A stretch of DNA of 64,000 bases. Origin: an uncultured Alphaproteobacteria bacterium (GTDB taxonomy: Bacteria; Pseudomonadota; Alphaproteobacteria; HIMB59; GCA-002718135). Both the position numbers and the translations under genes were made by a program. This document shows positions 1 to 64,000 of the stretch, piece after piece; positions within the stretch are counted from its first letter, which is position 1, and each line of letters opens with the position of its first letter. Below the pieces are notes generated by a model, which did no database searches, was not told where the DNA came from, and saw only the letters and a program-made list of their open reading frames with translations. Where the stretch lies: positions 1 through 64,000 of the forward strand of contig CACLJX010000006.1 of the NCBI GenBank assembly GCA_902607435.1. The letters are read 5' to 3'.

Positions 1-762
1 GGTGCAACAGAGAATATAATTATGGCTTCTGTTTTAGCTAAAGGTAAAACTAAAATAGTTAATGCAGCAAAAGAACCAGAAATTATTGATTTGTCTATTT
101 GTTTGAATAAGATGGGAGCTAAAATTTATGGAGCAGGTAGCAATATAATTGACATTGAAGGAGTAAAAGAATTAAAAAAAACAGAACATACAATAATTTC
201 TGATAGGATTGTAGCAGGTACTTATATTATAGCAGCAATAATGTTAAACAAGAAATTTGTTGTGAAAAATTTTAATCCAGAAACATTATCACAACCAATT
301 AAAATTTTACTTCGAATGGGTGCTAATTTAATTATAGGAGATGATTATGTCAAAATAAATCCTTGTAATTCAATTGATGGAGTCAAAATTGAAACTAACC
401 CTTATCCTGGTTTTCCAACTGATTTACAGGCACAAATGATGGCACTAATGTGTTTGGCAAAGGGCAAATCTGAAATAAAAGAAAAAATATTTGAAAATAG
501 ATTTATGCACGTTCCTGAACTGAATAGACTTGGAGCTAATATAAAAGTAATAAATGATATAGCTTTTATTAAAGGCAATAGAAAGTTTAAGGGAGCACAA
601 GTAATGGCAAGTGATTTAAGGGCGAGTGTTAGTTTAGTTTTAGCAGGATTATGTGCTGAAGGAGAAACAACAGTTAATAGGGTTTATCACTTGGATAGGG
701 GATATGAAAAAATTGAGGAAATTCTGGGGAATTGTGGTCCAAAAATAATTAGATTAAAATAA
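1..762 (+). CDS. murA: UDP-N-acetylglucosamine 1-carboxyvinyltransferase (C-terminal part; 5' end outside window)
   Basis: Reading frame open from base 1 (GATENIIMASVLAKGKT...); motifs typical of MurA such as PYPGFPTDLQAQ and DLRASVSLVLAGLCAEGET. Confidence 0.95.
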   Translation, partial: GATENIIMASVLAKGKTKIVNAAKEPEIIDLSICLNKMGAKIYGAGSNIIDIEGVKELKKTEHTIISDRIVAGTYIIAAIMLNKKFVVKNFNPETLSQPIKILLRMGANLIIGDDYVKINPCNSIDGVKIETNPYPGFPTDLQAQMMALMCLAKGKSEIKEKIFENRFMHVPELNRLGANIKVINDIAFIKGNRKFKGAQVMASDLRASVSLVLAGLCAEGETTVNRVYHLDRGYEKIEEILGNCGPKIIRLK

Positions 763-813
763 TCAAACTTTTTCTAGAAGTTTTGCGATAGGTGTGTAAA
801 ACGCCTAAAAATT

Positions 814-1467
814 ATGAAAATTCAAAAAATTATCATAGCCGTGCCACGTGGCAGAATAACTAAAGAATGTAAAAATTTGTTAAATAAGACAAGTTTTGCT
901 CCTGATCCTCAGCTATTTAATGATTCTACAAGAAAATTAACTTTTAACTCAACAAATAAAAATATTGATTACATAAAGGTAAGATCATTTGATGTATGTA
1001 CTTTTGTTGCTTTTGGTGCTGCTCACTTGGGTATTGCTGGAGATGATGTTGTCCAAGAGTTTGATTATTCTGAGGTTTATGCTCCATTAGATTTAAATAT
1101 TGGTCATTGCCGTCTATCTGTTGCTGCTTTAGAAACTTTGCTTGACAAAGAAGATCCGTCAACATGGAGTAACATTAGAATAGCTACAAAATATCCAAAT
1201 ATAGCAAAAAATTTTTATGCAAAGAAAGGTGTTCAGGTAGAAGCAATAAAACTAAACGGCTCAATGGAATTAGCCCCAACACTTTCCATGTGTCGAAGAA
1301 TAGTTGATCTTGTTTCAACTGGGAAAACTTTAAAAGAAAATGGTTTAAAAGAGATTGAAAAAATTATGGATGTTCAATCTAAATTAATAGTAAATAGATC
1401 AGCTTATAAAACCAAAATAGAAGAAATTTCATCTATTATCGAAACGTTTAAAAATAATATTCCATGA
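814..1467 (+). CDS. hisG: ATP phosphoribosyltransferase, catalytic subunit
   Basis: HisG-type motifs: AVPRGRI, VRSFDVCTFVAFGAAHLGIAGDDVV, IATKYPNIAKNFYAKKGVQVE, NGSMELAP. Confidence 0.93.
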   Translation: MKIQKIIIAVPRGRITKECKNLLNKTSFAPDPQLFNDSTRKLTFNSTNKNIDYIKVRSFDVCTFVAFGAAHLGIAGDDVVQEFDYSEVYAPLDLNIGHCRLSVAALETLLDKEDPSTWSNIRIATKYPNIAKNFYAKKGVQVEAIKLNGSMELAPTLSMCRRIVDLVSTGKTLKENGLKEIEKIMDVQSKLIVNRSAYKTKIEEISSIIETFKNNIP

Positions 1468-2759
1468 AAATATTTAAACAAAAAGAAAAAAATTTTATAA
1501 ATAATATAAAATCATATTTACAATCTCGTGAAGAGGAAAATGCCGAATTAATAAATCTTAGTGTTAAAGAAATTATAAATGATGTTAAATTGCATGGTGA
1601 TAGTGCCTTAATCAAATATACAAAAAAGTTTGATAATGTTAATTTAATTAAGTCAGAAATATTAATACCTAGGAAAATGAGAGACAAAAATAAAGCAAAT
1701 ATTGATAAAAAAATAATGAAGTCATTTGAAATGGCAATTAACAATATAACTAAATTTCATAAACAACAGATGCCTCAAAATTATGAATTAGAAGAAAACA
1801 AGCTTAGAACAGGGTCTTTCTGGAAGGCTATTGATTCTGTGGGTTTATATGTGCCAGGTGGTAAAGCTGCTTATCCATCATCACTTTTAATGAATGTTAT
1901 ACCTGCTAAGGTTGCTGGTGTTAAAAGAATAATCGTTACAACTCCTTGTATAAAAGGAATAATCAATCCCTATGTGGCAGCTCTTCTGGATATTTTAGAA
2001 ATTGAAGAAGTTTACCAAATTGGCGGGGCTCAGGCAATCGCTGCTCTTGCATATGGGACAGAAACAATTAAACCCATAAATAAAATTTTTGGTCCAGGGA
2101 ATGCTTATGTTGCGAGTGCAAAAAAACAAGTTTTTGGGAAAGTAGGTATTGATCTTATTGCCGGCCCTTCAGAGATTATTGTTGTTGCAGATGAAGATAA
2201 TAATCCTGATTGGGTAGCGTCTGATTTAATAGCGCAGGCTGAGCACGATGAAAAAGCTCAGTCTATTTTGATCACCAATAACGAGATATTTTCTAAAGAA
2301 GTATTAACTAGGATTAGTATATTAGTTGAACGATTACCAAAAAAAGAAATAATTCTAAAAAGTATTAGTAATTTTGGAGCTATTTTAATTTTAGATAATT
2401 TCGATAATGCAGCAGAAATTATCAATTTAATTGGACCAGAGCATTTACATCTTCAAAACAAAGAAGCAGACAATATATTCAAAAAAATTAATAACGCAGG
2501 TAGTATTTTTATCGGGCCGTATAGCCCAGAAGTTTTTGGTGATTATATAGTTGGAACTAATCATATATTGCCAACTTTTGGTTCAGCTAAGTTTTCCTCA
2601 GGATTAGGTGTTTTAGATTTTATGACAAGAACTTCCTATGTCTATATGAATAAGGACAATTATTTACAATTATCTGACCATGTGGTTGATATGACAACAG
2701 TTGAGAAATTAGAAGGTCATAAATTGTCCGTTACAATTCGACAAAAGGATAAAAAATAA
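1464..2759 (+). CDS. hisD: Histidinol dehydrogenase
   Basis: HisD motifs: [70 protein letters not shown]; overlaps the hisG end. Confidence 0.96.
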
Positions 2760-2790
2760 ATATAAGAATATACATATAACTGGAGAAAAG

Positions 2791-3009
2791 ATGCCAAAAG
2801 AAGGTTCAATTGAATTTCAAGGTGTAGTTTTAGAATTGCTTCCGAATGCAATGTTTAAAGTGAAACTAGAAAATGATCATGAAATACTAGCTCATTCATC
2901 TGGGAAAATGCGTAAGAATAGAATTAGAGTTTTGGCAGGAGATAAGGTTACAATTGAAATGACACCTTATGATTTAACAAAAGGACGTATTACTTTCAGA
3001 TGGAAATAG
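2791..3009 (+). CDS. infA: Translation initiation factor IF-1
   Basis: 72 aa S1-fold protein: [46 protein letters not shown]... Confidence 0.96.
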
Positions 3010-3179
3010 AATTTCCCTTAAAGAATATTATTAATATTAGAAAAAAAAAATATAATAAGTGTCCTACTTGTAAAAAATCTTCCACTTCATCTTATATTCC
3101 TTTTTGTTCAAAAAAATGTAGTGATATTGATTTAATGAAATGGTTATCTGATGATAAATATTTAAACAATAATAAATAA
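3000..3179 (+). CDS. yacG: YacG-like zinc-binding protein (DNA gyrase inhibitor family), not in the supplied ORF track
   Basis: Hand translation of 59 aa: [59 protein letters not shown]; CxxC...CxxxC plus D-L-x-x-W pattern; ATG overlaps the infA 3' end. Confidence 0.85.
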
Positions 3180-3235
3180 TTTATTTAAATAAATAATTGA
3201 AAAAAGTGATAAAACAATTTATCTAAATTTTTTTT

Positions 3236-3311
<76 letters not shown>

Positions 3312-3354
3312 TATTTTTTAATAATTATTTTTCTTACGAAATATATATTATAGT

Positions 3355-4350
3355 TTGTTAAAAATTGATTTTATGAAAAGTATTCTTGTTTTTACTAATG
3401 GTGAAAAAATAGGAGATGGACTGATAAAATTGCCTCTCTTACATGAATTAAAAAAAAGATTACCTAATACAAAAATCTATTGGATGACAGATACAGGAAT
3501 TACGATTTACAATAGCAGATTAAAAAATATTGCCTTACAATATATAGACAAAATTTTTGAAAAAGCTGAAATACAACCTTTTATTTGGAAAAAAATTTCA
3601 AAAAAATATAATTTTGAAAGTATGAAATTTGATTGCATATTTGATACTCAAAAAGCAGTAATGAGAACAATTGCTCTTAAAAGAATAAAACACGATATGT
3701 TTATTTCTTCTTCAGCAGCAGGTTTATTTTCCAGTAAAAAAATTCCAAAAAAAAATAATAAAAGAAATTATTATTTAGATGAATTAATATCTCTTGTTGA
3801 TTTAATCCATCCTGGAAAATATAAAGCTGATTTCAAAATTCCATTACCTAAAAAATTATTAGATCAATTAGATAAATTATTTGATAAAAATAAAAAATAT
3901 TTTGGTTATGCCCCAGGTGCTGGTGAAAAAAATAGAATATGGAATATTGAAAATTTTATTGAGGTTGCTCAATATTTTGAAAAAAAGAATTATAAAAGTG
4001 TATTTTTTATTGGACCAGAAGATCATTGGTTAATTAGTAAAATAAAAAAATCATTCCCACATGCTTTATACCCAGAAGAAATAATTAAAGAATTTTCTGG
4101 TCCTGAAATTGTTATGTCTTGTACTAAATATTTATCGTGTGCTTTGGCAAATGATAGCGGAGTAGGTCACATGTTATCTACACAATATTGTAATTTATTT
4201 AAACTTTTTGGCCATCATGATGCAGTAAAATTTACACCTCATAGCTCAAATATTTTTACAATTAGTTCTCAGGATTTTGGAAGCAAAGATATAAATTTTA
4301 TTCAATTAAGAGATGTAATTACTTTAATAGAAAAAAAATTGTCTATATGA
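3355..4350 (+). CDS. Glycosyltransferase family 9 (heptosyltransferase-like)
   Basis: GDGLIKLPLLHELKKRLPNTKIYWMTDTG at the N-terminus; ALANDSGVGHMLSTQYCNLFKLFG near the C-terminus; actual start may be ATG at 3373. Confidence 0.75.
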   Translation: MLKIDFMKSILVFTNGEKIGDGLIKLPLLHELKKRLPNTKIYWMTDTGITIYNSRLKNIALQYIDKIFEKAEIQPFIWKKISKKYNFESMKFDCIFDTQKAVMRTIALKRIKHDMFISSSAAGLFSSKKIPKKNNKRNYYLDELISLVDLIHPGKYKADFKIPLPKKLLDQLDKLFDKNKKYFGYAPGAGEKNRIWNIENFIEVAQYFEKKNYKSVFFIGPEDHWLISKIKKSFPHALYPEEIIKEFSGPEIVMSCTKYLSCALANDSGVGHMLSTQYCNLFKLFGHHDAVKFTPHSSNIFTISSQDFGSKDINFIQLRDVITLIEKKLSI

Positions 4351-4359
4351 ATCTAGAAC

Positions 4360-5640
4360 ATGAATTTATTTAAGAATAAAAATATAGAAAGAAAAATTGG
4401 ACCTAAATTTGGTAAAAAAATTCATAATAATTTTATAAATGAGTTCAAACCAAGACTATATGAAAACCAAATTAATTTTGATCGTATGCGAATGTATCGG
4501 CTTAATAGAGTCAGAGAACAATTATTAAAAAATGATATTGGAGCTTGTATTTTATTTGATCCTATAAATATACGTTATGCTACTGATACAACAAATATGG
4601 CCGTGTTTTCTTTTCATTTAATGACTCGTTATGTTTTTATTCCTGCAAGTGGACCGGTAATATTATTTGAGTATCCAAAATGTGAACATATATTCGAGAA
4701 TAATTGCACAATAGATGAGGTAAGGCATGTAATAAGTTGGGATTTTTTTTCATGGGGTAATAGTGTTTATCAAAAAGCATTAGAATGGGCCAAAGCTGTA
4801 GATGAATTAATGCAAAAATACAGTTCTGATAATATAAATCTTGCCATTGATGTTTGTGATCCAGCTGGAATTAATGCTTTGCAAGACAATTATGATTATA
4901 AATTATTTAATGCTCAAAAATATTTAGAAATTGCTAGATCAATAAAATCGGAAGACGAAATAGTATGTTTGCAAGCATCAATAAAAACAGCTGAAAAGGG
5001 CATATCCTTAATGCATGAAAAGCTTCAAGCTAATGTTACTGAAGAGGAATTATGGTCTTATCTTCACAAAACAAACATTGAAAATGGAGGTGAATGGATT
5101 GAAACAAGACTACTTAGTTCGGGATCACGAACGAACCCGTGGCTTCAAGAGTGCAGCAACAGAATTATTCAACAAGGTGATTTAGTTGCTTTTGATACAG
5201 ACATGGTCGGCCCATACGGATATTGTGCAGATATTTCTAGAACATTTGTAGAAGGCGGAAAGTTAAACGATGAACAAAAAAAACTTCATAATTTAGCTTA
5301 TGAAAATATAAAATATAACGAGCAGCTTATTAAACCCGGTGTGACTTTTAGAGAATTTGCTGAAAAAGCCTGGAAGCTTCCTGATAATTGTTATGATAAT
5401 CATTATCCCTGTCAGGTTCATGGCATTGGTATGTGTGATGAATGGCCATTTATAGCTTATCCAGATAAAGACTATAGTAACGGAGATTATAGCAGCGTAT
5501 TTGAGGAAAATATGGTGATTTGTGTTGAAAGTTATATTGGTGAGGTAGGAGAAAAAGAAGGAGTAAAACTAGAAGACCAGTATTTGATTACAAAAAATGG
5601 ATTAAAACTTTTAACAAACTATCCTTTAAACCAAATTTAA
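4360..5640 (+). CDS. M24-fold metalloenzyme, DddP (DMSP lyase)-like
   Basis: DPINIRYATDTTNM, GGEWIETRLLSSGSRTNPWLQECSNRIIQ, FDTDMVGPYGYCADISRTF, HGIGMCDEWPFIAYPD, VKLEDQYLIT resemble DddP more than generic Xaa-Pro peptidases; metal-ligand D/D/H/E/E positions appear retained. Confidence 0.72.
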   Translation: MNLFKNKNIERKIGPKFGKKIHNNFINEFKPRLYENQINFDRMRMYRLNRVREQLLKNDIGACILFDPINIRYATDTTNMAVFSFHLMTRYVFIPASGPVILFEYPKCEHIFENNCTIDEVRHVISWDFFSWGNSVYQKALEWAKAVDELMQKYSSDNINLAIDVCDPAGINALQDNYDYKLFNAQKYLEIARSIKSEDEIVCLQASIKTAEKGISLMHEKLQANVTEEELWSYLHKTNIENGGEWIETRLLSSGSRTNPWLQECSNRIIQQGDLVAFDTDMVGPYGYCADISRTFVEGGKLNDEQKKLHNLAYENIKYNEQLIKPGVTFREFAEKAWKLPDNCYDNHYPCQVHGIGMCDEWPFIAYPDKDYSNGDYSSVFEENMVICVESYIGEVGEKEGVKLEDQYLITKNGLKLLTNYPLNQI

Positions 5641-6263
5641 TTTTTTTTAACTAAACAAAGCCAGGCTTCTACATCTTTATTCACGATGTATGAAGACTTA
5701 GATAAATTAAGTACTTCCCATGACTTATTTTGTGATAATTCGTTAATTTTTTTATCAAATTTATACTCTGTGTATATTCCTTCATTTATTGTAAAGCAAA
5801 TATAGCCATTTTTATTTGTTACACGGATAAATTCATCTAATGCGTGTGCTTTTACGTGTCCATATGTGAATGTACCAACACATATAATAGCACCGAAATC
5901 ATTATCGTCATACTTAAGAGGTTCATTCAAATCAATTAGTTCTACAGTTTGATAAATGTTATTTGGAATGAGATTCAACATACTTTGAGAAAAATCAACT
6001 CCATAAATATTAGTAAAACCGCTTTTTTTTAATTCTATCCCAGCAAGACCTGACCCACATCCAGCATCTAGTATTTTTATATTTTTATCATGTATGTATT
6101 TATCTAAAAGCTGAACTGTATTAACAGGGGCAGTATATTCCCATTCAATCATATCTTGATTAAATTGAGCATTTTTTGTCCAATCATCATAGTATTTTAA
6201 AACTTTATCTTTAGATGTAAGCTTGTAAATTGGTAGTTTATTGTCAGTGTCTTTATTAATCAT
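5637..6263 (-). CDS. Class I SAM-dependent methyltransferase
   Basis: KNIKILDAGCGSGLAGIELKKSGFTNIYGVDFSQSML motif. Confidence 0.8.
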   Translation of the reverse strand: MINKDTDNKLPIYKLTSKDKVLKYYDDWTKNAQFNQDMIEWEYTAPVNTVQLLDKYIHDKNIKILDAGCGSGLAGIELKKSGFTNIYGVDFSQSMLNLIPNNIYQTVELIDLNEPLKYDDNDFGAIICVGTFTYGHVKAHALDEFIRVTNKNGYICFTINEGIYTEYKFDKKINELSQNKSWEVLNLSKSSYIVNKDVEAWLCLVKKN

Positions 6264-6343
6264 AGAACATTTTTTGAAGACTAAACAAATCTATTTTCAG
6301 TTCAATAAAAATATGATTAAAAAGAATTATATTTGGAGAGTGT

Positions 6344-7390
6344 ATGAGTAAAAATTTGATTTCAAGATTAAATGAAAGTCCTGTTATTTGTGCTGAAGGA
6401 TATTTATTTGCTATGGAGAGACGCGGCTATCTACAAGCTGGAGCTTTTGTACCTGAAGTAGTTTTGGAACATCCAGAAGTTGTAACACAATTACATCGTG
6501 AATTTATCCGCTCTGGATCTGATGTGGTTCAAGCTTTTACGTATTATGGACATCGTGAAAAATTAAAAATTATTGGCAAAGAAGATAAGTTAGAGGTACT
6601 GCAAAAAAACGCATTAAAAATTGCAAAAGATACAGCGAATGAATTTCCTGATTTAGACTTAATGATTGCAGGTAATGTTTCAAATACTTGTGTTTATGAC
6701 CCAAATGACAATTCAACAATTGCAGAATGTCGTAAAATGTTTGAAGAACAGGTTGCATGGGCAAAAGAAGCTGGTGTTGATTTTATTATGGCTGAAACAT
6801 TGTCTTGGCTCGAAGAAGCAAAAATTGCTCTTAAGGTAATTAAGGAAGCTGATATGATTGCTGTTACAAATATAACTATTCATCAAGAAGCAAAGACAAG
6901 AGACGGATATACGCCTGAAGATGCATGTAAGATTCTAGAAGATTTGGGTTCTGAAGTAGTTGGATTAAATTGTAGCCGTGGTCCTAAAATGACAATGAAA
7001 CTTCTACCTAAAATAAGAGAAAAGGTTTCATGTCATGTTTCTGCATTGCCAGTTCCTTATCGCACAACTGAAGAAGAACCAGGTTTTTTGAATATGACAG
7101 ATCATAACTGCGATTGTATCCCAGGCGGGAACGCTTTTCCAGTAGCACTGGATAATTTATATTGTAATAGATTTGAAATGGGAGAATTTGCAAAAGAGTG
7201 TGCTGGTAAAAATATTAATTTTATTGGAATTTGTTGTGGAGCAGAACCTCATCATGTGAGGGAAATGGCAGTAGCACTGGGCAAGAAACCTTTGTCTTAT
7301 CAATATTATCCAGACATGAGTAAGCACCAAGCTCATGGTACAGATCCACTGCTTAAAAAAGTAAATACTGACTTTGCTCTAAAATTTTAG
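6344..7390 (+). CDS. Betaine-homocysteine S-methyltransferase-like (homocysteine methyltransferase family)
   Basis: GSDVVQAFTYYGHREKL, VGLNCSRGP, NFIGICCGAEPHHVREMA (zinc-binding GxCCG type motif). Confidence 0.85.
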   Translation: MSKNLISRLNESPVICAEGYLFAMERRGYLQAGAFVPEVVLEHPEVVTQLHREFIRSGSDVVQAFTYYGHREKLKIIGKEDKLEVLQKNALKIAKDTANEFPDLDLMIAGNVSNTCVYDPNDNSTIAECRKMFEEQVAWAKEAGVDFIMAETLSWLEEAKIALKVIKEADMIAVTNITIHQEAKTRDGYTPEDACKILEDLGSEVVGLNCSRGPKMTMKLLPKIREKVSCHVSALPVPYRTTEEEPGFLNMTDHNCDCIPGGNAFPVALDNLYCNRFEMGEFAKECAGKNINFIGICCGAEPHHVREMAVALGKKPLSYQYYPDMSKHQAHGTDPLLKKVNTDFALKF

Positions 7391-7394
7391 TGTT

Positions 7395-9815
7395 TTGATG
7401 AAAGCACAGGCTAAGGTTGTAATTATTGGTGGTGGTGTTGTTGGATGTTCAATATTATTTCATTTAGCTAAATTTGGATTAAAGGATTGTATTTTATTGG
7501 AGCGGAATGAATTAACATCTGGTTCTTCCTGGCATGCTGCAGGAAATGTACACGTTATTTCGTCGGATCCAAATATTTCAAGACTAATGGCTTATACGAT
7601 TAATTTGTACAAAGAGATTGAAGAAACCTCAGGCCATTCTGTTGGTATGAAACAAAATGGTGGTTTTTATTTGGCTTCTAATGAAGCATGGCATGATTAT
7701 CTTAAAAGAGAACGTTCTAAAGCTCGCTATATGGGACTGGATCAAGAATTTATTTCTTTAGAAGATGTCGCAAAAAAAAATCCACTAATTGATCCTAAAC
7801 ACTATATTGCAGCACTCTGGGATCCCATTGATGCTGAAGTTGATCCAACAGGTGTGACTTATGCTTATGCTAAATCGGCAAAAGTACACGGAGGTAGTTA
7901 TTATACACACACCACTGTTGTGGAGACCAACCAAAGAGCGGATGGATCATGGGATGTTATTACTGAAAAAGGAAATATTCATGCAGAGATAATTATAAAT
8001 GCAGCTGGATTGTGGGCACGTGAAGTTGGACAGTTAGCCGGTGTTCATTTTCCTATTCAACCAATGGAGCATCACTATTTAATCACAGAATCAATTCCTG
8101 AGATTGAAGCACTCAGTAAGGATCAACGTCTACCAGTCGGAACAGATTTTGAAGGAAATATTTATTTTAGACAAGAAGGAAATGGAATCTTGTTAGGAAC
8201 ATATGAAGCAAAATCAACTCCTTGGCAGGTAAAAGGAACACCCGCGAATTTTGGACATGAATTACTTGAAGCAAAATTAGAAAATATACAAGACAGATTA
8301 GCTATAGGATTTAAACGCTTTCCTGCATTAGAAAAAGCTGGGATAAAAAATATTGTTAATGGACCTTTTACTTTTGGTCCTGATGGAAATCCTTTAATTG
8401 GACCAGTGCCAGGTAAAAAAAATTATTGGGCGGCAGTTGCTATAATGGCCGGGTTTTGCCAAGCTGGTGGAGTTGGCAAATCAATAGCAGAATGGATTAT
8501 TGATGGAGAACCGTCAATTGATGTATGGGCCATGGATGTTGCACGTTTTGGGAATTATGCTTCTCCTGAATATGGAACAATTAAGTCTTCTGAAAATTAT
8601 GAGCGTCGTTTTATAATGACATTTCCAAATGAAACACTTCCTAAAGGACGCAAACAAAAAACAACATCTTTATATGATCGTTTTATTGATCGTGGAGCTG
8701 TTATGGGAGATAGTTTTGGACTTGAGCATGTATTGTGGTTTGCAAATAATACAGAAAATGCACATGAAGAACCTACCTTTAAACGTTCAAGAGCACATGA
8801 ATATGTAGCTAAAGAAGTTAAAGCAGTTCGAAATGGTGTCGGGTGTTCCGAAATAGCTAATTTTGCCAAACATTTAATTACTGGCAAAGGAGCAAGAAAT
8901 TTTCTTGATTATATATTAGCAGGAACTATTCCTCACCAGGGACGAATATCACTTTCACCAATGTTATCACCTAAAGGAAAATTAATCGGAGATCTAACTG
9001 TGTCTTGTATAAATGAAGAAAAATTCATGCTTTTTGGCTCAGGTGCTCTACAAGAATCACATCGAAGATGGTTTGAAAGTTTTTTACCAAAAGAAGATGT
9101 TCAATACAAAAATTGTTCAGATGAATTACAAGGAATAGCAATCTCAGGTCCAAAATCTCGAGAGCTGTTATCAAGAATTTGTCGGGAAAATGTTTCAGAA
9201 GATTCATTGAAGTTTCTTGATATAAGAGAAACTTTTGTAGCTAGAGTCCCCTGCATATTGAATAGGATATCTTTTTCAGGAGAACTTGGTTATGAGATAT
9301 ATACAGCGCCACATTTTCACTTAAAACTTTTTGAAGAAATAGAAAGTAAGGGAGCAGAATTAGGATTAACATTGTATGGATCTAGAGCCCTAATGTCTTT
9401 GCGTTTAGAAAAAAGTTGGGGAGCATGGGGGGTAGATTATAGGCCTGATTTTACTGCTATGGAATCGGGTTTGAATCAATTTATAAATTGGAAAAAAGAT
9501 TTTATAGGAAAGAAATTAAGTATTCAGGAAAAAGAAGCCGGACCTTTAAAAAAACTATCTGTCATGGTTGTTGCAACAAAAGATATAGATGTGATTAATG
9601 ATGAAGCTATTATGAAAGATAATAAATGTGTTGGCTATGTAACTTCAGGTGGATACGCACATTATGTTCAAAAGAGTATAGCTTTTGGATATTTGCCAAT
9701 TGAATTAACAAAAAAGGATACAAAGTTAGAGATTGAAATTAACGGTCAATTTTATTCTGCAAAAGTTATAACCGAGCCTTTATACGATCCGCAGGGTTTA
9801 AAAATGAGAAGTTAA
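7395..9815 (+). CDS. FAD-dependent dimethylglycine/sarcosine dehydrogenase-like protein (DAO domain + GcvT-like folate domain)
   Basis: N-term VVIIGGGVVGCSILFHLAKFG, SSWHAAGNVH; C-term GcvT-like region SGELGYEIYTAP...LYGSRALMSLRLEKSWGAWG. Confidence 0.88.
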   Translation: MMKAQAKVVIIGGGVVGCSILFHLAKFGLKDCILLERNELTSGSSWHAAGNVHVISSDPNISRLMAYTINLYKEIEETSGHSVGMKQNGGFYLASNEAWHDYLKRERSKARYMGLDQEFISLEDVAKKNPLIDPKHYIAALWDPIDAEVDPTGVTYAYAKSAKVHGGSYYTHTTVVETNQRADGSWDVITEKGNIHAEIIINAAGLWAREVGQLAGVHFPIQPMEHHYLITESIPEIEALSKDQRLPVGTDFEGNIYFRQEGNGILLGTYEAKSTPWQVKGTPANFGHELLEAKLENIQDRLAIGFKRFPALEKAGIKNIVNGPFTFGPDGNPLIGPVPGKKNYWAAVAIMAGFCQAGGVGKSIAEWIIDGEPSIDVWAMDVARFGNYASPEYGTIKSSENYERRFIMTFPNETLPKGRKQKTTSLYDRFIDRGAVMGDSFGLEHVLWFANNTENAHEEPTFKRSRAHEYVAKEVKAVRNGVGCSEIANFAKHLITGKGARNFLDYILAGTIPHQGRISLSPMLSPKGKLIGDLTVSCINEEKFMLFGSGALQESHRRWFESFLPKEDVQYKNCSDELQGIAISGPKSRELLSRICRENVSEDSLKFLDIRETFVARVPCILNRISFSGELGYEIYTAPHFHLKLFEEIESKGAELGLTLYGSRALMSLRLEKSWGAWGVDYRPDFTAMESGLNQFINWKKDFIGKKLSIQEKEAGPLKKLSVMVVATKDIDVINDEAIMKDNKCVGYVTSGGYAHYVQKSIAFGYLPIELTKKDTKLEIEINGQFYSAKVITEPLYDPQGLKMRS

Positions 9816-11149
9816 TGCGATAGAATATCAGTTTTTGTAAAAGCACTAATTAATCTATCAACATCTTCAATATTATTATAATGAACCATACTTGAACGCA
9901 CTACACCATCTTCTGTATCAATACCCAAAGCCTTTAAACATCTCCAAGCATAAAAATTATCATTACGTAAAGCGATTCCTTGACTTACAAGAGCATCACT
10001 GACTTCTTGAGAGCTTTTGCCTTTAACGGTAAATGAAATAGTAGGAGCTCTATTTCTATTTTCAATTTTAGATTTTCCTATTAAATTTATTTTTTTTTCA
10101 GAAGAAATAAATTCTAATAATTTGTTTGCAATTTTTTCTTCGTGAACTGCTATTAGTTCATTAATTTTTTTTATTTTTGTCAAACGCGAAATGTCTTTTT
10201 TTTGAAAATGATGATTATATAAGTTATCAAAATATTCCGAGATACCTATTAAACTAGATAATTCTTCATGATTTGGACCACCTGGATTTAGAGTATATGG
10301 AATACTGTCTTCTAAAAATTCATGATTTTGATTAGGTAATCTATCCAGTATTTCTTTTTTTCCATAAAGAAGCGCTAGATGGGGACCATACGTTTTGTAC
10401 AAGCTAAAAGCATAAAAATCAACATCTAGGTCTTTAACATCTGGCAAACCATGTGGGGCATATGAAACACCATCACAAATAACAAAAGCACCATAATCAT
10501 GAGCTAATTGAGCAATGTGTTTCATATCATTAACTGAACCAACAATGTTGGAGCAATGTGTAACTGCAAGTATCTTTGTTTTAGAATTTAATAATGATTG
10601 TAAGTTTTCAATTTCTAATTCACCAGTTAAAGGATTTAATTGCCATTCTTTAATTTTAGCCCCCATATTTTTAAGTCTACGCCAAGCTCCAATATTTGCT
10701 TCATGATCTTGATTTGTAACAATTACTTCATCGCCTGGTTTTAATAGTTGCTTCATCGCATTTGATAAAACATACATATTCATAGTTGTTGAAGACCCAA
10801 TAATTATTTCATTTTCCTCAGCATTAATCATTTCGGTGAAATATCGAGTTGCCTTATCCATATTTTTTCCAGCAACATCAGACATGTCATATGAGGCATA
10901 AGGCTGAACTTTTGTTGAAATCATGAAATTATTTAAATGATCAACAACATTTTGGGGCACATAACTCCCTCCTGCATTTTCAAAAAAAGACCATTTTGAA
11001 TTTAATGGGTCATTAAATGCAGGAAATTGAGATCTTACATAATCAATATCTAATGCAATGTTTTTAATAGACAAAAAATTTCCTCTAATTATAATTAAAA
11101 AAATGTTGAGATTATTAATAAAAGTAATAATTGTAAATATCAATGACAA
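9812..11149 (-). CDS. Class V PLP aminotransferase (cysteine desulfurase-like)
   Basis: FFENAGGSYVPQNVVDHL, DQDHEANIGAWRRL, VTHCSNIVGSV, DFYAFSLYKTYGPHLALLYG; likely true start is TTG near 11074 preceded by AGAGGAA. Confidence 0.85.
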   Translation of the reverse strand: MSLIFTIITFINNLNIFLIIIRGNFLSIKNIALDIDYVRSQFPAFNDPLNSKWSFFENAGGSYVPQNVVDHLNNFMISTKVQPYASYDMSDVAGKNMDKATRYFTEMINAEENEIIIGSSTTMNMYVLSNAMKQLLKPGDEVIVTNQDHEANIGAWRRLKNMGAKIKEWQLNPLTGELEIENLQSLLNSKTKILAVTHCSNIVGSVNDMKHIAQLAHDYGAFVICDGVSYAPHGLPDVKDLDVDFYAFSLYKTYGPHLALLYGKKEILDRLPNQNHEFLEDSIPYTLNPGGPNHEELSSLIGISEYFDNLYNHHFQKKDISRLTKIKKINELIAVHEEKIANKLLEFISSEKKINLIGKSKIENRNRAPTISFTVKGKSSQEVSDALVSQGIALRNDNFYAWRCLKALGIDTEDGVVRSSMVHYNNIEDVDRLISAFTKTDILSH

Positions 11150-11889
11150 CTAAAAAAAATAATTTTAGTCAAGAAGAGTGGTCAAATAGAGTAAATCTAG
11201 CTGCTTGCTACCATTTAGCAGATTATTTCCAAATGAGTGATATAATATGGAATCATATCACTTCTAAAACTTCTAGTGAAAAAGAAACTTTTTTAATAAA
11301 TCCGTTTGGTTTACGATATGATGAAATCACTGCTTCTAATTTAGTTGAAATTACCCCTGAAGGTAAAGTTCTAAATAGTGATAGTCCAATTAATGATACG
11401 GGATACATCATACATGGAGCAATCCATCGAGCGAGAAAAGATATTGCTTGTGTAATGCACACCCACTCAAGAGCAGGATTAGCAGTGTCATGTTTTGAAG
11501 ATGGCTTACAACCTATGATACAAGATGCAGCAATTTTTTATAATCGAGTGAGCTATCATGATTGGGAAGGCCTGTCTACAGAGAGCGAAGAGTGTGAGCG
11601 CTTATCTAAAAGTCTTGGCAAGAACAATGTTATGATTTTAAGAAATCATGGTTTACTTACTTGTGGATCTACTATTGCCGAAACTTTCATGCTTATGTAT
11701 TACTTAGATAGAGCGTGTAAAAATCAAATTGATACAATGTCCGCAGGAATGAAACTTACTGTACCTTCTGATAACATTATGGAATTTGCCGCAGGTCAGT
11801 ATGATGATCCTCGATTTAAATTAGGCAAACATGAATGGCCAGCTCTTTTAAGACTATTAGATGATAATAAATCAATATATAATCAATAA
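11143..11889 (+). CDS. Class II aldolase/adducin family protein
   Basis: NHITSKT...FLINPFGLRYDEITASNLVE, HGAIHRARKDIACVMHTHSRAG, ILRNHGLLTCGSTIAE. Confidence 0.88.
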   Translation: MTTKKNNFSQEEWSNRVNLAACYHLADYFQMSDIIWNHITSKTSSEKETFLINPFGLRYDEITASNLVEITPEGKVLNSDSPINDTGYIIHGAIHRARKDIACVMHTHSRAGLAVSCFEDGLQPMIQDAAIFYNRVSYHDWEGLSTESEECERLSKSLGKNNVMILRNHGLLTCGSTIAETFMLMYYLDRACKNQIDTMSAGMKLTVPSDNIMEFAAGQYDDPRFKLGKHEWPALLRLLDDNKSIYNQ

Positions 11890-11897
11890 GGAAAAAA

Positions 11898-13328
11898 ATG
11901 TTAGATAAAAGAAATTTTTATATAAATGGTAAATGGACTGCTCCATTAAAATCAAATGATTTTGAGGTAATAAACCCCTCAAATGAAGAACCCTGTGCAA
12001 TTATTTCATTAGGAAGTGCCGCTGATATAGACTCTGCTGTAAAAGCAGCTAAAGAAGCTTTTCCAAGTTGGAGTCAAATTTCAAAAGAAGAAAAAATTTC
12101 TCTTATCGAAAAGTTATATGAAATCTATAAATCCAGATGGGATGAAATGGCAGAATCAATCTCTATGGAAATGGGAGCTCCTATCGATTGGGCTGCTACG
12201 GAACAAACATCATCTGGCGCTACTCATATAAAAGATTTTATAAAGAGACTAAAGGATTTTGAATTTGAATCAGAATTCAACAATGAATCAGATAATTATA
12301 TCGCTTATGAGCCCATTGGTGTTTGCGGTTTAATTACTCCATGGAATTGGCCAATTAATCAAATTACATTAAAAGTTATACCAGCTTTAGCAGCTGGATG
12401 TACGATGATTTTGAAACCTTCTGAGATTGCGCCACTATCTGGTATGTTATTTGCAGAAATGCTTCATGAAACTGGATTCCCACCTGGAGTTTTTAATTTG
12501 GTAAATGGAGATGGAGCAGGAGTAGGTACTCAAATTTCAGGGCATTCAGATGTTGATATGGTTTCTTTTACAGGCTCAACTAGAGCAGGAAGACTTATTA
12601 CAAAAAATTCTGCTGATACAATTAAAAGAGTGTGTTTAGAACTAGGTGGTAAAGGGGGTAATATTGTTTTTGCAGATTCTCATCCAGAAGCAGTCAGAGA
12701 AGGTATTAGAAATGTTATGAGGAATTCTGGCCAATCTTGTGACGCTCCCACACGTATGCTTGTTGAAAAATCAATTTATGAAAGAGCGGTTAAAGAGGCA
12801 GCAGAGGAGGCCAACAATATTAAAGTTGATGTGTCACAAAAAAAAGGAGATCATATCGGTCCTGTAGTTTCAAAAACCCAGTTTGATAAAATACAGGGCT
12901 TAATTCAAAGCGGTATTGATGAAGGGGCTACTTTAGTTTCTGGGGGTCCCCATCGGCCAGATGGATTTGATAAAGGTTATTTTGTAAGACCTACAATTTT
13001 TACTGATGTTTCAAATAATATGAGAATTGCTAAAGAGGAAATATTTGGACCTGTATTGTCGATAATACCTTTTGATACTGAAGAAGAAGCTATTTCTATT
13101 ACTAATGATACTTCATATGGATTAGGTAATTATGTACAAACTCAGGATAAAGAAAAAGCTCGACGTGTTGCGAGAAAATTTAGATCAGGAGGGGTATACA
13201 TTAATGGTAAAAATGCTGATGCAGGCACACCTTTTGGCGGCTACAGGCAATCTGGTAATGGTCGTGAAGGTGGAACTTGGGGTATAGAGGAGTACTTAGA
13301 AGTAAAAACAATTAGTGGTTGGAAGTAA
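11898..13328 (+). CDS. NAD-dependent aldehyde dehydrogenase
   Basis: PWNWPINQITLKVIPALAAGCTMILKPSE, SFTGSTRAGR, LELGGKGGNIVFADS, EEIFGPVLSIIPFDTEEEA. Confidence 0.95.
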   Translation: MLDKRNFYINGKWTAPLKSNDFEVINPSNEEPCAIISLGSAADIDSAVKAAKEAFPSWSQISKEEKISLIEKLYEIYKSRWDEMAESISMEMGAPIDWAATEQTSSGATHIKDFIKRLKDFEFESEFNNESDNYIAYEPIGVCGLITPWNWPINQITLKVIPALAAGCTMILKPSEIAPLSGMLFAEMLHETGFPPGVFNLVNGDGAGVGTQISGHSDVDMVSFTGSTRAGRLITKNSADTIKRVCLELGGKGGNIVFADSHPEAVREGIRNVMRNSGQSCDAPTRMLVEKSIYERAVKEAAEEANNIKVDVSQKKGDHIGPVVSKTQFDKIQGLIQSGIDEGATLVSGGPHRPDGFDKGYFVRPTIFTDVSNNMRIAKEEIFGPVLSIIPFDTEEEAISITNDTSYGLGNYVQTQDKEKARRVARKFRSGGVYINGKNADAGTPFGGYRQSGNGREGGTWGIEEYLEVKTISGWK

Positions 13329-13367
13329 TACTATTTATAAAATAAGAATACCTTAAGAATAATTAGT

Positions 13368-14510
13368 CTAAAGCTCTATTTTTCTTAGATAGTTTAGCCT
13401 ACTTGTTATTTCGTCCCTGTCCATATAATAGCCTTGTAAGTGACGTTGTCCAGAGTTAGGATTATACTCAGCTCTTCCATGAGCTACTCGTCTATTATCA
13501 AACGACAATATATCACCTTTTTTTAATTTAAAATTTACACAAAATTGTTCACTATGGAGAAGTTCCGCAAATCTTCTATACGCTTTATAAAATTGTTCCA
13601 TTAGTTCTGGAGAACAATCTATTGTTCCTGTTTGACCAATATTAAAACGTATTTCTTTATAATCACCTTCTTTATTTAATGTAATTAATGGAGAATTGAC
13701 AATTCTTATTGTTTTTTGAGTATAATCATTATTAATAAACTTTACTTCAACTTTCTTTAGAATTTCAAAAGTTTTTAATTCATTGTTTTTCAAATATTCT
13801 ATAATTTTAAAACCATCTATAATTGAAGACATGCCACCATCTGCATTATTAATTAAGCAGTGTAAGAATTGATATCCTGGAGGGGTTTCAAAATAAGGTA
13901 AATCAGTGTGACTATCTAATTTTTTAGCTGTATAAGCAATGTTATTTGGTTCTGGTATATTTATTACTTCAAATGGTGTTCTAAAAAATGTTTCTCTTAT
14001 GTGACTAATTCTATTTAACACTTTCAATCCTGAATTTTTTTCAGTAGGCGCATTTTTAACTATTGATACTCCATATTTATGTAAAATTTCTAACCATTTA
14101 AATAAGCTTTCATCACTTTTTAGAATTTCTTCACATTTAATTGAAATATCATTAAGATTTTCTAGAAGAGATTTATTCCATAATTTGTAAGGAGAAACAT
14201 ATTTTTTACTATTATTTATTGTATAGCAATGACTTCTAAGCCAACTAGGTTCAAAATAGCTTATATGATTTCCTTCACTCCATTTTATTTCAAGCTTCCC
14301 TTCATTATTTATTTTATATGATTCTGGATGAATGTTTTCAGTTACATTTATTAAATTGAATAGACGTTCTCTTGCAGTAGGATGTATATCTGAAGGACAG
14401 TTGTCTCGAAGCCATAAGAAGTGAAAGTTACTTTTCTTTCCATCACTCCAACCCACTTCAATAGTTTTTTCTTTTTTAGCAACTTTCTTTATTGAAATAG
14501 ATTGTATCAT
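13368..14510 (-). CDS. 2OG-Fe(II) dioxygenase, gamma-butyrobetaine hydroxylase/TauD-like
   Basis: N-term VGWSDGKKSNFHFLWLRDNCPSDIHPTARER (GBBH-like N domain); LDSHTDLPYFETPPGYQFLHCL HxD motif; FDNRRVAHGRAEYNPNSGQRHLQGYYMDRDEI. Confidence 0.88.
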   Translation of the reverse strand: MIQSISIKKVAKKEKTIEVGWSDGKKSNFHFLWLRDNCPSDIHPTARERLFNLINVTENIHPESYKINNEGKLEIKWSEGNHISYFEPSWLRSHCYTINNSKKYVSPYKLWNKSLLENLNDISIKCEEILKSDESLFKWLEILHKYGVSIVKNAPTEKNSGLKVLNRISHIRETFFRTPFEVINIPEPNNIAYTAKKLDSHTDLPYFETPPGYQFLHCLINNADGGMSSIIDGFKIIEYLKNNELKTFEILKKVEVKFINNDYTQKTIRIVNSPLITLNKEGDYKEIRFNIGQTGTIDCSPELMEQFYKAYRRFAELLHSEQFCVNFKLKKGDILSFDNRRVAHGRAEYNPNSGQRHLQGYYMDRDEITSRLNYLRKIEL

Positions 14511-14610
14511 AAATAATTTTTGTTAAATTTATATTTTAATTAATTAATCTTCCTTTATTAGAAATTATATTACTTGTTTGTGGAATAAAAATTTAGATTT
14601 GTAAATAAAA

Positions 14611-15510
14611 ATGAATAAAGAAAATAATATTGTATTAGGAATTCTATTCATGACACTTGCAATGTTTTGTTTAAGTGTGAATGATGTCCTAGTTAAGGGT
14701 TTAAGCACAGCTTATCCGATCTGGGAGGTTATATTTTTTAGAGCGTTTAGTGGGGTTATTGTATCAATAATTTTAATATTTTTTTTTGGATGGCGAACAC
14801 TTAAAACAACAAAACCTATTGGGCACTTAACTAGAGCTTTTTCTGCTGTCGGTTGTGTTGTGTTTTATTTTTTTGGTCTTAAATATTTAATGCTTTCTGA
14901 GAATGTCGCTATAGTACATTCAGCTCCTATTATTGCTACTCTTCTAGCTGTTCCTATTCTAGGAGAAAAATTGGGATTAAACCGTATAACAGCTGTTATA
15001 ATTGGTTTTGTTGGTGTTCTTGTTATTGTAAAACCAGGATCAGATTTATTTAAGATTGAATCTTTATTTCCTCTTGTGGCAGCTTTTTTTATGGCCACAA
15101 CTTATCTTGCTACTCGTTTTTTAATGTCAACTGAATCAAGTGTAGCTATTATTTTTTATTATTCATTTGCTTTATTGATTACTTCTTTAGTTTTTTTTCC
15201 AAATGATTTTGTCATTCCTTCTTTATTTAATCTTATACCTTTAATGAGTCTTGGGATTATGGGTTCTCTTGGTCATTATTTTTTATCTCAAGCAGCCAAA
15301 AGTGCTGAAGTCGTAGTTATTACACCTTTTGAATATACTTCTTTTATTTTTTTAGGAGTTATGGGGTATTTTTTTTACAATGAAATACCTGACGGTTCAG
15401 TTTACATAGGGGCATTATTAATTGTTTTAAGTGGAATTTATATTGTATATCGAGAAAAACAAAAAAAGAAAAATATTATTAGTCAAACTATTTTGAAAAA
15501 TACAAGGTAA
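14611..15510 (+). CDS. EamA/DMT-family transporter
   Basis: Ten-TM-like hydrophobic protein; AIVHSAPIIATLLAVPILGEKLGLNRITAVIIGFVGVLVIVKPG. Confidence 0.85.
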   Translation: MNKENNIVLGILFMTLAMFCLSVNDVLVKGLSTAYPIWEVIFFRAFSGVIVSIILIFFFGWRTLKTTKPIGHLTRAFSAVGCVVFYFFGLKYLMLSENVAIVHSAPIIATLLAVPILGEKLGLNRITAVIIGFVGVLVIVKPGSDLFKIESLFPLVAAFFMATTYLATRFLMSTESSVAIIFYYSFALLITSLVFFPNDFVIPSLFNLIPLMSLGIMGSLGHYFLSQAAKSAEVVVITPFEYTSFIFLGVMGYFFYNEIPDGSVYIGALLIVLSGIYIVYREKQKKKNIISQTILKNTR

Positions 15511-15522
15511 ATTTATTACATT

Positions 15523-16776
15523 ATGATTAAATTTTTAAGGTTTAATTTTATTTTATTACCCCCTGCTTTAGTGACTGGACCTTTTTTATCTGATTTATTT
15601 ATTTCTATTTTAGCAATTTTTTTTTTATATGAGACACTTACTAAAAAATTGTGGAACTATTACAAGCATCCTTTTGTCTATTTATTTATTTTTTTTTACT
15701 TATATATAGTTATTCGATCTTTAACATCTTCAAGCCCTCTTCTTTCTTTAGAGTCCTCACTTTTTTATTGCCGCTTTCTTTTTTTTTCACTTGCAGTAAT
15801 ACTTTTGCTTGAACGATATCCCCGTCTTATTCATCAATTTAGTATTGTTTTGATAATTACATTGTCCATAGTTGTTCTTGATTCATATATTCAATTTTTT
15901 ACAGGTACAAATTTATTAGGCTTCAAAATTACCAATCCAAATCGTATTAGTGGATTTTTTCAGGAGGAATTTGTTTTAGGTAGTTATATTACACGTATCA
16001 TACCTCTTGTTCTTTTTTACTTGTTTTCCTTTCATAATTTAAATAAATGGATTTTGATACCAGGAATTATATTAATTGTTAGTTCAGTTATTATGGTTTA
16101 TCTATCAGGAGAGAGAGCATCATTTTTCTTTATTATTCTTTTAATAACCATTGTGATTTTATTTACAAAAAATTTTAAATTTATTGCATTAGGTACTTTA
16201 GGATTTTCTCTTATTTTCGTTGTTTTTTTTACATTTACTATGCCCGGAATTAAATCTCGTATGGTGGATCATACATTAGATCAATTAAATTTAATGCATG
16301 AAAGTATATATGGAGAAAATTTTCACTTTATCTCACATCAACACCAAGCTTACTATGTTAGTGCTTTTGAGATGTTTAAGGATAACATTTTTTTCGGACA
16401 TGGACCAAAACTATTTAGAATTCTTTGTAAGGAAGAAAAGTACCAATCTCCATTTCCATGGTCTCCTTCTTGTAGTACTCATCCTCACAGTACATATATG
16501 CAGTTGCTTGCTGAAACAGGACTCGTAGGAACTTTGCCTGTTATTTTACTTTTATTTTTTATTATTTATGTTTTTTTTCGACAAGCTTTTCAAGTTTATT
16601 TATTTACTAAACAACCAACTTATATTAGTGATGGTAAAGTTTGTTTGTACGCCGCAGCATTAATATCTTTATGGCCATTTTCACCTTCAGGCAATTTTTT
16701 TAATAATTGGCTTGATATTTTATATTTTTTGCCAGCAGGATTTTTAATGCAAAGAAATATTAAGATAAATATATGA
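15523..16776 (+). CDS. O-antigen ligase/polymerase-like (Wzy_C family) membrane protein
   Basis: Multi-TM; GERASFFFIILL and HPHSTYMQLLAETGLVG motifs. Confidence 0.78.
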   Translation: MIKFLRFNFILLPPALVTGPFLSDLFISILAIFFLYETLTKKLWNYYKHPFVYLFIFFYLYIVIRSLTSSSPLLSLESSLFYCRFLFFSLAVILLLERYPRLIHQFSIVLIITLSIVVLDSYIQFFTGTNLLGFKITNPNRISGFFQEEFVLGSYITRIIPLVLFYLFSFHNLNKWILIPGIILIVSSVIMVYLSGERASFFFIILLITIVILFTKNFKFIALGTLGFSLIFVVFFTFTMPGIKSRMVDHTLDQLNLMHESIYGENFHFISHQHQAYYVSAFEMFKDNIFFGHGPKLFRILCKEEKYQSPFPWSPSCSTHPHSTYMQLLAETGLVGTLPVILLLFFIIYVFFRQAFQVYLFTKQPTYISDGKVCLYAAALISLWPFSPSGNFFNNWLDILYFLPAGFLMQRNIKINI

Positions 16777-17831
16777 GTATAATTGTTACTGGTGGAGCTG
16801 GTTTTATAGGAAGTAATTTTATAATTGACTGGCTAGATCTAAATGATCAAAAACTGATTAATTTAGATAAGCTTACTTATGCCGGAAATCCGCAAAATCT
16901 CATTAATTTAAAAAATAATCCAAACTACATCTTTGTCAAAGGAGATATATGTGACAAAAAATTAATAGATCAATTGTTTAATACTTATAAACCACAACAT
17001 ATTATTAATTTTGCTTCAGAAACTCATGTAGATAAATCTATAGATAGTCCAGCAGATTTTATATATACAAATATTGTTGGTACTTTTAAATTGTTAGAGT
17101 CTACAAGAATTTATTGGAACAATCTTAAGAGTGAAGAAAAAGAAAACTTTCGTTTTCTTCATGTTTCAACAGATGAAGTATATGGATCACTTGATTTTGC
17201 AGCTCCATCATTTAACGAAACTCATCCCTATAAACCAAACAGCCCATATTCTGCTAGTAAAGCATCATCAGATCATTTAGTTCGTACTTATCATCATACT
17301 TATAGCATTCCTGTTTTAACGACACACTGCTCAAATAATTATGGTCCGTATCAATTTCCAGAAAAATTGATACCTCTAGTAATTTATAATGCTTTAGCAG
17401 GTAAAAAATTTCCTCTCTATGGTGATGGTCAACAAGTACGAGATTGGCTGTATGTTGGTGATCATTGTGACGCTATACGTCAAGTGTTAGAAAAAGGGAA
17501 AGTTGGCGAAGTTTATAATATAGGCGGTTGTAATCAAAAAACAAATCTAGAAGTTGTAGAAATGATTTGTGATATTTTGGACATGGTCAAACCCAGGGTT
17601 AACGGTGATACATACAAATCTCAAATCACATTTGTAAAAGATAGATTTGGGCATGACAGACGGTATTCAATTGATACAAGTAAAATTAAAAAAGAACTTC
17701 ATTGGCAACCAACAGAAACTTTTGAGACAGGTATAAAAAAAACTATACAATGGTATATTGATAATCAAGAATGGGTTAAAAAGGTAACTGGTGACAATTA
17801 TCATCATTGGATAAATAAACACTATAAATGA
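16773..17831 (+). CDS. rfbB: dTDP-glucose 4,6-dehydratase
   Basis: MSIIVTGGAGFIGSNFIIDWL, ASETHVDKSIDSPADFIYTNIVGTFKLLE, HVSTDEVYGSL, YSASKASSDHLVRTYHHTY. Confidence 0.96.
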   Translation: MSIIVTGGAGFIGSNFIIDWLDLNDQKLINLDKLTYAGNPQNLINLKNNPNYIFVKGDICDKKLIDQLFNTYKPQHIINFASETHVDKSIDSPADFIYTNIVGTFKLLESTRIYWNNLKSEEKENFRFLHVSTDEVYGSLDFAAPSFNETHPYKPNSPYSASKASSDHLVRTYHHTYSIPVLTTHCSNNYGPYQFPEKLIPLVIYNALAGKKFPLYGDGQQVRDWLYVGDHCDAIRQVLEKGKVGEVYNIGGCNQKTNLEVVEMICDILDMVKPRVNGDTYKSQITFVKDRFGHDRRYSIDTSKIKKELHWQPTETFETGIKKTIQWYIDNQEWVKKVTGDNYHHWINKHYK

Positions 17832-18727
17832 AAATATTATTATTAGGTCCAAATGGTCAGATTGGATATGAGTTACAACGTTCTTTGTTATCTCTTGGCC
17901 ATATAAAAGCTTGTGATCGAAAGATGGTAGATCTAGGGAAACTAGATGATTTAAAAAGTTTTATTTTTGATTACCATCCAAATATCATTGTGAATGCAGC
18001 AGCATACACTGCTGTAGATAAAGCTGAGTCTGAGCAAGATAAAGCTTATCATATTAATGTAAAAGCTGTTAGAGTAATGGCAGAAAATGCCAAAAAGCTG
18101 GATGCGTTACTAATTCATTATTCTTCTGACTATATTTTTGATGGTCAAAAAAAAGGAGCATATACAGAAATAGACAAAACCAATCCTCTGTCTATATATG
18201 GAGAAACAAAATTGCAGGGAGAACTAGCAATAAAGGCTAGTACTTGTAAACATCTCATCTTTAGGACTAGTTGGCTATATTCAGCACGAAGAACTAACTT
18301 TGTAAAAACTATTTTTCATCTTGCTAAAAAACAAAAAACGTTGAATGTGGTAAATGATCAAATAGGTAGTCCAACTAGTGCAAAATTAATTGCTGATGTA
18401 ACTTCTGATTGTATTTCTAAGATAAATAAACACAAAGTTTCTATAAATAATATAAATGGGATTTATAATCTGACTGCGACCAGTGAAACCAGTTGGCATG
18501 GTTTTGCCAAACATATTATTTCTGAAGCACAAGATTTAGGAGCTGTCTTTCTTGTAAAACCTGAAAATATACATTCGATCAATTCATCAGAACTCAATCT
18601 TCCAGCAATGCGCCCAATCAATTCAACGCTTAACACTCAGAAATTATGTGATACATTCAAGCTTAATTTACCATCTTGGCAAATCCTTACAGGAAGAGTA
18701 CTAAAAGAACTTATTTTAAATATATAA
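17828..18727 (+). CDS. rfbD: dTDP-4-dehydrorhamnose reductase
   Basis: [58 protein letters not shown]. Confidence 0.95.
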
Positions 18728-18728
18728 T

Positions 18729-19610
18729 ATGGAAAGAAAAGGTATCATTCTTGCAGGAGGTTCTGGAACTCGTCTCTACCCAGTTACTCAGGTAATATCT
18801 AAACAACTGTTGCCAGTGTTTGATAAACCCATGATATATTATCCAATATCAACATTAATGTTAACTGGTATACGTCAGATACTGATTATCTCCACTCCTC
18901 AAGATTCACCAAAATTTGAACAACTCCTTGGAGATGGTTCTAAGTGGGGATTAGAAATTAGTTATGCTGTGCAGCCATCACCAGATGGTTTGGCTCAAGC
19001 ATTTATAATTGGGGAGTCCTTTCTTGATAAAAAACCAGTAGCTTTAATTTTAGGTGATAATATATTTTATGGCCATTCGATTGAAAAATTACTTAATTCA
19101 GCACATCAAAAAAAAAATGGCGCAACAATTTTTGCATATCGCGTAAAAGATCCTGAACGTTACGGTGTAGTTGAATTTAATAAGAAAGAGCAAGTTGTTA
19201 GTTTAGAGGAAAAACCAAAATTTCCAAAATCTAGTTTTGCAGTTACAGGCCTCTATTTTTATGATGAAAATGTCGTTGAATATGCAAAAAGTATTAAACC
19301 ATCTTTGCGCGGAGAATTAGAAATTTCAGATTTAAATATTATTTATTTAAAAAAGAAAAAACTAACTGTAGAGCTAATTGGGAGAGGTTATGCATGGCTT
19401 GATACTGGCACTCATGAAAGTCTACTTGAAGCTAATCAATTTATTCAAACGATAGAACATAGACAAGGGTTAAAAATTGCTTGTCCTGAAGAGATAGCTT
19501 TTCGTAAGAATTGGATAAGTTTATCTCAACTTGAAAAGCTTACAATACCAATGATTAAAAACGGATATGGTCAATATTTAATAAAGGTTATAAAAGATTC
19601 AAAAAAATAA
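18729..19610 (+). CDS. rfbA: Glucose-1-phosphate thymidylyltransferase
   Basis: [55 protein letters not shown]. Confidence 0.97.
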
Positions 19611-20158
19611 TGAAAATTACAACTTTATCAATTCCTGATGTGAAATTTATTGAACCAAAGGTATTTAGTGATGAGCGTGGATTTTTTTTTGAGAGTTTTA
19701 ATCAATCAGTTTTTGAAAAGAAAATAGGTTTTTCTATTGTTTTTGTTCAGGATAATTATTCAAAATCTAAACAAAGAGTTTTGAGAGGTTTGCATTATCA
19801 ATTACCTCCAAAGGCTCAAGCTAAACTTGTGAGTGTTATTCAGGGAGAAATTTTTGATGTGGTAGTTGATATTAGAAAAAATTCATCAACATTTGGTTAT
19901 TGGGTTGGCGAAATACTTACAAACACTAATAAAAAACAACTTTGGATACCTGAGGGTTTTGCCCATGGTTTTTTAGTTTTATCAAATAGTGCGGAAATTT
20001 TGTATAAGACCACAAATTATTATTCCCCTGAATATGAACGTTTTATTAATTGGAATGATTCTGATTTAAATATTGATTGGAAATTGGATGGTTTAAATCC
20101 GATACTATCAAACAAAGATAAACAAGGAGTTGCATTTAAAGATGCAGATTATTTTTAA
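19610..20158 (+). CDS. rfbC: dTDP-4-dehydrorhamnose 3,5-epimerase
   Basis: FSDERGFFFESFNQSVF, FVQDNYSKSKQRVLRGLHYQLPPKAQAKLVSVIQGEIFDVVVDIR, WIPEGFAHGFLVLS. Confidence 0.96.
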   Translation: MKITTLSIPDVKFIEPKVFSDERGFFFESFNQSVFEKKIGFSIVFVQDNYSKSKQRVLRGLHYQLPPKAQAKLVSVIQGEIFDVVVDIRKNSSTFGYWVGEILTNTNKKQLWIPEGFAHGFLVLSNSAEILYKTTNYYSPEYERFINWNDSDLNIDWKLDGLNPILSNKDKQGVAFKDADYF

Positions 20159-20193
20159 CTCAAGTAAAATTTTAATAGAAAAGGATTCATTCT

Positions 20194-21174
20194 TTGTCTA
20201 AGAAGAAAATAGTTATAACAGGAGCTTGTGGTTTTATTGGCTCGCATTTAACAGAATTTTTTGTAGAAAAAGGCTATAACATTATTGCTTTTGATAGATA
20301 TAATTCAAACCATGACTTAGGATGGTTAAAGTTTTCAAAATATTTTAAAGATATTGAATTTATTCTTGGTGATATAAGAGACTATGATTCAGTTTATAAT
20401 GTTCTTAAAGATTGTGAATCATGCATTCATTTAGCTGCTTTAATTGGTATACCTTATTCTTATGTATCTCCATTAGCATATATTAGAACAAATATTGAAG
20501 GTACCTATAATGTATTAGAGAGTTCAAAGAATTTAGGAATTAAAGAAATAATAATAACTTCAACTAGTGAAACATATGGTAGTGCTCAATATAATCCGAT
20601 TGATGAAAAACATCCCTTGGTTGGACAATCACCTTACTCTGCTTCAAAAATTTCTGCTGATCAATTAGCATTAAGTTATTATAAGTCATTTAATTTACCG
20701 ATCAAAATAGTCAAACCTTTTAATGTTTTTGGACCACGTCAATCAACCAGAGCTATAATTCCAACAATAATTGCACAAATAATTCAAAATGAAGGTAAAT
20801 TAAATTTAGGAAATATTCATACAAAAAGAGATTTTACTTTTGTAAAAGACGTATGCAGTGCTTTTTTGAAAGTTTTTCAATGTGAAAAATTATTTGGTCA
20901 TATTACTAATATTGGCAATAATGAAAATATTTCTATTAGGGATTTAATTTATAAAATATCAGATATAATGAAAATACAAACTGAAATTAATGAAGATCTA
21001 AAAAGAAAAAGAAATCAAAGTAGTGAAGTTGATATTTTAAAATGTGATAACTCTAAGATTATAAAATATACTAATTGGAATCCGCATTATGATTTTAAAA
21101 TAGCATTAATAGATACAATTGATTGGTATAAAGATAATAAAAATTTATTTTATGCTGACAAATATCATATTTAA
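20194..21174 (+). CDS. legB: NAD-dependent nucleotide-sugar 4,6-dehydratase, LegB-like (TTG start)
   Basis: ITGACGFIGSHLTEFFVEKGYNIIAFDRYNS, TSTSETYGSAQYNPIDEKHPLVGQSPYSASKISADQLALSYY; context with LegC/NeuC/NeuB homologues. Confidence 0.8.
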   Translation: MSKKKIVITGACGFIGSHLTEFFVEKGYNIIAFDRYNSNHDLGWLKFSKYFKDIEFILGDIRDYDSVYNVLKDCESCIHLAALIGIPYSYVSPLAYIRTNIEGTYNVLESSKNLGIKEIIITSTSETYGSAQYNPIDEKHPLVGQSPYSASKISADQLALSYYKSFNLPIKIVKPFNVFGPRQSTRAIIPTIIAQIIQNEGKLNLGNIHTKRDFTFVKDVCSAFLKVFQCEKLFGHITNIGNNENISIRDLIYKISDIMKIQTEINEDLKRKRNQSSEVDILKCDNSKIIKYTNWNPHYDFKIALIDTIDWYKDNKNLFYADKYHI

Positions 21175-21183
21175 CTTTCTGAT

Positions 21184-22122
21184 ATGAAACAAATCAATTT
21201 AGGTGTTATTGGTACCGGCAACATGGCATTACAGCATCTAAAAGTAATAACAAAAATAAAAAATTTTAATCCTTATGGAATTACATCAAAAACTAATAAA
21301 AATTCAAAAAACTTATCACAAAAATTTAACATTAAACATATTTATGACTCTTATATTGAACTTATCAAAGATAGTAAAATTGATGCAGTATTATTATTAG
21401 TTAGTGCTGATCAAACATATAAAATTCTAAAAAAAATATTGGAATATCAAAAACCAGTTTTTATTGAGAAACCTCCCTGTCTATCTATAGAAGAATTAAA
21501 TATTTTAATAAAAAAAAATAAAAAATATAAAACATTAAATATGGTTGGATATAATAGGAGATTTTATTCAATATTTAATAAAGGTTTAAAAATTGCAGAA
21601 AAAGGAAAAATATTAGGAATATTAATAGAAGGTCATGAAAAATTTTGGCAAATAAAAAAAATAATAAATCAAAAATTAATTGATAAATGGATTTATGCAA
21701 ATTCAAGCCATACAATAGATTTACTGAGGTTTTTTGGAGGTGAATTTAATCAAGTATATTCATTACAAAATTTATCTAATAAAAAAAATAGTAACCAATT
21801 TACTGCAATTCTAAAATCTAATAAAAACATTCATTGTGGATATATTGCATATTGGGATTCTCCTGGAGGTTGGTCAATTACAATATTTGGAGATAAATTT
21901 AAAATAGTTTTTAGTCCTTTAGAAAAAGGTTTTTGGATAGATAAAAATTTTAAAAAACGTTTAATAAAACCTAACAAAATAGATATATTGTACAAACCAG
22001 GTTTTTATCAACAAATGTTAGCTTTTAAAAACTTAATAACCTATAAAAAAATTAAATTTCCAGGACAAAGTATAGAGGACATAATCAAAACTTTTGAAAT
22101 TATAAAAAAGATAAGTTTGTAA
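21184..22122 (+). CDS. Gfo/Idh/MocA-family oxidoreductase
   Basis: NLGVIGTGNMALQHLKVI; PVFIEKPPCLSIEELN; WIYANSSHTIDLLRFFGG. Confidence 0.82.
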   Translation: MKQINLGVIGTGNMALQHLKVITKIKNFNPYGITSKTNKNSKNLSQKFNIKHIYDSYIELIKDSKIDAVLLLVSADQTYKILKKILEYQKPVFIEKPPCLSIEELNILIKKNKKYKTLNMVGYNRRFYSIFNKGLKIAEKGKILGILIEGHEKFWQIKKIINQKLIDKWIYANSSHTIDLLRFFGGEFNQVYSLQNLSNKKNSNQFTAILKSNKNIHCGYIAYWDSPGGWSITIFGDKFKIVFSPLEKGFWIDKNFKKRLIKPNKIDILYKPGFYQQMLAFKNLITYKKIKFPGQSIEDIIKTFEIIKKISL

Positions 22123-22123
22123 A

Positions 22124-23086
22124 ATGAAAAATGTTATATTTCTTATTGGAGCTGGAAATATGGGTTCTGCGCATTTTAAAAATATTTTAAAATCTAAACA
22201 TTATCTTGATATTTTTGTAATAGATAAATCTAATATTTCATTACAAAAAATTAAAAAAATCATTAGAAATAAAGTTCTACCAAAAAATTTTTCAATTAAT
22301 TTTTCTAATAAAATAATTAAAGTTGATCAAAAAATTAAATGTGCAATTATAGCAACAAACTCTGATGTAAGAAAAAAAGTTATTTGTGATTTAATAGAAA
22401 TAAATTCAGTAGAAAATTTAATAATTGAGAAAATACCTTTTAATAGTTTAAAAGATTATGAAGTAATATTAAAATTAATTAATAATAGTAAAATTAATTG
22501 CTATATTAATTATCCAAGACGTTTACTAGAAAATTATATATTGTTAAAAAAAGACATAATTAAAAAAAAATATGTTAAATTAAAAGTATGTGGTTATAAA
22601 TGGGGATTAGCATCAAATATTTTTCATTTTTTAGATTTGTTTTTTTTTCTTACTGGTAACAATAAATTATTTCTTAAAAATAATTTTTTAAATAAGATTT
22701 ATAAATCTAAAAGAAAAAATTTTTATGAAATTAATGGAGGACTAGAATTTATATCAAAAGAAAAAAATGTTTTAGAATGCATTGATGATAAAATTTATAA
22801 AAACCCATTTATTTTGATTGAAACTAATGATATGATGTATTTTATTGATGAAATTAATAACAAATTAATTAAATATATTTATTCTAATAATGAGATTCAA
22901 AAAATGAATCTTAAAATATCATATAAAGGTTTGGCAAGTTTATATTTAGATAAAATTATATTAAATAAAAGTTTAGCATTAAGTACTTTTCATAAATCAA
23001 TAAATAATGAAAAACTTCTTATCAAAATATTTACTAAGCATTTTAAAACTTCTTCATTTAAAATTGATGGATGTCCAATTACATAA
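22124..23086 (+). CDS. NAD-binding oxidoreductase, divergent Gfo/Idh/MocA-like
   Basis: IFLIGAGNMGSAHFKNILKS; ENLIIEKIPFNSL; NIFHFLDLFFFLTGN. Confidence 0.6.
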   Translation: MKNVIFLIGAGNMGSAHFKNILKSKHYLDIFVIDKSNISLQKIKKIIRNKVLPKNFSINFSNKIIKVDQKIKCAIIATNSDVRKKVICDLIEINSVENLIIEKIPFNSLKDYEVILKLINNSKINCYINYPRRLLENYILLKKDIIKKKYVKLKVCGYKWGLASNIFHFLDLFFFLTGNNKLFLKNNFLNKIYKSKRKNFYEINGGLEFISKEKNVLECIDDKIYKNPFILIETNDMMYFIDEINNKLIKYIYSNNEIQKMNLKISYKGLASLYLDKIILNKSLALSTFHKSINNEKLLIKIFTKHFKTSSFKIDGCPIT

Positions 23087-24264
23087 ACATGTTTTTACTT
23101 CATGAACCAACTATATCTAAACTAGAAAAAAAATATGTTCTAGATTGTTTGCAATCTAATTGGTTATCTTCAGGAAAATATGTAGATCTTTTTGAAAATG
23201 AAATAAAAAACTTGTTAGGAATAAAACACGCAATAGCATGTGTAAATGGAACATCGTCACTACATATTTCTTTGAAATTACTTAATTTAAATAAATATGA
23301 TGAAGTTATTGTTCCCACTATTACTTTTGTAGCTCCTATCAATGCAATTAAATATAATGATCTCAATCCCATTTTTATGGATTGTAATAATGATTTCAAT
23401 ATTAACGAAACTCAAACAATCGAGTTTATAGATTTATGTACATCTTCTGTTTATGATAGAAAATTAAAAAAGAAAATTACTATTAATAATAAAACCAAAA
23501 AAAGAATTGGCGCATTAATAATTGTTCATACGTTTGGCAATGCATGTAAATTTGATAAACTTTACAGTTTGTGTAAAAAAAGAAATATTCATATTATAGA
23601 AGATGCCGCAGAAAGTTTAGGAACATTTTATTCATCTGGTAAATTTAAAAGTCTATTTACTGGTACTATAGGAGATATTGGCTGCTTGTCTTTTAACGGT
23701 AATAAAATTATTACTTCTGGTGGTGGAGGAATGATAATAACAAATAACAATATTGTTGCAAAAAAAGCGAGGTATTTTATCAATCAAGCTAAAGACAATT
23801 CTCAAAAATATATTCATAATGAGATTGGTTATAATTATAGGTTGAGCAATGTTCAATCAGCTATTGGCTACGCTCAAATTAAGAAAATCAAAACATTAAT
23901 TACTAAAAAAAAGAAAATTCATGAAACTTATTGTTCAAATTTTAATAAAATTAATGGTATAAAAATTCTGAAAAGGCCTTTTTTTTCTTCATCTAATTAT
24001 TGGCTTAATATTTTATTAATTGATAATCAGATAATCAAATTTAATAAAGATAAATTTATATTATTTCTTTTAAAAAGTAAAATTCAGGCAAGATCAGTGT
24101 GGTTTCCCAATCATCTTCAAAAGTCATTTAAAAATAATCAATTTTACAATATAGAAAAAGCAAAATATTTAGTTCAAAATTCAATTTGTTTACCATCTAG
24201 TTCTCACTTAAAAAGTAGTGAAGTTAATAAAATTTCAGAAGTAATATTAGAATATTTTTCTTAA
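23071..24264 (+). CDS. legC: DegT/DnrJ/EryC1 aminotransferase, LegC-like
   Basis: EKKYVLDCLQSNWLSSGKYVDLFENEIKNLLGIKHAIACVNGTSSLHISL; DAAESLGTFYSSGKF; GCLSFNGNKIITSGGGGMIIT (PLP lysine). Confidence 0.82.
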   Translation: MSNYINMFLLHEPTISKLEKKYVLDCLQSNWLSSGKYVDLFENEIKNLLGIKHAIACVNGTSSLHISLKLLNLNKYDEVIVPTITFVAPINAIKYNDLNPIFMDCNNDFNINETQTIEFIDLCTSSVYDRKLKKKITINNKTKKRIGALIIVHTFGNACKFDKLYSLCKKRNIHIIEDAAESLGTFYSSGKFKSLFTGTIGDIGCLSFNGNKIITSGGGGMIITNNNIVAKKARYFINQAKDNSQKYIHNEIGYNYRLSNVQSAIGYAQIKKIKTLITKKKKIHETYCSNFNKINGIKILKRPFFSSSNYWLNILLIDNQIIKFNKDKFILFLLKSKIQARSVWFPNHLQKSFKNNQFYNIEKAKYLVQNSICLPSSSHLKSSEVNKISEVILEYFS

Positions 24265-24346
24265 TATTGTATCAACCAAAGGTAAATAATATTTAAATTA
24301 GATTAAATTTTGGATATAGATAAATTGATGATAAAATAATTTTATT

Positions 24347-25507
24347 ATGAAAAAAAACAAAATACATATTATCTCTACAAATAGAGCTGATTTTGGTCTT
24401 TTAAGTAATTTAATTAATAAATTAAAATTGAATAAAAAATTTTTAACTAAATTTGTTTTAACGGGATCTCATCTTCATAAAAAATTTGGTTCTTCAATTA
24501 ATGAAATCAATGATTTGAAAATTAAAATTGATTATTTAATTAGGATTAATGAAGATTTTAATAAAAACGCATCTACAGAACAAAATATATGTAAATATAT
24601 AAATAAATTTTCTATATTTTTTAATAAATTTATACCTGATATTATTATAGTTTTGGGAGACAGGTATGAATTATTAGGTATTTGTTTGGCAGCTGCATAC
24701 AATAATATTCCAATAGCTCATATTTCGGGAGGAGAAACTACACTAGGTTCTCAGGATGAATTTAATAGACATTGTATAACAAAATTATCATGGTTGCATT
24801 TTACATCTAATAATATTTATAAAAAAAGAGTTATTCAATTAGGAGAAAATCCATCTAGAGTTTTTAATGTAGGAAGCTTATTTCTTGATACTATTTCAAA
24901 TCTTAAGTTTTCTTCTAAAAAAACTATTGAAAAAAAGCACAATTTTTTGTTTCATAAAAAAAATATATTAATAACTTTTCACCCAGTTACTAATGAACCT
25001 CATTCAACTAAAAAATATGTTAAAGAAATTTTAAAATCACTTGAAAAAAAACATGATATTTTCTTTATATTTACTTCTCCAAATTCTGACAAAGGATCAG
25101 ATGAAATATTGAAAGAAATTAGTATCTTTATAAAAAATAGAAAAAATAATTCAATTTTAATCAAATCTTTTGGTCATCAAGACTATTTATCAACATTAAA
25201 TTATGTGGACGCAGTAATTGGAAATTCTTCAAGTGGGCTAACTGAAGTTCCTTATTTTAATATTCCTACAATTAATCTTGGCGATAGACAAAAAGGAAGA
25301 TATTTAGCAAAAACTATAGTAAATTGTCCAATAAATGAGAAATCAATCACTAAATCAATAACCAATATATATAATAATAATTATAAAAATAATTTTTTGT
25401 TTTCTAAAATTAGTCCAGCAAATTCACCTTCGAGAAAAATTATTAACATACTTGCAAAAACTAAATTAAATAAAATATTAAAGAAAAAATTTTATGATTT
25501 AAAATAA
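24347..25507 (+). CDS. legG: UDP-N-acetyl sugar 2-epimerase (hydrolysing), NeuC/LegG-like
   Basis: ISTNRADFGLLSNLINKL, VLGDRYELLGICLAAAYNNIPIAHISGGETTLGSQDEFNRHCITKLSWLHF. Confidence 0.88.
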   Translation: MKKNKIHIISTNRADFGLLSNLINKLKLNKKFLTKFVLTGSHLHKKFGSSINEINDLKIKIDYLIRINEDFNKNASTEQNICKYINKFSIFFNKFIPDIIIVLGDRYELLGICLAAAYNNIPIAHISGGETTLGSQDEFNRHCITKLSWLHFTSNNIYKKRVIQLGENPSRVFNVGSLFLDTISNLKFSSKKTIEKKHNFLFHKKNILITFHPVTNEPHSTKKYVKEILKSLEKKHDIFFIFTSPNSDKGSDEILKEISIFIKNRKNNSILIKSFGHQDYLSTLNYVDAVIGNSSSGLTEVPYFNIPTINLGDRQKGRYLAKTIVNCPINEKSITKSITNIYNNNYKNNFLFSKISPANSPSRKIINILAKTKLNKILKKKFYDLK

Positions 25508-25544
25508 TATTTTAAAACAATATTTTTTTTAAAACTATTTTTCA

Positions 25545-26564
25545 TTAAATTTTTCTTTTTACTTTAATAATATCATCTTTTTGGAAACTATAATCTGATT
25601 TATATCCTATGATTTTATCTATTTTCATAGGAGAAATACCAGTACCAGGTCTTTTAACAATAATATTTTTATAATTAAATTTCTCTCCTTGTTTAATATC
25701 TTTTAGAGCAATTATTGATTTTCTACATACTTTTATATTTTTTATTTCATTTTTAGTAGGTTTTATCTTTCCATCACCTAAAGCTAATTCTATATTTCTT
25801 ATGCTCTTAACTAACAATTTTAATTCTTTAGGTTCTAAACTAGATTTTTGATCGGGTCCTGGTAAATTTCTACTGATAGTAAAGTGTTTTTCAATTATCG
25901 TTGCACCCATAGCTGCAGCTGCTATAGAAGCTTCAATACCCATACTATGATCTGAAAGACCTACTTTAACTTTAAACTTTTTTCTCATACTAATCATTGC
26001 TTTAAGATTAATTTCTTTCACAGGAGTAGGATAAGCAGAAGTGCATTTCAGTAAAGTTAAATTTTTAATTCCATTACCCTCTTTTTTAATAATATTAATA
26101 GCTTTTTTAATTTCATTTTCTGTACTCATACCTGTTGAAAGAATTATTTTTTTGTTAAAACTTGCAATTTTTTTTATAAAAGGCATGTTTGTAATTTCAC
26201 CAGAAGGAATTTTATAACGTCGTGGTCTTAGAGACTTCAAAAAAGATAAACTTTTATTATCAAAAGCAGTAGATAAAAATTCTATTCCTTTTAATTTACA
26301 TTTTTTTTTAATCTTTTTATAATCATTAAATTCAAGATAAAATTTATTTATAAGATCAAGTTGTGAATCATTTTTTTTTTGAAATTTTTTTTGATAATCC
26401 GCAATAATGGAATGTTTGGATGCAACTAAGTTTGGAATAAATGTTTGAAATTTAATAATATCAGCCCCGCAATCTTTTGCTATGTCAACCATTTTCAATG
26501 CTTTTTTTAAACTTCCATTATGATTAACTCCAGCTTCAGCAATAATTAAGATTTTTTTAAGCAT
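25545..26564 (-). CDS. legI: N-acetylneuraminate/legionaminate synthase, NeuB/LegI-like
   Basis: IIAEAGVNHNGSLKKALKMVDIAKDCGADIIKFQTF, LSTGMSTENEI, LLKCTSAYPTP, VGLSDHSMGIEASIAAAAMGATIIEKHFT. Confidence 0.93.
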   Translation of the reverse strand: MLKKILIIAEAGVNHNGSLKKALKMVDIAKDCGADIIKFQTFIPNLVASKHSIIADYQKKFQKKNDSQLDLINKFYLEFNDYKKIKKKCKLKGIEFLSTAFDNKSLSFLKSLRPRRYKIPSGEITNMPFIKKIASFNKKIILSTGMSTENEIKKAINIIKKEGNGIKNLTLLKCTSAYPTPVKEINLKAMISMRKKFKVKVGLSDHSMGIEASIAAAAMGATIIEKHFTISRNLPGPDQKSSLEPKELKLLVKSIRNIELALGDGKIKPTKNEIKNIKVCRKSIIALKDIKQGEKFNYKNIIVKRPGTGISPMKIDKIIGYKSDYSFQKDDIIKVKRKI

Positions 26565-26579
26565 TTGTTAAATAAACTT

Positions 26580-27704
26580 TTATTTAAGAGAGATAAATTT
26601 ACCATTAAAACCTCTATTAACATAGTTTTTTTTTATATCGTTAACAAAATGTTTTGGAATTATAATTACATAGTCATAATCGCTCAATTTAATCTCCTTT
26701 AATGATTTAATTTTCTTTTTAAAATAAATTTTTCCTATTTTATTTTCATCATTATCTACTAAAGAAAAATTATAATTATAATTACTCCAAGATATAAAAT
26801 TATTAAGTGAATTGCATGCACCATGAATTAAACAATTATATTTTTCTAAATAATGTGATAATTTACTAATATTATGAAATAATTTTGATTCATAATTATA
26901 GTTTATCTTGGTACAAAAATGATTTTTATAATATGTTTTAGTTTTAGATTTTTGTAAATATAGAGAAATTGCATGATCATCTGTATAGTCTCTAATAACT
27001 TTTAAGTTAAAATTCTTAAAATGCTTTATAATTGTTTTTTTTGTAAAATAATTTATGTGTTCATGAGAAAAAAGATCTGGATTCCCAGTTTTTAAACTCT
27101 TAAGAAAATTCGGTACTATAATAAAAATTTTTCCTTTTTTTGATAAGTGATTAACTGAAAATTTGGTAATATGATTAATATTAAAACAGTGTTCATAGAA
27201 TCCTATAGAAAATATAAAATCAAATTTCTTATTTAGTTTTAATTTGCTATTAACAAATTCTTTATAAAAAGTAGTTGAATTGTTGCTATTCCTATGATCC
27301 ACTGATGGATCAATACCACATAAATCAGTAAATCCTTTTTTTTCTAAATATTTTAAAATAAAACCATTGCCACATCCTATTTCTAAAATAGGTTTTTTTT
27401 TATATAAAGATATATATTTAATTTTTTTTTTCAAAGAATTAAATCTTTCCCTCCCCCAATTACCTTCTCCGAGAGGTTGGGATAATTGAGCATATTCACT
27501 TTGATAAATGTTCAACAAATGTTGCTTTAGTTTATTAGTAGGTTGTTGAAAAATAAAATTGCACTTAATACATTGATATAGCTTGCAACTTAATTTTGTT
27601 TTGTCTAATTCAGAATCTTCTCTATTAGTATAAATTTTGGTTCTTTTTTTATCCAAAATACAAATAAATTCTTGACTATTACAAATCTTGCATAAACTAG
27701 GCAT
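26580..27704 (-). CDS. SAM methyltransferase with N-terminal zinc-binding module (sugar C-methyltransferase-like architecture)
   Basis: CKIC...CIKCNFIF cysteine pairs; PILEIGCGNGFILKYLEKKGFTDLCGIDPS. Confidence 0.72.
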   Translation of the reverse strand: MPSLCKICNSQEFICILDKKRTKIYTNREDSELDKTKLSCKLYQCIKCNFIFQQPTNKLKQHLLNIYQSEYAQLSQPLGEGNWGRERFNSLKKKIKYISLYKKKPILEIGCGNGFILKYLEKKGFTDLCGIDPSVDHRNSNNSTTFYKEFVNSKLKLNKKFDFIFSIGFYEHCFNINHITKFSVNHLSKKGKIFIIVPNFLKSLKTGNPDLFSHEHINYFTKKTIIKHFKNFNLKVIRDYTDDHAISLYLQKSKTKTYYKNHFCTKINYNYESKLFHNISKLSHYLEKYNCLIHGACNSLNNFISWSNYNYNFSLVDNDENKIGKIYFKKKIKSLKEIKLSDYDYVIIIPKHFVNDIKKNYVNRGFNGKFISLK

Positions 27705-27720
27705 AACTATAATAAAAATA

Positions 27721-28023
27721 TTATTTAATTTTATTTAATACTTCTTTCCATGTTGAGAATTTTATAGCTCTATCATCAATCCAATATTCTCCAACTGGTT
27801 TGCCCATAAATAATTGATCAAAAGGAATGTCATTTTTTTTTAGCCATTCATCAGTCATTTCATATTCATTCCAATGTCTCGCAGTATATATAATAATTGT
27901 ATGACCTTGAGCTTTAAGTTTTTTAATAGATTCAACAGAATCTAATTTTGGTTTCGCCAATGATCTACTAAAAGTTTTTTCTTCAGTACAAATAGTACCG
28001 TCTAAATCAATTATCAAACGCAT
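27721..28023 (-). CDS. Small HAD-like phosphatase
   Basis: MRLIIDLDGTICTEE (DxDGT), IIIYTARHWNE, KPVGEYWIDDRAI. Confidence 0.82.
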   Translation of the reverse strand: MRLIIDLDGTICTEEKTFSRSLAKPKLDSVESIKKLKAQGHTIIIYTARHWNEYEMTDEWLKKNDIPFDQLFMGKPVGEYWIDDRAIKFSTWKEVLNKIK

Positions 28024-28942
28024 GAAACACTTCTCTAAAACTTCTGGTCATTATTAATTCTTTATAATTGGATAAATTTTTATATGCAATATCAAGATAA
28101 TCCATAATCATAATTTTTGGAATGTCAAAACCAGCTTCAATAGAAGCAATAACCCCACCTCCAAAACGTGGATTTATTTCTAATATATATAATTGCTTAT
28201 TTTTTCTGATAAATTGTAAATTTATGGGACCTATCAAATTAAATTTTTTTAATATTTTTTTTGTTAATTCAGTAATTTCTAAATCTTTTACAACTTTAGA
28301 AATTGTAACTTCACCGTCAGAGATTTTGAGGCGTATTCTTGGAACAGCTCCTATAAATCTACCACTTTTTGATACGTATGCATCAACTGAATATTCAATA
28401 CCTTTAATGAATTTTTGTTTTATAAATTTTGTTTCGTTTATTTGATTAAATATATATTTGTAATAATCTTTATCAAAAATTTTATGACTATTTTTAGATG
28501 CAGAACCTTTTTTTGGTTTAATAAACATTGGAAATTTATTATTTGCTAGAGGAATAGTTTTTATTTTCGATTTGTTAAACTCATTATGTGTTTTTAATTT
28601 ATCTAGAAAAATGTTACATATATTACTATTGGAACTAATCAATTTTAAATCTGGAAATTTTTTACATAGATTTGCTAAAACAATAGTAGCTAAATCCACA
28701 TTGGCAATGACAATAGAAATATTCTTATTTGTTATAACTTTAAAAAGATCATTATAAATATTCTTATTATTCCATTTCATTCCTATAATTATGTCTCCAA
28801 TTATTTTGAAAGGAATCTGAGTATTAACTTCATATGAAAAAACATTAATATTTAAATTTAATTTTTTTCCTGCATTTATAAATCTTTCTGCAAGAGAAAC
28901 TCTTTTTCCACCGCCTAAAAATAATATATTAAATTTTTTCAA
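28007..28942 (-). CDS. ATP-grasp superfamily ligase
   Basis: PMFIKPKKGSASKNSHKI, FIKGIEYSVDAYVSKSGRFIG, QLYILEINPRFGGGVIASIEAGFDIPKIMIMDYL. Confidence 0.83.
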   Translation of the reverse strand: MKKFNILFLGGGKRVSLAERFINAGKKLNLNINVFSYEVNTQIPFKIIGDIIIGMKWNNKNIYNDLFKVITNKNISIVIANVDLATIVLANLCKKFPDLKLISSNSNICNIFLDKLKTHNEFNKSKIKTIPLANNKFPMFIKPKKGSASKNSHKIFDKDYYKYIFNQINETKFIKQKFIKGIEYSVDAYVSKSGRFIGAVPRIRLKISDGEVTISKVVKDLEITELTKKILKKFNLIGPINLQFIRKNKQLYILEINPRFGGGVIASIEAGFDIPKIMIMDYLDIAYKNLSNYKELIMTRSFREVFHAFDN

Positions 28943-29341
28943 AATAATTTTTATTTCTTAAATGTTATTGTTAGAATATCACTAGTTATTAAATAATCAC
29001 TTTATATCTTAACTTTTTATTCATATTTTTTATGTTAGTCTATCTTACCACCAAACATGATAAATGTTGAGTTGAAAAGAGCGATTATAGGTCTTTTGTT
29101 TCTTTTTAAATATGAAAAAGATATTTAAAATAAGTACCAAATAAAGAAAAGGAACTCAATTTCTTAGTGCATACTCTTACAAATTATTATTTTAATTTTA
29201 CTTCTGATAAACTTTAATTTTTATGTATTTTATTATAATTTAAAAAAAAAATATACTTATGTTTAAAAAATGTTTATTTCATTATTTATATATATATTTT
29301 TGTTTATACTTTAAAATATTTAATTATTTACTTATCTAAAT

Positions 29342-30388
29342 ATGAAAAATTTTATAATCTATGATACTAGTACAATTAAAGAGTCAATCATTAAACTAAA
29401 TGCTAATGGTGAAAAAACGCTTATCGTTACAGATAAAAATAAAATACTGTTAGGTACAGTTAGTGATGGTGATATTAGGAAATCAATTTTAAAAAAATTA
29501 GATATCAATCGTAAAGTTAAAAGTTTTTATCAAAAAAAACCCTTTTTTTTATATGAAAACAAAATAGATTTAAGTTATGTTAAAAAAATTTTATTAGATA
29601 ATAATTTTACGTTGATACCTGTTGTCAATATTAAAAAAAAATTGGTAAAAATTATTTTTCTTAAAGATTTATTAAAAAATAAGACAATAAATATACAAAC
29701 TATACCTGCTCCTGTAATTATAATGGCTGGTGGGAAAGGCAGCAGATTGGAGCCTTTTACAACAGTTTTACCAAAACCACTTTTGCCAGTAAACGGCAAA
29801 ACCGTAATTGATCATATTATTGATAATTTTCTTAGATATAAAATCAAAGATTTTGTTTTGTCAGTAAATTATAAAAGTCAAATTTTAAAAGCATTTTTTA
29901 TTGAAAAAAAGAAAAAATATAAAGTTAAATTTATTGAAGAAAATAAGCCTCTAGGTACAGCTGGTAGCTTGCGATTGTTGAAAAATAAAATTAAAACAAG
30001 TTTTTTTGTAACAAACTGTGATGTTATTTTTATGATGAATTATAAAACTGTATATGATTACCATAATGATAATAAATATGATTTGACTTTAGTAGCATGT
30101 CACAATCATTATACTATTCCTTATGGTTTGTGTTATGTTGATAAAAATAACTTACTTGAGAAAATAAATGAAAAACCAAAAATTGATTTTTTAGCTAATG
30201 GTGGATTTTATATACTGCAACCATCATTGCTGAAATTAATACCTAAAGATAAAAAATATCATATGACTGATTTAATAAATGAAGCAATAAAATTAAATAA
30301 AAAAATTGGTGTATTTCCTGTTAGTGATGAATGCATAATAGATGTAGGTCAATGGAATACTTATAGGAAAGCTCTAGGGCGTATTTGA
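29342..30388 (+). CDS. ptmE: Nucleotidyltransferase with N-terminal CBS domains, PtmE-like
   Basis: CBS-like N-term (TLIVTDKNKILLGTVSDGDIRKSIL); NTP-transferase PVIIMAGGKGSRLEPFTTVLPKPLLPVNGKTVIDHIID. Confidence 0.85.
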   Translation: MKNFIIYDTSTIKESIIKLNANGEKTLIVTDKNKILLGTVSDGDIRKSILKKLDINRKVKSFYQKKPFFLYENKIDLSYVKKILLDNNFTLIPVVNIKKKLVKIIFLKDLLKNKTINIQTIPAPVIIMAGGKGSRLEPFTTVLPKPLLPVNGKTVIDHIIDNFLRYKIKDFVLSVNYKSQILKAFFIEKKKKYKVKFIEENKPLGTAGSLRLLKNKIKTSFFVTNCDVIFMMNYKTVYDYHNDNKYDLTLVACHNHYTIPYGLCYVDKNNLLEKINEKPKIDFLANGGFYILQPSLLKLIPKDKKYHMTDLINEAIKLNKKIGVFPVSDECIIDVGQWNTYRKALGRI

Positions 30389-31288
30389 TTGAATAATAAA
30401 ATTTTAGTTATTGGTTACGGTTCAATTGGAAGTAGGCATGTAAGAATATTAAAAAAATTAAAAAAAAATAATAATATTAAAATATTAACTAATCAAAAAA
30501 TTGCAAATAGAGTTCAAAATTATAATGAAGCGATAACTTTTAATCCTGACTATATCATTGTAGCTACAAAAACTAATCAACACTTTAATAACTTAATTTT
30601 TATAGAAAAAAACTTTCACAAAAAAACTGTTTTAATTGAGAAGCCTCTTTTTGATTCTTATAAAAATTTTAAACCAAAAAATAACTTATATTATGTTGGA
30701 TATAATTTGAGATTTAATCCTATTTTACAAAATATCAAAAAATTAATTACAGATCAAAATATATGGACTGTTAATATTTTTTGTGGATCTTATCTTCCAG
30801 ATTGGAGACCTCATAGGGATTATAGAAATACTTATAGTTCTTCTATAGACGAAGGGGGAGGTGTTCTTTTAGATTTAAGTCATGAAATTGATTATGTTAA
30901 TTGGTTATTTGGTCCACTTAAAATACTATATACAGATGTTTCAAAAATTTCAAATTTAGATATTAATTCCGAGGATAATGCAATAATAATTGCTAAAAAT
31001 GATTTAGGTACAATAATTAATATCAGTTTAAATTATTTTACAAAAATACCAATTAGGCAAATTTTAATTGATGGAAAAAATATTTCAATTAAATCTGATT
31101 TATTTAAAAAAGAATTAACATATGTAAAAAATAACAAGATTTATAAAAATAATTATAAAAAAATGAATAAGAATTATACTTATCAAATGCAGCACAAGTC
31201 TATTTTAAGTAATAAAAATAATTTATGCAGTTATCAAAATGGTCTAGAAATACTTAAGTTAATAGATAAAATTAGAAAACATAGTTAA
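30389..31288 (+). CDS. Gfo/Idh/MocA-family oxidoreductase, possibly PtmF-like
   Basis: LVIGYGSIGSRHVRILKKL, VLIEKPLFDSY, GGGVLLDLSHEIDYVNWLFG; position in Ptm/Leg block. Confidence 0.78.
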   Translation: MNNKILVIGYGSIGSRHVRILKKLKKNNNIKILTNQKIANRVQNYNEAITFNPDYIIVATKTNQHFNNLIFIEKNFHKKTVLIEKPLFDSYKNFKPKNNLYYVGYNLRFNPILQNIKKLITDQNIWTVNIFCGSYLPDWRPHRDYRNTYSSSIDEGGGVLLDLSHEIDYVNWLFGPLKILYTDVSKISNLDINSEDNAIIIAKNDLGTIINISLNYFTKIPIRQILIDGKNISIKSDLFKKELTYVKNNKIYKNNYKKMNKNYTYQMQHKSILSNKNNLCSYQNGLEILKLIDKIRKHS

Positions 31289-31291
31289 AGT

Positions 31292-31999
31292 ATGAATATT
31301 TTATGTACTATTTGCATGCGAGGAGGATCTAAAGGAGTTAAAAATAAAAATCTAAAAATGATTAATGGAAAGCCACTTATGTATTATACTATTGATCAAG
31401 CTATTAAATCTAAAGCATTTAAAAAAATTGTTGTATCAACTGACTCAAAAAAAATTTCTTCAATAGCAAGAAAATTGGGAGCACAAAGTTGGTTTCTTAG
31501 ACCAAAACACATGGCTAGAGATAAATCAGCTAAAATACCTGCAATAAGACATGCTTTTTTGAAGGCAGAAAGTTATTTTAAAGAACAATACGATATTCTT
31601 GTAGATTTAGATGTAACATCGCCATTAAGAAATATTAAAGATATTAAAATGGCACTAAAAAAATTTAAATACGAAAATGCTAATACACTAATTACTATTT
31701 GCGATGCTCGAAAAAATCCTTATTTTAATATGTTGGAACTCAAAAAAGGCTTTTTTAAAAAAGTAAAAAAATTAAGAAACAATAATGATATCAAAAGAAG
31801 ACAAGATGCTCCAAAAGTTTATGAAATGAATGCATCTATATATATTTGGAAAAGAGAAGCAATTATAAAGAATTTTCCACTTTTAACAAAAAAAACATCT
31901 ATATATCTCATGCCATATGAGAGATCTATTGATATTGACACAAATACTGATTTTAAATTAGTAGATTTATTAATCAAAGAAAAAAATGATAGATTATAA
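31292..31999 (+). CDS. legF: CMP-nonulosonate cytidylyltransferase (LegF/PtmB/NeuA family)
   Basis: ICMRGGSKGVKNKNLKMINGKPLMYYTIDQAIKS, VVSTDSKKISSIARKLGA, RPKHMARDKSAKIPAIRHA, DLDVTSPLR. Confidence 0.87.
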   Translation: MNILCTICMRGGSKGVKNKNLKMINGKPLMYYTIDQAIKSKAFKKIVVSTDSKKISSIARKLGAQSWFLRPKHMARDKSAKIPAIRHAFLKAESYFKEQYDILVDLDVTSPLRNIKDIKMALKKFKYENANTLITICDARKNPYFNMLELKKGFFKKVKKLRNNNDIKRRQDAPKVYEMNASIYIWKREAIIKNFPLLTKKTSIYLMPYERSIDIDTNTDFKLVDLLIKEKNDRL

Positions 32000-32804
32000 T
32001 AAATTATTTTCATTAGATAAAAAATTAACTTTTATAGTAGGTTCTTCTGGGCTTATAGGTAGTGAAATTGCTAATGCTTTTAATTCTTTTGGATCAAAGT
32101 TAATTTTGCTAGATATAGATAAAGACAAAGGTATTAAACTAGAAAAAAATTTAAATAAAAATATATCAAAATCAATTTTTTATGAGTTTGATTGTTCTAA
32201 TTTATCTAATATTGAAAATGAAATTCATAAATTAATTCAAAAAAATGGTTGCCCAGATATATTTGTAAATTGCTCATATCCAAGAACTTCTGATTGGGCC
32301 AATAGCTCATTCTCCCGTATAAAATTAAAATATTTACAAGAAAATATTGATATTCATTTAAATTCTTATTCTTGGTTAGCGAAAGTAGTTGCTGAATCAA
32401 TGAAAAAGAATTTTAAAAAAGGGTCCATTATACAGTTAAGTTCAATTTATGGGATAGTTGCTCAAGATTTAAATGTTTATAAAAAAACTAAAATGCATGA
32501 AAACATGACATATTCTATAATTAAAGGAGGTATAATCAGTTTAACTAAACAAATGGCTTCATACTATGGAAAATATGGCATCAGGGTTAATTCTATTAGT
32601 CCAGGAGGAATCAAAGGACACATTGCAGGAAAAAAAATCAAACAAAGTAAAACATTTATAAAAAATTACTCTTTAAAGACACCTCTAGGTAGATTAGCTA
32701 GTCCTCATGAAATTGCAACTTCAGCACTTTTTTTAGCAAGTGAAGCTTCTTCATATATAACTGGATCTAATTTAATTGTAGATGGAGGATGGACGTCGAT
32801 TTAG
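31986..32804 (+). CDS. ptmA: Short-chain dehydrogenase/reductase, PtmA-like
   Basis: FIVGSSGLIGSEIANAF, VNCSYPRTSDWANSSF, MTYSIIKGGIISLTKQMASYYGKYGIRVNSISPGGI, SSYITGSNLIVDGGW. Confidence 0.8.
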   Translation: MIDYNKLFSLDKKLTFIVGSSGLIGSEIANAFNSFGSKLILLDIDKDKGIKLEKNLNKNISKSIFYEFDCSNLSNIENEIHKLIQKNGCPDIFVNCSYPRTSDWANSSFSRIKLKYLQENIDIHLNSYSWLAKVVAESMKKNFKKGSIIQLSSIYGIVAQDLNVYKKTKMHENMTYSIIKGGIISLTKQMASYYGKYGIRVNSISPGGIKGHIAGKKIKQSKTFIKNYSLKTPLGRLASPHEIATSALFLASEASSYITGSNLIVDGGWTSI

Positions 32805-32921
32805 TGATTTTATTTATTAGTTTATTAAAAAAAATTATTTAAAGTTCTACAAGGTTTATATAAGTAGTAAAATCAATTAAAAAATTATAAGTAAATTAAT
32901 CAAAAAAATATTAATAAATAA

Positions 32922-34127
32922 ATGAAAAAAAAATCAAAGCATTTAGACATGCAAATTGATTTGCTGCCTAAAAAAGTAAAATGGTGTTCTAAATGCTTAA
33001 TGTCAAATCAAAGACCAAGAATAACGTTTGATAACAATGGGGTTTGTGCGGCATGCAATAATTTACAATATATTAAAAATGAAATTAATTGGGATAAAAG
33101 AAATGATGAATTTTTAAGACTTTTAGATAAACATCGAAGTAAAAATAATGATTGGGATGTTGTAGTGCCTAGTAGTGGTGGCAAAGATTCTGGTTATGTT
33201 GCTCATCAATTAAAATACAAATATGGAATGAACCCTCTGTTAGTTACTTGGAGTCCAATGAAATATACCGAAATTGGTTTCAAAAATTTTGAAAATTTAT
33301 CAGAAAGTGGTTTTACAAATATTAAATGTACTCCAAATGGACTAATACATAAAAAGCTAGCAAGACTATGTTTCGAAGAACTGGGAGATGCTTTCCATGT
33401 TTTTGTATTGGGACAAGTATATTATCCAATTCACATGGCTATTAAATTTAATATCAATCTTGTTTTTTATGGAGAAAATGGCGAGGTTGAATATGCAGGA
33501 GATCCTGAAGCCGTTGATAAACCTTATATGGATATTATTAAAAATAAAAAATGGCTTTTAGGGTATTTGAAAGGTATTTCTTTAGAAAAATTAATAAGTG
33601 TAGGGAAAAAAAAGAAAGAATATTTAAGTACTGAGGATTTTAATAACTCAGATTTAAAATTTTATAAATCACCATTAAAGAAAGATATAATACAATCAAA
33701 GATTAGTAGAATTTATTATTATAATTATTTTCACAGATGGAATCCTCAAGAAAATTTTTATTATTGTGTAGAAAATACTAAATTTATTCCAAATAATGAA
33801 AGGAGCGAAGGTACTTATTCAAAGTATTCAAGTCTTGATGATAAAATGGATGGAATGCATTATTATATGAGATATATAAAGTTTGGTCTTGGTAGGTGTG
33901 TAGAAGATGCATCGCATGAAATAAGGGATGGCCATATTACTAGAGAAGAGGGAATTGCGTTAATGAAAAAATACGAAGGAGAATTCCCAAAAAAATATTT
34001 TAAAGAATTTCTTGAATATCTTAATATTACCGAGGGGCATTTTTGGAAAGTTGTTGATTCATGGAGGTCAAAATATTTATGGAACAAAATTAATGGTAAA
34101 TGGCTTTTAAAATATCCTATTACATAA
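32922..34127 (+). CDS. N-acetyl sugar amidotransferase (PseA/WbpG/LegX family)
   Basis: WCSKCLMSNQRPRITFDNNGVCAACNNLQ, VVVPSSGGKDSGYVAHQLKYKYGMNPLLVTW. Confidence 0.9.
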   Translation: MKKKSKHLDMQIDLLPKKVKWCSKCLMSNQRPRITFDNNGVCAACNNLQYIKNEINWDKRNDEFLRLLDKHRSKNNDWDVVVPSSGGKDSGYVAHQLKYKYGMNPLLVTWSPMKYTEIGFKNFENLSESGFTNIKCTPNGLIHKKLARLCFEELGDAFHVFVLGQVYYPIHMAIKFNINLVFYGENGEVEYAGDPEAVDKPYMDIIKNKKWLLGYLKGISLEKLISVGKKKKEYLSTEDFNNSDLKFYKSPLKKDIIQSKISRIYYYNYFHRWNPQENFYYCVENTKFIPNNERSEGTYSKYSSLDDKMDGMHYYMRYIKFGLGRCVEDASHEIRDGHITREEGIALMKKYEGEFPKKYFKEFLEYLNITEGHFWKVVDSWRSKYLWNKINGKWLLKYPIT

Positions 34128-34172
34128 TATTGTATATTGTGACTAAAATCTTTAAAATTTATATTTAACAAA

Positions 34173-35219
34173 ATGTCTAATTATAAAATTATTCGTAATG
34201 GTTATTTAGCAAAAAAAATTGTTATTGTGGATGGTCTTGCAGGCTGTGGAAAAACATTGATATCTCCTATTGTGTCAGCTTTTGATAGAGTTGAGCTTTT
34301 AAACTATGCTTTTGAAATTGAGTTTGTATGTAGGTTAAAAAAACTAAAAAAAATTTCAACAGATGCAACTATATCATTAATAAAAATGTTTACTGATCAT
34401 AAGTTGTATCAAACTATGATGGGCAGAGAGACAAATTTTCGATATTCGGATCTATCAGGTGTTTTTAATGATTCCAATCCATCAAGATATTTCAACAGAA
34501 TATTCACTGAGGATAATGAAATGTCAATCCCAGATAAAATTAAAAATGAAAGACCAATTTTGAATTTAACAACACATGATTTATTGAGTTATTCCCAACC
34601 TATTTTGCAGGCTTTGGCAAATAGATTAGTTTATATAGAAGTTGTAAGACATCCTCTATATATGATTATTCAGCAATCATTAAATATGGAAAGATTACTT
34701 GATAATCCAAGAGATATTCAGATAAATTTTAAATACAAAAATAAACAACTGCCATATTTTGCAAAGGGATGGGAAGATTTATTTATAAAGTCTAATAATA
34801 TTGATAAAGCAATATATTATATTTTCAAAAGTATGAAATTAAGCGAATTAACTAGGAATAAAATTAATAATTCTAGTTTTAACAATTTAATTACAATTCC
34901 TTTTGAAAAGTTTGTTTTTAGTCCTCATATATATCTAAATAAAATAGAAAAAAAATTAGGTAGTAAAATTATTAAAAGAACATTACGGACTCTTAAGAAA
35001 CAAAAAGTACCAAGAAAGAAAATTGCTGACGGAATACCACTATCAATATATAAAAGGTGTGGTTGGAAACCACCAAAAAAAAATCTTACTGAGAAAGAAG
35101 AATTAAATGTTAGAAGAAATTATTGTTTGAAACAAGGAGCTAGTGAACAAGCAATGAAAAAATTAGATGAAATTTTACATCATTATGAGAAAAAATTTTG
35201 CAAGAACATATTTAACTAA
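34173..35219 (+). CDS. P-loop protein, sulfotransferase-like or unassigned kinase
   Basis: KKIVIVDGLAGCGKTLISPIVSAF Walker A-like; RLVYIEVVRHPLYMI resembles sulfotransferase RxP region. Confidence 0.5.
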   Translation: MSNYKIIRNGYLAKKIVIVDGLAGCGKTLISPIVSAFDRVELLNYAFEIEFVCRLKKLKKISTDATISLIKMFTDHKLYQTMMGRETNFRYSDLSGVFNDSNPSRYFNRIFTEDNEMSIPDKIKNERPILNLTTHDLLSYSQPILQALANRLVYIEVVRHPLYMIIQQSLNMERLLDNPRDIQINFKYKNKQLPYFAKGWEDLFIKSNNIDKAIYYIFKSMKLSELTRNKINNSSFNNLITIPFEKFVFSPHIYLNKIEKKLGSKIIKRTLRTLKKQKVPRKKIADGIPLSIYKRCGWKPPKKNLTEKEELNVRRNYCLKQGASEQAMKKLDEILHHYEKKFCKNIFN

Positions 35220-35221
35220 AA

Positions 35222-35977
35222 ATGAGTTTAAAAAGAAAAATAAATAATAATGAATTAACAATTGGTACATGGATTACAATTAACAATCCATTAATACCTG
35301 ATATTTTATCATCAGCTGGTTTTGATTGGCTTTGTGTTGATATGGAGCATAGTGCTATTGATTTAAATGATTTGATGCTATTAATAATTTCAATTGAAAA
35401 TAATAAAATTTATCCTTTAGTCAGGGTTGGTGAGAATGATCCTAATTTAATCAAGAGAGTAATGGATATTGGTGCTTATGGAGTAATCGTCCCAAATGTT
35501 AATAATGAAAATGATGCAATTAAGGCAGTGAATTCAGTTAAATACCCTCCTCAAGGCAAAAGAGGAGTGGGTTTGTTTAGAGCTCAAAAATTTGGCAAAA
35601 AGTTTCAAAGTTATTTCAATTGGGTCAAAAAAGATAGTGTAGTAATTATTCAAATTGAACATATAGACGCTGTAAACAATATTGAAAAAATTTTTTCTGT
35701 CAAAGGTTTAGATGGTTATTTTATAGGGCCTTATGATTTGTCAAGCTCAATGGGTATAACGGGAGATTTTAAAAACAAGAAATTTCAGAATGTTATAAAA
35801 AAAATAATTGAAGCAGGAAAAAAATATAATATAACAGCAGGTTTTCATTCAGTAAATTCTGATCCAGCAGAGGCAATACAGTATAAAAAAAAAGGATTTA
35901 AAATCCTTTCCCTTAGTGTGGATGCTATTTTTCTTGGTGATAAAGCTACAGAATCACTTATGAAACTAAAAAAATAA
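35222..35977 (+). CDS. HpcH/HpaI-family aldolase (pyruvate-type class II aldolase)
   Basis: TIGTWITINNPLIPDILSSAGFDWLCVDMEHSAIDLNDL, MDIGAYGVIVPNVNN, GLFRAQKFG, VIIQIEHIDAVNNIEKIFSVKGLDGYFIGPYDLSSSMGITG. Confidence 0.93.
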   Translation: MSLKRKINNNELTIGTWITINNPLIPDILSSAGFDWLCVDMEHSAIDLNDLMLLIISIENNKIYPLVRVGENDPNLIKRVMDIGAYGVIVPNVNNENDAIKAVNSVKYPPQGKRGVGLFRAQKFGKKFQSYFNWVKKDSVVIIQIEHIDAVNNIEKIFSVKGLDGYFIGPYDLSSSMGITGDFKNKKFQNVIKKIIEAGKKYNITAGFHSVNSDPAEAIQYKKKGFKILSLSVDAIFLGDKATESLMKLKK

Positions 35978-36003
35978 ATCATTGTTTATATATAATTAAA
36001 CTT

Positions 36004-36705
36004 ATGAAAATAATATGTATGATACCAGCAAGGATAGGAAGTAAAAGAATTAAAAAAAAGAATTTAAGGTTGATTAATAATAAACCTTTAGTCAGTTATG
36101 TTATAGAAAAAGCAAAGAAATGTAGATTATTTAGTGCAATTTACTTGAATTCTGATTCTATGGTTTTTGAAAAAATTGCAACAAAATATGGAATTAATTT
36201 TTATCATAGAAATAAAAAATTAGCTTCTGATAAATCAACAAATGATGAATTTACATTAGATTTTATGAAAAATATAAAAGGAGATATATTATTACAAATT
36301 CTTCCAACTTCTCCTCTTTTATCTACTAATGAAATTAATGATTTCACTAGATATATGATTAAAAAAAAATATGAAACATTAATTTCTGTTGAACATAAAC
36401 AAATTGCTTGTTTATATAATAATAAACCAATTAATTTTAATAGATTAAAACATAATCCACCTTCTCAAACGCTAGAACCTATAAAAGTTTATGCAAGTGT
36501 TTTAATGGGTTGGAAATATTCTAGTTTTAAAAATAATATGAATAAATATGGCTCAGCATACCATGGTGGCAAAGGCAAAATAGGATATTTTGAATTAAAA
36601 GGATTATCAACAATAGATATTGATACTGAAGAAGATTTTAGATTAGCTGAAAAAATGATTATTTCAAATAACAAAAAAATAAATTTTAAAATTAAATATG
36701 CATAA
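36004..36705 (+). CDS. Cytidylyltransferase, acylneuraminate/KDO-type (second copy)
   Basis: CMIPARIGSKRIKKKNLRLINNKPLVSYVIEKAKK, LASDKSTNDEFTLDF, LQILPTSPLL. Confidence 0.85.
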   Translation: MKIICMIPARIGSKRIKKKNLRLINNKPLVSYVIEKAKKCRLFSAIYLNSDSMVFEKIATKYGINFYHRNKKLASDKSTNDEFTLDFMKNIKGDILLQILPTSPLLSTNEINDFTRYMIKKKYETLISVEHKQIACLYNNKPINFNRLKHNPPSQTLEPIKVYASVLMGWKYSSFKNNMNKYGSAYHGGKGKIGYFELKGLSTIDIDTEEDFRLAEKMIISNNKKINFKIKYA

Positions 36706-36716
36706 TAGATGATTTT

Positions 36717-37436
36717 ATGAAAAATCAAGAAAAAACAGATTATAATTTATCATTTAAAAATAAAACAGTTTTAGTTACTGGAGCTTCCAGAGGTATTGGA
36801 TTTAATATATCTGAAGATTTTAAATATTTAGGTGCTAAAGTAATAACATTGAGTTCAAAAGATTATAACTTTTCATCTGATTATCATTTAAAAAAATTAA
36901 TAAATTACATAAAAAAAATAAAAAAAATTGATATTCTTATTAACAATGCTGGAGTAAATTTTTCAGAAGAAAATATAAATTTTTCTATAAAAAAATATGA
37001 AAAACTTATGAATATTAATTTAAAAGCACCTTTTTTGATTACTCAAGCTGTAACAAAAAAAATGATCAAATATAAGTATGGAAGGATTATTAATATATCA
37101 TCGATTTTATCAGAAAGAGTTAGGATTGGAAAATCTTCATATTCATCTTCTAAATTTGGATTAATAGGCTTTACCAAAACTCTTTCTGTTGAGTTAGCTA
37201 AATACAATATTCTTGTTAATGCTATATCACCAGGCGTAATTGCAACAGAAATGACAAAATCTATGTTAACGAAGCAACAAATTAAAAAAATAAGGAATGA
37301 AATTCCTCTTAAACGCCTTGGAAACACGAAAGATATTGCGAGTGCTGTTATATATCTTTCAAGTGATATTAACCAGTATATTACTGGACATAATCTAGTA
37401 GTTGATGGAGGTTTATTAAGTTGTTTAAATGTATAA
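36717..37436 (+). CDS. SDR oxidoreductase, FabG-like
   Basis: VLVTGASRGIGFNISEDF, INNAGVNF, YSSSKFGLIGFTKTLSVELAKYNILVNAISPGVIATEM, YITGHNLVVDGG. Confidence 0.9.
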   Translation: MKNQEKTDYNLSFKNKTVLVTGASRGIGFNISEDFKYLGAKVITLSSKDYNFSSDYHLKKLINYIKKIKKIDILINNAGVNFSEENINFSIKKYEKLMNINLKAPFLITQAVTKKMIKYKYGRIINISSILSERVRIGKSSYSSSKFGLIGFTKTLSVELAKYNILVNAISPGVIATEMTKSMLTKQQIKKIRNEIPLKRLGNTKDIASAVIYLSSDINQYITGHNLVVDGGLLSCLNV

Positions 37437-38496
37437 ATTAGAAATTAGATCTTCCCTTAAGCCATATGGTCTAGAATTAACAAACAACTACAATAAAAAT
37501 TTAAGAACAATATATTCAAAAGGTGATTTGATATTAATAGATACTAAAATTTTTATAACGTATGGATTACCAAAATTTATAAATAAATTATCTATTATTA
37601 AAATAAGTCCAAATGAATCAAAAAAAGAATATTTATACATTGTAAAAATTATATCTCATATTCTGAAAAAAAAATTTTCCAAAAGAAATAAGATTATATG
37701 TATAGGTGGAGGCATACTTCAAGATATTTGTAGTTTTATATCATTAATTTTATTTAGAGGTATTGAATGGATTTTTTTTCCTACTACATTATTATCTCAA
37801 GCTGATAGTTGTATTGGTGGAAAAATATCAATTAATTTTAATGAATATAAAAATCAAATTGGAAATTATAACCCTCCAAATTGGATATATGTAGATATGA
37901 ATTTTCTATCTACTTTAAATAAGAATCAATTCTATTCAGGTATTGGGGAAATCATGCATTTTTATTTTGTTTCAAGTAAGAAAGATTTTTTAATGATGAG
38001 ACAAAATTTTAATTTATTATTAAACAGAGATAAAAAGACTTTATTTAAAATTATATCTAGATGTCTTGAAATTAAAAAAAGATTTATAGAAATTGATGAA
38101 TTTGATAAAGGAATTAGAAATCTTCTTAATTATGGTCATACATTTGGTCATGCTATAGAATCAGTCACAAACTATACAATACCCCATGGTATTGCAGTAG
38201 CACATGGTATGAATATTGCCAATTTTATTTCTTATAAATATGGCTATTTGTCTAAAAATAATTTTAATGATATGCAAAGTTTACTTTCAATAATTTATTC
38301 ATGCAAATATCCAAAAAAATTTAATCAAAATAAATTTATGAAATTTTTATTAAAAGATAAAAAAACAATTAAAAATGAACTCAATGTAATTTTATCAAAA
38401 AAATTAGGAAAAATGTTTGTAAAAAAACAAAAATTAAATCGCAGATTTATAAAAATAATAAATAAATATTTTTGTATATACTTTAATTTTTCATGA
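37429..38496 (+). CDS. Sugar-phosphate cyclase (3-dehydroquinate synthase-like)
   Basis: IICIGGGILQDICSFISLILFRGIEWIFFPTTLLSQADSCIGGKISINFNEYKNQIGNY, RNLLNYGHTFGHAIESVTNYTIPHGIAVAHGM. Confidence 0.88.
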   Translation: MYKLEIRSSLKPYGLELTNNYNKNLRTIYSKGDLILIDTKIFITYGLPKFINKLSIIKISPNESKKEYLYIVKIISHILKKKFSKRNKIICIGGGILQDICSFISLILFRGIEWIFFPTTLLSQADSCIGGKISINFNEYKNQIGNYNPPNWIYVDMNFLSTLNKNQFYSGIGEIMHFYFVSSKKDFLMMRQNFNLLLNRDKKTLFKIISRCLEIKKRFIEIDEFDKGIRNLLNYGHTFGHAIESVTNYTIPHGIAVAHGMNIANFISYKYGYLSKNNFNDMQSLLSIIYSCKYPKKFNQNKFMKFLLKDKKTIKNELNVILSKKLGKMFVKKQKLNRRFIKIINKYFCIYFNFS

Positions 38497-39476
38497 AAAA
38501 ACAAGTAGGCATTATTGGTTTTGGAAAAATGGGTCAATTAAGATTTAATATTATTAAAAAATTAGATATTTTTAAAGTGGTTTCTATATATGATCCTTGC
38601 TCAACAAAAAAAAATAAATTATTTGTAAATTCACTTGATGATTTGATTGATAATAAAGATATTGAAATTATTTTTATTTGTACTCCAAATTATTTGAATA
38701 AACAATTAACAATAAAATCACTGAAGAAAAAAAAACATGTTTTTTGTGAGAAACCACCCGGCCTAAATGCTAATGATATTAAACAAGTAATTATTGCAGA
38801 AAAAAAGTATAAAAAAATACTAATGTACGGTTTTAATCATCGACATCATGATAGCATTCAAAAGATAAAAAAAATTGTAGATAAGAAAGAATTCGGCAGA
38901 ATACTATGGATGAGAGGAAGATATGGCAAAAGCGTAGAAACTAATTTTTATAAAAATTGGAGATCAAAAAAAGAATATTCAGGAGGAGGTATTTTAATCG
39001 ATCAAGGTATTCATATGTTAGATATTTTTTTATATTTAGCAGGTAACTTTGATAAAATTCAAGCTACAGTTTCAAATTTATATTGGGATTTAGATATTGA
39101 AGACAATGTATTTGCATTACTTCAAAATTCAAAAAATAAAATTGATGCTTCTTTACATTCAACAATGACACAATGGAGAAATTTATTTTCTTTAGAAGTT
39201 TTTCTTGAAAAAGGATATGTTGTCTTAAATGGTTTAAATACAGCCTCAAAATCCTATGGTGAAGAGGTTTTGAATATTGCTAAAAATAGATCTTTGCCCC
39301 CTGCAGCTGTTTGGGAAGAAGAGGAAAATATTTATTTTAAAATTGATAACTCATTTGAAAAAGAAATAATCGAATTTAATAAATCAATTATTAAAAATAA
39401 AAAACCAATGATTGGTAATTCATTAGAAGCTCTTCAATTGATGAAAGTAGTTGATAAAATATATAATTTTAGTTAA
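38493..39476 (+). CDS. Gfo/Idh/MocA-family oxidoreductase
   Basis: VGIIGFGKMGQLRFNII, HVFCEKPPGLNANDI, SGGGILIDQGIHMLDIFLYLAG. Confidence 0.87.
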   Translation: MKKQVGIIGFGKMGQLRFNIIKKLDIFKVVSIYDPCSTKKNKLFVNSLDDLIDNKDIEIIFICTPNYLNKQLTIKSLKKKKHVFCEKPPGLNANDIKQVIIAEKKYKKILMYGFNHRHHDSIQKIKKIVDKKEFGRILWMRGRYGKSVETNFYKNWRSKKEYSGGGILIDQGIHMLDIFLYLAGNFDKIQATVSNLYWDLDIEDNVFALLQNSKNKIDASLHSTMTQWRNLFSLEVFLEKGYVVLNGLNTASKSYGEEVLNIAKNRSLPPAAVWEEEENIYFKIDNSFEKEIIEFNKSIIKNKKPMIGNSLEALQLMKVVDKIYNFS

Positions 39477-39664
39477 GTTTAGTTTAAGACAATTAAAATA
39501 AAGAATTTTTCTTATATAAAGACTGTGACAATTTGATATTGCAATATTTTCATAATTAATTTAATCAAATTAACTAATACAAAAACAATCAAGCAAAGAA
39601 AGACGTGTAGAATTGAATAGAGAAATATTATCAATTTTAACCCAAATATTAACATAGGTATTTT

Positions 39665-40531
39665 TTGTCTTTAGCATTGCGAATTATACCAAAATTAGAC
39701 ATTAAAGGCTCTAATTTAGTTAAAGGTATTCATCTTGAAGGTTTACGTGTATTGGGTAAGCCTCAGTCTTTTGCAAAATATTATTATGAAAATGGTGCTG
39801 ATGAATTAATTTATCAGGATGTAGTTGCAAGTTTATACGGCCGCAATAGTCTTCAAGATATTATTTCAAAAACGGCGAAGGAAATCTTTATTCCACTTAA
39901 TGTAGGAGGCGGAATTAGAACAATTCAAGATATCTCAACTATTTTGCTTGCTGGTGCAGATAAAGTTTCTATAAATACATCAGCTATAAATAATCCTGAA
40001 TTGATAAGTTCAGCAGCTAATGTGTTTGGATCTTCAACTATTGTTGTGAGTATTGAAGTGATTAAACAAACTAATGGAAAGTACACTGCATTTACAGATA
40101 ATGGTCGCACCGTAACAGGCAAAGAAGTAATTGCTTGGGCGAAACAAGTAGAAAAGTTAGGTGCAGGAGAAATTTCTTTAACTAGCGTCGATCATGAAGG
40201 ATCAGGAAAAGGATTCGATTTAACTTTAGCTAAAAGTGTTACTGATGCAGTTTCTATTCCAGTTGTTGTGCATGGTGGAGCCGGTAAGATGGAGCATGTT
40301 TTAAGTTTAGCAAAAGAAGTGCCTGCAAGTGGCATAGCAATAGCATCTTTATTTCACTACAATTATATAAAGCATCATCGAAACACAGATGGTTATGAAG
40401 AAGAAGGCAATATTGATTTTCTTAAAAGTAATAAAATTCTGTCTAATATTCAAAGTGTGTCTATTGACGAATTGAAATCTTATCTTTTGCAACACAATAT
40501 TTTTTGTAGGAAACATGAAACGCTCATATAA
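39665..40531 (+). CDS. HisF-like glycan amidation-associated cyclase
   Basis: IIPKLDIKGSNLVKGIHLEGLRVLG, NVGGGIRTIQDISTILLAGADKVSINT, LTSVDHEGSGKGFDLTLAKSVTDAVSIPVVVHGGAG; TTG start called by ORF track is uncertain. Confidence 0.88.
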   Translation: MSLALRIIPKLDIKGSNLVKGIHLEGLRVLGKPQSFAKYYYENGADELIYQDVVASLYGRNSLQDIISKTAKEIFIPLNVGGGIRTIQDISTILLAGADKVSINTSAINNPELISSAANVFGSSTIVVSIEVIKQTNGKYTAFTDNGRTVTGKEVIAWAKQVEKLGAGEISLTSVDHEGSGKGFDLTLAKSVTDAVSIPVVVHGGAGKMEHVLSLAKEVPASGIAIASLFHYNYIKHHRNTDGYEEEGNIDFLKSNKILSNIQSVSIDELKSYLLQHNIFCRKHETLI

Positions 40532-41162
40532 AATCGCTGTAATTGATTATAAAATAAGTAACATGTTCAGTATTAGAAACGCAATGAGTCTATTGGGATT
40601 TAATTGTGAAGTGACTTCAGATCGTTCAAAAATATTATCAGCTGATGGAGCAATTCTTCCAGGTGTGGGTTCATTCCCTTATGCCATGAAAAATATAAAA
40701 AAACTTGGATTTGATGAAACTATCAAAGATTTTATTAATACCGGAAAACCTTTTATTGGCATATGTTTAGGATTTCAATTGTTATTTGATAATAGTACTG
40801 AAGTTGAACACACTAATGGTTTAGAAATTATTCATGGTCAAGTTAAAAATTTATCTAAAAATAAAAAAATAACGCGAGTTCCACATGTAGGCTGGAATAG
40901 TATTAAAAAAAATAAAAAATTAAATCAAGGGAGAATATTTCATCCTCTAAAAAATCATAAAGATGGCGAATATTTTTATTTTATTCATTCTTTTTATGTA
41001 TCTCCAAAAGATCAAAATAATGTTTATACAACTTCAAAATATGGAGATTTTGAGTTTTGCTCTTCTATTTTAAAAGATAATATATTTGCGTGCCAATTTC
41101 ATCCTGAGAAAAGTGGTAAAAAAGGTATGGAAATTTTAAATGCAATGTTTAAACAAAAGTAA
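40515..41162 (+). CDS. HisH-like class I glutamine amidotransferase (glycan amidation-associated)
   Basis: VIDYKISNMFSIRNAMSLLG, LPGVGSFPYAMKNI, FIGICLGFQLLFDNSTE (nucleophile Cys), CQFHPEKSGKKG. Confidence 0.9.
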   Translation: MKRSYKIAVIDYKISNMFSIRNAMSLLGFNCEVTSDRSKILSADGAILPGVGSFPYAMKNIKKLGFDETIKDFINTGKPFIGICLGFQLLFDNSTEVEHTNGLEIIHGQVKNLSKNKKITRVPHVGWNSIKKNKKLNQGRIFHPLKNHKDGEYFYFIHSFYVSPKDQNNVYTTSKYGDFEFCSSILKDNIFACQFHPEKSGKKGMEILNAMFKQK

Positions 41163-41165
41163 TAA

Positions 41166-43145
41166 ATGATTTGCTTTGAATATCTTTCTTTATCAACTTT
41201 TCTTACTTGTTTATTTAAATTTAATATTTTAAAAAAATTAGTAAGTATAAATTCAAATCCTATTTATTTTATTGATTCATCATTAAGTGTTAGGTGGTTT
41301 GTAATACCGATTATCACTTTTTTTGGTAAAAAAATAAATAAATTAAATTTCAAACTAATAGAAATCACAGATAATAATGGAGAACTCATTAGATATAGAA
41401 TAGCCCGTTTTGATTTGTTTGAGGTTCAGAAAAAAATTACTGATAGCATTTCTCATAAAGAATTATATCACCAAAGCTGGAATCAGGGCTCCATTCTTGA
41501 TTATATTAATAAAGCCATTGTTGGAGGGAGTATTTTGGAATCAGAATCTGTTAGCAGGGTTTTATTTCTAATTGAAGTTCTTAATTGGCATATGAAAAAG
41601 ATAAATTGTGAACAAGCATTATTAATTATTAATAAAAGACCATGGTTAGATATTTATAAAAAAATAGCTAAAAATTATCAAATTGTATTGTTAGGATTTC
41701 ACAATATTCAATTTAAACTTTCTGATATTCATAATTTTGTTCGTAATCATCAATGGCTATATGGAGTTTTAAAAAACCTAAAATATAATAAAAAAATAAA
41801 AATGGAACGAAATTCAAAATCATCTTTAAATATGCTTTATTTAGATGGCAGAAGAGATATAAATATTGAAAAAAATGGAAATCATTCAGATTTTTTTTGG
41901 CAATATAATTCTCATTTTCCAATAGAAAAAATTATATACAAATATTATTCGAGTGCTGAAAAATTAATCCTAAACCAATATGGAGTACTTCCAATTCCTG
42001 AAGGTGTAATAATAGATAAAAATTGTAAACGAAATTATGTAAAACCAAAAAAAAATTACTCAAATGTATTCCAAAAAGAGTCAAAGATACTCCAATTAAT
42101 ACTTGCTTCATATGATCTTGATCGATTTTATTGGAGTGCATTTTTTAAATTTTATAATGTAAAAGTATTTTTAAGTTGGAATAAATATACTCATGATCAT
42201 ATTGCATTATTAGATGCTATAAATGATAATGACGGTATACTTGCAATCTGGCAAATGGCTTTTGATGGTTTTGAATTTGCTGAATGTGCACTGAATGCTG
42301 ATATTTATTTTTGTTTTTCTCGTTTTAGTCTGGATCTAGAAAAAAAATTAAAGTCAAAGATTAAATATAATATTATTACAGGTTATCCTAAAGATTATGC
42401 TGGTCCGCTTTTAAAGGAGCGTGCCAGCAATTTAAGAAAAAAATTAAAAGCAAATGGAGCTAAAAAAATTATTTTTGTAATTGATGAAAATTCAACTGAC
42501 GATTCAAGATGGCACACAGGACATGAAATTCAACGTGAAAACTATAGTTTTGTTCTTAATAAAGTATTGGAAACTTCTTGGCTGGGCGTTATTTTTAAAC
42601 CTAAAACTGCTAAAACATTAAGAAAAAGGCTTGGATCTGTTGCAGATCTTTTAACTAAGGCAGAAAAAACAGGTCGTTGTTTTATTTATGAGAAATCTGT
42701 TGGAGCTACTACAATAGCTTCACCTGTATTAGCAGGCTTAAGTTCAGATATTTGTATTCATGCACATCTTGGTTCAGGAACAGGAGCTGTAGAATGTGCG
42801 CTAGAAGGTTTACCAACATTGCTGATTGATCGTGAAGGTGCACCATTTTCAAAATTAAATGAACTACCTTTAGGTAAAGTTATTTTTAAAGATTGGACCA
42901 CAACAATTAAAGCTGTCATGGAGCATTTTGATACTCCTGGGGGAATTGATGGTTTTGGTGATTGGTCTAAAATTATTGATGATTTAGATCCTTTTAGAGA
43001 TGGCAAGGCCGCTTACAGAATGGGAACTTATCTTCACTGGCTTGTTCAAGGTTATAATCAAGGTTTAGATAAAAAAACTGCTTTGTTTCAGGCTGCAACA
43101 AGATATAAAAAAAAATGGGGAGAAGATAAAGTTATTACTACTTAA
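41166..43145 (+). CDS. Large putative glycosyltransferase (capsule/GT-B-like C-terminal half)
   Basis: 659 aa; C-terminal GVIFKPK...ICIHAHLGSGTGAVECALEGLPTLLIDREG resembles GT-B/capsule synthase donor region; N-terminal half not recognised. Confidence 0.5.
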   Translation: MICFEYLSLSTFLTCLFKFNILKKLVSINSNPIYFIDSSLSVRWFVIPIITFFGKKINKLNFKLIEITDNNGELIRYRIARFDLFEVQKKITDSISHKELYHQSWNQGSILDYINKAIVGGSILESESVSRVLFLIEVLNWHMKKINCEQALLIINKRPWLDIYKKIAKNYQIVLLGFHNIQFKLSDIHNFVRNHQWLYGVLKNLKYNKKIKMERNSKSSLNMLYLDGRRDINIEKNGNHSDFFWQYNSHFPIEKIIYKYYSSAEKLILNQYGVLPIPEGVIIDKNCKRNYVKPKKNYSNVFQKESKILQLILASYDLDRFYWSAFFKFYNVKVFLSWNKYTHDHIALLDAINDNDGILAIWQMAFDGFEFAECALNADIYFCFSRFSLDLEKKLKSKIKYNIITGYPKDYAGPLLKERASNLRKKLKANGAKKIIFVIDENSTDDSRWHTGHEIQRENYSFVLNKVLETSWLGVIFKPKTAKTLRKRLGSVADLLTKAEKTGRCFIYEKSVGATTIASPVLAGLSSDICIHAHLGSGTGAVECALEGLPTLLIDREGAPFSKLNELPLGKVIFKDWTTTIKAVMEHFDTPGGIDGFGDWSKIIDDLDPFRDGKAAYRMGTYLHWLVQGYNQGLDKKTALFQAATRYKKKWGEDKVITT

Positions 43146-43194
43146 AAAAAATGAATAAATATTAAATAATATATTTTTTAATTATTATGAAATT

Positions 43195-43872
43195 GTGATT
43201 ACAGATTTAACAGAAATTAAAAAATTGTTGAAGTCAAAAAAATTATATGCTTTTGATTTTGATGGTGTGATTGCGGATTCAGTTGAGATTAAAACGGAGG
43301 CATTTTATAAACTTTATAAGCCATATGGAGAATCAATTGCTAAAAAAGTAATAAATCATCATAAAGCAAATCAAGGAAAGTCAAGATTCCAAAAATTTAA
43401 ATATTATCATTTGAATTATTTAAGTATTAAGATCGATAAAGAAAATTTAAACAAATTAGGTAAAAATTTTTCAAATATTATTGTAAATAAAGTGATTGAG
43501 TCTAGTGAAATATCTGGTGTTAATAATTTTTTAGAAAACCTTCATTTATTAAATAAAAAATGCATTGTTAATACTGGTACTCCTAAAAAAGAAATAGTTG
43601 AAATAATTAAAAAAAGAAATTTATCTAAATATTTTATTAAAATATATGGTTCTCCTACCTCTAAAATAGATAATTTCAAATCTGTGATAAATGAATTCAA
43701 TATAAATAAAAGAGATATTGTCTATTTTGGTGATTCAATGCATGACTTACATGTAGCAATGCAAATAGGTATACAATTTGTGGGTATAGGTAAAAGTATT
43801 TATAATGTATTATTAAATTCGAGTAGAAATACTTGTTATTTGTTAGACTTTAGTGAAATTTCTTTATTATAA
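43195..43872 (+). CDS. HAD-superfamily hydrolase (GTG start)
   Basis: LYAFDFDGVIADSVEIKTEAFYKLY, NTGTPKKEI, VYFGDSMHDLHVAMQIGIQFVGIG. Confidence 0.88.
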   Translation: MITDLTEIKKLLKSKKLYAFDFDGVIADSVEIKTEAFYKLYKPYGESIAKKVINHHKANQGKSRFQKFKYYHLNYLSIKIDKENLNKLGKNFSNIIVNKVIESSEISGVNNFLENLHLLNKKCIVNTGTPKKEIVEIIKKRNLSKYFIKIYGSPTSKIDNFKSVINEFNINKRDIVYFGDSMHDLHVAMQIGIQFVGIGKSIYNVLLNSSRNTCYLLDFSEISLL

Positions 43873-44030
43873 AAAATCTTTTATATAAATTTGATATCAA
43901 ATATCCTAATAGAATGTATTTATAAAATAAATGAATTATATGTTGACTCCAAGGAACTTAATAATAAAACATCTTATATTTTAAGGTGTTTTTTCTAAAT
44001 AATATTATAATAAGAATAAACTAATAAATA

Positions 44031-44909
44031 ATGACTAAGAATTTAACAATTACTGTTTTTGGGGGATCTGGATTTCTTGGTTCTCATGTTTCTGATAAAT
44101 TAAGTCAATTAGGACATAAAGTGCGAATTTTTGATTTAATAAAATCTCCTTGGCTTCGTAATGATCAAAAAATGATTATTGGTGATTTGCTTGATTTTGA
44201 ATCAGTAAAAAAAGCCACTAAAGGAGCGAGCATTGTTTATAATTTTGCGGCAGTTTCAGATATGGATGAAGCAATAACTCAGCCAATACAAACTATGAGT
44301 GTTAATATATTAGGGAATGCTAATGTTTTGCAAAGTTGTAAACTTAACAAAATAAAAAGATTTATTTATGCTAGTACCGTTTATGTGAGTAGTCGTGAAG
44401 GAAGTTTTTATAAAATAAGTAAACAAGCGTCAGAGCAATTAGTAAGAGAATATCAAAAACTTTATAATCTTAATTATACTATTTTGCGATATGGTTCAAT
44501 ATATGGTCCAAGATCTGATGAACATAATGGCTTATATCGAATAGTTAAAAATGCGATTAGATATAAAGCAATTCGTTACGAGGGCCATCCCGAATCTTTA
44601 AGAGATTATGTGCATGTAGATGATGTAGCAAGTGCTAGTGTTGACGTTTTAGGTAAAGCATTTTGTAATGAAGATATTGTTCTAACAGGTCAGGAAAGTA
44701 TGCGTGTTTACGATATGCTTAAGATGCTTGCTGAAATAATGGATATTTCAGAACAAATTGAGTTTAAAAAAACTTTACGTAGTGGCCATTATGTGAGAAC
44801 TCCATATTCATATGAAAAGAAAATTAGTAAGAAATATATACCCTCTTTGCATGTTGATTTAGGTCAGGGTTTAGTTCAGTTAATAAAAGAAGTTCAAAAA
44901 AAATTATAA
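44031..44909 (+). CDS. NAD-dependent epimerase/dehydratase
   Basis: ITVFGGSGFLGSHVSDKLSQLGHKVRIFD, YNFAAVSDMDEAITQPIQTMSVNILGNANVL, YASTVYVSSREGSFYKISKQASEQLV. Confidence 0.88.
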   Translation: MTKNLTITVFGGSGFLGSHVSDKLSQLGHKVRIFDLIKSPWLRNDQKMIIGDLLDFESVKKATKGASIVYNFAAVSDMDEAITQPIQTMSVNILGNANVLQSCKLNKIKRFIYASTVYVSSREGSFYKISKQASEQLVREYQKLYNLNYTILRYGSIYGPRSDEHNGLYRIVKNAIRYKAIRYEGHPESLRDYVHVDDVASASVDVLGKAFCNEDIVLTGQESMRVYDMLKMLAEIMDISEQIEFKKTLRSGHYVRTPYSYEKKISKKYIPSLHVDLGQGLVQLIKEVQKKL

Positions 44910-44951
44910 AGAATATGAAATTTTTTAGAACGAAGTATCAACAAAATTTAC

Positions 44952-46751
44952 ATGATGATCAAATTAATGAAAATCATGTACAAATTTGGCAAGATTCAAC
45001 AAGGTATAATGGATAATGTTTTAGATTTATGTCTTAATGGTAAGTTGGATCCTAAATTAAGTCCTGCATTTAATAGAATTGCTTTTAGCTTAAGACCTAA
45101 ATTTAATGAACTAATATCAGAAATATCTAAACCTTTTAAATCAAATATAGACTGGTGGATGCAAGGACCTTCTAGCAGACATACTGCTTCAAGTTCTTTT
45201 TTTCATTATTTTTGTTGTTTATATTTCATGAATGATTTGATCAAAAATAATCAATTATCATATGATAGTGTGTTAGTTGATTCGCAAGAGCTCTGTATTA
45301 TAATAAATAATATGTTGCATGATAATAAAATTATTAAATGTAAAGTTCAGTATGTAAAACCTCTTCTTTTAAAAATTATTATTAGAAAATATTTAAAAAT
45401 ACCAGCTTTATTTTGTAAAAAAATAGTACAGCAGATTATTGCTATACTTAGCAGAGAAGAAAGATTGAATCTTATTACAAGAAATAATTTAGTTTTAATT
45501 GATACATATATGATCGCAGGATACACGGATATTGATAGGTGGTATGGCACACTTTGGAATCATTTAAGTAACAGTTTAAAGTCTGAAACCTTTTTTATTC
45601 CAACTATTGTATCAACACCATTGAAAGCAATGATGTCAATTTATAAAGATTTGAGAACAAATAATCGTAATTTTTTAATAAGAGAAGATTATCTAAAAAT
45701 CTCTGATATTTTTTTTGCATTTCAATATAAGAATAGACTAAAAAAAATAAATATTCGGTCAGTTAAAGTTTTGGGTTATGAAATATCAAACATCATACAG
45801 TATGAGTTGAAAAATTATCGAGATGTATCAACTATTATTGAATCTTTCTTAACTTATCGATTTATAAAGCGATTAAAGGAAAGCGGTATTACTGTGCGAT
45901 TAGCTATTGATTGGTTTGAAGGTCAAGTAATAGACAAAGCTTGGAATTTTGGATTTAATAAATACTATCCTGCTACTAAAACTATTGGATACAGGGTATT
46001 TGAAAGTGATCCTTTTGATTTATGTTCTTATCCGATTTCAGTCGAACGAGAAGCAGGGGTGTTGCCAGATGTAATGGCAGTGCAAGGTGCCGCATCGAAA
46101 CAGAACGTTAGAGAGTTTTTGCCAGATTTGGATGTTATTGTAATACCTTCATTCAAGTCACAACATGTGTGGCAATATAATTTTAGCCAAAAAGATGAAC
46201 TAATCAGAACTGTACTTATCACACTACCTCTTTCTTTGTATTCATCCGAGAGGATATTTAATAAAGTTTTAAAAGTTTATGAAAAATTGCAAATATGCAG
46301 GGAAAAAATTCGTTTTGTAATCAAGCCTCATCCAGCTCAATTGTTTAATAAAATTATTTCTAACTTTCCTGAATTACCAAATGGGTTTTCTATTGCAAAA
46401 GAAAAATCATTACCAATATTACTACATAAAAGTCATTTACTTATCACTGAAGCTTCCAGCTCGTCTCTAGAGGCTTTGGCTTGTGGAATTCCAGTGATTA
46501 TTATAGAGGATGATTCTGGATTAACATTTGATTCTATACCAAAAAATATTTCAAAAGAAATTGTTCTTAAGGTAAAGACAACTGAACAGATTATTCATGC
46601 GATGCAGTATTTTTTTAATCAAACAACAGATAAGCTCAAATTAAGAAAAACTTTAGCTGAAAAAATTCGAGCAGATTATTTTGAACCAATTACTCAGGAT
46701 GGAATTGATAAATTTATGGATTTGGATAATAAAGAAAATAAAAATATTTAA
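44952..46751 (+). CDS. Large putative GT-B/capsule-type transferase
   Basis: 599 aa; C-terminal RFVIKPHPAQL...HLLITEASSSSLEALACGIPVIIIEDD resembles CDP-glycerol/capsule transferases; ATG at 45009 is an alternative start. Confidence 0.5.
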   Translation: MMIKLMKIMYKFGKIQQGIMDNVLDLCLNGKLDPKLSPAFNRIAFSLRPKFNELISEISKPFKSNIDWWMQGPSSRHTASSSFFHYFCCLYFMNDLIKNNQLSYDSVLVDSQELCIIINNMLHDNKIIKCKVQYVKPLLLKIIIRKYLKIPALFCKKIVQQIIAILSREERLNLITRNNLVLIDTYMIAGYTDIDRWYGTLWNHLSNSLKSETFFIPTIVSTPLKAMMSIYKDLRTNNRNFLIREDYLKISDIFFAFQYKNRLKKINIRSVKVLGYEISNIIQYELKNYRDVSTIIESFLTYRFIKRLKESGITVRLAIDWFEGQVIDKAWNFGFNKYYPATKTIGYRVFESDPFDLCSYPISVEREAGVLPDVMAVQGAASKQNVREFLPDLDVIVIPSFKSQHVWQYNFSQKDELIRTVLITLPLSLYSSERIFNKVLKVYEKLQICREKIRFVIKPHPAQLFNKIISNFPELPNGFSIAKEKSLPILLHKSHLLITEASSSSLEALACGIPVIIIEDDSGLTFDSIPKNISKEIVLKVKTTEQIIHAMQYFFNQTTDKLKLRKTLAEKIRADYFEPITQDGIDKFMDLDNKENKNI

Positions 46752-46754
46752 ATA

Positions 46755-47660
46755 ATGAATAAAATATACATGTGCGGAGTAGGAGGAATGCTTGGAGAAG
46801 CATTTTATAAACAATTTAAAAATGACTATATATTAAAATGTACTGATATTGATGTTAACGAAAGTTGGTTAACTTATTTAGATTTTCGAAATAGAGATGC
46901 TTATTATAAACAAGTAAACGAATTTAATCCTGATTATCTCTTTCATATTGGAGCTTATACTGATCTTGAATATTGTGAATTGCATGAGAAAGATACTTAT
47001 GAAACTAATACAAAGTCAGTTGAATATGCAGTCAAAATTTCCAATGATTTAAATATTCCTTTATTGTACATTAGTACAGCTGGAATATTTAAAGGAAACA
47101 AAGATGTTTATGATGAATCAGATAAGCCTGAACCACTTGGACACTATGGAAAATCCAAATATTTGGGTGAAATATTTGTTCAAGATCATTCTAATAAATA
47201 TCTTATTTGTCGCGCTGGTTGGATGATGGGAGCAGGAGAAAAAAAAGATAAAAAATTTATTCAAAAAATGATTAAGCAGATCTCTGATGGCAATAATATC
47301 CTTAATGTTGTTAATGATAAATTAGGAACCCCAACTTATACTCAAGATTTTGCTAAGAATGTAAAACTGCTTATAGAAAAAAACCAAACTGGTTTATTCA
47401 ATATGGTCTGTGGAGGATTCACAAGTCGTTTTGAAGTATGCAAAGAATTGATAAAATTACTAAACTTAGAAGATGAAATTGAGATAAGGCAAGTATCATC
47501 TGATTATTTTGCAAAAGAATATTTTGCAGAACGCCCAGATTGTGAAAGACTTGTTAACAAACATTTGGATGATCTGAGCTTGAATATCATGCGAGATTGG
47601 CGGATAACTCTAAAAGAATATCTTAATGATTATTATAGAGAATTGATTTATAAAACCTAA
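46755..47660 (+). CDS. RfbD/RmlD-like sugar-nucleotide reductase (SDR)
   Basis: IYMCGVGGMLGEAFYKQF, HIGAYTDLEYCELHEKDTYETNTKSVEYAVKIS, YISTAGIFKGNKDVYDES, HYGKSKYLGEIFV. Confidence 0.83.
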   Translation: MNKIYMCGVGGMLGEAFYKQFKNDYILKCTDIDVNESWLTYLDFRNRDAYYKQVNEFNPDYLFHIGAYTDLEYCELHEKDTYETNTKSVEYAVKISNDLNIPLLYISTAGIFKGNKDVYDESDKPEPLGHYGKSKYLGEIFVQDHSNKYLICRAGWMMGAGEKKDKKFIQKMIKQISDGNNILNVVNDKLGTPTYTQDFAKNVKLLIEKNQTGLFNMVCGGFTSRFEVCKELIKLLNLEDEIEIRQVSSDYFAKEYFAERPDCERLVNKHLDDLSLNIMRDWRITLKEYLNDYYRELIYKT

Positions 47661-47753
47661 TTAGCAAGTCTACATGTTGGAAAATTCGGAAAAATTATTG
47701 ATCTTAATATCAAAAGTACTTGAAGTTAGTAAGAGTGAAATTAATGACAATAC
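47550..47753 (+). repeat. Left copy of a 204-bp direct repeat
   Basis: Aligned by eye to 57115-57318 at constant offset 9565; one mismatch (47558 C vs 57123 T). Confidence 0.95.
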
Positions 47754-47805
47754 TGCATGCTTAAACGATTACTTTTTTTTTATTTTTTTAAGATTATATA
47801 AATAA
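47674..47805 (+). pseudogene. Truncated acyl carrier protein gene (first 27 codons, then unrelated sequence to a stop)
   Basis: MLENSEKLLILISKVLEVSKSEINDNT identical to the start of the ACP at 57239, then diverges (ACLNDYFFFIFLRLYK*) at the repeat end. Confidence 0.9.
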
Positions 47806-47822
47806 ATTTAAAAAAAATATTA

Positions 47823-48875
47823 TTATCTTAACAATGAAATTATTATTTTCATTTTATTTATTGGTCCAGTAGTTATTCTTATATATTTTTCATAACCTTT
47901 AATGGAAATGTCTTTGCCTATTAAAATTTTATGTTTATTTAACTTTTTTAAAAAATTAATTTTTTTGATATTGGGTTTTATAAAAATAAAGTTAGCATGA
48001 GAGTCAATAAAATCTATACTATTAAATTTAAGAAATTTTATTATTAATTCTTTACCTTTTTTATTTTCACTAATATATTTTTTTCTTATATTGGGATTAT
48101 CAAGTAAAATCTCCGCGGCTAATATTCCAAGTGAATTTACTTCATACATTGGTTTAAAAGAATATAAAAGCTTAGCCAATGATAATTCTGCAATTAAATA
48201 TCCTACTCTTAACCCAGCAATACCATAAGATTTAGAAAAAGTTCTACTAATAATAATATTCGGAAATTTAGATAATAATGTTAGCGCAGTTTGTTTAGAG
48301 AATCCATAATATGCTTCATCGACTAAAACAGGAATTTTATAATTATTTGCCTTTTTTACAATTTTTTCCATATTTGATGACGATATTAATGTTCCTGTTG
48401 GACTATTTGGATTGGCTATTATTATTAATGAAACGTCATCATCTATTTTATTTAAAAAATGATCAATATTAATTTTTAAATCTTTATTGTAGTTAATTTT
48501 AACTTGTCTGGCACAAAAAAGTTTACAATACACTTCAATCATACCAAAAGTAGGATTAAGTGTTATAACTTTATCTTTAGGTGAAACAAATAAATCAAAA
48601 CAATTTTTTATTGCAGCATCAGAACCTGCGGTTATTACTAATTGTTCTATTTTAATGTTATGATAATTAGCTAACTTGTTATAAAGATTTTTAGTTTCAG
48701 GATATGAATTTAAATAAAAGGAATTTATTTTTTTAAAAAATTTTTTTATAAACTCATCTTCAAATGACGATATTCTTTCATTTTTGTCTAGTCTTAATTT
48801 TTTATATCTAGATAAAAACTCTCCTCTTAGTCTTAAATTTTGACTCACCCATTTTTTATGTTTAATCAAAGTCAA
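47823..48875 (-). CDS. HisC-like class I/II PLP aminotransferase
   Basis: RLDKNER, VITAGSDAAIKNCFDLFVSPKDKVITLNPTFGM, IANPNSPTG, ISRTFSKSYGIAGLRVGYL. Confidence 0.88.
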   Translation of the reverse strand: MTLIKHKKWVSQNLRLRGEFLSRYKKLRLDKNERISSFEDEFIKKFFKKINSFYLNSYPETKNLYNKLANYHNIKIEQLVITAGSDAAIKNCFDLFVSPKDKVITLNPTFGMIEVYCKLFCARQVKINYNKDLKINIDHFLNKIDDDVSLIIIANPNSPTGTLISSSNMEKIVKKANNYKIPVLVDEAYYGFSKQTALTLLSKFPNIIISRTFSKSYGIAGLRVGYLIAELSLAKLLYSFKPMYEVNSLGILAAEILLDNPNIRKKYISENKKGKELIIKFLKFNSIDFIDSHANFIFIKPNIKKINFLKKLNKHKILIGKDISIKGYEKYIRITTGPINKMKIIISLLR

Positions 48876-48917
48876 AGAATTACAATCTTATATTATTTAA
48901 ATAAATTAAAATTTTTT

Positions 48918-49760
48918 TCATTTTTTTAACCAAATTTGATTATAGCTTGTATTTAATTTTGTATTATTGAAAATTGGTGAGTGATACTTTCCTGTGAAAA
49001 TAAAACCAGATTTTTCTAAATAAGATTTGCATTCTGATTTTTGTTTCTCAAATTTGTCATCAATTTCAACTAATAAGGATTTTGTTTTTCTTAAAGTTTC
49101 TGATCCGCCTTTCAAAATTAAATGCTCGATACCATCTACATCAATTTTAATATAATCAGGATGAGATATTTTCATTAAATTAATTACTTCATCCATAGAA
49201 ATTCCTAATGTTGAATAATTAAATGTTTTTTTAATATTTGAACCATCATGAGTATATTCATGTTCAAAAGTAGATAAAGCTCCACCCAAATCTGTTGAAG
49301 TCATATTAAATTTACTTAAAGTCAGTTTTTCTGTTAGAGCTATCGGAATCATTATAATTTTTTCAGATAAATTATTTAAATATATATTTCTTGCCAATAG
49401 TTCTAAATTAAATACTGAAGGTTCAAATGAAAAAACTTTACAGTCCCTATGTTTTGCAGCATAACAACTATATAGACCAATATTTGCACCTATATCCCAA
49501 AAAATACTATTTTTCTCAAAACTATCAATCCATTCAAGTGTTTCAGGTTCTTTATTTGAAAATGTTTTAACACGAAATCTATTTATATTGTTCGGTACTG
49601 TAAATTTCAAATCAATCTCATTATGTTGTATTTGAATAACATGATTCATAGCGTTATTTATCAAAATCTCATTCAACCGCATTCCTATTTTTGAATTTAA
49701 TAAAAAAGCAAAGAATGTCTTTAAAAAATTTCTAATTAAGTCTTTAATTTTTTGTTTCAT
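48918..49760 (-). CDS. FkbM-family methyltransferase
   Basis: FWDIGANIGLYSCYAAKHRDCKVFSFEPSVFNLELLARNIYLN; DYIKIDVDGIEHLILKGGSETL. Confidence 0.88.
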   Translation of the reverse strand: MKQKIKDLIRNFLKTFFAFLLNSKIGMRLNEILINNAMNHVIQIQHNEIDLKFTVPNNINRFRVKTFSNKEPETLEWIDSFEKNSIFWDIGANIGLYSCYAAKHRDCKVFSFEPSVFNLELLARNIYLNNLSEKIIMIPIALTEKLTLSKFNMTSTDLGGALSTFEHEYTHDGSNIKKTFNYSTLGISMDEVINLMKISHPDYIKIDVDGIEHLILKGGSETLRKTKSLLVEIDDKFEKQKSECKSYLEKSGFIFTGKYHSPIFNNTKLNTSYNQIWLKK

Positions 49761-49793
49761 TAATTAAATTTATATAGAAATTTGCACAGAACA

Positions 49794-50987
49794 TTAAACC
49801 ACAGAACATTTGTTGCAAGGAGATATAGATTTTCGAATATTTTTTAGATGTTTTTGACGAATTTTTTCATAATTATTTGATCTCCACAATTTTGATAAAT
49901 TGTCATTCAATATATTTCCTGTAGATAAAAAAGATTTATAATCAACATCACATGGATTAATTTTTCCATCCCACCAAACGAACATACGCCTCCATAAATC
50001 AGAACAAGGGGTGTTGATTGAATTTATCGGTGAACCATAAACATTTTCCCATGGTATATAATTTACAAAAGCTACTTGATCAACAAGTCCACCCCAATAA
50101 CTTTCCATATCATCAAGTTTTTGTTTTTCATTTATTTTAACACCTGAAACTCTTGTTATTATATTTGAATCAGGATAATGAGTTTCCTTAATTTTTTTAA
50201 ATTTTTCAATATTTGAGAGAATTTTACTTAATTTCCCATTAACTCTTAGTTTACTATATAATTCATCATCAGCTGCATCAGCTGAAAAAACTACAGTTTT
50301 AATTCCACTTTTCAATATAGCATGAGATTTTTCCTCACTTAATATGGAAGCATTAGTATTAATTTTTAAATTCAGAAATTTACCACAAGTATATTCTAGC
50401 ATTTTATTTATTTCTGGACACATTAAAGGTTCTCCCCGAGAAGCTATAGAAATAAACTCAATGACACCTTCGGCTTGGTCAATAATTTTTTTAAACATAT
50501 CTAAAGTCATATGTCCCATAAAGCCATTTGAACGTTTATTAAAAAAATTATCAGTTTGGTAACAAAAAACACATCTGTAATTACATATTGATGTTGGCTC
50601 AATTTGTAAAAATGGCGGATAGTCATCAATTATTTTTTTCAATGGATATATTTCATATCTATATCTATGTACCAGATATCTTGGAATATCATCATTTTTT
50701 AAAGTTTGTATTTCTTTAACAACATTTGGTGATAATTTGAATCTTTCATTGCTAGGAGAATTATTTTTGTATAAATCCTTTTTTACATTTAAAATAATAT
50801 CTTTTTCTTTATGATTTAGATCAATTAATTTATCTTCATTAAGTAATCCTTCAATTCTATTTAATAGTTTTTTTTCATTTTCTAGATTACGATCTACGAA
50901 TTTAAAAAAACTATTATGTTTATTGTAAATATTATTTTTTTCTGTCTTCATTGTTTTAAAAACCATTTTTAGTAAGCCAATATTCAA
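49794..50987 (-). CDS. Radical SAM/SPASM domain protein
   Basis: EPTSICNYRCVFCYQT (CxxxCxxC); GEPLMCPEINKML; C-terminal Cys cluster NPCDVDYKS...CNKCSVV. Confidence 0.88.
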   Translation of the reverse strand: MNIGLLKMVFKTMKTEKNNIYNKHNSFFKFVDRNLENEKKLLNRIEGLLNEDKLIDLNHKEKDIILNVKKDLYKNNSPSNERFKLSPNVVKEIQTLKNDDIPRYLVHRYRYEIYPLKKIIDDYPPFLQIEPTSICNYRCVFCYQTDNFFNKRSNGFMGHMTLDMFKKIIDQAEGVIEFISIASRGEPLMCPEINKMLEYTCGKFLNLKINTNASILSEEKSHAILKSGIKTVVFSADAADDELYSKLRVNGKLSKILSNIEKFKKIKETHYPDSNIITRVSGVKINEKQKLDDMESYWGGLVDQVAFVNYIPWENVYGSPINSINTPCSDLWRRMFVWWDGKINPCDVDYKSFLSTGNILNDNLSKLWRSNNYEKIRQKHLKNIRKSISPCNKCSVV

Positions 50988-51690
50988 CTAATGGAATTTG
51001 CCATTCATAATCAACATCACATCCTCCCCATGAAAATATAGGTGCTATCTTATTTCCCATCCATTTTTGAGGGAGCATACCTTTTTCAAGATTTTCTAGA
51101 CATCTTGGTCTTACTACTGATACTGACATATCAGCAAAATAAACATCTCCTTGTGAATCTCGGTCACAATTTAAACTGCGAGGATCTCCAAATGTTTCAA
51201 AAGGAACAAAAGGCTTCAAAACCCCCTCTGAATTGATTTTTCTAGCTCTAAGGGGACTCCACATATTGTATACAGATGTTGTTACAGCTGAATCCAATGA
51301 AGGATCTTTTTTTAATATTTCTATACCTTCATCTATAAGTTTAGAAGTTATGGTAGGGCTATTTGCAAATAGCAGAACTATTAGTTCAATTTTATTATTT
51401 TTTTCAGAAAGTTTCTTTTTAATTTCAAAATAACCATGTTCAAACACATGATCTCCTAAAGCCTTGTTAGTAGTTAATTTTTTTGGTCTTTCTATTATTT
51501 CAATATTATAAGATTTACTTATTCTTTTTATTTTTGGACAATCAGTTGAAACAAAAATATTATTTATATATTTAGAGTTTGAAGCTGCGATAAGAGGATA
51601 TGCACATAATGGCCTACCTAAAACAGGAAAAGTATTTTTACCTGGAAAACCAGAGCTACCAGCCCTTCCAATCATCAACGCACATATCAT
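50956..51690 (-). CDS. Cytidylyltransferase-like (third NeuA/KdsB-type copy)
   Basis: ALMIGRAGSSGFPGKNTFPVLGRPLCAYPLIAASNSKYINNIFVSTDCPKI; ANSPTIT. Confidence 0.75.
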   Translation of the reverse strand: MICALMIGRAGSSGFPGKNTFPVLGRPLCAYPLIAASNSKYINNIFVSTDCPKIKRISKSYNIEIIERPKKLTTNKALGDHVFEHGYFEIKKKLSEKNNKIELIVLLFANSPTITSKLIDEGIEILKKDPSLDSAVTTSVYNMWSPLRARKINSEGVLKPFVPFETFGDPRSLNCDRDSQGDVYFADMSVSVVRPRCLENLEKGMLPQKWMGNKIAPIFSWGGCDVDYEWQIPLVEYWLTKNGF

Positions 51691-51920
51691 TAATTATATA
51701 CTCAACATTTTTTCTTTTTATAAATTACTCTAATATAGATGCAAATCAAAAATTATATATATATCAAAAAAAATCCGAAAAACTAAAGAACAATTAATAT
51801 AAGTATAATTTATGGCATAATTGTTTTAAGATAAAGAATATTATAATAGCACGATTAAGTATAATTATTTTTTTGTTTTATTATATTTAATAATAAAAAT
51901 AATAAGTTTAAATAATTTAG

Positions 51921-52094
51921 ACACTAAAATATTTATTCGCTCCAGAGAATATTAAGAGAAATAATGGTCTTTATAAAGATTCAGAAGATTTATTTAGAGA
52001 AAAAGGATTTTGTGTAATTAAAAATTTTATTGATATAAAAAATCTAGAATATTTCCAAATCTTTATCTTGAATATATTTAAAGTTATACTTTAA
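51921..52094 (+). pseudogene. Possible remnant of an oxygenase-type N-terminus, no start codon
   Basis: Open frame TLKYLFAPENIKRNNGLYKDSEDLFREKGFCVIKNFIDIKNLEYFQIFILNIFKVIL*; REKGFCVIKNFID resembles the N-terminus of phytanoyl-CoA/2OG dioxygenases; no ATG and overlaps an opposite-strand ORF. Confidence 0.35.
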
Positions 52095-52475
52095 AGCTAA
52101 TTCTGCTTTATGAAGTTCTATGCCCATATCGGCAGCATGTTGCAATGTTGAAATAAATTTTTTTTTTATAAGCGTGTTAACTATTTCTATAGCATTTTTA
52201 CCTGTAATTTCTACGATCATATCGTGAATGGGATCATTGCCTAATTTAGAAAATAAACAATAACCTACTCTTATTAGGTTTGATTTCTTATCAAGCTTAA
52301 TTAAAAAATATCCTTTGGGGTCCATAACCCAGTCTTTTATTTTGTCATATTTAGCAGGTATTTTTTTTTTAATATTTTTTTTGATTTTCCACCATTTTCC
52401 TCTTATTAAATTGCTATTTTTATTTATTTTCATTTTAAAAATACATATACCAATAAAGAAAAAATTAAATATCAA
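52044..52475 (-). CDS. DUF4346-like protein of unknown function
   Basis: DWVMDPKGYFLIKLDKKSNLIRVGYC...LQHAADMGIELHKAELALKYNFKYIQD; HAAxxGxEL-KAE-AL-YxQD pattern; start may be internal Met. Confidence 0.55.
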   Translation of the reverse strand: MIFNFFFIGICIFKMKINKNSNLIRGKWWKIKKNIKKKIPAKYDKIKDWVMDPKGYFLIKLDKKSNLIRVGYCLFSKLGNDPIHDMIVEITGKNAIEIVNTLIKKKFISTLQHAADMGIELHKAELALKYNFKYIQDKDLEIF

Positions 52476-52544
52476 TTATACAATCTAATTTTGAATACAA
52501 ATTAATATATTTAATAAATATATTGAAAATCATCAAATTATATT

Positions 52545-52660
52545 TTAATTGATTATGTAAATTAGACTTATGGGAAATAATGTGAGATTCATCAACTGTA
52601 CCCGCAACGGTAATAAACATAAGGTTTGAAGTCCGAATGCCTATAAATTCTTTTAAGTTC
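52545..52660 (+). promoter_or_regulatory. Cobalamin (B12) riboswitch
   Basis: Core GGGAA-N-GTGAGATTCATC-AACTGTACCCGCAACGGTAA...GAAGTCCGAATGCC matches the B12-box layout; 5' of a membrane protein and a BtuB-like receptor. Exact ends approximate. Confidence 0.88.
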
Positions 52661-52672
52661 GAGGAATAAATT

Positions 52673-53197
52673 ATGAAAGAAAACTTTTTTTATCTAGTAT
52701 TTTTTGGGATTATTCTTGCGTTTTCTAGAATAATTCCTCATCCACCAAATTTCACGCCAATATTAGCATCCGCTATTATGGCACCTATGCTTATAAAAGA
52801 TAGATGGTTTGGTATAGCAATACCTATTGTAGCAATGTTTATAAGCGATATTATAATTGGTTTTTACTCTTATCAATTTGTAATTTATTCTTCTATTTTT
52901 GCAATAGCATTGGTTTCTCCTATGCGTAAAAACTATACCAGGTTAGGAATTATGACTGTGGTTGCTAGTGTATGGTTCTTTCTTACAACAAACTTTGCTG
53001 AATGGATTATATGGGATTATTATCCCAAAACATTCGAAGGTTTAATTACTTGTTATACTCTAGCAATACCATTTTTTAAAAATACTCTTATTAGTACCTG
53101 CTTATTTACAGGCCTATTAATATTTTCAATAAAATATTTAGAGCAATTAAATAAAAAAACTAGTTATTTAATTTCTAATTTATTAGCAAGAATCTAA
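52673..53197 (+). CDS. Small integral membrane protein (possible ECF-like/DUF6580 vitamin uptake component)
   Basis: RIIPHPPNFTPILASAIMAPMLIKDRWFGIAIPIVAMFISDIIIGFYSYQFVIYSSI; five or so TM stretches; directly after the B12 riboswitch. Confidence 0.7.
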   Translation: MKENFFYLVFFGIILAFSRIIPHPPNFTPILASAIMAPMLIKDRWFGIAIPIVAMFISDIIIGFYSYQFVIYSSIFAIALVSPMRKNYTRLGIMTVVASVWFFLTTNFAEWIIWDYYPKTFEGLITCYTLAIPFFKNTLISTCLFTGLLIFSIKYLEQLNKKTSYLISNLLARI

Positions 53198-53268
53198 ATA
53201 TCTTAAAAATTTTTAAGATATATATAACTAAAAAATTAGATTAGCATTTTTAATAAGATCATAAGTAA

Positions 53269-55302
53269 ATGAATTTTATAAAATACAGTTTTTTTTATAT
53301 TTTAATTTTATTTAATACAAGCATAGTAGCCTTAGATGTAACAGTAAACATTCCTATTTACGAACCTTTGTCTAAAACAAGTTCTACTTCCATTACAGGA
53401 TCATCTAATATTATTATTGATCGAAAAGATTTAGAAAAATATGAAAACACTTCAATTCACGATGTTCTTGATTTAGAGAGTGGCATAAAAAATCGAAGTA
53501 TATACGGATCAAATTCATCCGGAAGTAAATCAACTTTGGATATCAGGGGTATGGGGGCGCAAGCAAAAAGTAATGTGCTGCTATTAATTAATGGTCAGCG
53601 TTTAAATAATATAGATATGTCTGAAATTGATTTTCCTAGTATACCGAAGGAAAGTATAGATAGAATAGAAATTTTTAAGGGAAATGCAGCATCCGTACTT
53701 TACGGTGATGGAGCAATAGGGGGGGCGATAAATATAATTACAAATCCAGATATTAATAAAGAGTCAATAAATGAAGTATTGGTAAAAAATGGTACGTTTA
53801 ACAATAGAGAGCTTGTTTGGAATTATTCCCAAAAATTAGACAAATATTCTTTTAACACATATTTTAATCATACAGAAACAGATGGATATAGAGATGAAAA
53901 TGAACAACAACAAAATAATATAATATCTGAACTGAAATATTCTGGTAAAAATGGTGATCATTTTTTTACTATTAGTTTTAGTGAACAAATCATGAGTACG
54001 CCAAGTGATCGAAGTCAAGATCAACTTTTCAATGATAGAAGAGGTTCTGATACTCCTGATGATTATATTAATAGTGAAGGAGGATCTATTCTTTATGGTA
54101 CGGATTATAAATTAAGTGATCATATAACTTTTATTTTAAACAGTAGTTTTAGACTAAAAGATTCATATTCAGATTTACAATCTACTAGTAGTCCATCTTA
54201 CAGCGATTCATCTATGACGAATTATCAGTTTACACCAAGAATTAAACATGTAACAAATTTTTTTGGTAAGATTTTAAAATCAAACTATGGTCTTGATCTT
54301 CAATATGCAGACTATAAATCTTATCGAAAAGAAACTAAAAATGCCATTCCTTTGCATGTGTATGATGCTTGGCAAGCAACTCAATCTATATATGCTCAAC
54401 AGTCTATTTATCTAACAAATACTACAACTTTAGGAACAGGATTAAGATTACAAAGAAATCTTATTGCAATAGGAGATCATTTAGATGTCAACGCACCAGA
54501 TTATGCTGGTTGGCAAGAAGAGCATAAAACTCTTTCTGATCAAGAAACGAATTATGCTGTTAACATTGGTTTAGATCACGCCGTTAATAAAAAATCAATT
54601 ATTTATGGAAGATTAGGAAATGGATTTAGGTATCCTAATATTGATGATAGGATAGGGGGGTCTGGCGGCACATCTTTAGAGCTGAATACTCAAACAACTA
54701 AAGATTTTGAAATAGGTTCAAAATTTGCATCTAATAATTTTTCTTCTAATGTTTCGACATATATTATTGAAGGTAAAAATGAGCTTGCATACGATACTGA
54801 TGCTTTTGAAAATATTAATATAAATTCAACTAGAAGATACGGTATTGAATTAAATATAAAAAATAAAATATCAGATAAATTAAATCTAACGAATAATTTT
54901 ACATTTGCAAAAGCTAAGTATATTTCAGGAGATCAAGGAACTTATGCAACAGATTTTAAAGGTAATGATGTTCCTCTTGTTCCTCAATACTCCATAGATA
55001 CTAGCCTTGAATGGAAGATTTCAGAATTTACGAAAATTATTCCAACAATAAAGTATCAAGATGATATGAGAATGGAAAGTGATGATGAAAATTTTCAAGA
55101 AACTAAAGTACCCAGTTATGTTAAAGTGAATATGAGTATTACTTCTAAATTGGGTAAATTTTTTTCTACATTATCCATCAATAATATTTTTAATGAAAAG
55201 TATCATAATTATGCTGTTGCAAGTTCTAGCACACAAGGTGCATATAATGCTTACCCAGAACCTGGAAGAGAAATTATTTTCGGTGTAAGAATGAAATTTT
55301 AA
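53269..55302 (+). CDS. TonB-dependent outer-membrane receptor, BtuB-like
   Basis: Plug VLDLESGIKNRSIYGSNSSGSKSTLDIRGMGAQAKSNVLLLINGQRLNNIDMSEIDFPSIPKESIDRIEIFKGNAASVLYGDGAIGGAINIIT; C-terminal barrel ends ...REIIFGVRMKF. Confidence 0.93.
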   Translation: MNFIKYSFFYILILFNTSIVALDVTVNIPIYEPLSKTSSTSITGSSNIIIDRKDLEKYENTSIHDVLDLESGIKNRSIYGSNSSGSKSTLDIRGMGAQAKSNVLLLINGQRLNNIDMSEIDFPSIPKESIDRIEIFKGNAASVLYGDGAIGGAINIITNPDINKESINEVLVKNGTFNNRELVWNYSQKLDKYSFNTYFNHTETDGYRDENEQQQNNIISELKYSGKNGDHFFTISFSEQIMSTPSDRSQDQLFNDRRGSDTPDDYINSEGGSILYGTDYKLSDHITFILNSSFRLKDSYSDLQSTSSPSYSDSSMTNYQFTPRIKHVTNFFGKILKSNYGLDLQYADYKSYRKETKNAIPLHVYDAWQATQSIYAQQSIYLTNTTTLGTGLRLQRNLIAIGDHLDVNAPDYAGWQEEHKTLSDQETNYAVNIGLDHAVNKKSIIYGRLGNGFRYPNIDDRIGGSGGTSLELNTQTTKDFEIGSKFASNNFSSNVSTYIIEGKNELAYDTDAFENININSTRRYGIELNIKNKISDKLNLTNNFTFAKAKYISGDQGTYATDFKGNDVPLVPQYSIDTSLEWKISEFTKIIPTIKYQDDMRMESDDENFQETKVPSYVKVNMSITSKLGKFFSTLSINNIFNEKYHNYAVASSSTQGAYNAYPEPGREIIFGVRMKF

Positions 55303-55547
55303 TAATTAGTATTTTTTTATCCAGGTTTTCGTAACACTATAACTTTATTGAAGATTATATTCAGATAATTTTATAAAGAGATTACAATATTTAACAGGAT
55401 TACCAGCTAAATTATATTAATATAACAATAATATGATTTATTTTCTATTCTATCTTTTTGACCTAATATATAATACTTTGTATAAATAGTATTTTATATG
55501 TTAATCTTACAAGATTTAGCTAATAATTTTTTATATCAAAATAATAA

Positions 55548-57077
55548 ATGAACACTTTTGTATCTCATAATAATCGCAAGATTTTACTAATGGAACCACC
55601 TTTTTATAGACTCTATCATGATCAGTTTTGTTTAGTTAAATATCCCTTAGCTTTGGGCTATCTTTCCGGTTCTATTATTAAAAATACGAATTGGTCTGTT
55701 CAAACATACAACTCAGACTTTAATGTTAAAAAAAGATATTTTGTAACTGAAACTGATTATTTAACTGGAAAAGGGTTTAAACGCTATCTGTCTTGTCTCA
55801 AAGACCATTCGCTACCTATATGGGATGAAGTTAGGAACACAATACGAGAATTTAAACCAAGTGTTCTAGGAATAACATTAAAATCTCAAAATTTTACTTC
55901 AGCTACAATAGTTGCAAAATTAGCAAAAGAAATTAATCCAGATATTAAAGTAGTAATTGGGGGAGCTCACGCGACTATGAATGGTTCAAGTGTCTTTAAT
56001 TGTGAAAATATTGATGTTTCATGTATAGGTGAAGGAGAAATCACAATAACAGAATTATTAAAAGCTTATGAGAACAATACTCCATTACAGAATGTTAATG
56101 GAATAATATTCAGAGATAAAAATAATCAAATTACACAAACATCTCCTAGAGCATATATAGAAGATCTTGATTCACTTGAATTTCCTTTGACAAACGCCCC
56201 AACAGTATTCAAAGATTTTGAAAAATACCCTAAAGAAGCATTTTCTTATGTGTTTGCATCCAGAGGGTGTCCATATGCTTGTACTTTTTGTGAATCGAAA
56301 TCAATGTGGACTAGAAAAGTTAGATACAGATCTCCTGAAAATATTATTAAAGAAATTAAAGAAATGTATAAATTTGGTCTCAGAAGAGTGCAGTTTGATG
56401 ATGATACTTTCGGAGTGAGTAAAAAAAATATTAAAGCAATTAATGAGCTTATGCATAATGAATTACCTGATGTTACTTACGCATGTGAGACTGTTGTGCA
56501 ACTTGCGAAAGATGAAAACGTTGTCAAAGACATGAGATACGGAGGATGTACTTCCACATTTGTTGGGATTGAATCTGGTAATAATGAAATGTTGAAAAAA
56601 ATAAAAAAAACGCAAACAACAGATGAATGTATTCAGGCAATTAGTAATTTAAAAAAAAATGGTATAGAAGCACATGCATTTATAATGGTTGGTTTTCCAG
56701 AGGAAACAGAGGAAACTTTTCAACAAACGTTAGATTTTATTCCAAAGCTTGCACCAGATAATGTAATATTTAGTATTTTTACACCTTATCCTGGATCTGA
56801 ACTTTATTATGTATGTAAAGATATGGGTATTATTGAAAAAGAATTTGATGTATCATTGTACAATCATCAAAGTCCTTTAAACTGTTTTACAAAAAATATA
56901 GCTCCAGAACGATTTTATGAATTAAGACGTAAAGCAGTTAAATTTATTGACAATTACAATAGAAAAGCAAAATTTAAACGAGGAATTAAATCATTACAAA
57001 ATATTGGTATAAAGGCAACTTGGAAAAAAGCCTTTTCATATTTGTATGGAATTTTCATTCGTTCTACTACTGCTTAG
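55548..57077 (+). CDS. B12-binding domain radical SAM protein
   Basis: N-term KILLMEPPF...YPLALGYLSGSI, VVIGGAHATMNG, CIGEGEITITELL; radical SAM FASRGCPYACTFCESKSMW. Confidence 0.92.
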   Translation: MNTFVSHNNRKILLMEPPFYRLYHDQFCLVKYPLALGYLSGSIIKNTNWSVQTYNSDFNVKKRYFVTETDYLTGKGFKRYLSCLKDHSLPIWDEVRNTIREFKPSVLGITLKSQNFTSATIVAKLAKEINPDIKVVIGGAHATMNGSSVFNCENIDVSCIGEGEITITELLKAYENNTPLQNVNGIIFRDKNNQITQTSPRAYIEDLDSLEFPLTNAPTVFKDFEKYPKEAFSYVFASRGCPYACTFCESKSMWTRKVRYRSPENIIKEIKEMYKFGLRRVQFDDDTFGVSKKNIKAINELMHNELPDVTYACETVVQLAKDENVVKDMRYGGCTSTFVGIESGNNEMLKKIKKTQTTDECIQAISNLKKNGIEAHAFIMVGFPEETEETFQQTLDFIPKLAPDNVIFSIFTPYPGSELYYVCKDMGIIEKEFDVSLYNHQSPLNCFTKNIAPERFYELRRKAVKFIDNYNRKAKFKRGIKSLQNIGIKATWKKAFSYLYGIFIRSTTA

Positions 57078-57114
57078 TTTAATATTGTAATAAATCATTT
57101 TTTTATGGAAATGG

Positions 57115-57225
57115 CTTGTTAATAAACATTTGGATGATCTGAGCTTGAATATCATGCGAGATTGGCGGATAACTCTAAAAGAATATCTTAATGATTATTA
57201 TAGAGAATTGATTTATAAAACCTAA
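57115..57225 (+). pseudogene. 3' fragment of the RmlD-like SDR gene (46755-47660)
   Basis: Encodes the same C-terminus ...HLDDLSLNIMRDWRITLKEYLNDYYRELIYKT* as the intact gene, no start region. Confidence 0.9.
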
Positions 57226-57318
57226 TTAGCAAGTCTACATGTTGGAAAATTCGGAAAAATTATTGATCTTAATATCAAAAGTACTTGAAGTTAGTAAGAG
57301 TGAAATTAATGACAATAC
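57115..57318 (+). repeat. Right copy of the 204-bp direct repeat
   Basis: Aligned to 47550-47753 at offset 9565 with one mismatch; identity ends at the same base where the left-copy ACP reading diverges. Confidence 0.95.
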
Positions 57319-57484
57319 GTCTCCTCAGAATATTAGAAATTGGGATTCATTTAATACTTTAAAAATGATTATTGCTATAGAAAATGAATTCAACATTAAA
57401 TTACCACTTGAGGAAGTTGTTGTAATTAAGACTGTAAAAGATATTAAAGCTCTATTACTAGCAAAAGGGGTGTCACTTAAATAA
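57239..57484 (+). CDS. Acyl carrier protein
   Basis: 81 aa: ...VSKSEINDNTSPQNIRNWDSFNTLKMIIAIENEFNIKLP; WDSFNTL carries the candidate phosphopantetheine Ser. Confidence 0.88.
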   Translation: MLENSEKLLILISKVLEVSKSEINDNTSPQNIRNWDSFNTLKMIIAIENEFNIKLPLEEVVVIKTVKDIKALLLAKGVSLK

Positions 57485-57554
57485 CTAATCATTAATTGTT
57501 TTTATTATGTATGATATATTAGTTTTAATGGAAAGAATTTGAGATAATATAATA

Positions 57555-59492
57555 ATGATAGACTTAGAATATTACAAACAAGCACTGTTAATTAGGAAAA
57601 CAGAGGACAAATTTCTTGAGTTGTTTAGTCAAGGAAAAATGAACGGCACAGTCCATACTTGTAATGGACAAGAATTTTCTGGCATTGCTTTTTGCAAATC
57701 TTTAAGACAAGACGATTTCATATATTCCAATCACAGATGTCATGGTCACTATATAGCTCATACTAATGATGTCGCTGGATTAATTGCTGAGTTAATGGGT
57801 AAAAAATCAGGAATCTGTGGTGGAATAGGATCAAGTCAACATTTATGCAATAAAAATTTTTATTCTAATGGAGTTCAAGGTGGAATTTTACCTGTGGCTG
57901 CAGGCATGGCGATTGTAAAAAAAATGCAAAAAAAAAATGAAATAGGTATTGCTTTTATAGGAGATGGAACTTTAGGAGAAGGAGTTGTTTATGAAACTTT
58001 TAATCTCTGTTCACTTTTAGACATACCTTTGTTGATTGTTTGTGAGAATAATGGCTATGCACAATCAACAGCACAAAAGGATTTCTTAGCAGGCAACATA
58101 TTGCCGAGAGTAGAAGCCTTTGGCATAAAAACATACCATTCCAATACTTGGGAATTAAAAGAATTATTTAGTGAAGCAGAACAATCTATAAACTATGTTA
58201 GAAAAAACTGTAAGCCTGCATTTCATCTTGTAGATACTTATCGCTTAAATCCTCATTCAAAAAATGATGACAATCGGAGTCAAAGTGAATTGGATCAATA
58301 TAAAAAAAAGGATCCTCTTAATCTATTTATGAAGAACAATACTTCAGCATATAATGATATGTTGCTATCTGTAAATAATCTTATTAACCAAATTGTAGTA
58401 AAACTAGAAAAAGAAGAAGAACTTTCTCTAGAACACTACAATATTGACAAAATAAATCATGTAATTAATAAATACGAACCTCTTGAAGAAATTAATCAAA
58501 GAGTTATTAGTCGCATTAATCTTTTTTTTCATGAGACTATTACTAAAGATAAATCTGTCATATTTATTGGCGAAGATGTTTTATCTCCATATGGAGGAGC
58601 ATTTAAAGCTGCAGAAAAATTGTCGGAAAAATTTCCAAATAATGTAATTACTACACCATTAAGTGAACATTCTATCACAGGGCTTTCAAATGGTATGGCC
58701 TTGGGTGGATATAAACCTTATTTAGAGATTATGTTCGGTGATTTCATTACTCTTTGTATGGATCAAATTATTAATCATGCCTCAAAATTTCATCATATGT
58801 ATAATAAAAAAATGAAATGTCCTGTTGTTATTAGGACTCCTATGGGTGGTGGTAGAGGATACGGACCTACACATTCACAAACACTTGATAAATTTTTGAC
58901 TGGGATAGACAATATAAAAGTAGTAGCACTTAACAGTTTTTTTGATCCAAAACTTATTTATGAGGAAATTTATCAAAATGAAAATCATCCAATTATAGTT
59001 ATTGAAAATAAAATTGATTATGGAAGAATAGTAGGCGATAAGAAGTTAAGTAATTATATTTTAGAGCGTTCGATTACAAACTATCCTATAGTAAAGTGTA
59101 CTCCTAAAAAAGAAGAGGCTACTCTTACGATTGTAAGTTATGGCGGTATATCTTCAGATGTGTTTGAAAATTTAATCAATATTTTCAATGAAACAGAACT
59201 TTTACCAGAACTTATTGTGTTATCTAAGATAAGTCCTTTAGATGTTCAACCAATATTAAATTCTGTTGAAAAAACTAGAAATATAATAGTTGTTGAAGAG
59301 GGCAGCATACCTTTTGGTATTGGAGCAGAGATTTTATCCTCAGTAATTGAAAATATCGGAGTAAATAAAATGAATATCATGTTTAGAATTGGTTCTATTT
59401 CTTTACCTATACCTTCAGCACGTTCGCTAGAAGAACATGTGCTTCCTAATAAAACAATTCTTGATAAAATTGTTCGGAGAATAAATGTATGA
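57555..59492 (+). CDS. 2-oxoacid dehydrogenase E1, alpha-beta fusion
   Basis: GDGTLGEGVVYETFNLCSLLDIPLLIVCENNGYAQST (TPP motif); beta half IFIGEDVLSPYGGAFKAAEKLSEKFPNNVITTPLSEHSITGLSNGMALGGYKPYLEIMFGDF. Confidence 0.93.
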   Translation: MIDLEYYKQALLIRKTEDKFLELFSQGKMNGTVHTCNGQEFSGIAFCKSLRQDDFIYSNHRCHGHYIAHTNDVAGLIAELMGKKSGICGGIGSSQHLCNKNFYSNGVQGGILPVAAGMAIVKKMQKKNEIGIAFIGDGTLGEGVVYETFNLCSLLDIPLLIVCENNGYAQSTAQKDFLAGNILPRVEAFGIKTYHSNTWELKELFSEAEQSINYVRKNCKPAFHLVDTYRLNPHSKNDDNRSQSELDQYKKKDPLNLFMKNNTSAYNDMLLSVNNLINQIVVKLEKEEELSLEHYNIDKINHVINKYEPLEEINQRVISRINLFFHETITKDKSVIFIGEDVLSPYGGAFKAAEKLSEKFPNNVITTPLSEHSITGLSNGMALGGYKPYLEIMFGDFITLCMDQIINHASKFHHMYNKKMKCPVVIRTPMGGGRGYGPTHSQTLDKFLTGIDNIKVVALNSFFDPKLIYEEIYQNENHPIIVIENKIDYGRIVGDKKLSNYILERSITNYPIVKCTPKKEEATLTIVSYGGISSDVFENLINIFNETELLPELIVLSKISPLDVQPILNSVEKTRNIIVVEEGSIPFGIGAEILSSVIENIGVNKMNIMFRIGSISLPIPSARSLEEHVLPNKTILDKIVRRINV

Positions 59493-60616
59493 CCATATTA
59501 CATGAGTTATTAGCACCAAAACAAAATGCTGATGAAATATTATTAGTAAGTAATATTTATTTTAAAAATAAGGATAGAATCTATAAAAATGATGAACTTA
59601 TTGAATTAGATACATCAAAAACAGCAATTGTTATTGAATCACCAATTGATGGCTATGTGGAATATTTGGTAGATAAAGGCTCTTCGATAAATATAGGAGA
59701 AATTATACTACGAATTCACGATAAACCTGATTATATAGATAATAAAGAATCAGTAACCACTGAAAATTATAATAAATCAAAACCTAAGAGTGCGCAGATA
59801 ATCTCAAAAAAGGCGCAGGAGTATATTGATACACACAAGATTGATATTTCAGATATTCAAAAAAAATTTATACAACTAGAAGATCTAATAAAGGTGTCTT
59901 CAAAAGATGATGTTGAGAAAACAAAGTCTCAAGATAAATCTCTTTCTAAATCAATATTGTTCTCACTTGAATCAGATATTGAGGTTAGAAAAAAACCACT
60001 AATACTTTCAAAAAAAATAGAAATACAGGCTCTATCTAATGTTCAGTCAGCTGGTATGGTAAGTACAATTTTTTACAATATAGATGATTGCGATTTTCCA
60101 GAAAGTGAAAACTTAATCTTAAATTCTGCTGGATCAATTTTAACTATTATTACTTTTGAGGTTTCAAGATTGTTAAAAAAATACCCAATGCTTAATGCAT
60201 ATTATGATAATGATTTCATTATGGAATATGTTGATATAAATGTTGGTATAGCACTTGACATTGATGATGGTTTAAAAGTTTATACTCTTAGGAAGAGTGA
60301 TACTCTGGCATTTAAGAAAATAGAATATGAGATATCACAAGGAATATATCATTATATGCGTAAAAGTTTAACTACTGACCATATCAAAGGTTCTACATTT
60401 ACAATTACTGACCTATCTTCTTTAGGAGTAGATCGCTTTATACCTTTAATCAATTATAAACAATCTGCGGTTTTAGGAATTTCTGCCTTTGATAATAAAT
60501 TAAAAAGATTTACTTTGAGTCTTTCTTTTGATCATAGGGTAACAGAAGGTAAAATTGCAAGCAAATTTCTTTCTGAATTATCATCTTGTGTTAAGAAGTA
60601 TAATAAAAAAAAATGA
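59489..60616 (+). CDS. 2-oxoacid dehydrogenase E2-like acyltransferase (lipoyl, subunit-binding and catalytic regions)
   Basis: ELDTSKTAIVIESPIDGYVEYLVDKGSSINIGEIILRI (lipoyl-like); SKKAQEYIDTHKIDISDI (PSBD-like); LSLSFDHRVTEGKIASKFLSEL. Confidence 0.85.
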   Translation: MTILHELLAPKQNADEILLVSNIYFKNKDRIYKNDELIELDTSKTAIVIESPIDGYVEYLVDKGSSINIGEIILRIHDKPDYIDNKESVTTENYNKSKPKSAQIISKKAQEYIDTHKIDISDIQKKFIQLEDLIKVSSKDDVEKTKSQDKSLSKSILFSLESDIEVRKKPLILSKKIEIQALSNVQSAGMVSTIFYNIDDCDFPESENLILNSAGSILTIITFEVSRLLKKYPMLNAYYDNDFIMEYVDINVGIALDIDDGLKVYTLRKSDTLAFKKIEYEISQGIYHYMRKSLTTDHIKGSTFTITDLSSLGVDRFIPLINYKQSAVLGISAFDNKLKRFTLSLSFDHRVTEGKIASKFLSELSSCVKKYNKKK

Positions 60617-60651
60617 ATTAATATAATTCAATTACATAAACACCTGGCATT

Positions 60652-61224
60652 ATGTACTCGTTTAAAAAGTTATTTCACTATACAAAATATAATCTAATAG
60701 ATAAGTGGGGATTTATCTATTTAGAAAAGTCATTGAAAGATTCTGTTTTTACCATGCCAAAAAGTGATGAATCAATAATTGTCCGTATTGCAAAAAAAAA
60801 AGATATTTTAAAAATTACTTCAGATATTTTTCCATATTTAACACAAGAAGAAATAGATCATGACGGCAAGTATATTAATCGCATAGGAGATAATGATTTC
60901 TCATGTTTTATTGCTGAAAAAGACGGTATTGTGGTACATTATTTTTTAGTTTACGAAAAAGCTAATAAATCACCTCTTATTAGAACACCATTTAATAATA
61001 AATTAATTAGTGATAATGATTCTTATTTAGGAGGAGCTTTTACAATACCTGAAGCAAGAGGTATGTGGATAGCTCCATTTACATTATCAACAATTCTTTT
61101 ATATTTAAGAGATTCTGTAAAATCTAAAAAAGTTTTTGTTATAGTTCATAAAAATACCCCTGGGGCAGAAGATTTCTATAAAAAAATTGGATTTAGTAGG
61201 ATTATTTCAACTATGAGAGCCTGA
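60652..61224 (+). CDS. GNAT-like acyltransferase
   Basis: VRIAKKKDILKI...; GGAFTIPEARGMWIAPFTLSTILLYLRDSVKSKKVFVIVHKNTPGAEDFYKKIGFSRI. Confidence 0.68.
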   Translation: MYSFKKLFHYTKYNLIDKWGFIYLEKSLKDSVFTMPKSDESIIVRIAKKKDILKITSDIFPYLTQEEIDHDGKYINRIGDNDFSCFIAEKDGIVVHYFLVYEKANKSPLIRTPFNNKLISDNDSYLGGAFTIPEARGMWIAPFTLSTILLYLRDSVKSKKVFVIVHKNTPGAEDFYKKIGFSRIISTMRA

Positions 61225-62243
61225 TGTTAAAATTAGTTAATCGAGAATTTTCCCAGGAAGAGTGGTTAGAAATAGTAATGCGATTTCAAGATTTGAGTCT
61301 AATGCAGATTTGGGAATATGCTCAGGCAAAAGTAGAAATGAGTTCATGGAAAGTAGAGAGAATAATTTTTCAAGATGGAGAAAATATTATTGGGGCTGCA
61401 CAAGCTTTGGTAAGATCAATTCCTTTCATTGGCGGGGGACTTGTTTGGATTAATCAAGGACCTTTGTGGCGCATTTCTGAAAATGGAGATTTTTCATTAC
61501 TTGCTGAAATGCTGAAAGAGATTAGTCGATACTGGGTAGAGGAAAAACACTTTTATGTACGTATCGTACCTCCTGTTTATAATGAAAAAATAATTATTGA
61601 GGAACTTCAGCATATTGGATATCATTTAGTTGGAAAATCTTCAGGTTGGTCCTCTGCTAGGATTGATCTTTCAAAGTCAGAAAAACAGTTACGTAAACAA
61701 TTTAAGCAAAAATGGAGAACAGCACTAAATGGTTCTGAGCGCTCTGGTGTTAGTTGTGTGACAGGTAGATCAAAGCAATTGCTTGAAGAGTTTCTTTCCC
61801 ATTATGACCCTTTTTTGAAAAAAAAAGACTTATCTACTCCCATTACACCTCAATTTTTACTTAAATTACAATCTTTACTTCCCGATGAACGTAAAGCATG
61901 GATATTTGAAGGAAGGATTGAAGGAGAATTATTAGGAGGGTTACTTGTAATGGGGTATGGAGACACTTGTATTGCACTTGCAGGAAGCAATCCAAATGCA
62001 AAAGGACGAGAACTAAGTTCTGGAAACTTGGTATGGTGGCGAGCGATTCTTAAAATGAAAGAGGAAGGTTATCGTTGGTTTGATGTTGGAGGAGCAAATC
62101 CTGAGTTAACCCCCAAAGGTATATTACGCTTTAAAGCTGGTTTAAGAGGACATCCTTATCAGTTAATAGGAGAGTTTGGATGCAGTCGCGGTAAGATATT
62201 GGATCGAATTTTAAATTGGTATATCCAGCGCATTCACAAATAA
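61224..62243 (+). CDS. FemAB-like aminoacyl/acyl transferase (GNAT superfamily)
   Basis: FQDLSLMQIWEYAQAKVEMSSWKVERIIF; LRKQFKQKWRTALNGSERSGV; WWRAILKMKEEGYRWFDVGGANPELTPKGILRFKAGLRGHPYQLIGEF. Confidence 0.83.
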   Translation: MLKLVNREFSQEEWLEIVMRFQDLSLMQIWEYAQAKVEMSSWKVERIIFQDGENIIGAAQALVRSIPFIGGGLVWINQGPLWRISENGDFSLLAEMLKEISRYWVEEKHFYVRIVPPVYNEKIIIEELQHIGYHLVGKSSGWSSARIDLSKSEKQLRKQFKQKWRTALNGSERSGVSCVTGRSKQLLEEFLSHYDPFLKKKDLSTPITPQFLLKLQSLLPDERKAWIFEGRIEGELLGGLLVMGYGDTCIALAGSNPNAKGRELSSGNLVWWRAILKMKEEGYRWFDVGGANPELTPKGILRFKAGLRGHPYQLIGEFGCSRGKILDRILNWYIQRIHK

Positions 62244-62332
62244 CAGTTTAATTTCAATAATTATTTATTTAGAAAAGTATAATCAGGGGCATAAATCACC
62301 AGGAGACTTTGTTCTCTTTGATTTAAATAAAT

Positions 62333-63841
62333 TTATATTGATTTAACCCAACTTTTTCTGACTTTAATAAACTCTTCGCTATTACAATCATTCCAAGCTT
62401 TATTTCTAATTCTTTCTAATTCATTTGGGGGAACAGAAGTATTAATTAAGTTTGCTTTCATCCATTGAAATTTATCCGGATCATAATCTTTAGACATTTG
62501 ACCATTTTTCATACAATAATCAAATATTGGAGTGCCTGGGACAGGTTGAACTAATGAAAAATTAGAAGCAACTCCATATTGAAACATCTTTTTAGCAAGA
62601 TTAACTGTCGTTTCAATTTCTTCTCTTGTTTCATCTGGAAAACCAATCATATAGTTGGATGCAACATTAATCTTATATTTTTTAATTGTCTTAATTAAAT
62701 CAACGGGATTAAATTTTTCTAGAGGTAACTTATTAGAACACCATTTTTTTATTATTCTAGGACTTCCTGACTCAAATGGTACTGTGATTTCTTTAAATCC
62801 AACATTAGATAACAATTCAATGACTTCTTCGTCAGGGACCATCCAGCCTGGTATATTAGATTTCTTAACTAAATGTACCATATTGATTCCATTAACATCC
62901 ATTAAATCTAAGTCCAAACCAACTATACTTTTTAAAAGACGAATAGCTCTTTTTTTCATTCCAAATATTGAATCATCTTCAATATAAACTTGCTTTACTC
63001 CTATTTCATTTTTTAGGATATGTAGTTCTTTTCTAACTCTTTCATCAGATTTAATTCGAAATCTTCCAATAGCACCGGATTTTGAGTCTTCAGTTTCATC
63101 AGCTATATGACAATATGAGCAAGCCCATGGACAGCCTCTAGAAGTCATTATAGATGCGTATCGTAATTTTGTACCTGGTTTAATCTGTCCTGCATGTGGT
63201 CTGCTTATTTTCCAATATCTTTCATTTGGTAATAAGTCCCAGGCTGGAATTGGCAGTTTATCTAAATCCCAAATAATATCTCCAAAATGAGAATTATTGA
63301 TTATTTTTCCATTTTTATTTTTAAAATATATTTTTCCAATAGAACTAAAATCTCTACTGTCTTTTTGTAAAACTTTAACAATATTTTGAATAGTAACTTC
63401 TGATTCAGAAGTACAAATAATATCAAATCCAGCGTTAAAAAAAATAGAAGATCTTGATTTTGCATTAACACCTCCTGAAAAAAGTAATTTTTCAGGATAA
63501 TGTTTTTTAATTAATCTGGCACAATTTAATACTTGTGTTTCTTGTTGTGAAAATATTGAAGTTAAACCTACTGCATTATATTTACTAGCTACCTCTAAAA
63601 TTCTTTCATCACTAACGCCCGTTCTTAGTAAACCACTTGGAAGTTCTGTTGATTTATTAAAAAAATCTTCTAATTTATCATTATGATTCCCTACACACGC
63701 ATCATATACATAAGTTTCAACGTCTATATCTCTTAAAGCCCCTCCCAAGTATGGATAGGCTAAAGATCCATTAGGTTTACAAACGTTGCCAGGCCAACTT
63801 TGTTCAGGAGGATATAACAATAATACTTTTATATTTTTCAC
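62333..63841 (-). CDS. B12-binding domain radical SAM protein (second)
   Basis: KVLLLYPPEQSWPGNVCKPNGSLAYPYLGGALRD; SIMTSRGCPWACSYCHIADE. Confidence 0.9.
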   Translation of the reverse strand: MKNIKVLLLYPPEQSWPGNVCKPNGSLAYPYLGGALRDIDVETYVYDACVGNHNDKLEDFFNKSTELPSGLLRTGVSDERILEVASKYNAVGLTSIFSQQETQVLNCARLIKKHYPEKLLFSGGVNAKSRSSIFFNAGFDIICTSESEVTIQNIVKVLQKDSRDFSSIGKIYFKNKNGKIINNSHFGDIIWDLDKLPIPAWDLLPNERYWKISRPHAGQIKPGTKLRYASIMTSRGCPWACSYCHIADETEDSKSGAIGRFRIKSDERVRKELHILKNEIGVKQVYIEDDSIFGMKKRAIRLLKSIVGLDLDLMDVNGINMVHLVKKSNIPGWMVPDEEVIELLSNVGFKEITVPFESGSPRIIKKWCSNKLPLEKFNPVDLIKTIKKYKINVASNYMIGFPDETREEIETTVNLAKKMFQYGVASNFSLVQPVPGTPIFDYCMKNGQMSKDYDPDKFQWMKANLINTSVPPNELERIRNKAWNDCNSEEFIKVRKSWVKSI

Positions 63842-64000
63842 ATTAAATTTTTTTAATTTTTTTTATACTTCTTATAATTAATTTCCTTGAAATGAAATCT
63901 TTATTTATTTCTATCATTGAGGAAAAAAGTTTAGTAATCAATTTCCTTTAGAAGTAGTTTTTAAATTATAGAGTGTGCCCGAAAAAAAATCATAAATGAT

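Follow-up and report, generated by a model that had tools for sequence, protein, structure and literature searches.

A 9.36-kb block of surface-glycan and B12 genes between 204-bp direct repeats in an alphaproteobacterial glycan island: a probable additive integration

How does a block 9.36 kb long come to lie between two almost identical copies of a junction that joins the end of one gene to the start of the next, and can it leave again? The question arises from the 64-kb stretch of DNA analysed here (the window), for which the first-pass annotation had claimed a near-identical 204-bp repeat. Direct alignment confirmed that 47550-47753 and 57115-57318 form a 204-bp direct repeat whose copies differ at one position only, C47558/T57123, a synonymous change in the SDR reading frame (AAC/AAT, Asn). 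Identity is exact over the 195 bp of 47559-47753 and 57124-57318, and the bases at 47550-47557 (CTTGTTAA) are likewise matched in the right copy; a repeat search of the window returned the pair as 209 nt at 99% with a spacing of 9565. The repeat copies and the genes flanking the insert are as follows.

46755-47660, plus strand: SDR, RmlD-like (dTDP-4-dehydrorhamnose reductase family; Pfam RmlD_sub_bind, E 5e-51), intact, the last complete gene before the repeat
47550-47753, plus strand: left repeat copy, with the SDR 3' end and the first 26 2/3 codons of the acyl carrier protein (ACP) gene
47754-57114: unique 9.36-kb segment between the repeats
57115-57318, plus strand: right repeat copy, with a fossil SDR tail and the start of the intact ACP gene
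57239-57484, plus strand: ACP, intact (Pfam PP-binding, E 8.5e-6)
57555-59492, plus strand: fused E1 alpha-beta 2-oxoacid dehydrogenase component, with relatives of up to 59% identity in other phyla
59489-60616, plus strand: E2 acyltransferase with a lipoyl domain

Within the window this is the only repeat of at least 24 bp, and no other direct repeat exceeds 57 bp in a 482-kb sample of this genome (the whole of contig C6 plus stretches from 12 others). At 31 bp or more, the sample otherwise contains a short tandem run in C2 (maximum 57 bp), a tandem of 33 bp in C5 and a 39-bp tRNA-like repeat in C10. BLAST located just two copies of the repeat region in the whole assembly, a 1.5-Mb draft in 37 contigs (84% complete) of a small AT-rich bacterial genome. 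A repeat of such length cannot be due to chance. The limited size of the genome, its low G+C and its genes would suit a streamlined marine alphaproteobacterium of the HIMB59/AEGEAN-169 type.

The draft state of the assembly and the near-identity of the copies over 204 bp are also what a strain mosaic would produce, in which one sub-population carries SDR-ACP-E1-E2, another carries the block beside a copy of the repeat, and the assembler crossed the shared 204 bp. Chimerism has been estimated at ~11-15% of marine metagenome-assembled genomes as against ~1% of single-cell genomes (PMC11247762), figures that would lend weight to this reading if the present genome were of the former kind. No overlaps that might give a clue to the assembler were found between the readable contig ends; both ends of the four short contigs C34-C37 read entirely as N (withheld or masked). 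Against a mosaic, the contig holds both new joints, at 47753/47754 and between the radical SAM gene end and the repeat start, so that each side of the repeat was presumably covered by reads in two contexts, in which case the duplicated junction has to be present somewhere in the sample. Flanks and insert are, moreover, continuous and similar in composition. We consider a mosaic unlikely, while giving it real weight.

The contents of the two copies indicate what was duplicated. The left copy comprises SDR codons 266-301 and the stop codon, followed by an ACP fragment (47674-47753, 26 2/3 codons) that runs on into a 43-codon dead-end ORF; the right copy opens within an SDR tail that lacks a start codon at its outset and leads into the complete 81-aa ACP. 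Because the SDR-stop/ACP-start junction is found in both copies, of which the left completes the SDR and the right the ACP, the two genes were once adjacent, and, judged from these copies, a single complete SDR-ACP adjacency must formerly have been present and been duplicated around the 9.36 kb. The former adjacency proposed in the first-pass annotation is thus supported by the identical junctions; taking away one repeat and the insert does read as an SDR-ACP-E1-E2 series, as had been stated, and the near-identity of the copies agrees with the suggestion of a recent event. The locus shows what single-crossover (Campbell-type) integration would leave: cargo between direct repeats as long as the shared homology, and a host site that is rebuilt once one repeat and the insert are removed.

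The block itself contains the following features.

47823-48875, minus strand: PLP aminotransferase (HisC/CobD-like), 3'-most gene of a minus-strand glycan operon
48918-49760, minus strand: FkbM-type methyltransferase
49794-50987, minus strand: radical SAM/SPASM protein, with relatives (46-49%) that adjoin a cytidylyltransferase at loci L076 and L077
50956-51690, minus strand: cytidylyltransferase, PseF-like, with relatives at 44-56%
52044-52475, minus strand: PterinBD-DUF4346 protein, with a 73% relative beside B12 uptake genes at locus L071
52558-52650, plus strand: AdoCbl-II (cobalamin) riboswitch (Rfam RF01689, 45.2 bits, above gathering)
52673-53197, plus strand: DUF6580 membrane protein, first gene 3' of the riboswitch
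53269-55302, plus strand: TonB-dependent receptor, probably for cobalamin (BtuB-like plug), with relatives at up to 68%
55548-57077, plus strand: B12-binding radical SAM protein

The AdoCbl-II riboswitch bears out the earlier assignment of B12 genes to the insert. Weak Rfam matches to snoR20 and CRISPR-DR6 fell below gathering and were taken as chance. The DUF6580 gene is linked to the TonB receptor gene in four of five relatives, and its product may act at the inner membrane as a partner in this lineage's cobalamin uptake. The DUF4346 pterin-binding-domain protein adjoins B12 uptake genes in two genomes (52044-52475 here and L071:748-1131), and B12-binding radical SAM proteins 26-28% identical to that of 55548-57077 adjoin the cobalamin receptor in three relatives (L071, L072 and L073).

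None of the insert sequence has a second copy in the window, and the receptor, radical SAM and cytidylyltransferase genes each occur once in the assembly, from which ~16% of the genome is missing. This bears on an origin within the chromosome that involves no foreign DNA, by tandem duplication from the SDR or by template switching, with later loss of the source copy; in the template-switch form 9.36 kb would have been copied, with a switch back ~200 bp upstream of the break. Such an origin has the merit that one event yields a direct repeat around the copied segment. It would also accommodate the position of the mismatch, 9 bp from the repeat edge, if that edge is an imperfect 8-nt microhomology (CTTGTTAA) followed by 195 exact bases; the chance that a lone mismatch falls so near a repeat end is ~9% (18 of 204 positions). 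The missing source copy counts against it, although part of the genome is lacking, and we hold an intrachromosomal origin to be improbable.

Read from ORF translations, glycan-type genes extend from ~15.5 to ~77 kb of the 87-kb contig, which places the insert inside one large island of roughly 60 kb, and insert and flanks are continuous and alike in composition. Relatives of the B12 uptake receptor occur in five family members, in four of which they lie among glycan-type genes, and by this measure of gene neighbourhood the block is typical island material. By identity, too, its genes are of the family's own type (TonB receptor up to 68%, DUF4346 protein 73%, cytidylyltransferase 44-56%). Two proteins of the glycan island, of 659 aa (41166-43145) and 599 aa (44952-46751), gave no Pfam match at 0.001, and the latter has weak relatives (21-24%) at L072 and L073.

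Close homologues of the SDR (54-61% identity) are present in 12 genomes of the family, and an ACP gene adjoins it in none of the 12, so the SDR-ACP junction looked for in relatives was absent from every family member with a close SDR homologue. On this comparison the repeat seems to have arisen as a side effect of recombination and does not look like a conserved insertion site. The ACP had no match elsewhere in the order at E 1e-8. An alignment search with E1 across genome contigs yielded 80 loci, none with this SDR; an ACP lay directly upstream of E1 only at L055, by a simple ORF rule under which some may be missed. L055 belongs to a different family of the same class, and its ACP-E1-E2 order upholds the ACP-E1-E2 unit described earlier. 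In the 60 nearest genomes the closest proteins to E1 are ~33% identical, whereas the relatives of up to 59% identity belong to Bacteroidetes, Omnitrophota and other phyla, and the E1-E2 pair accordingly looks horizontally acquired. Fused E1 alpha-beta genes paired with E2 (L079-L158) are spread over many phyla, often beside genes of sugar-cluster type, and reach 59% identity to the present pair, a level at which none occurs in its own order; such pairs possibly make an acyl group for glycan decoration.

The absence of transposases and integrases from the insert, noted at first reading, held for all nine ORFs; where Pfam assigned these or their neighbours at all, it placed them in other families. 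Neither the insert nor its surroundings yielded a recombinase, a tRNA or an att-like feature, and the only tRNA in the window lies at 3236-3311. The repeat, at 204 bp of coding sequence, is unlike a short target-site duplication, nor is there an att site at a tRNA end. It begins and ends inside genes, at SDR codon 266 and ACP codon 27, as a randomly broken fragment would, and the insert ends just past the gene stops at 47823 (minus strand) and 57077 (plus strand). At the insert joints, neither terminator nor fold tests gave anything that exceeded shuffled sequences. What is directly observed is the repeat, the pair of partial gene copies, the genes of the block and the absence of a recombinase. 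A further reading takes the block as a dedicated cassette or integrative element that uses the 204-bp repeat as attachment sites and is reversed site-specifically. A clean flanking repeat, target genes left intact and self-contained operons would all suit such an element. The lack of any recombinase, transposase or tRNA, of a further repeat in the genome and of an SDR-ACP site in relatives speaks against it, as do repeat ends at arbitrary codons. Nothing at the locus points to a dedicated switch or mobile element, and we rate this reading as very improbable.

We favour, with moderate confidence, a genuine additive integration of fairly recent date, which took place within a presumably variable glycan island through one homologous crossover of RecA type. 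The donor would be a fragment of a related strain's island, carrying the 9.36-kb block together with ~200 bp of SDR-tail/ACP-head homology. This fragment would have entered the SDR-ACP site by a single RecA-type crossover in the shared homology, its other end being joined without homology; in the simplest form, circularisation by end joining would be followed by the single crossover. The outcome would be cargo between direct repeats as long as the shared homology, with zero host sequence lost, so that SDR and ACP-E1-E2 both remain intact. If the fragment ended at random in the SDR and came from an island in which the block had replaced ACP-E1-E2, one new joint only would be needed. That the block came from another island, that the crossover was one-sided, and in which order the two new joints formed, we infer.

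Several points count against the additive integration. Of the two new joints, one must already have been there in the donor or else have been made in a separate step. Neither donor, circle nor empty site was present among the sequences searched. The empty SDR-ACP site was absent from the genomes searched, in which the genus is represented by this genome alone, and a DNA search with the repeat and the SDR within the genus returned this genome only. In viral contigs there was no match to a 28-mer of the repeat, to the cytidylyltransferase or to a 38-mer of the empty site, although this last negative carries little weight, the 38-mer being off by one base (T for G after 47753). No donor molecule or circle with one repeat copy was found among the genomes and viral contigs searched, a set that includes no close relative. 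DprA (PF02481) and ComEC (PF03772) had no match in the 84%-complete genome, so DNA uptake by natural transformation is unsupported. The mostly vertical inheritance reported for O-chain clusters of Pelagibacterales (PMC11898729) also weighs against the integration.

As to whether the block can be lost, RecA-dependent deletion across 204 bp at a spacing of 9.4 kb is expected, and excision across the repeat that restores SDR-ACP-E1-E2 is plausible. Such loss would be one-way unless the excised circle survives; with no replication gene among its ORFs, the loss would normally be final. The further proposal of a reversible gain/loss cassette found no support: no empty site occurred in the genomes searched, and the repeat has no feature that would identify it as a recombination site. 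A population on/off module, in which B12 uptake, the B12-dependent radical SAM enzyme and the glycan genes are gained and lost jointly by RecA at one SDR-ACP site, is in our judgement very unlikely; if true, it would give a streamlined bacterium a slow means of switching its surface and its vitamin use back and forth, with no recombinase. If the joints are real, additive integration would mean that a glycan island has been caught shortly after gene gain, with the recombination scar nearly intact, and a natural example with readable joints would show that an island can gain genes without loss.

Compared with known systems, the locus shares direct repeats around an added block with additive genomic islands that carry an integrase and att repeats, but it has no recombinase and no tRNA, and its repeat is a coding junction with ends at arbitrary codons. 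It resembles homology-facilitated illegitimate recombination (HFIR), invoked for gene arrays of Vibrio cholerae type VI clusters (PMC5361080), in having one homologous and one non-homologous side. As a rule, HFIR removes host DNA of comparable length (about 1 kb) without creating a flanking repeat, whereas here nothing was lost; HFIR proper was rejected on the intact SDR and ACP, the 204-bp repeat and the lack of matches to competence genes, its usual setting. Marine replacement flexible genomic islands and O-chain clusters likewise show no IS or integrase at their boundaries, and their exchange has been attributed to homologous recombination (PMC4033161, PMC11898729); their boundaries are reported to be without clear hallmarks of illegitimate recombination (PMC4033161). 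They are mostly exchanged as whole clusters, however, while the present case is an addition within an island with a flanking duplication. The likeness to Campbell-type integration after E. coli conjugation lies in a direct duplication of partial genes that flanks the cargo, with host sequence kept. In a selection there for one-end-homology integration, meant to capture HFIR, 56 of 60 clones turned out instead to have the homologous locus duplicated; the duplications measured 109-950 bp in the 14 clones sequenced and were attributed by the authors to recircularised DNA that entered via a single crossover (PMC3240628). Those cases involved engineered plasmids under selection, whereas ours is inferred from one assembly; its 204-bp repeat falls within the E. 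coli range. The structure thus most likely fits ordinary one-sided recombination between related DNAs, adding an example of a mechanism already known.
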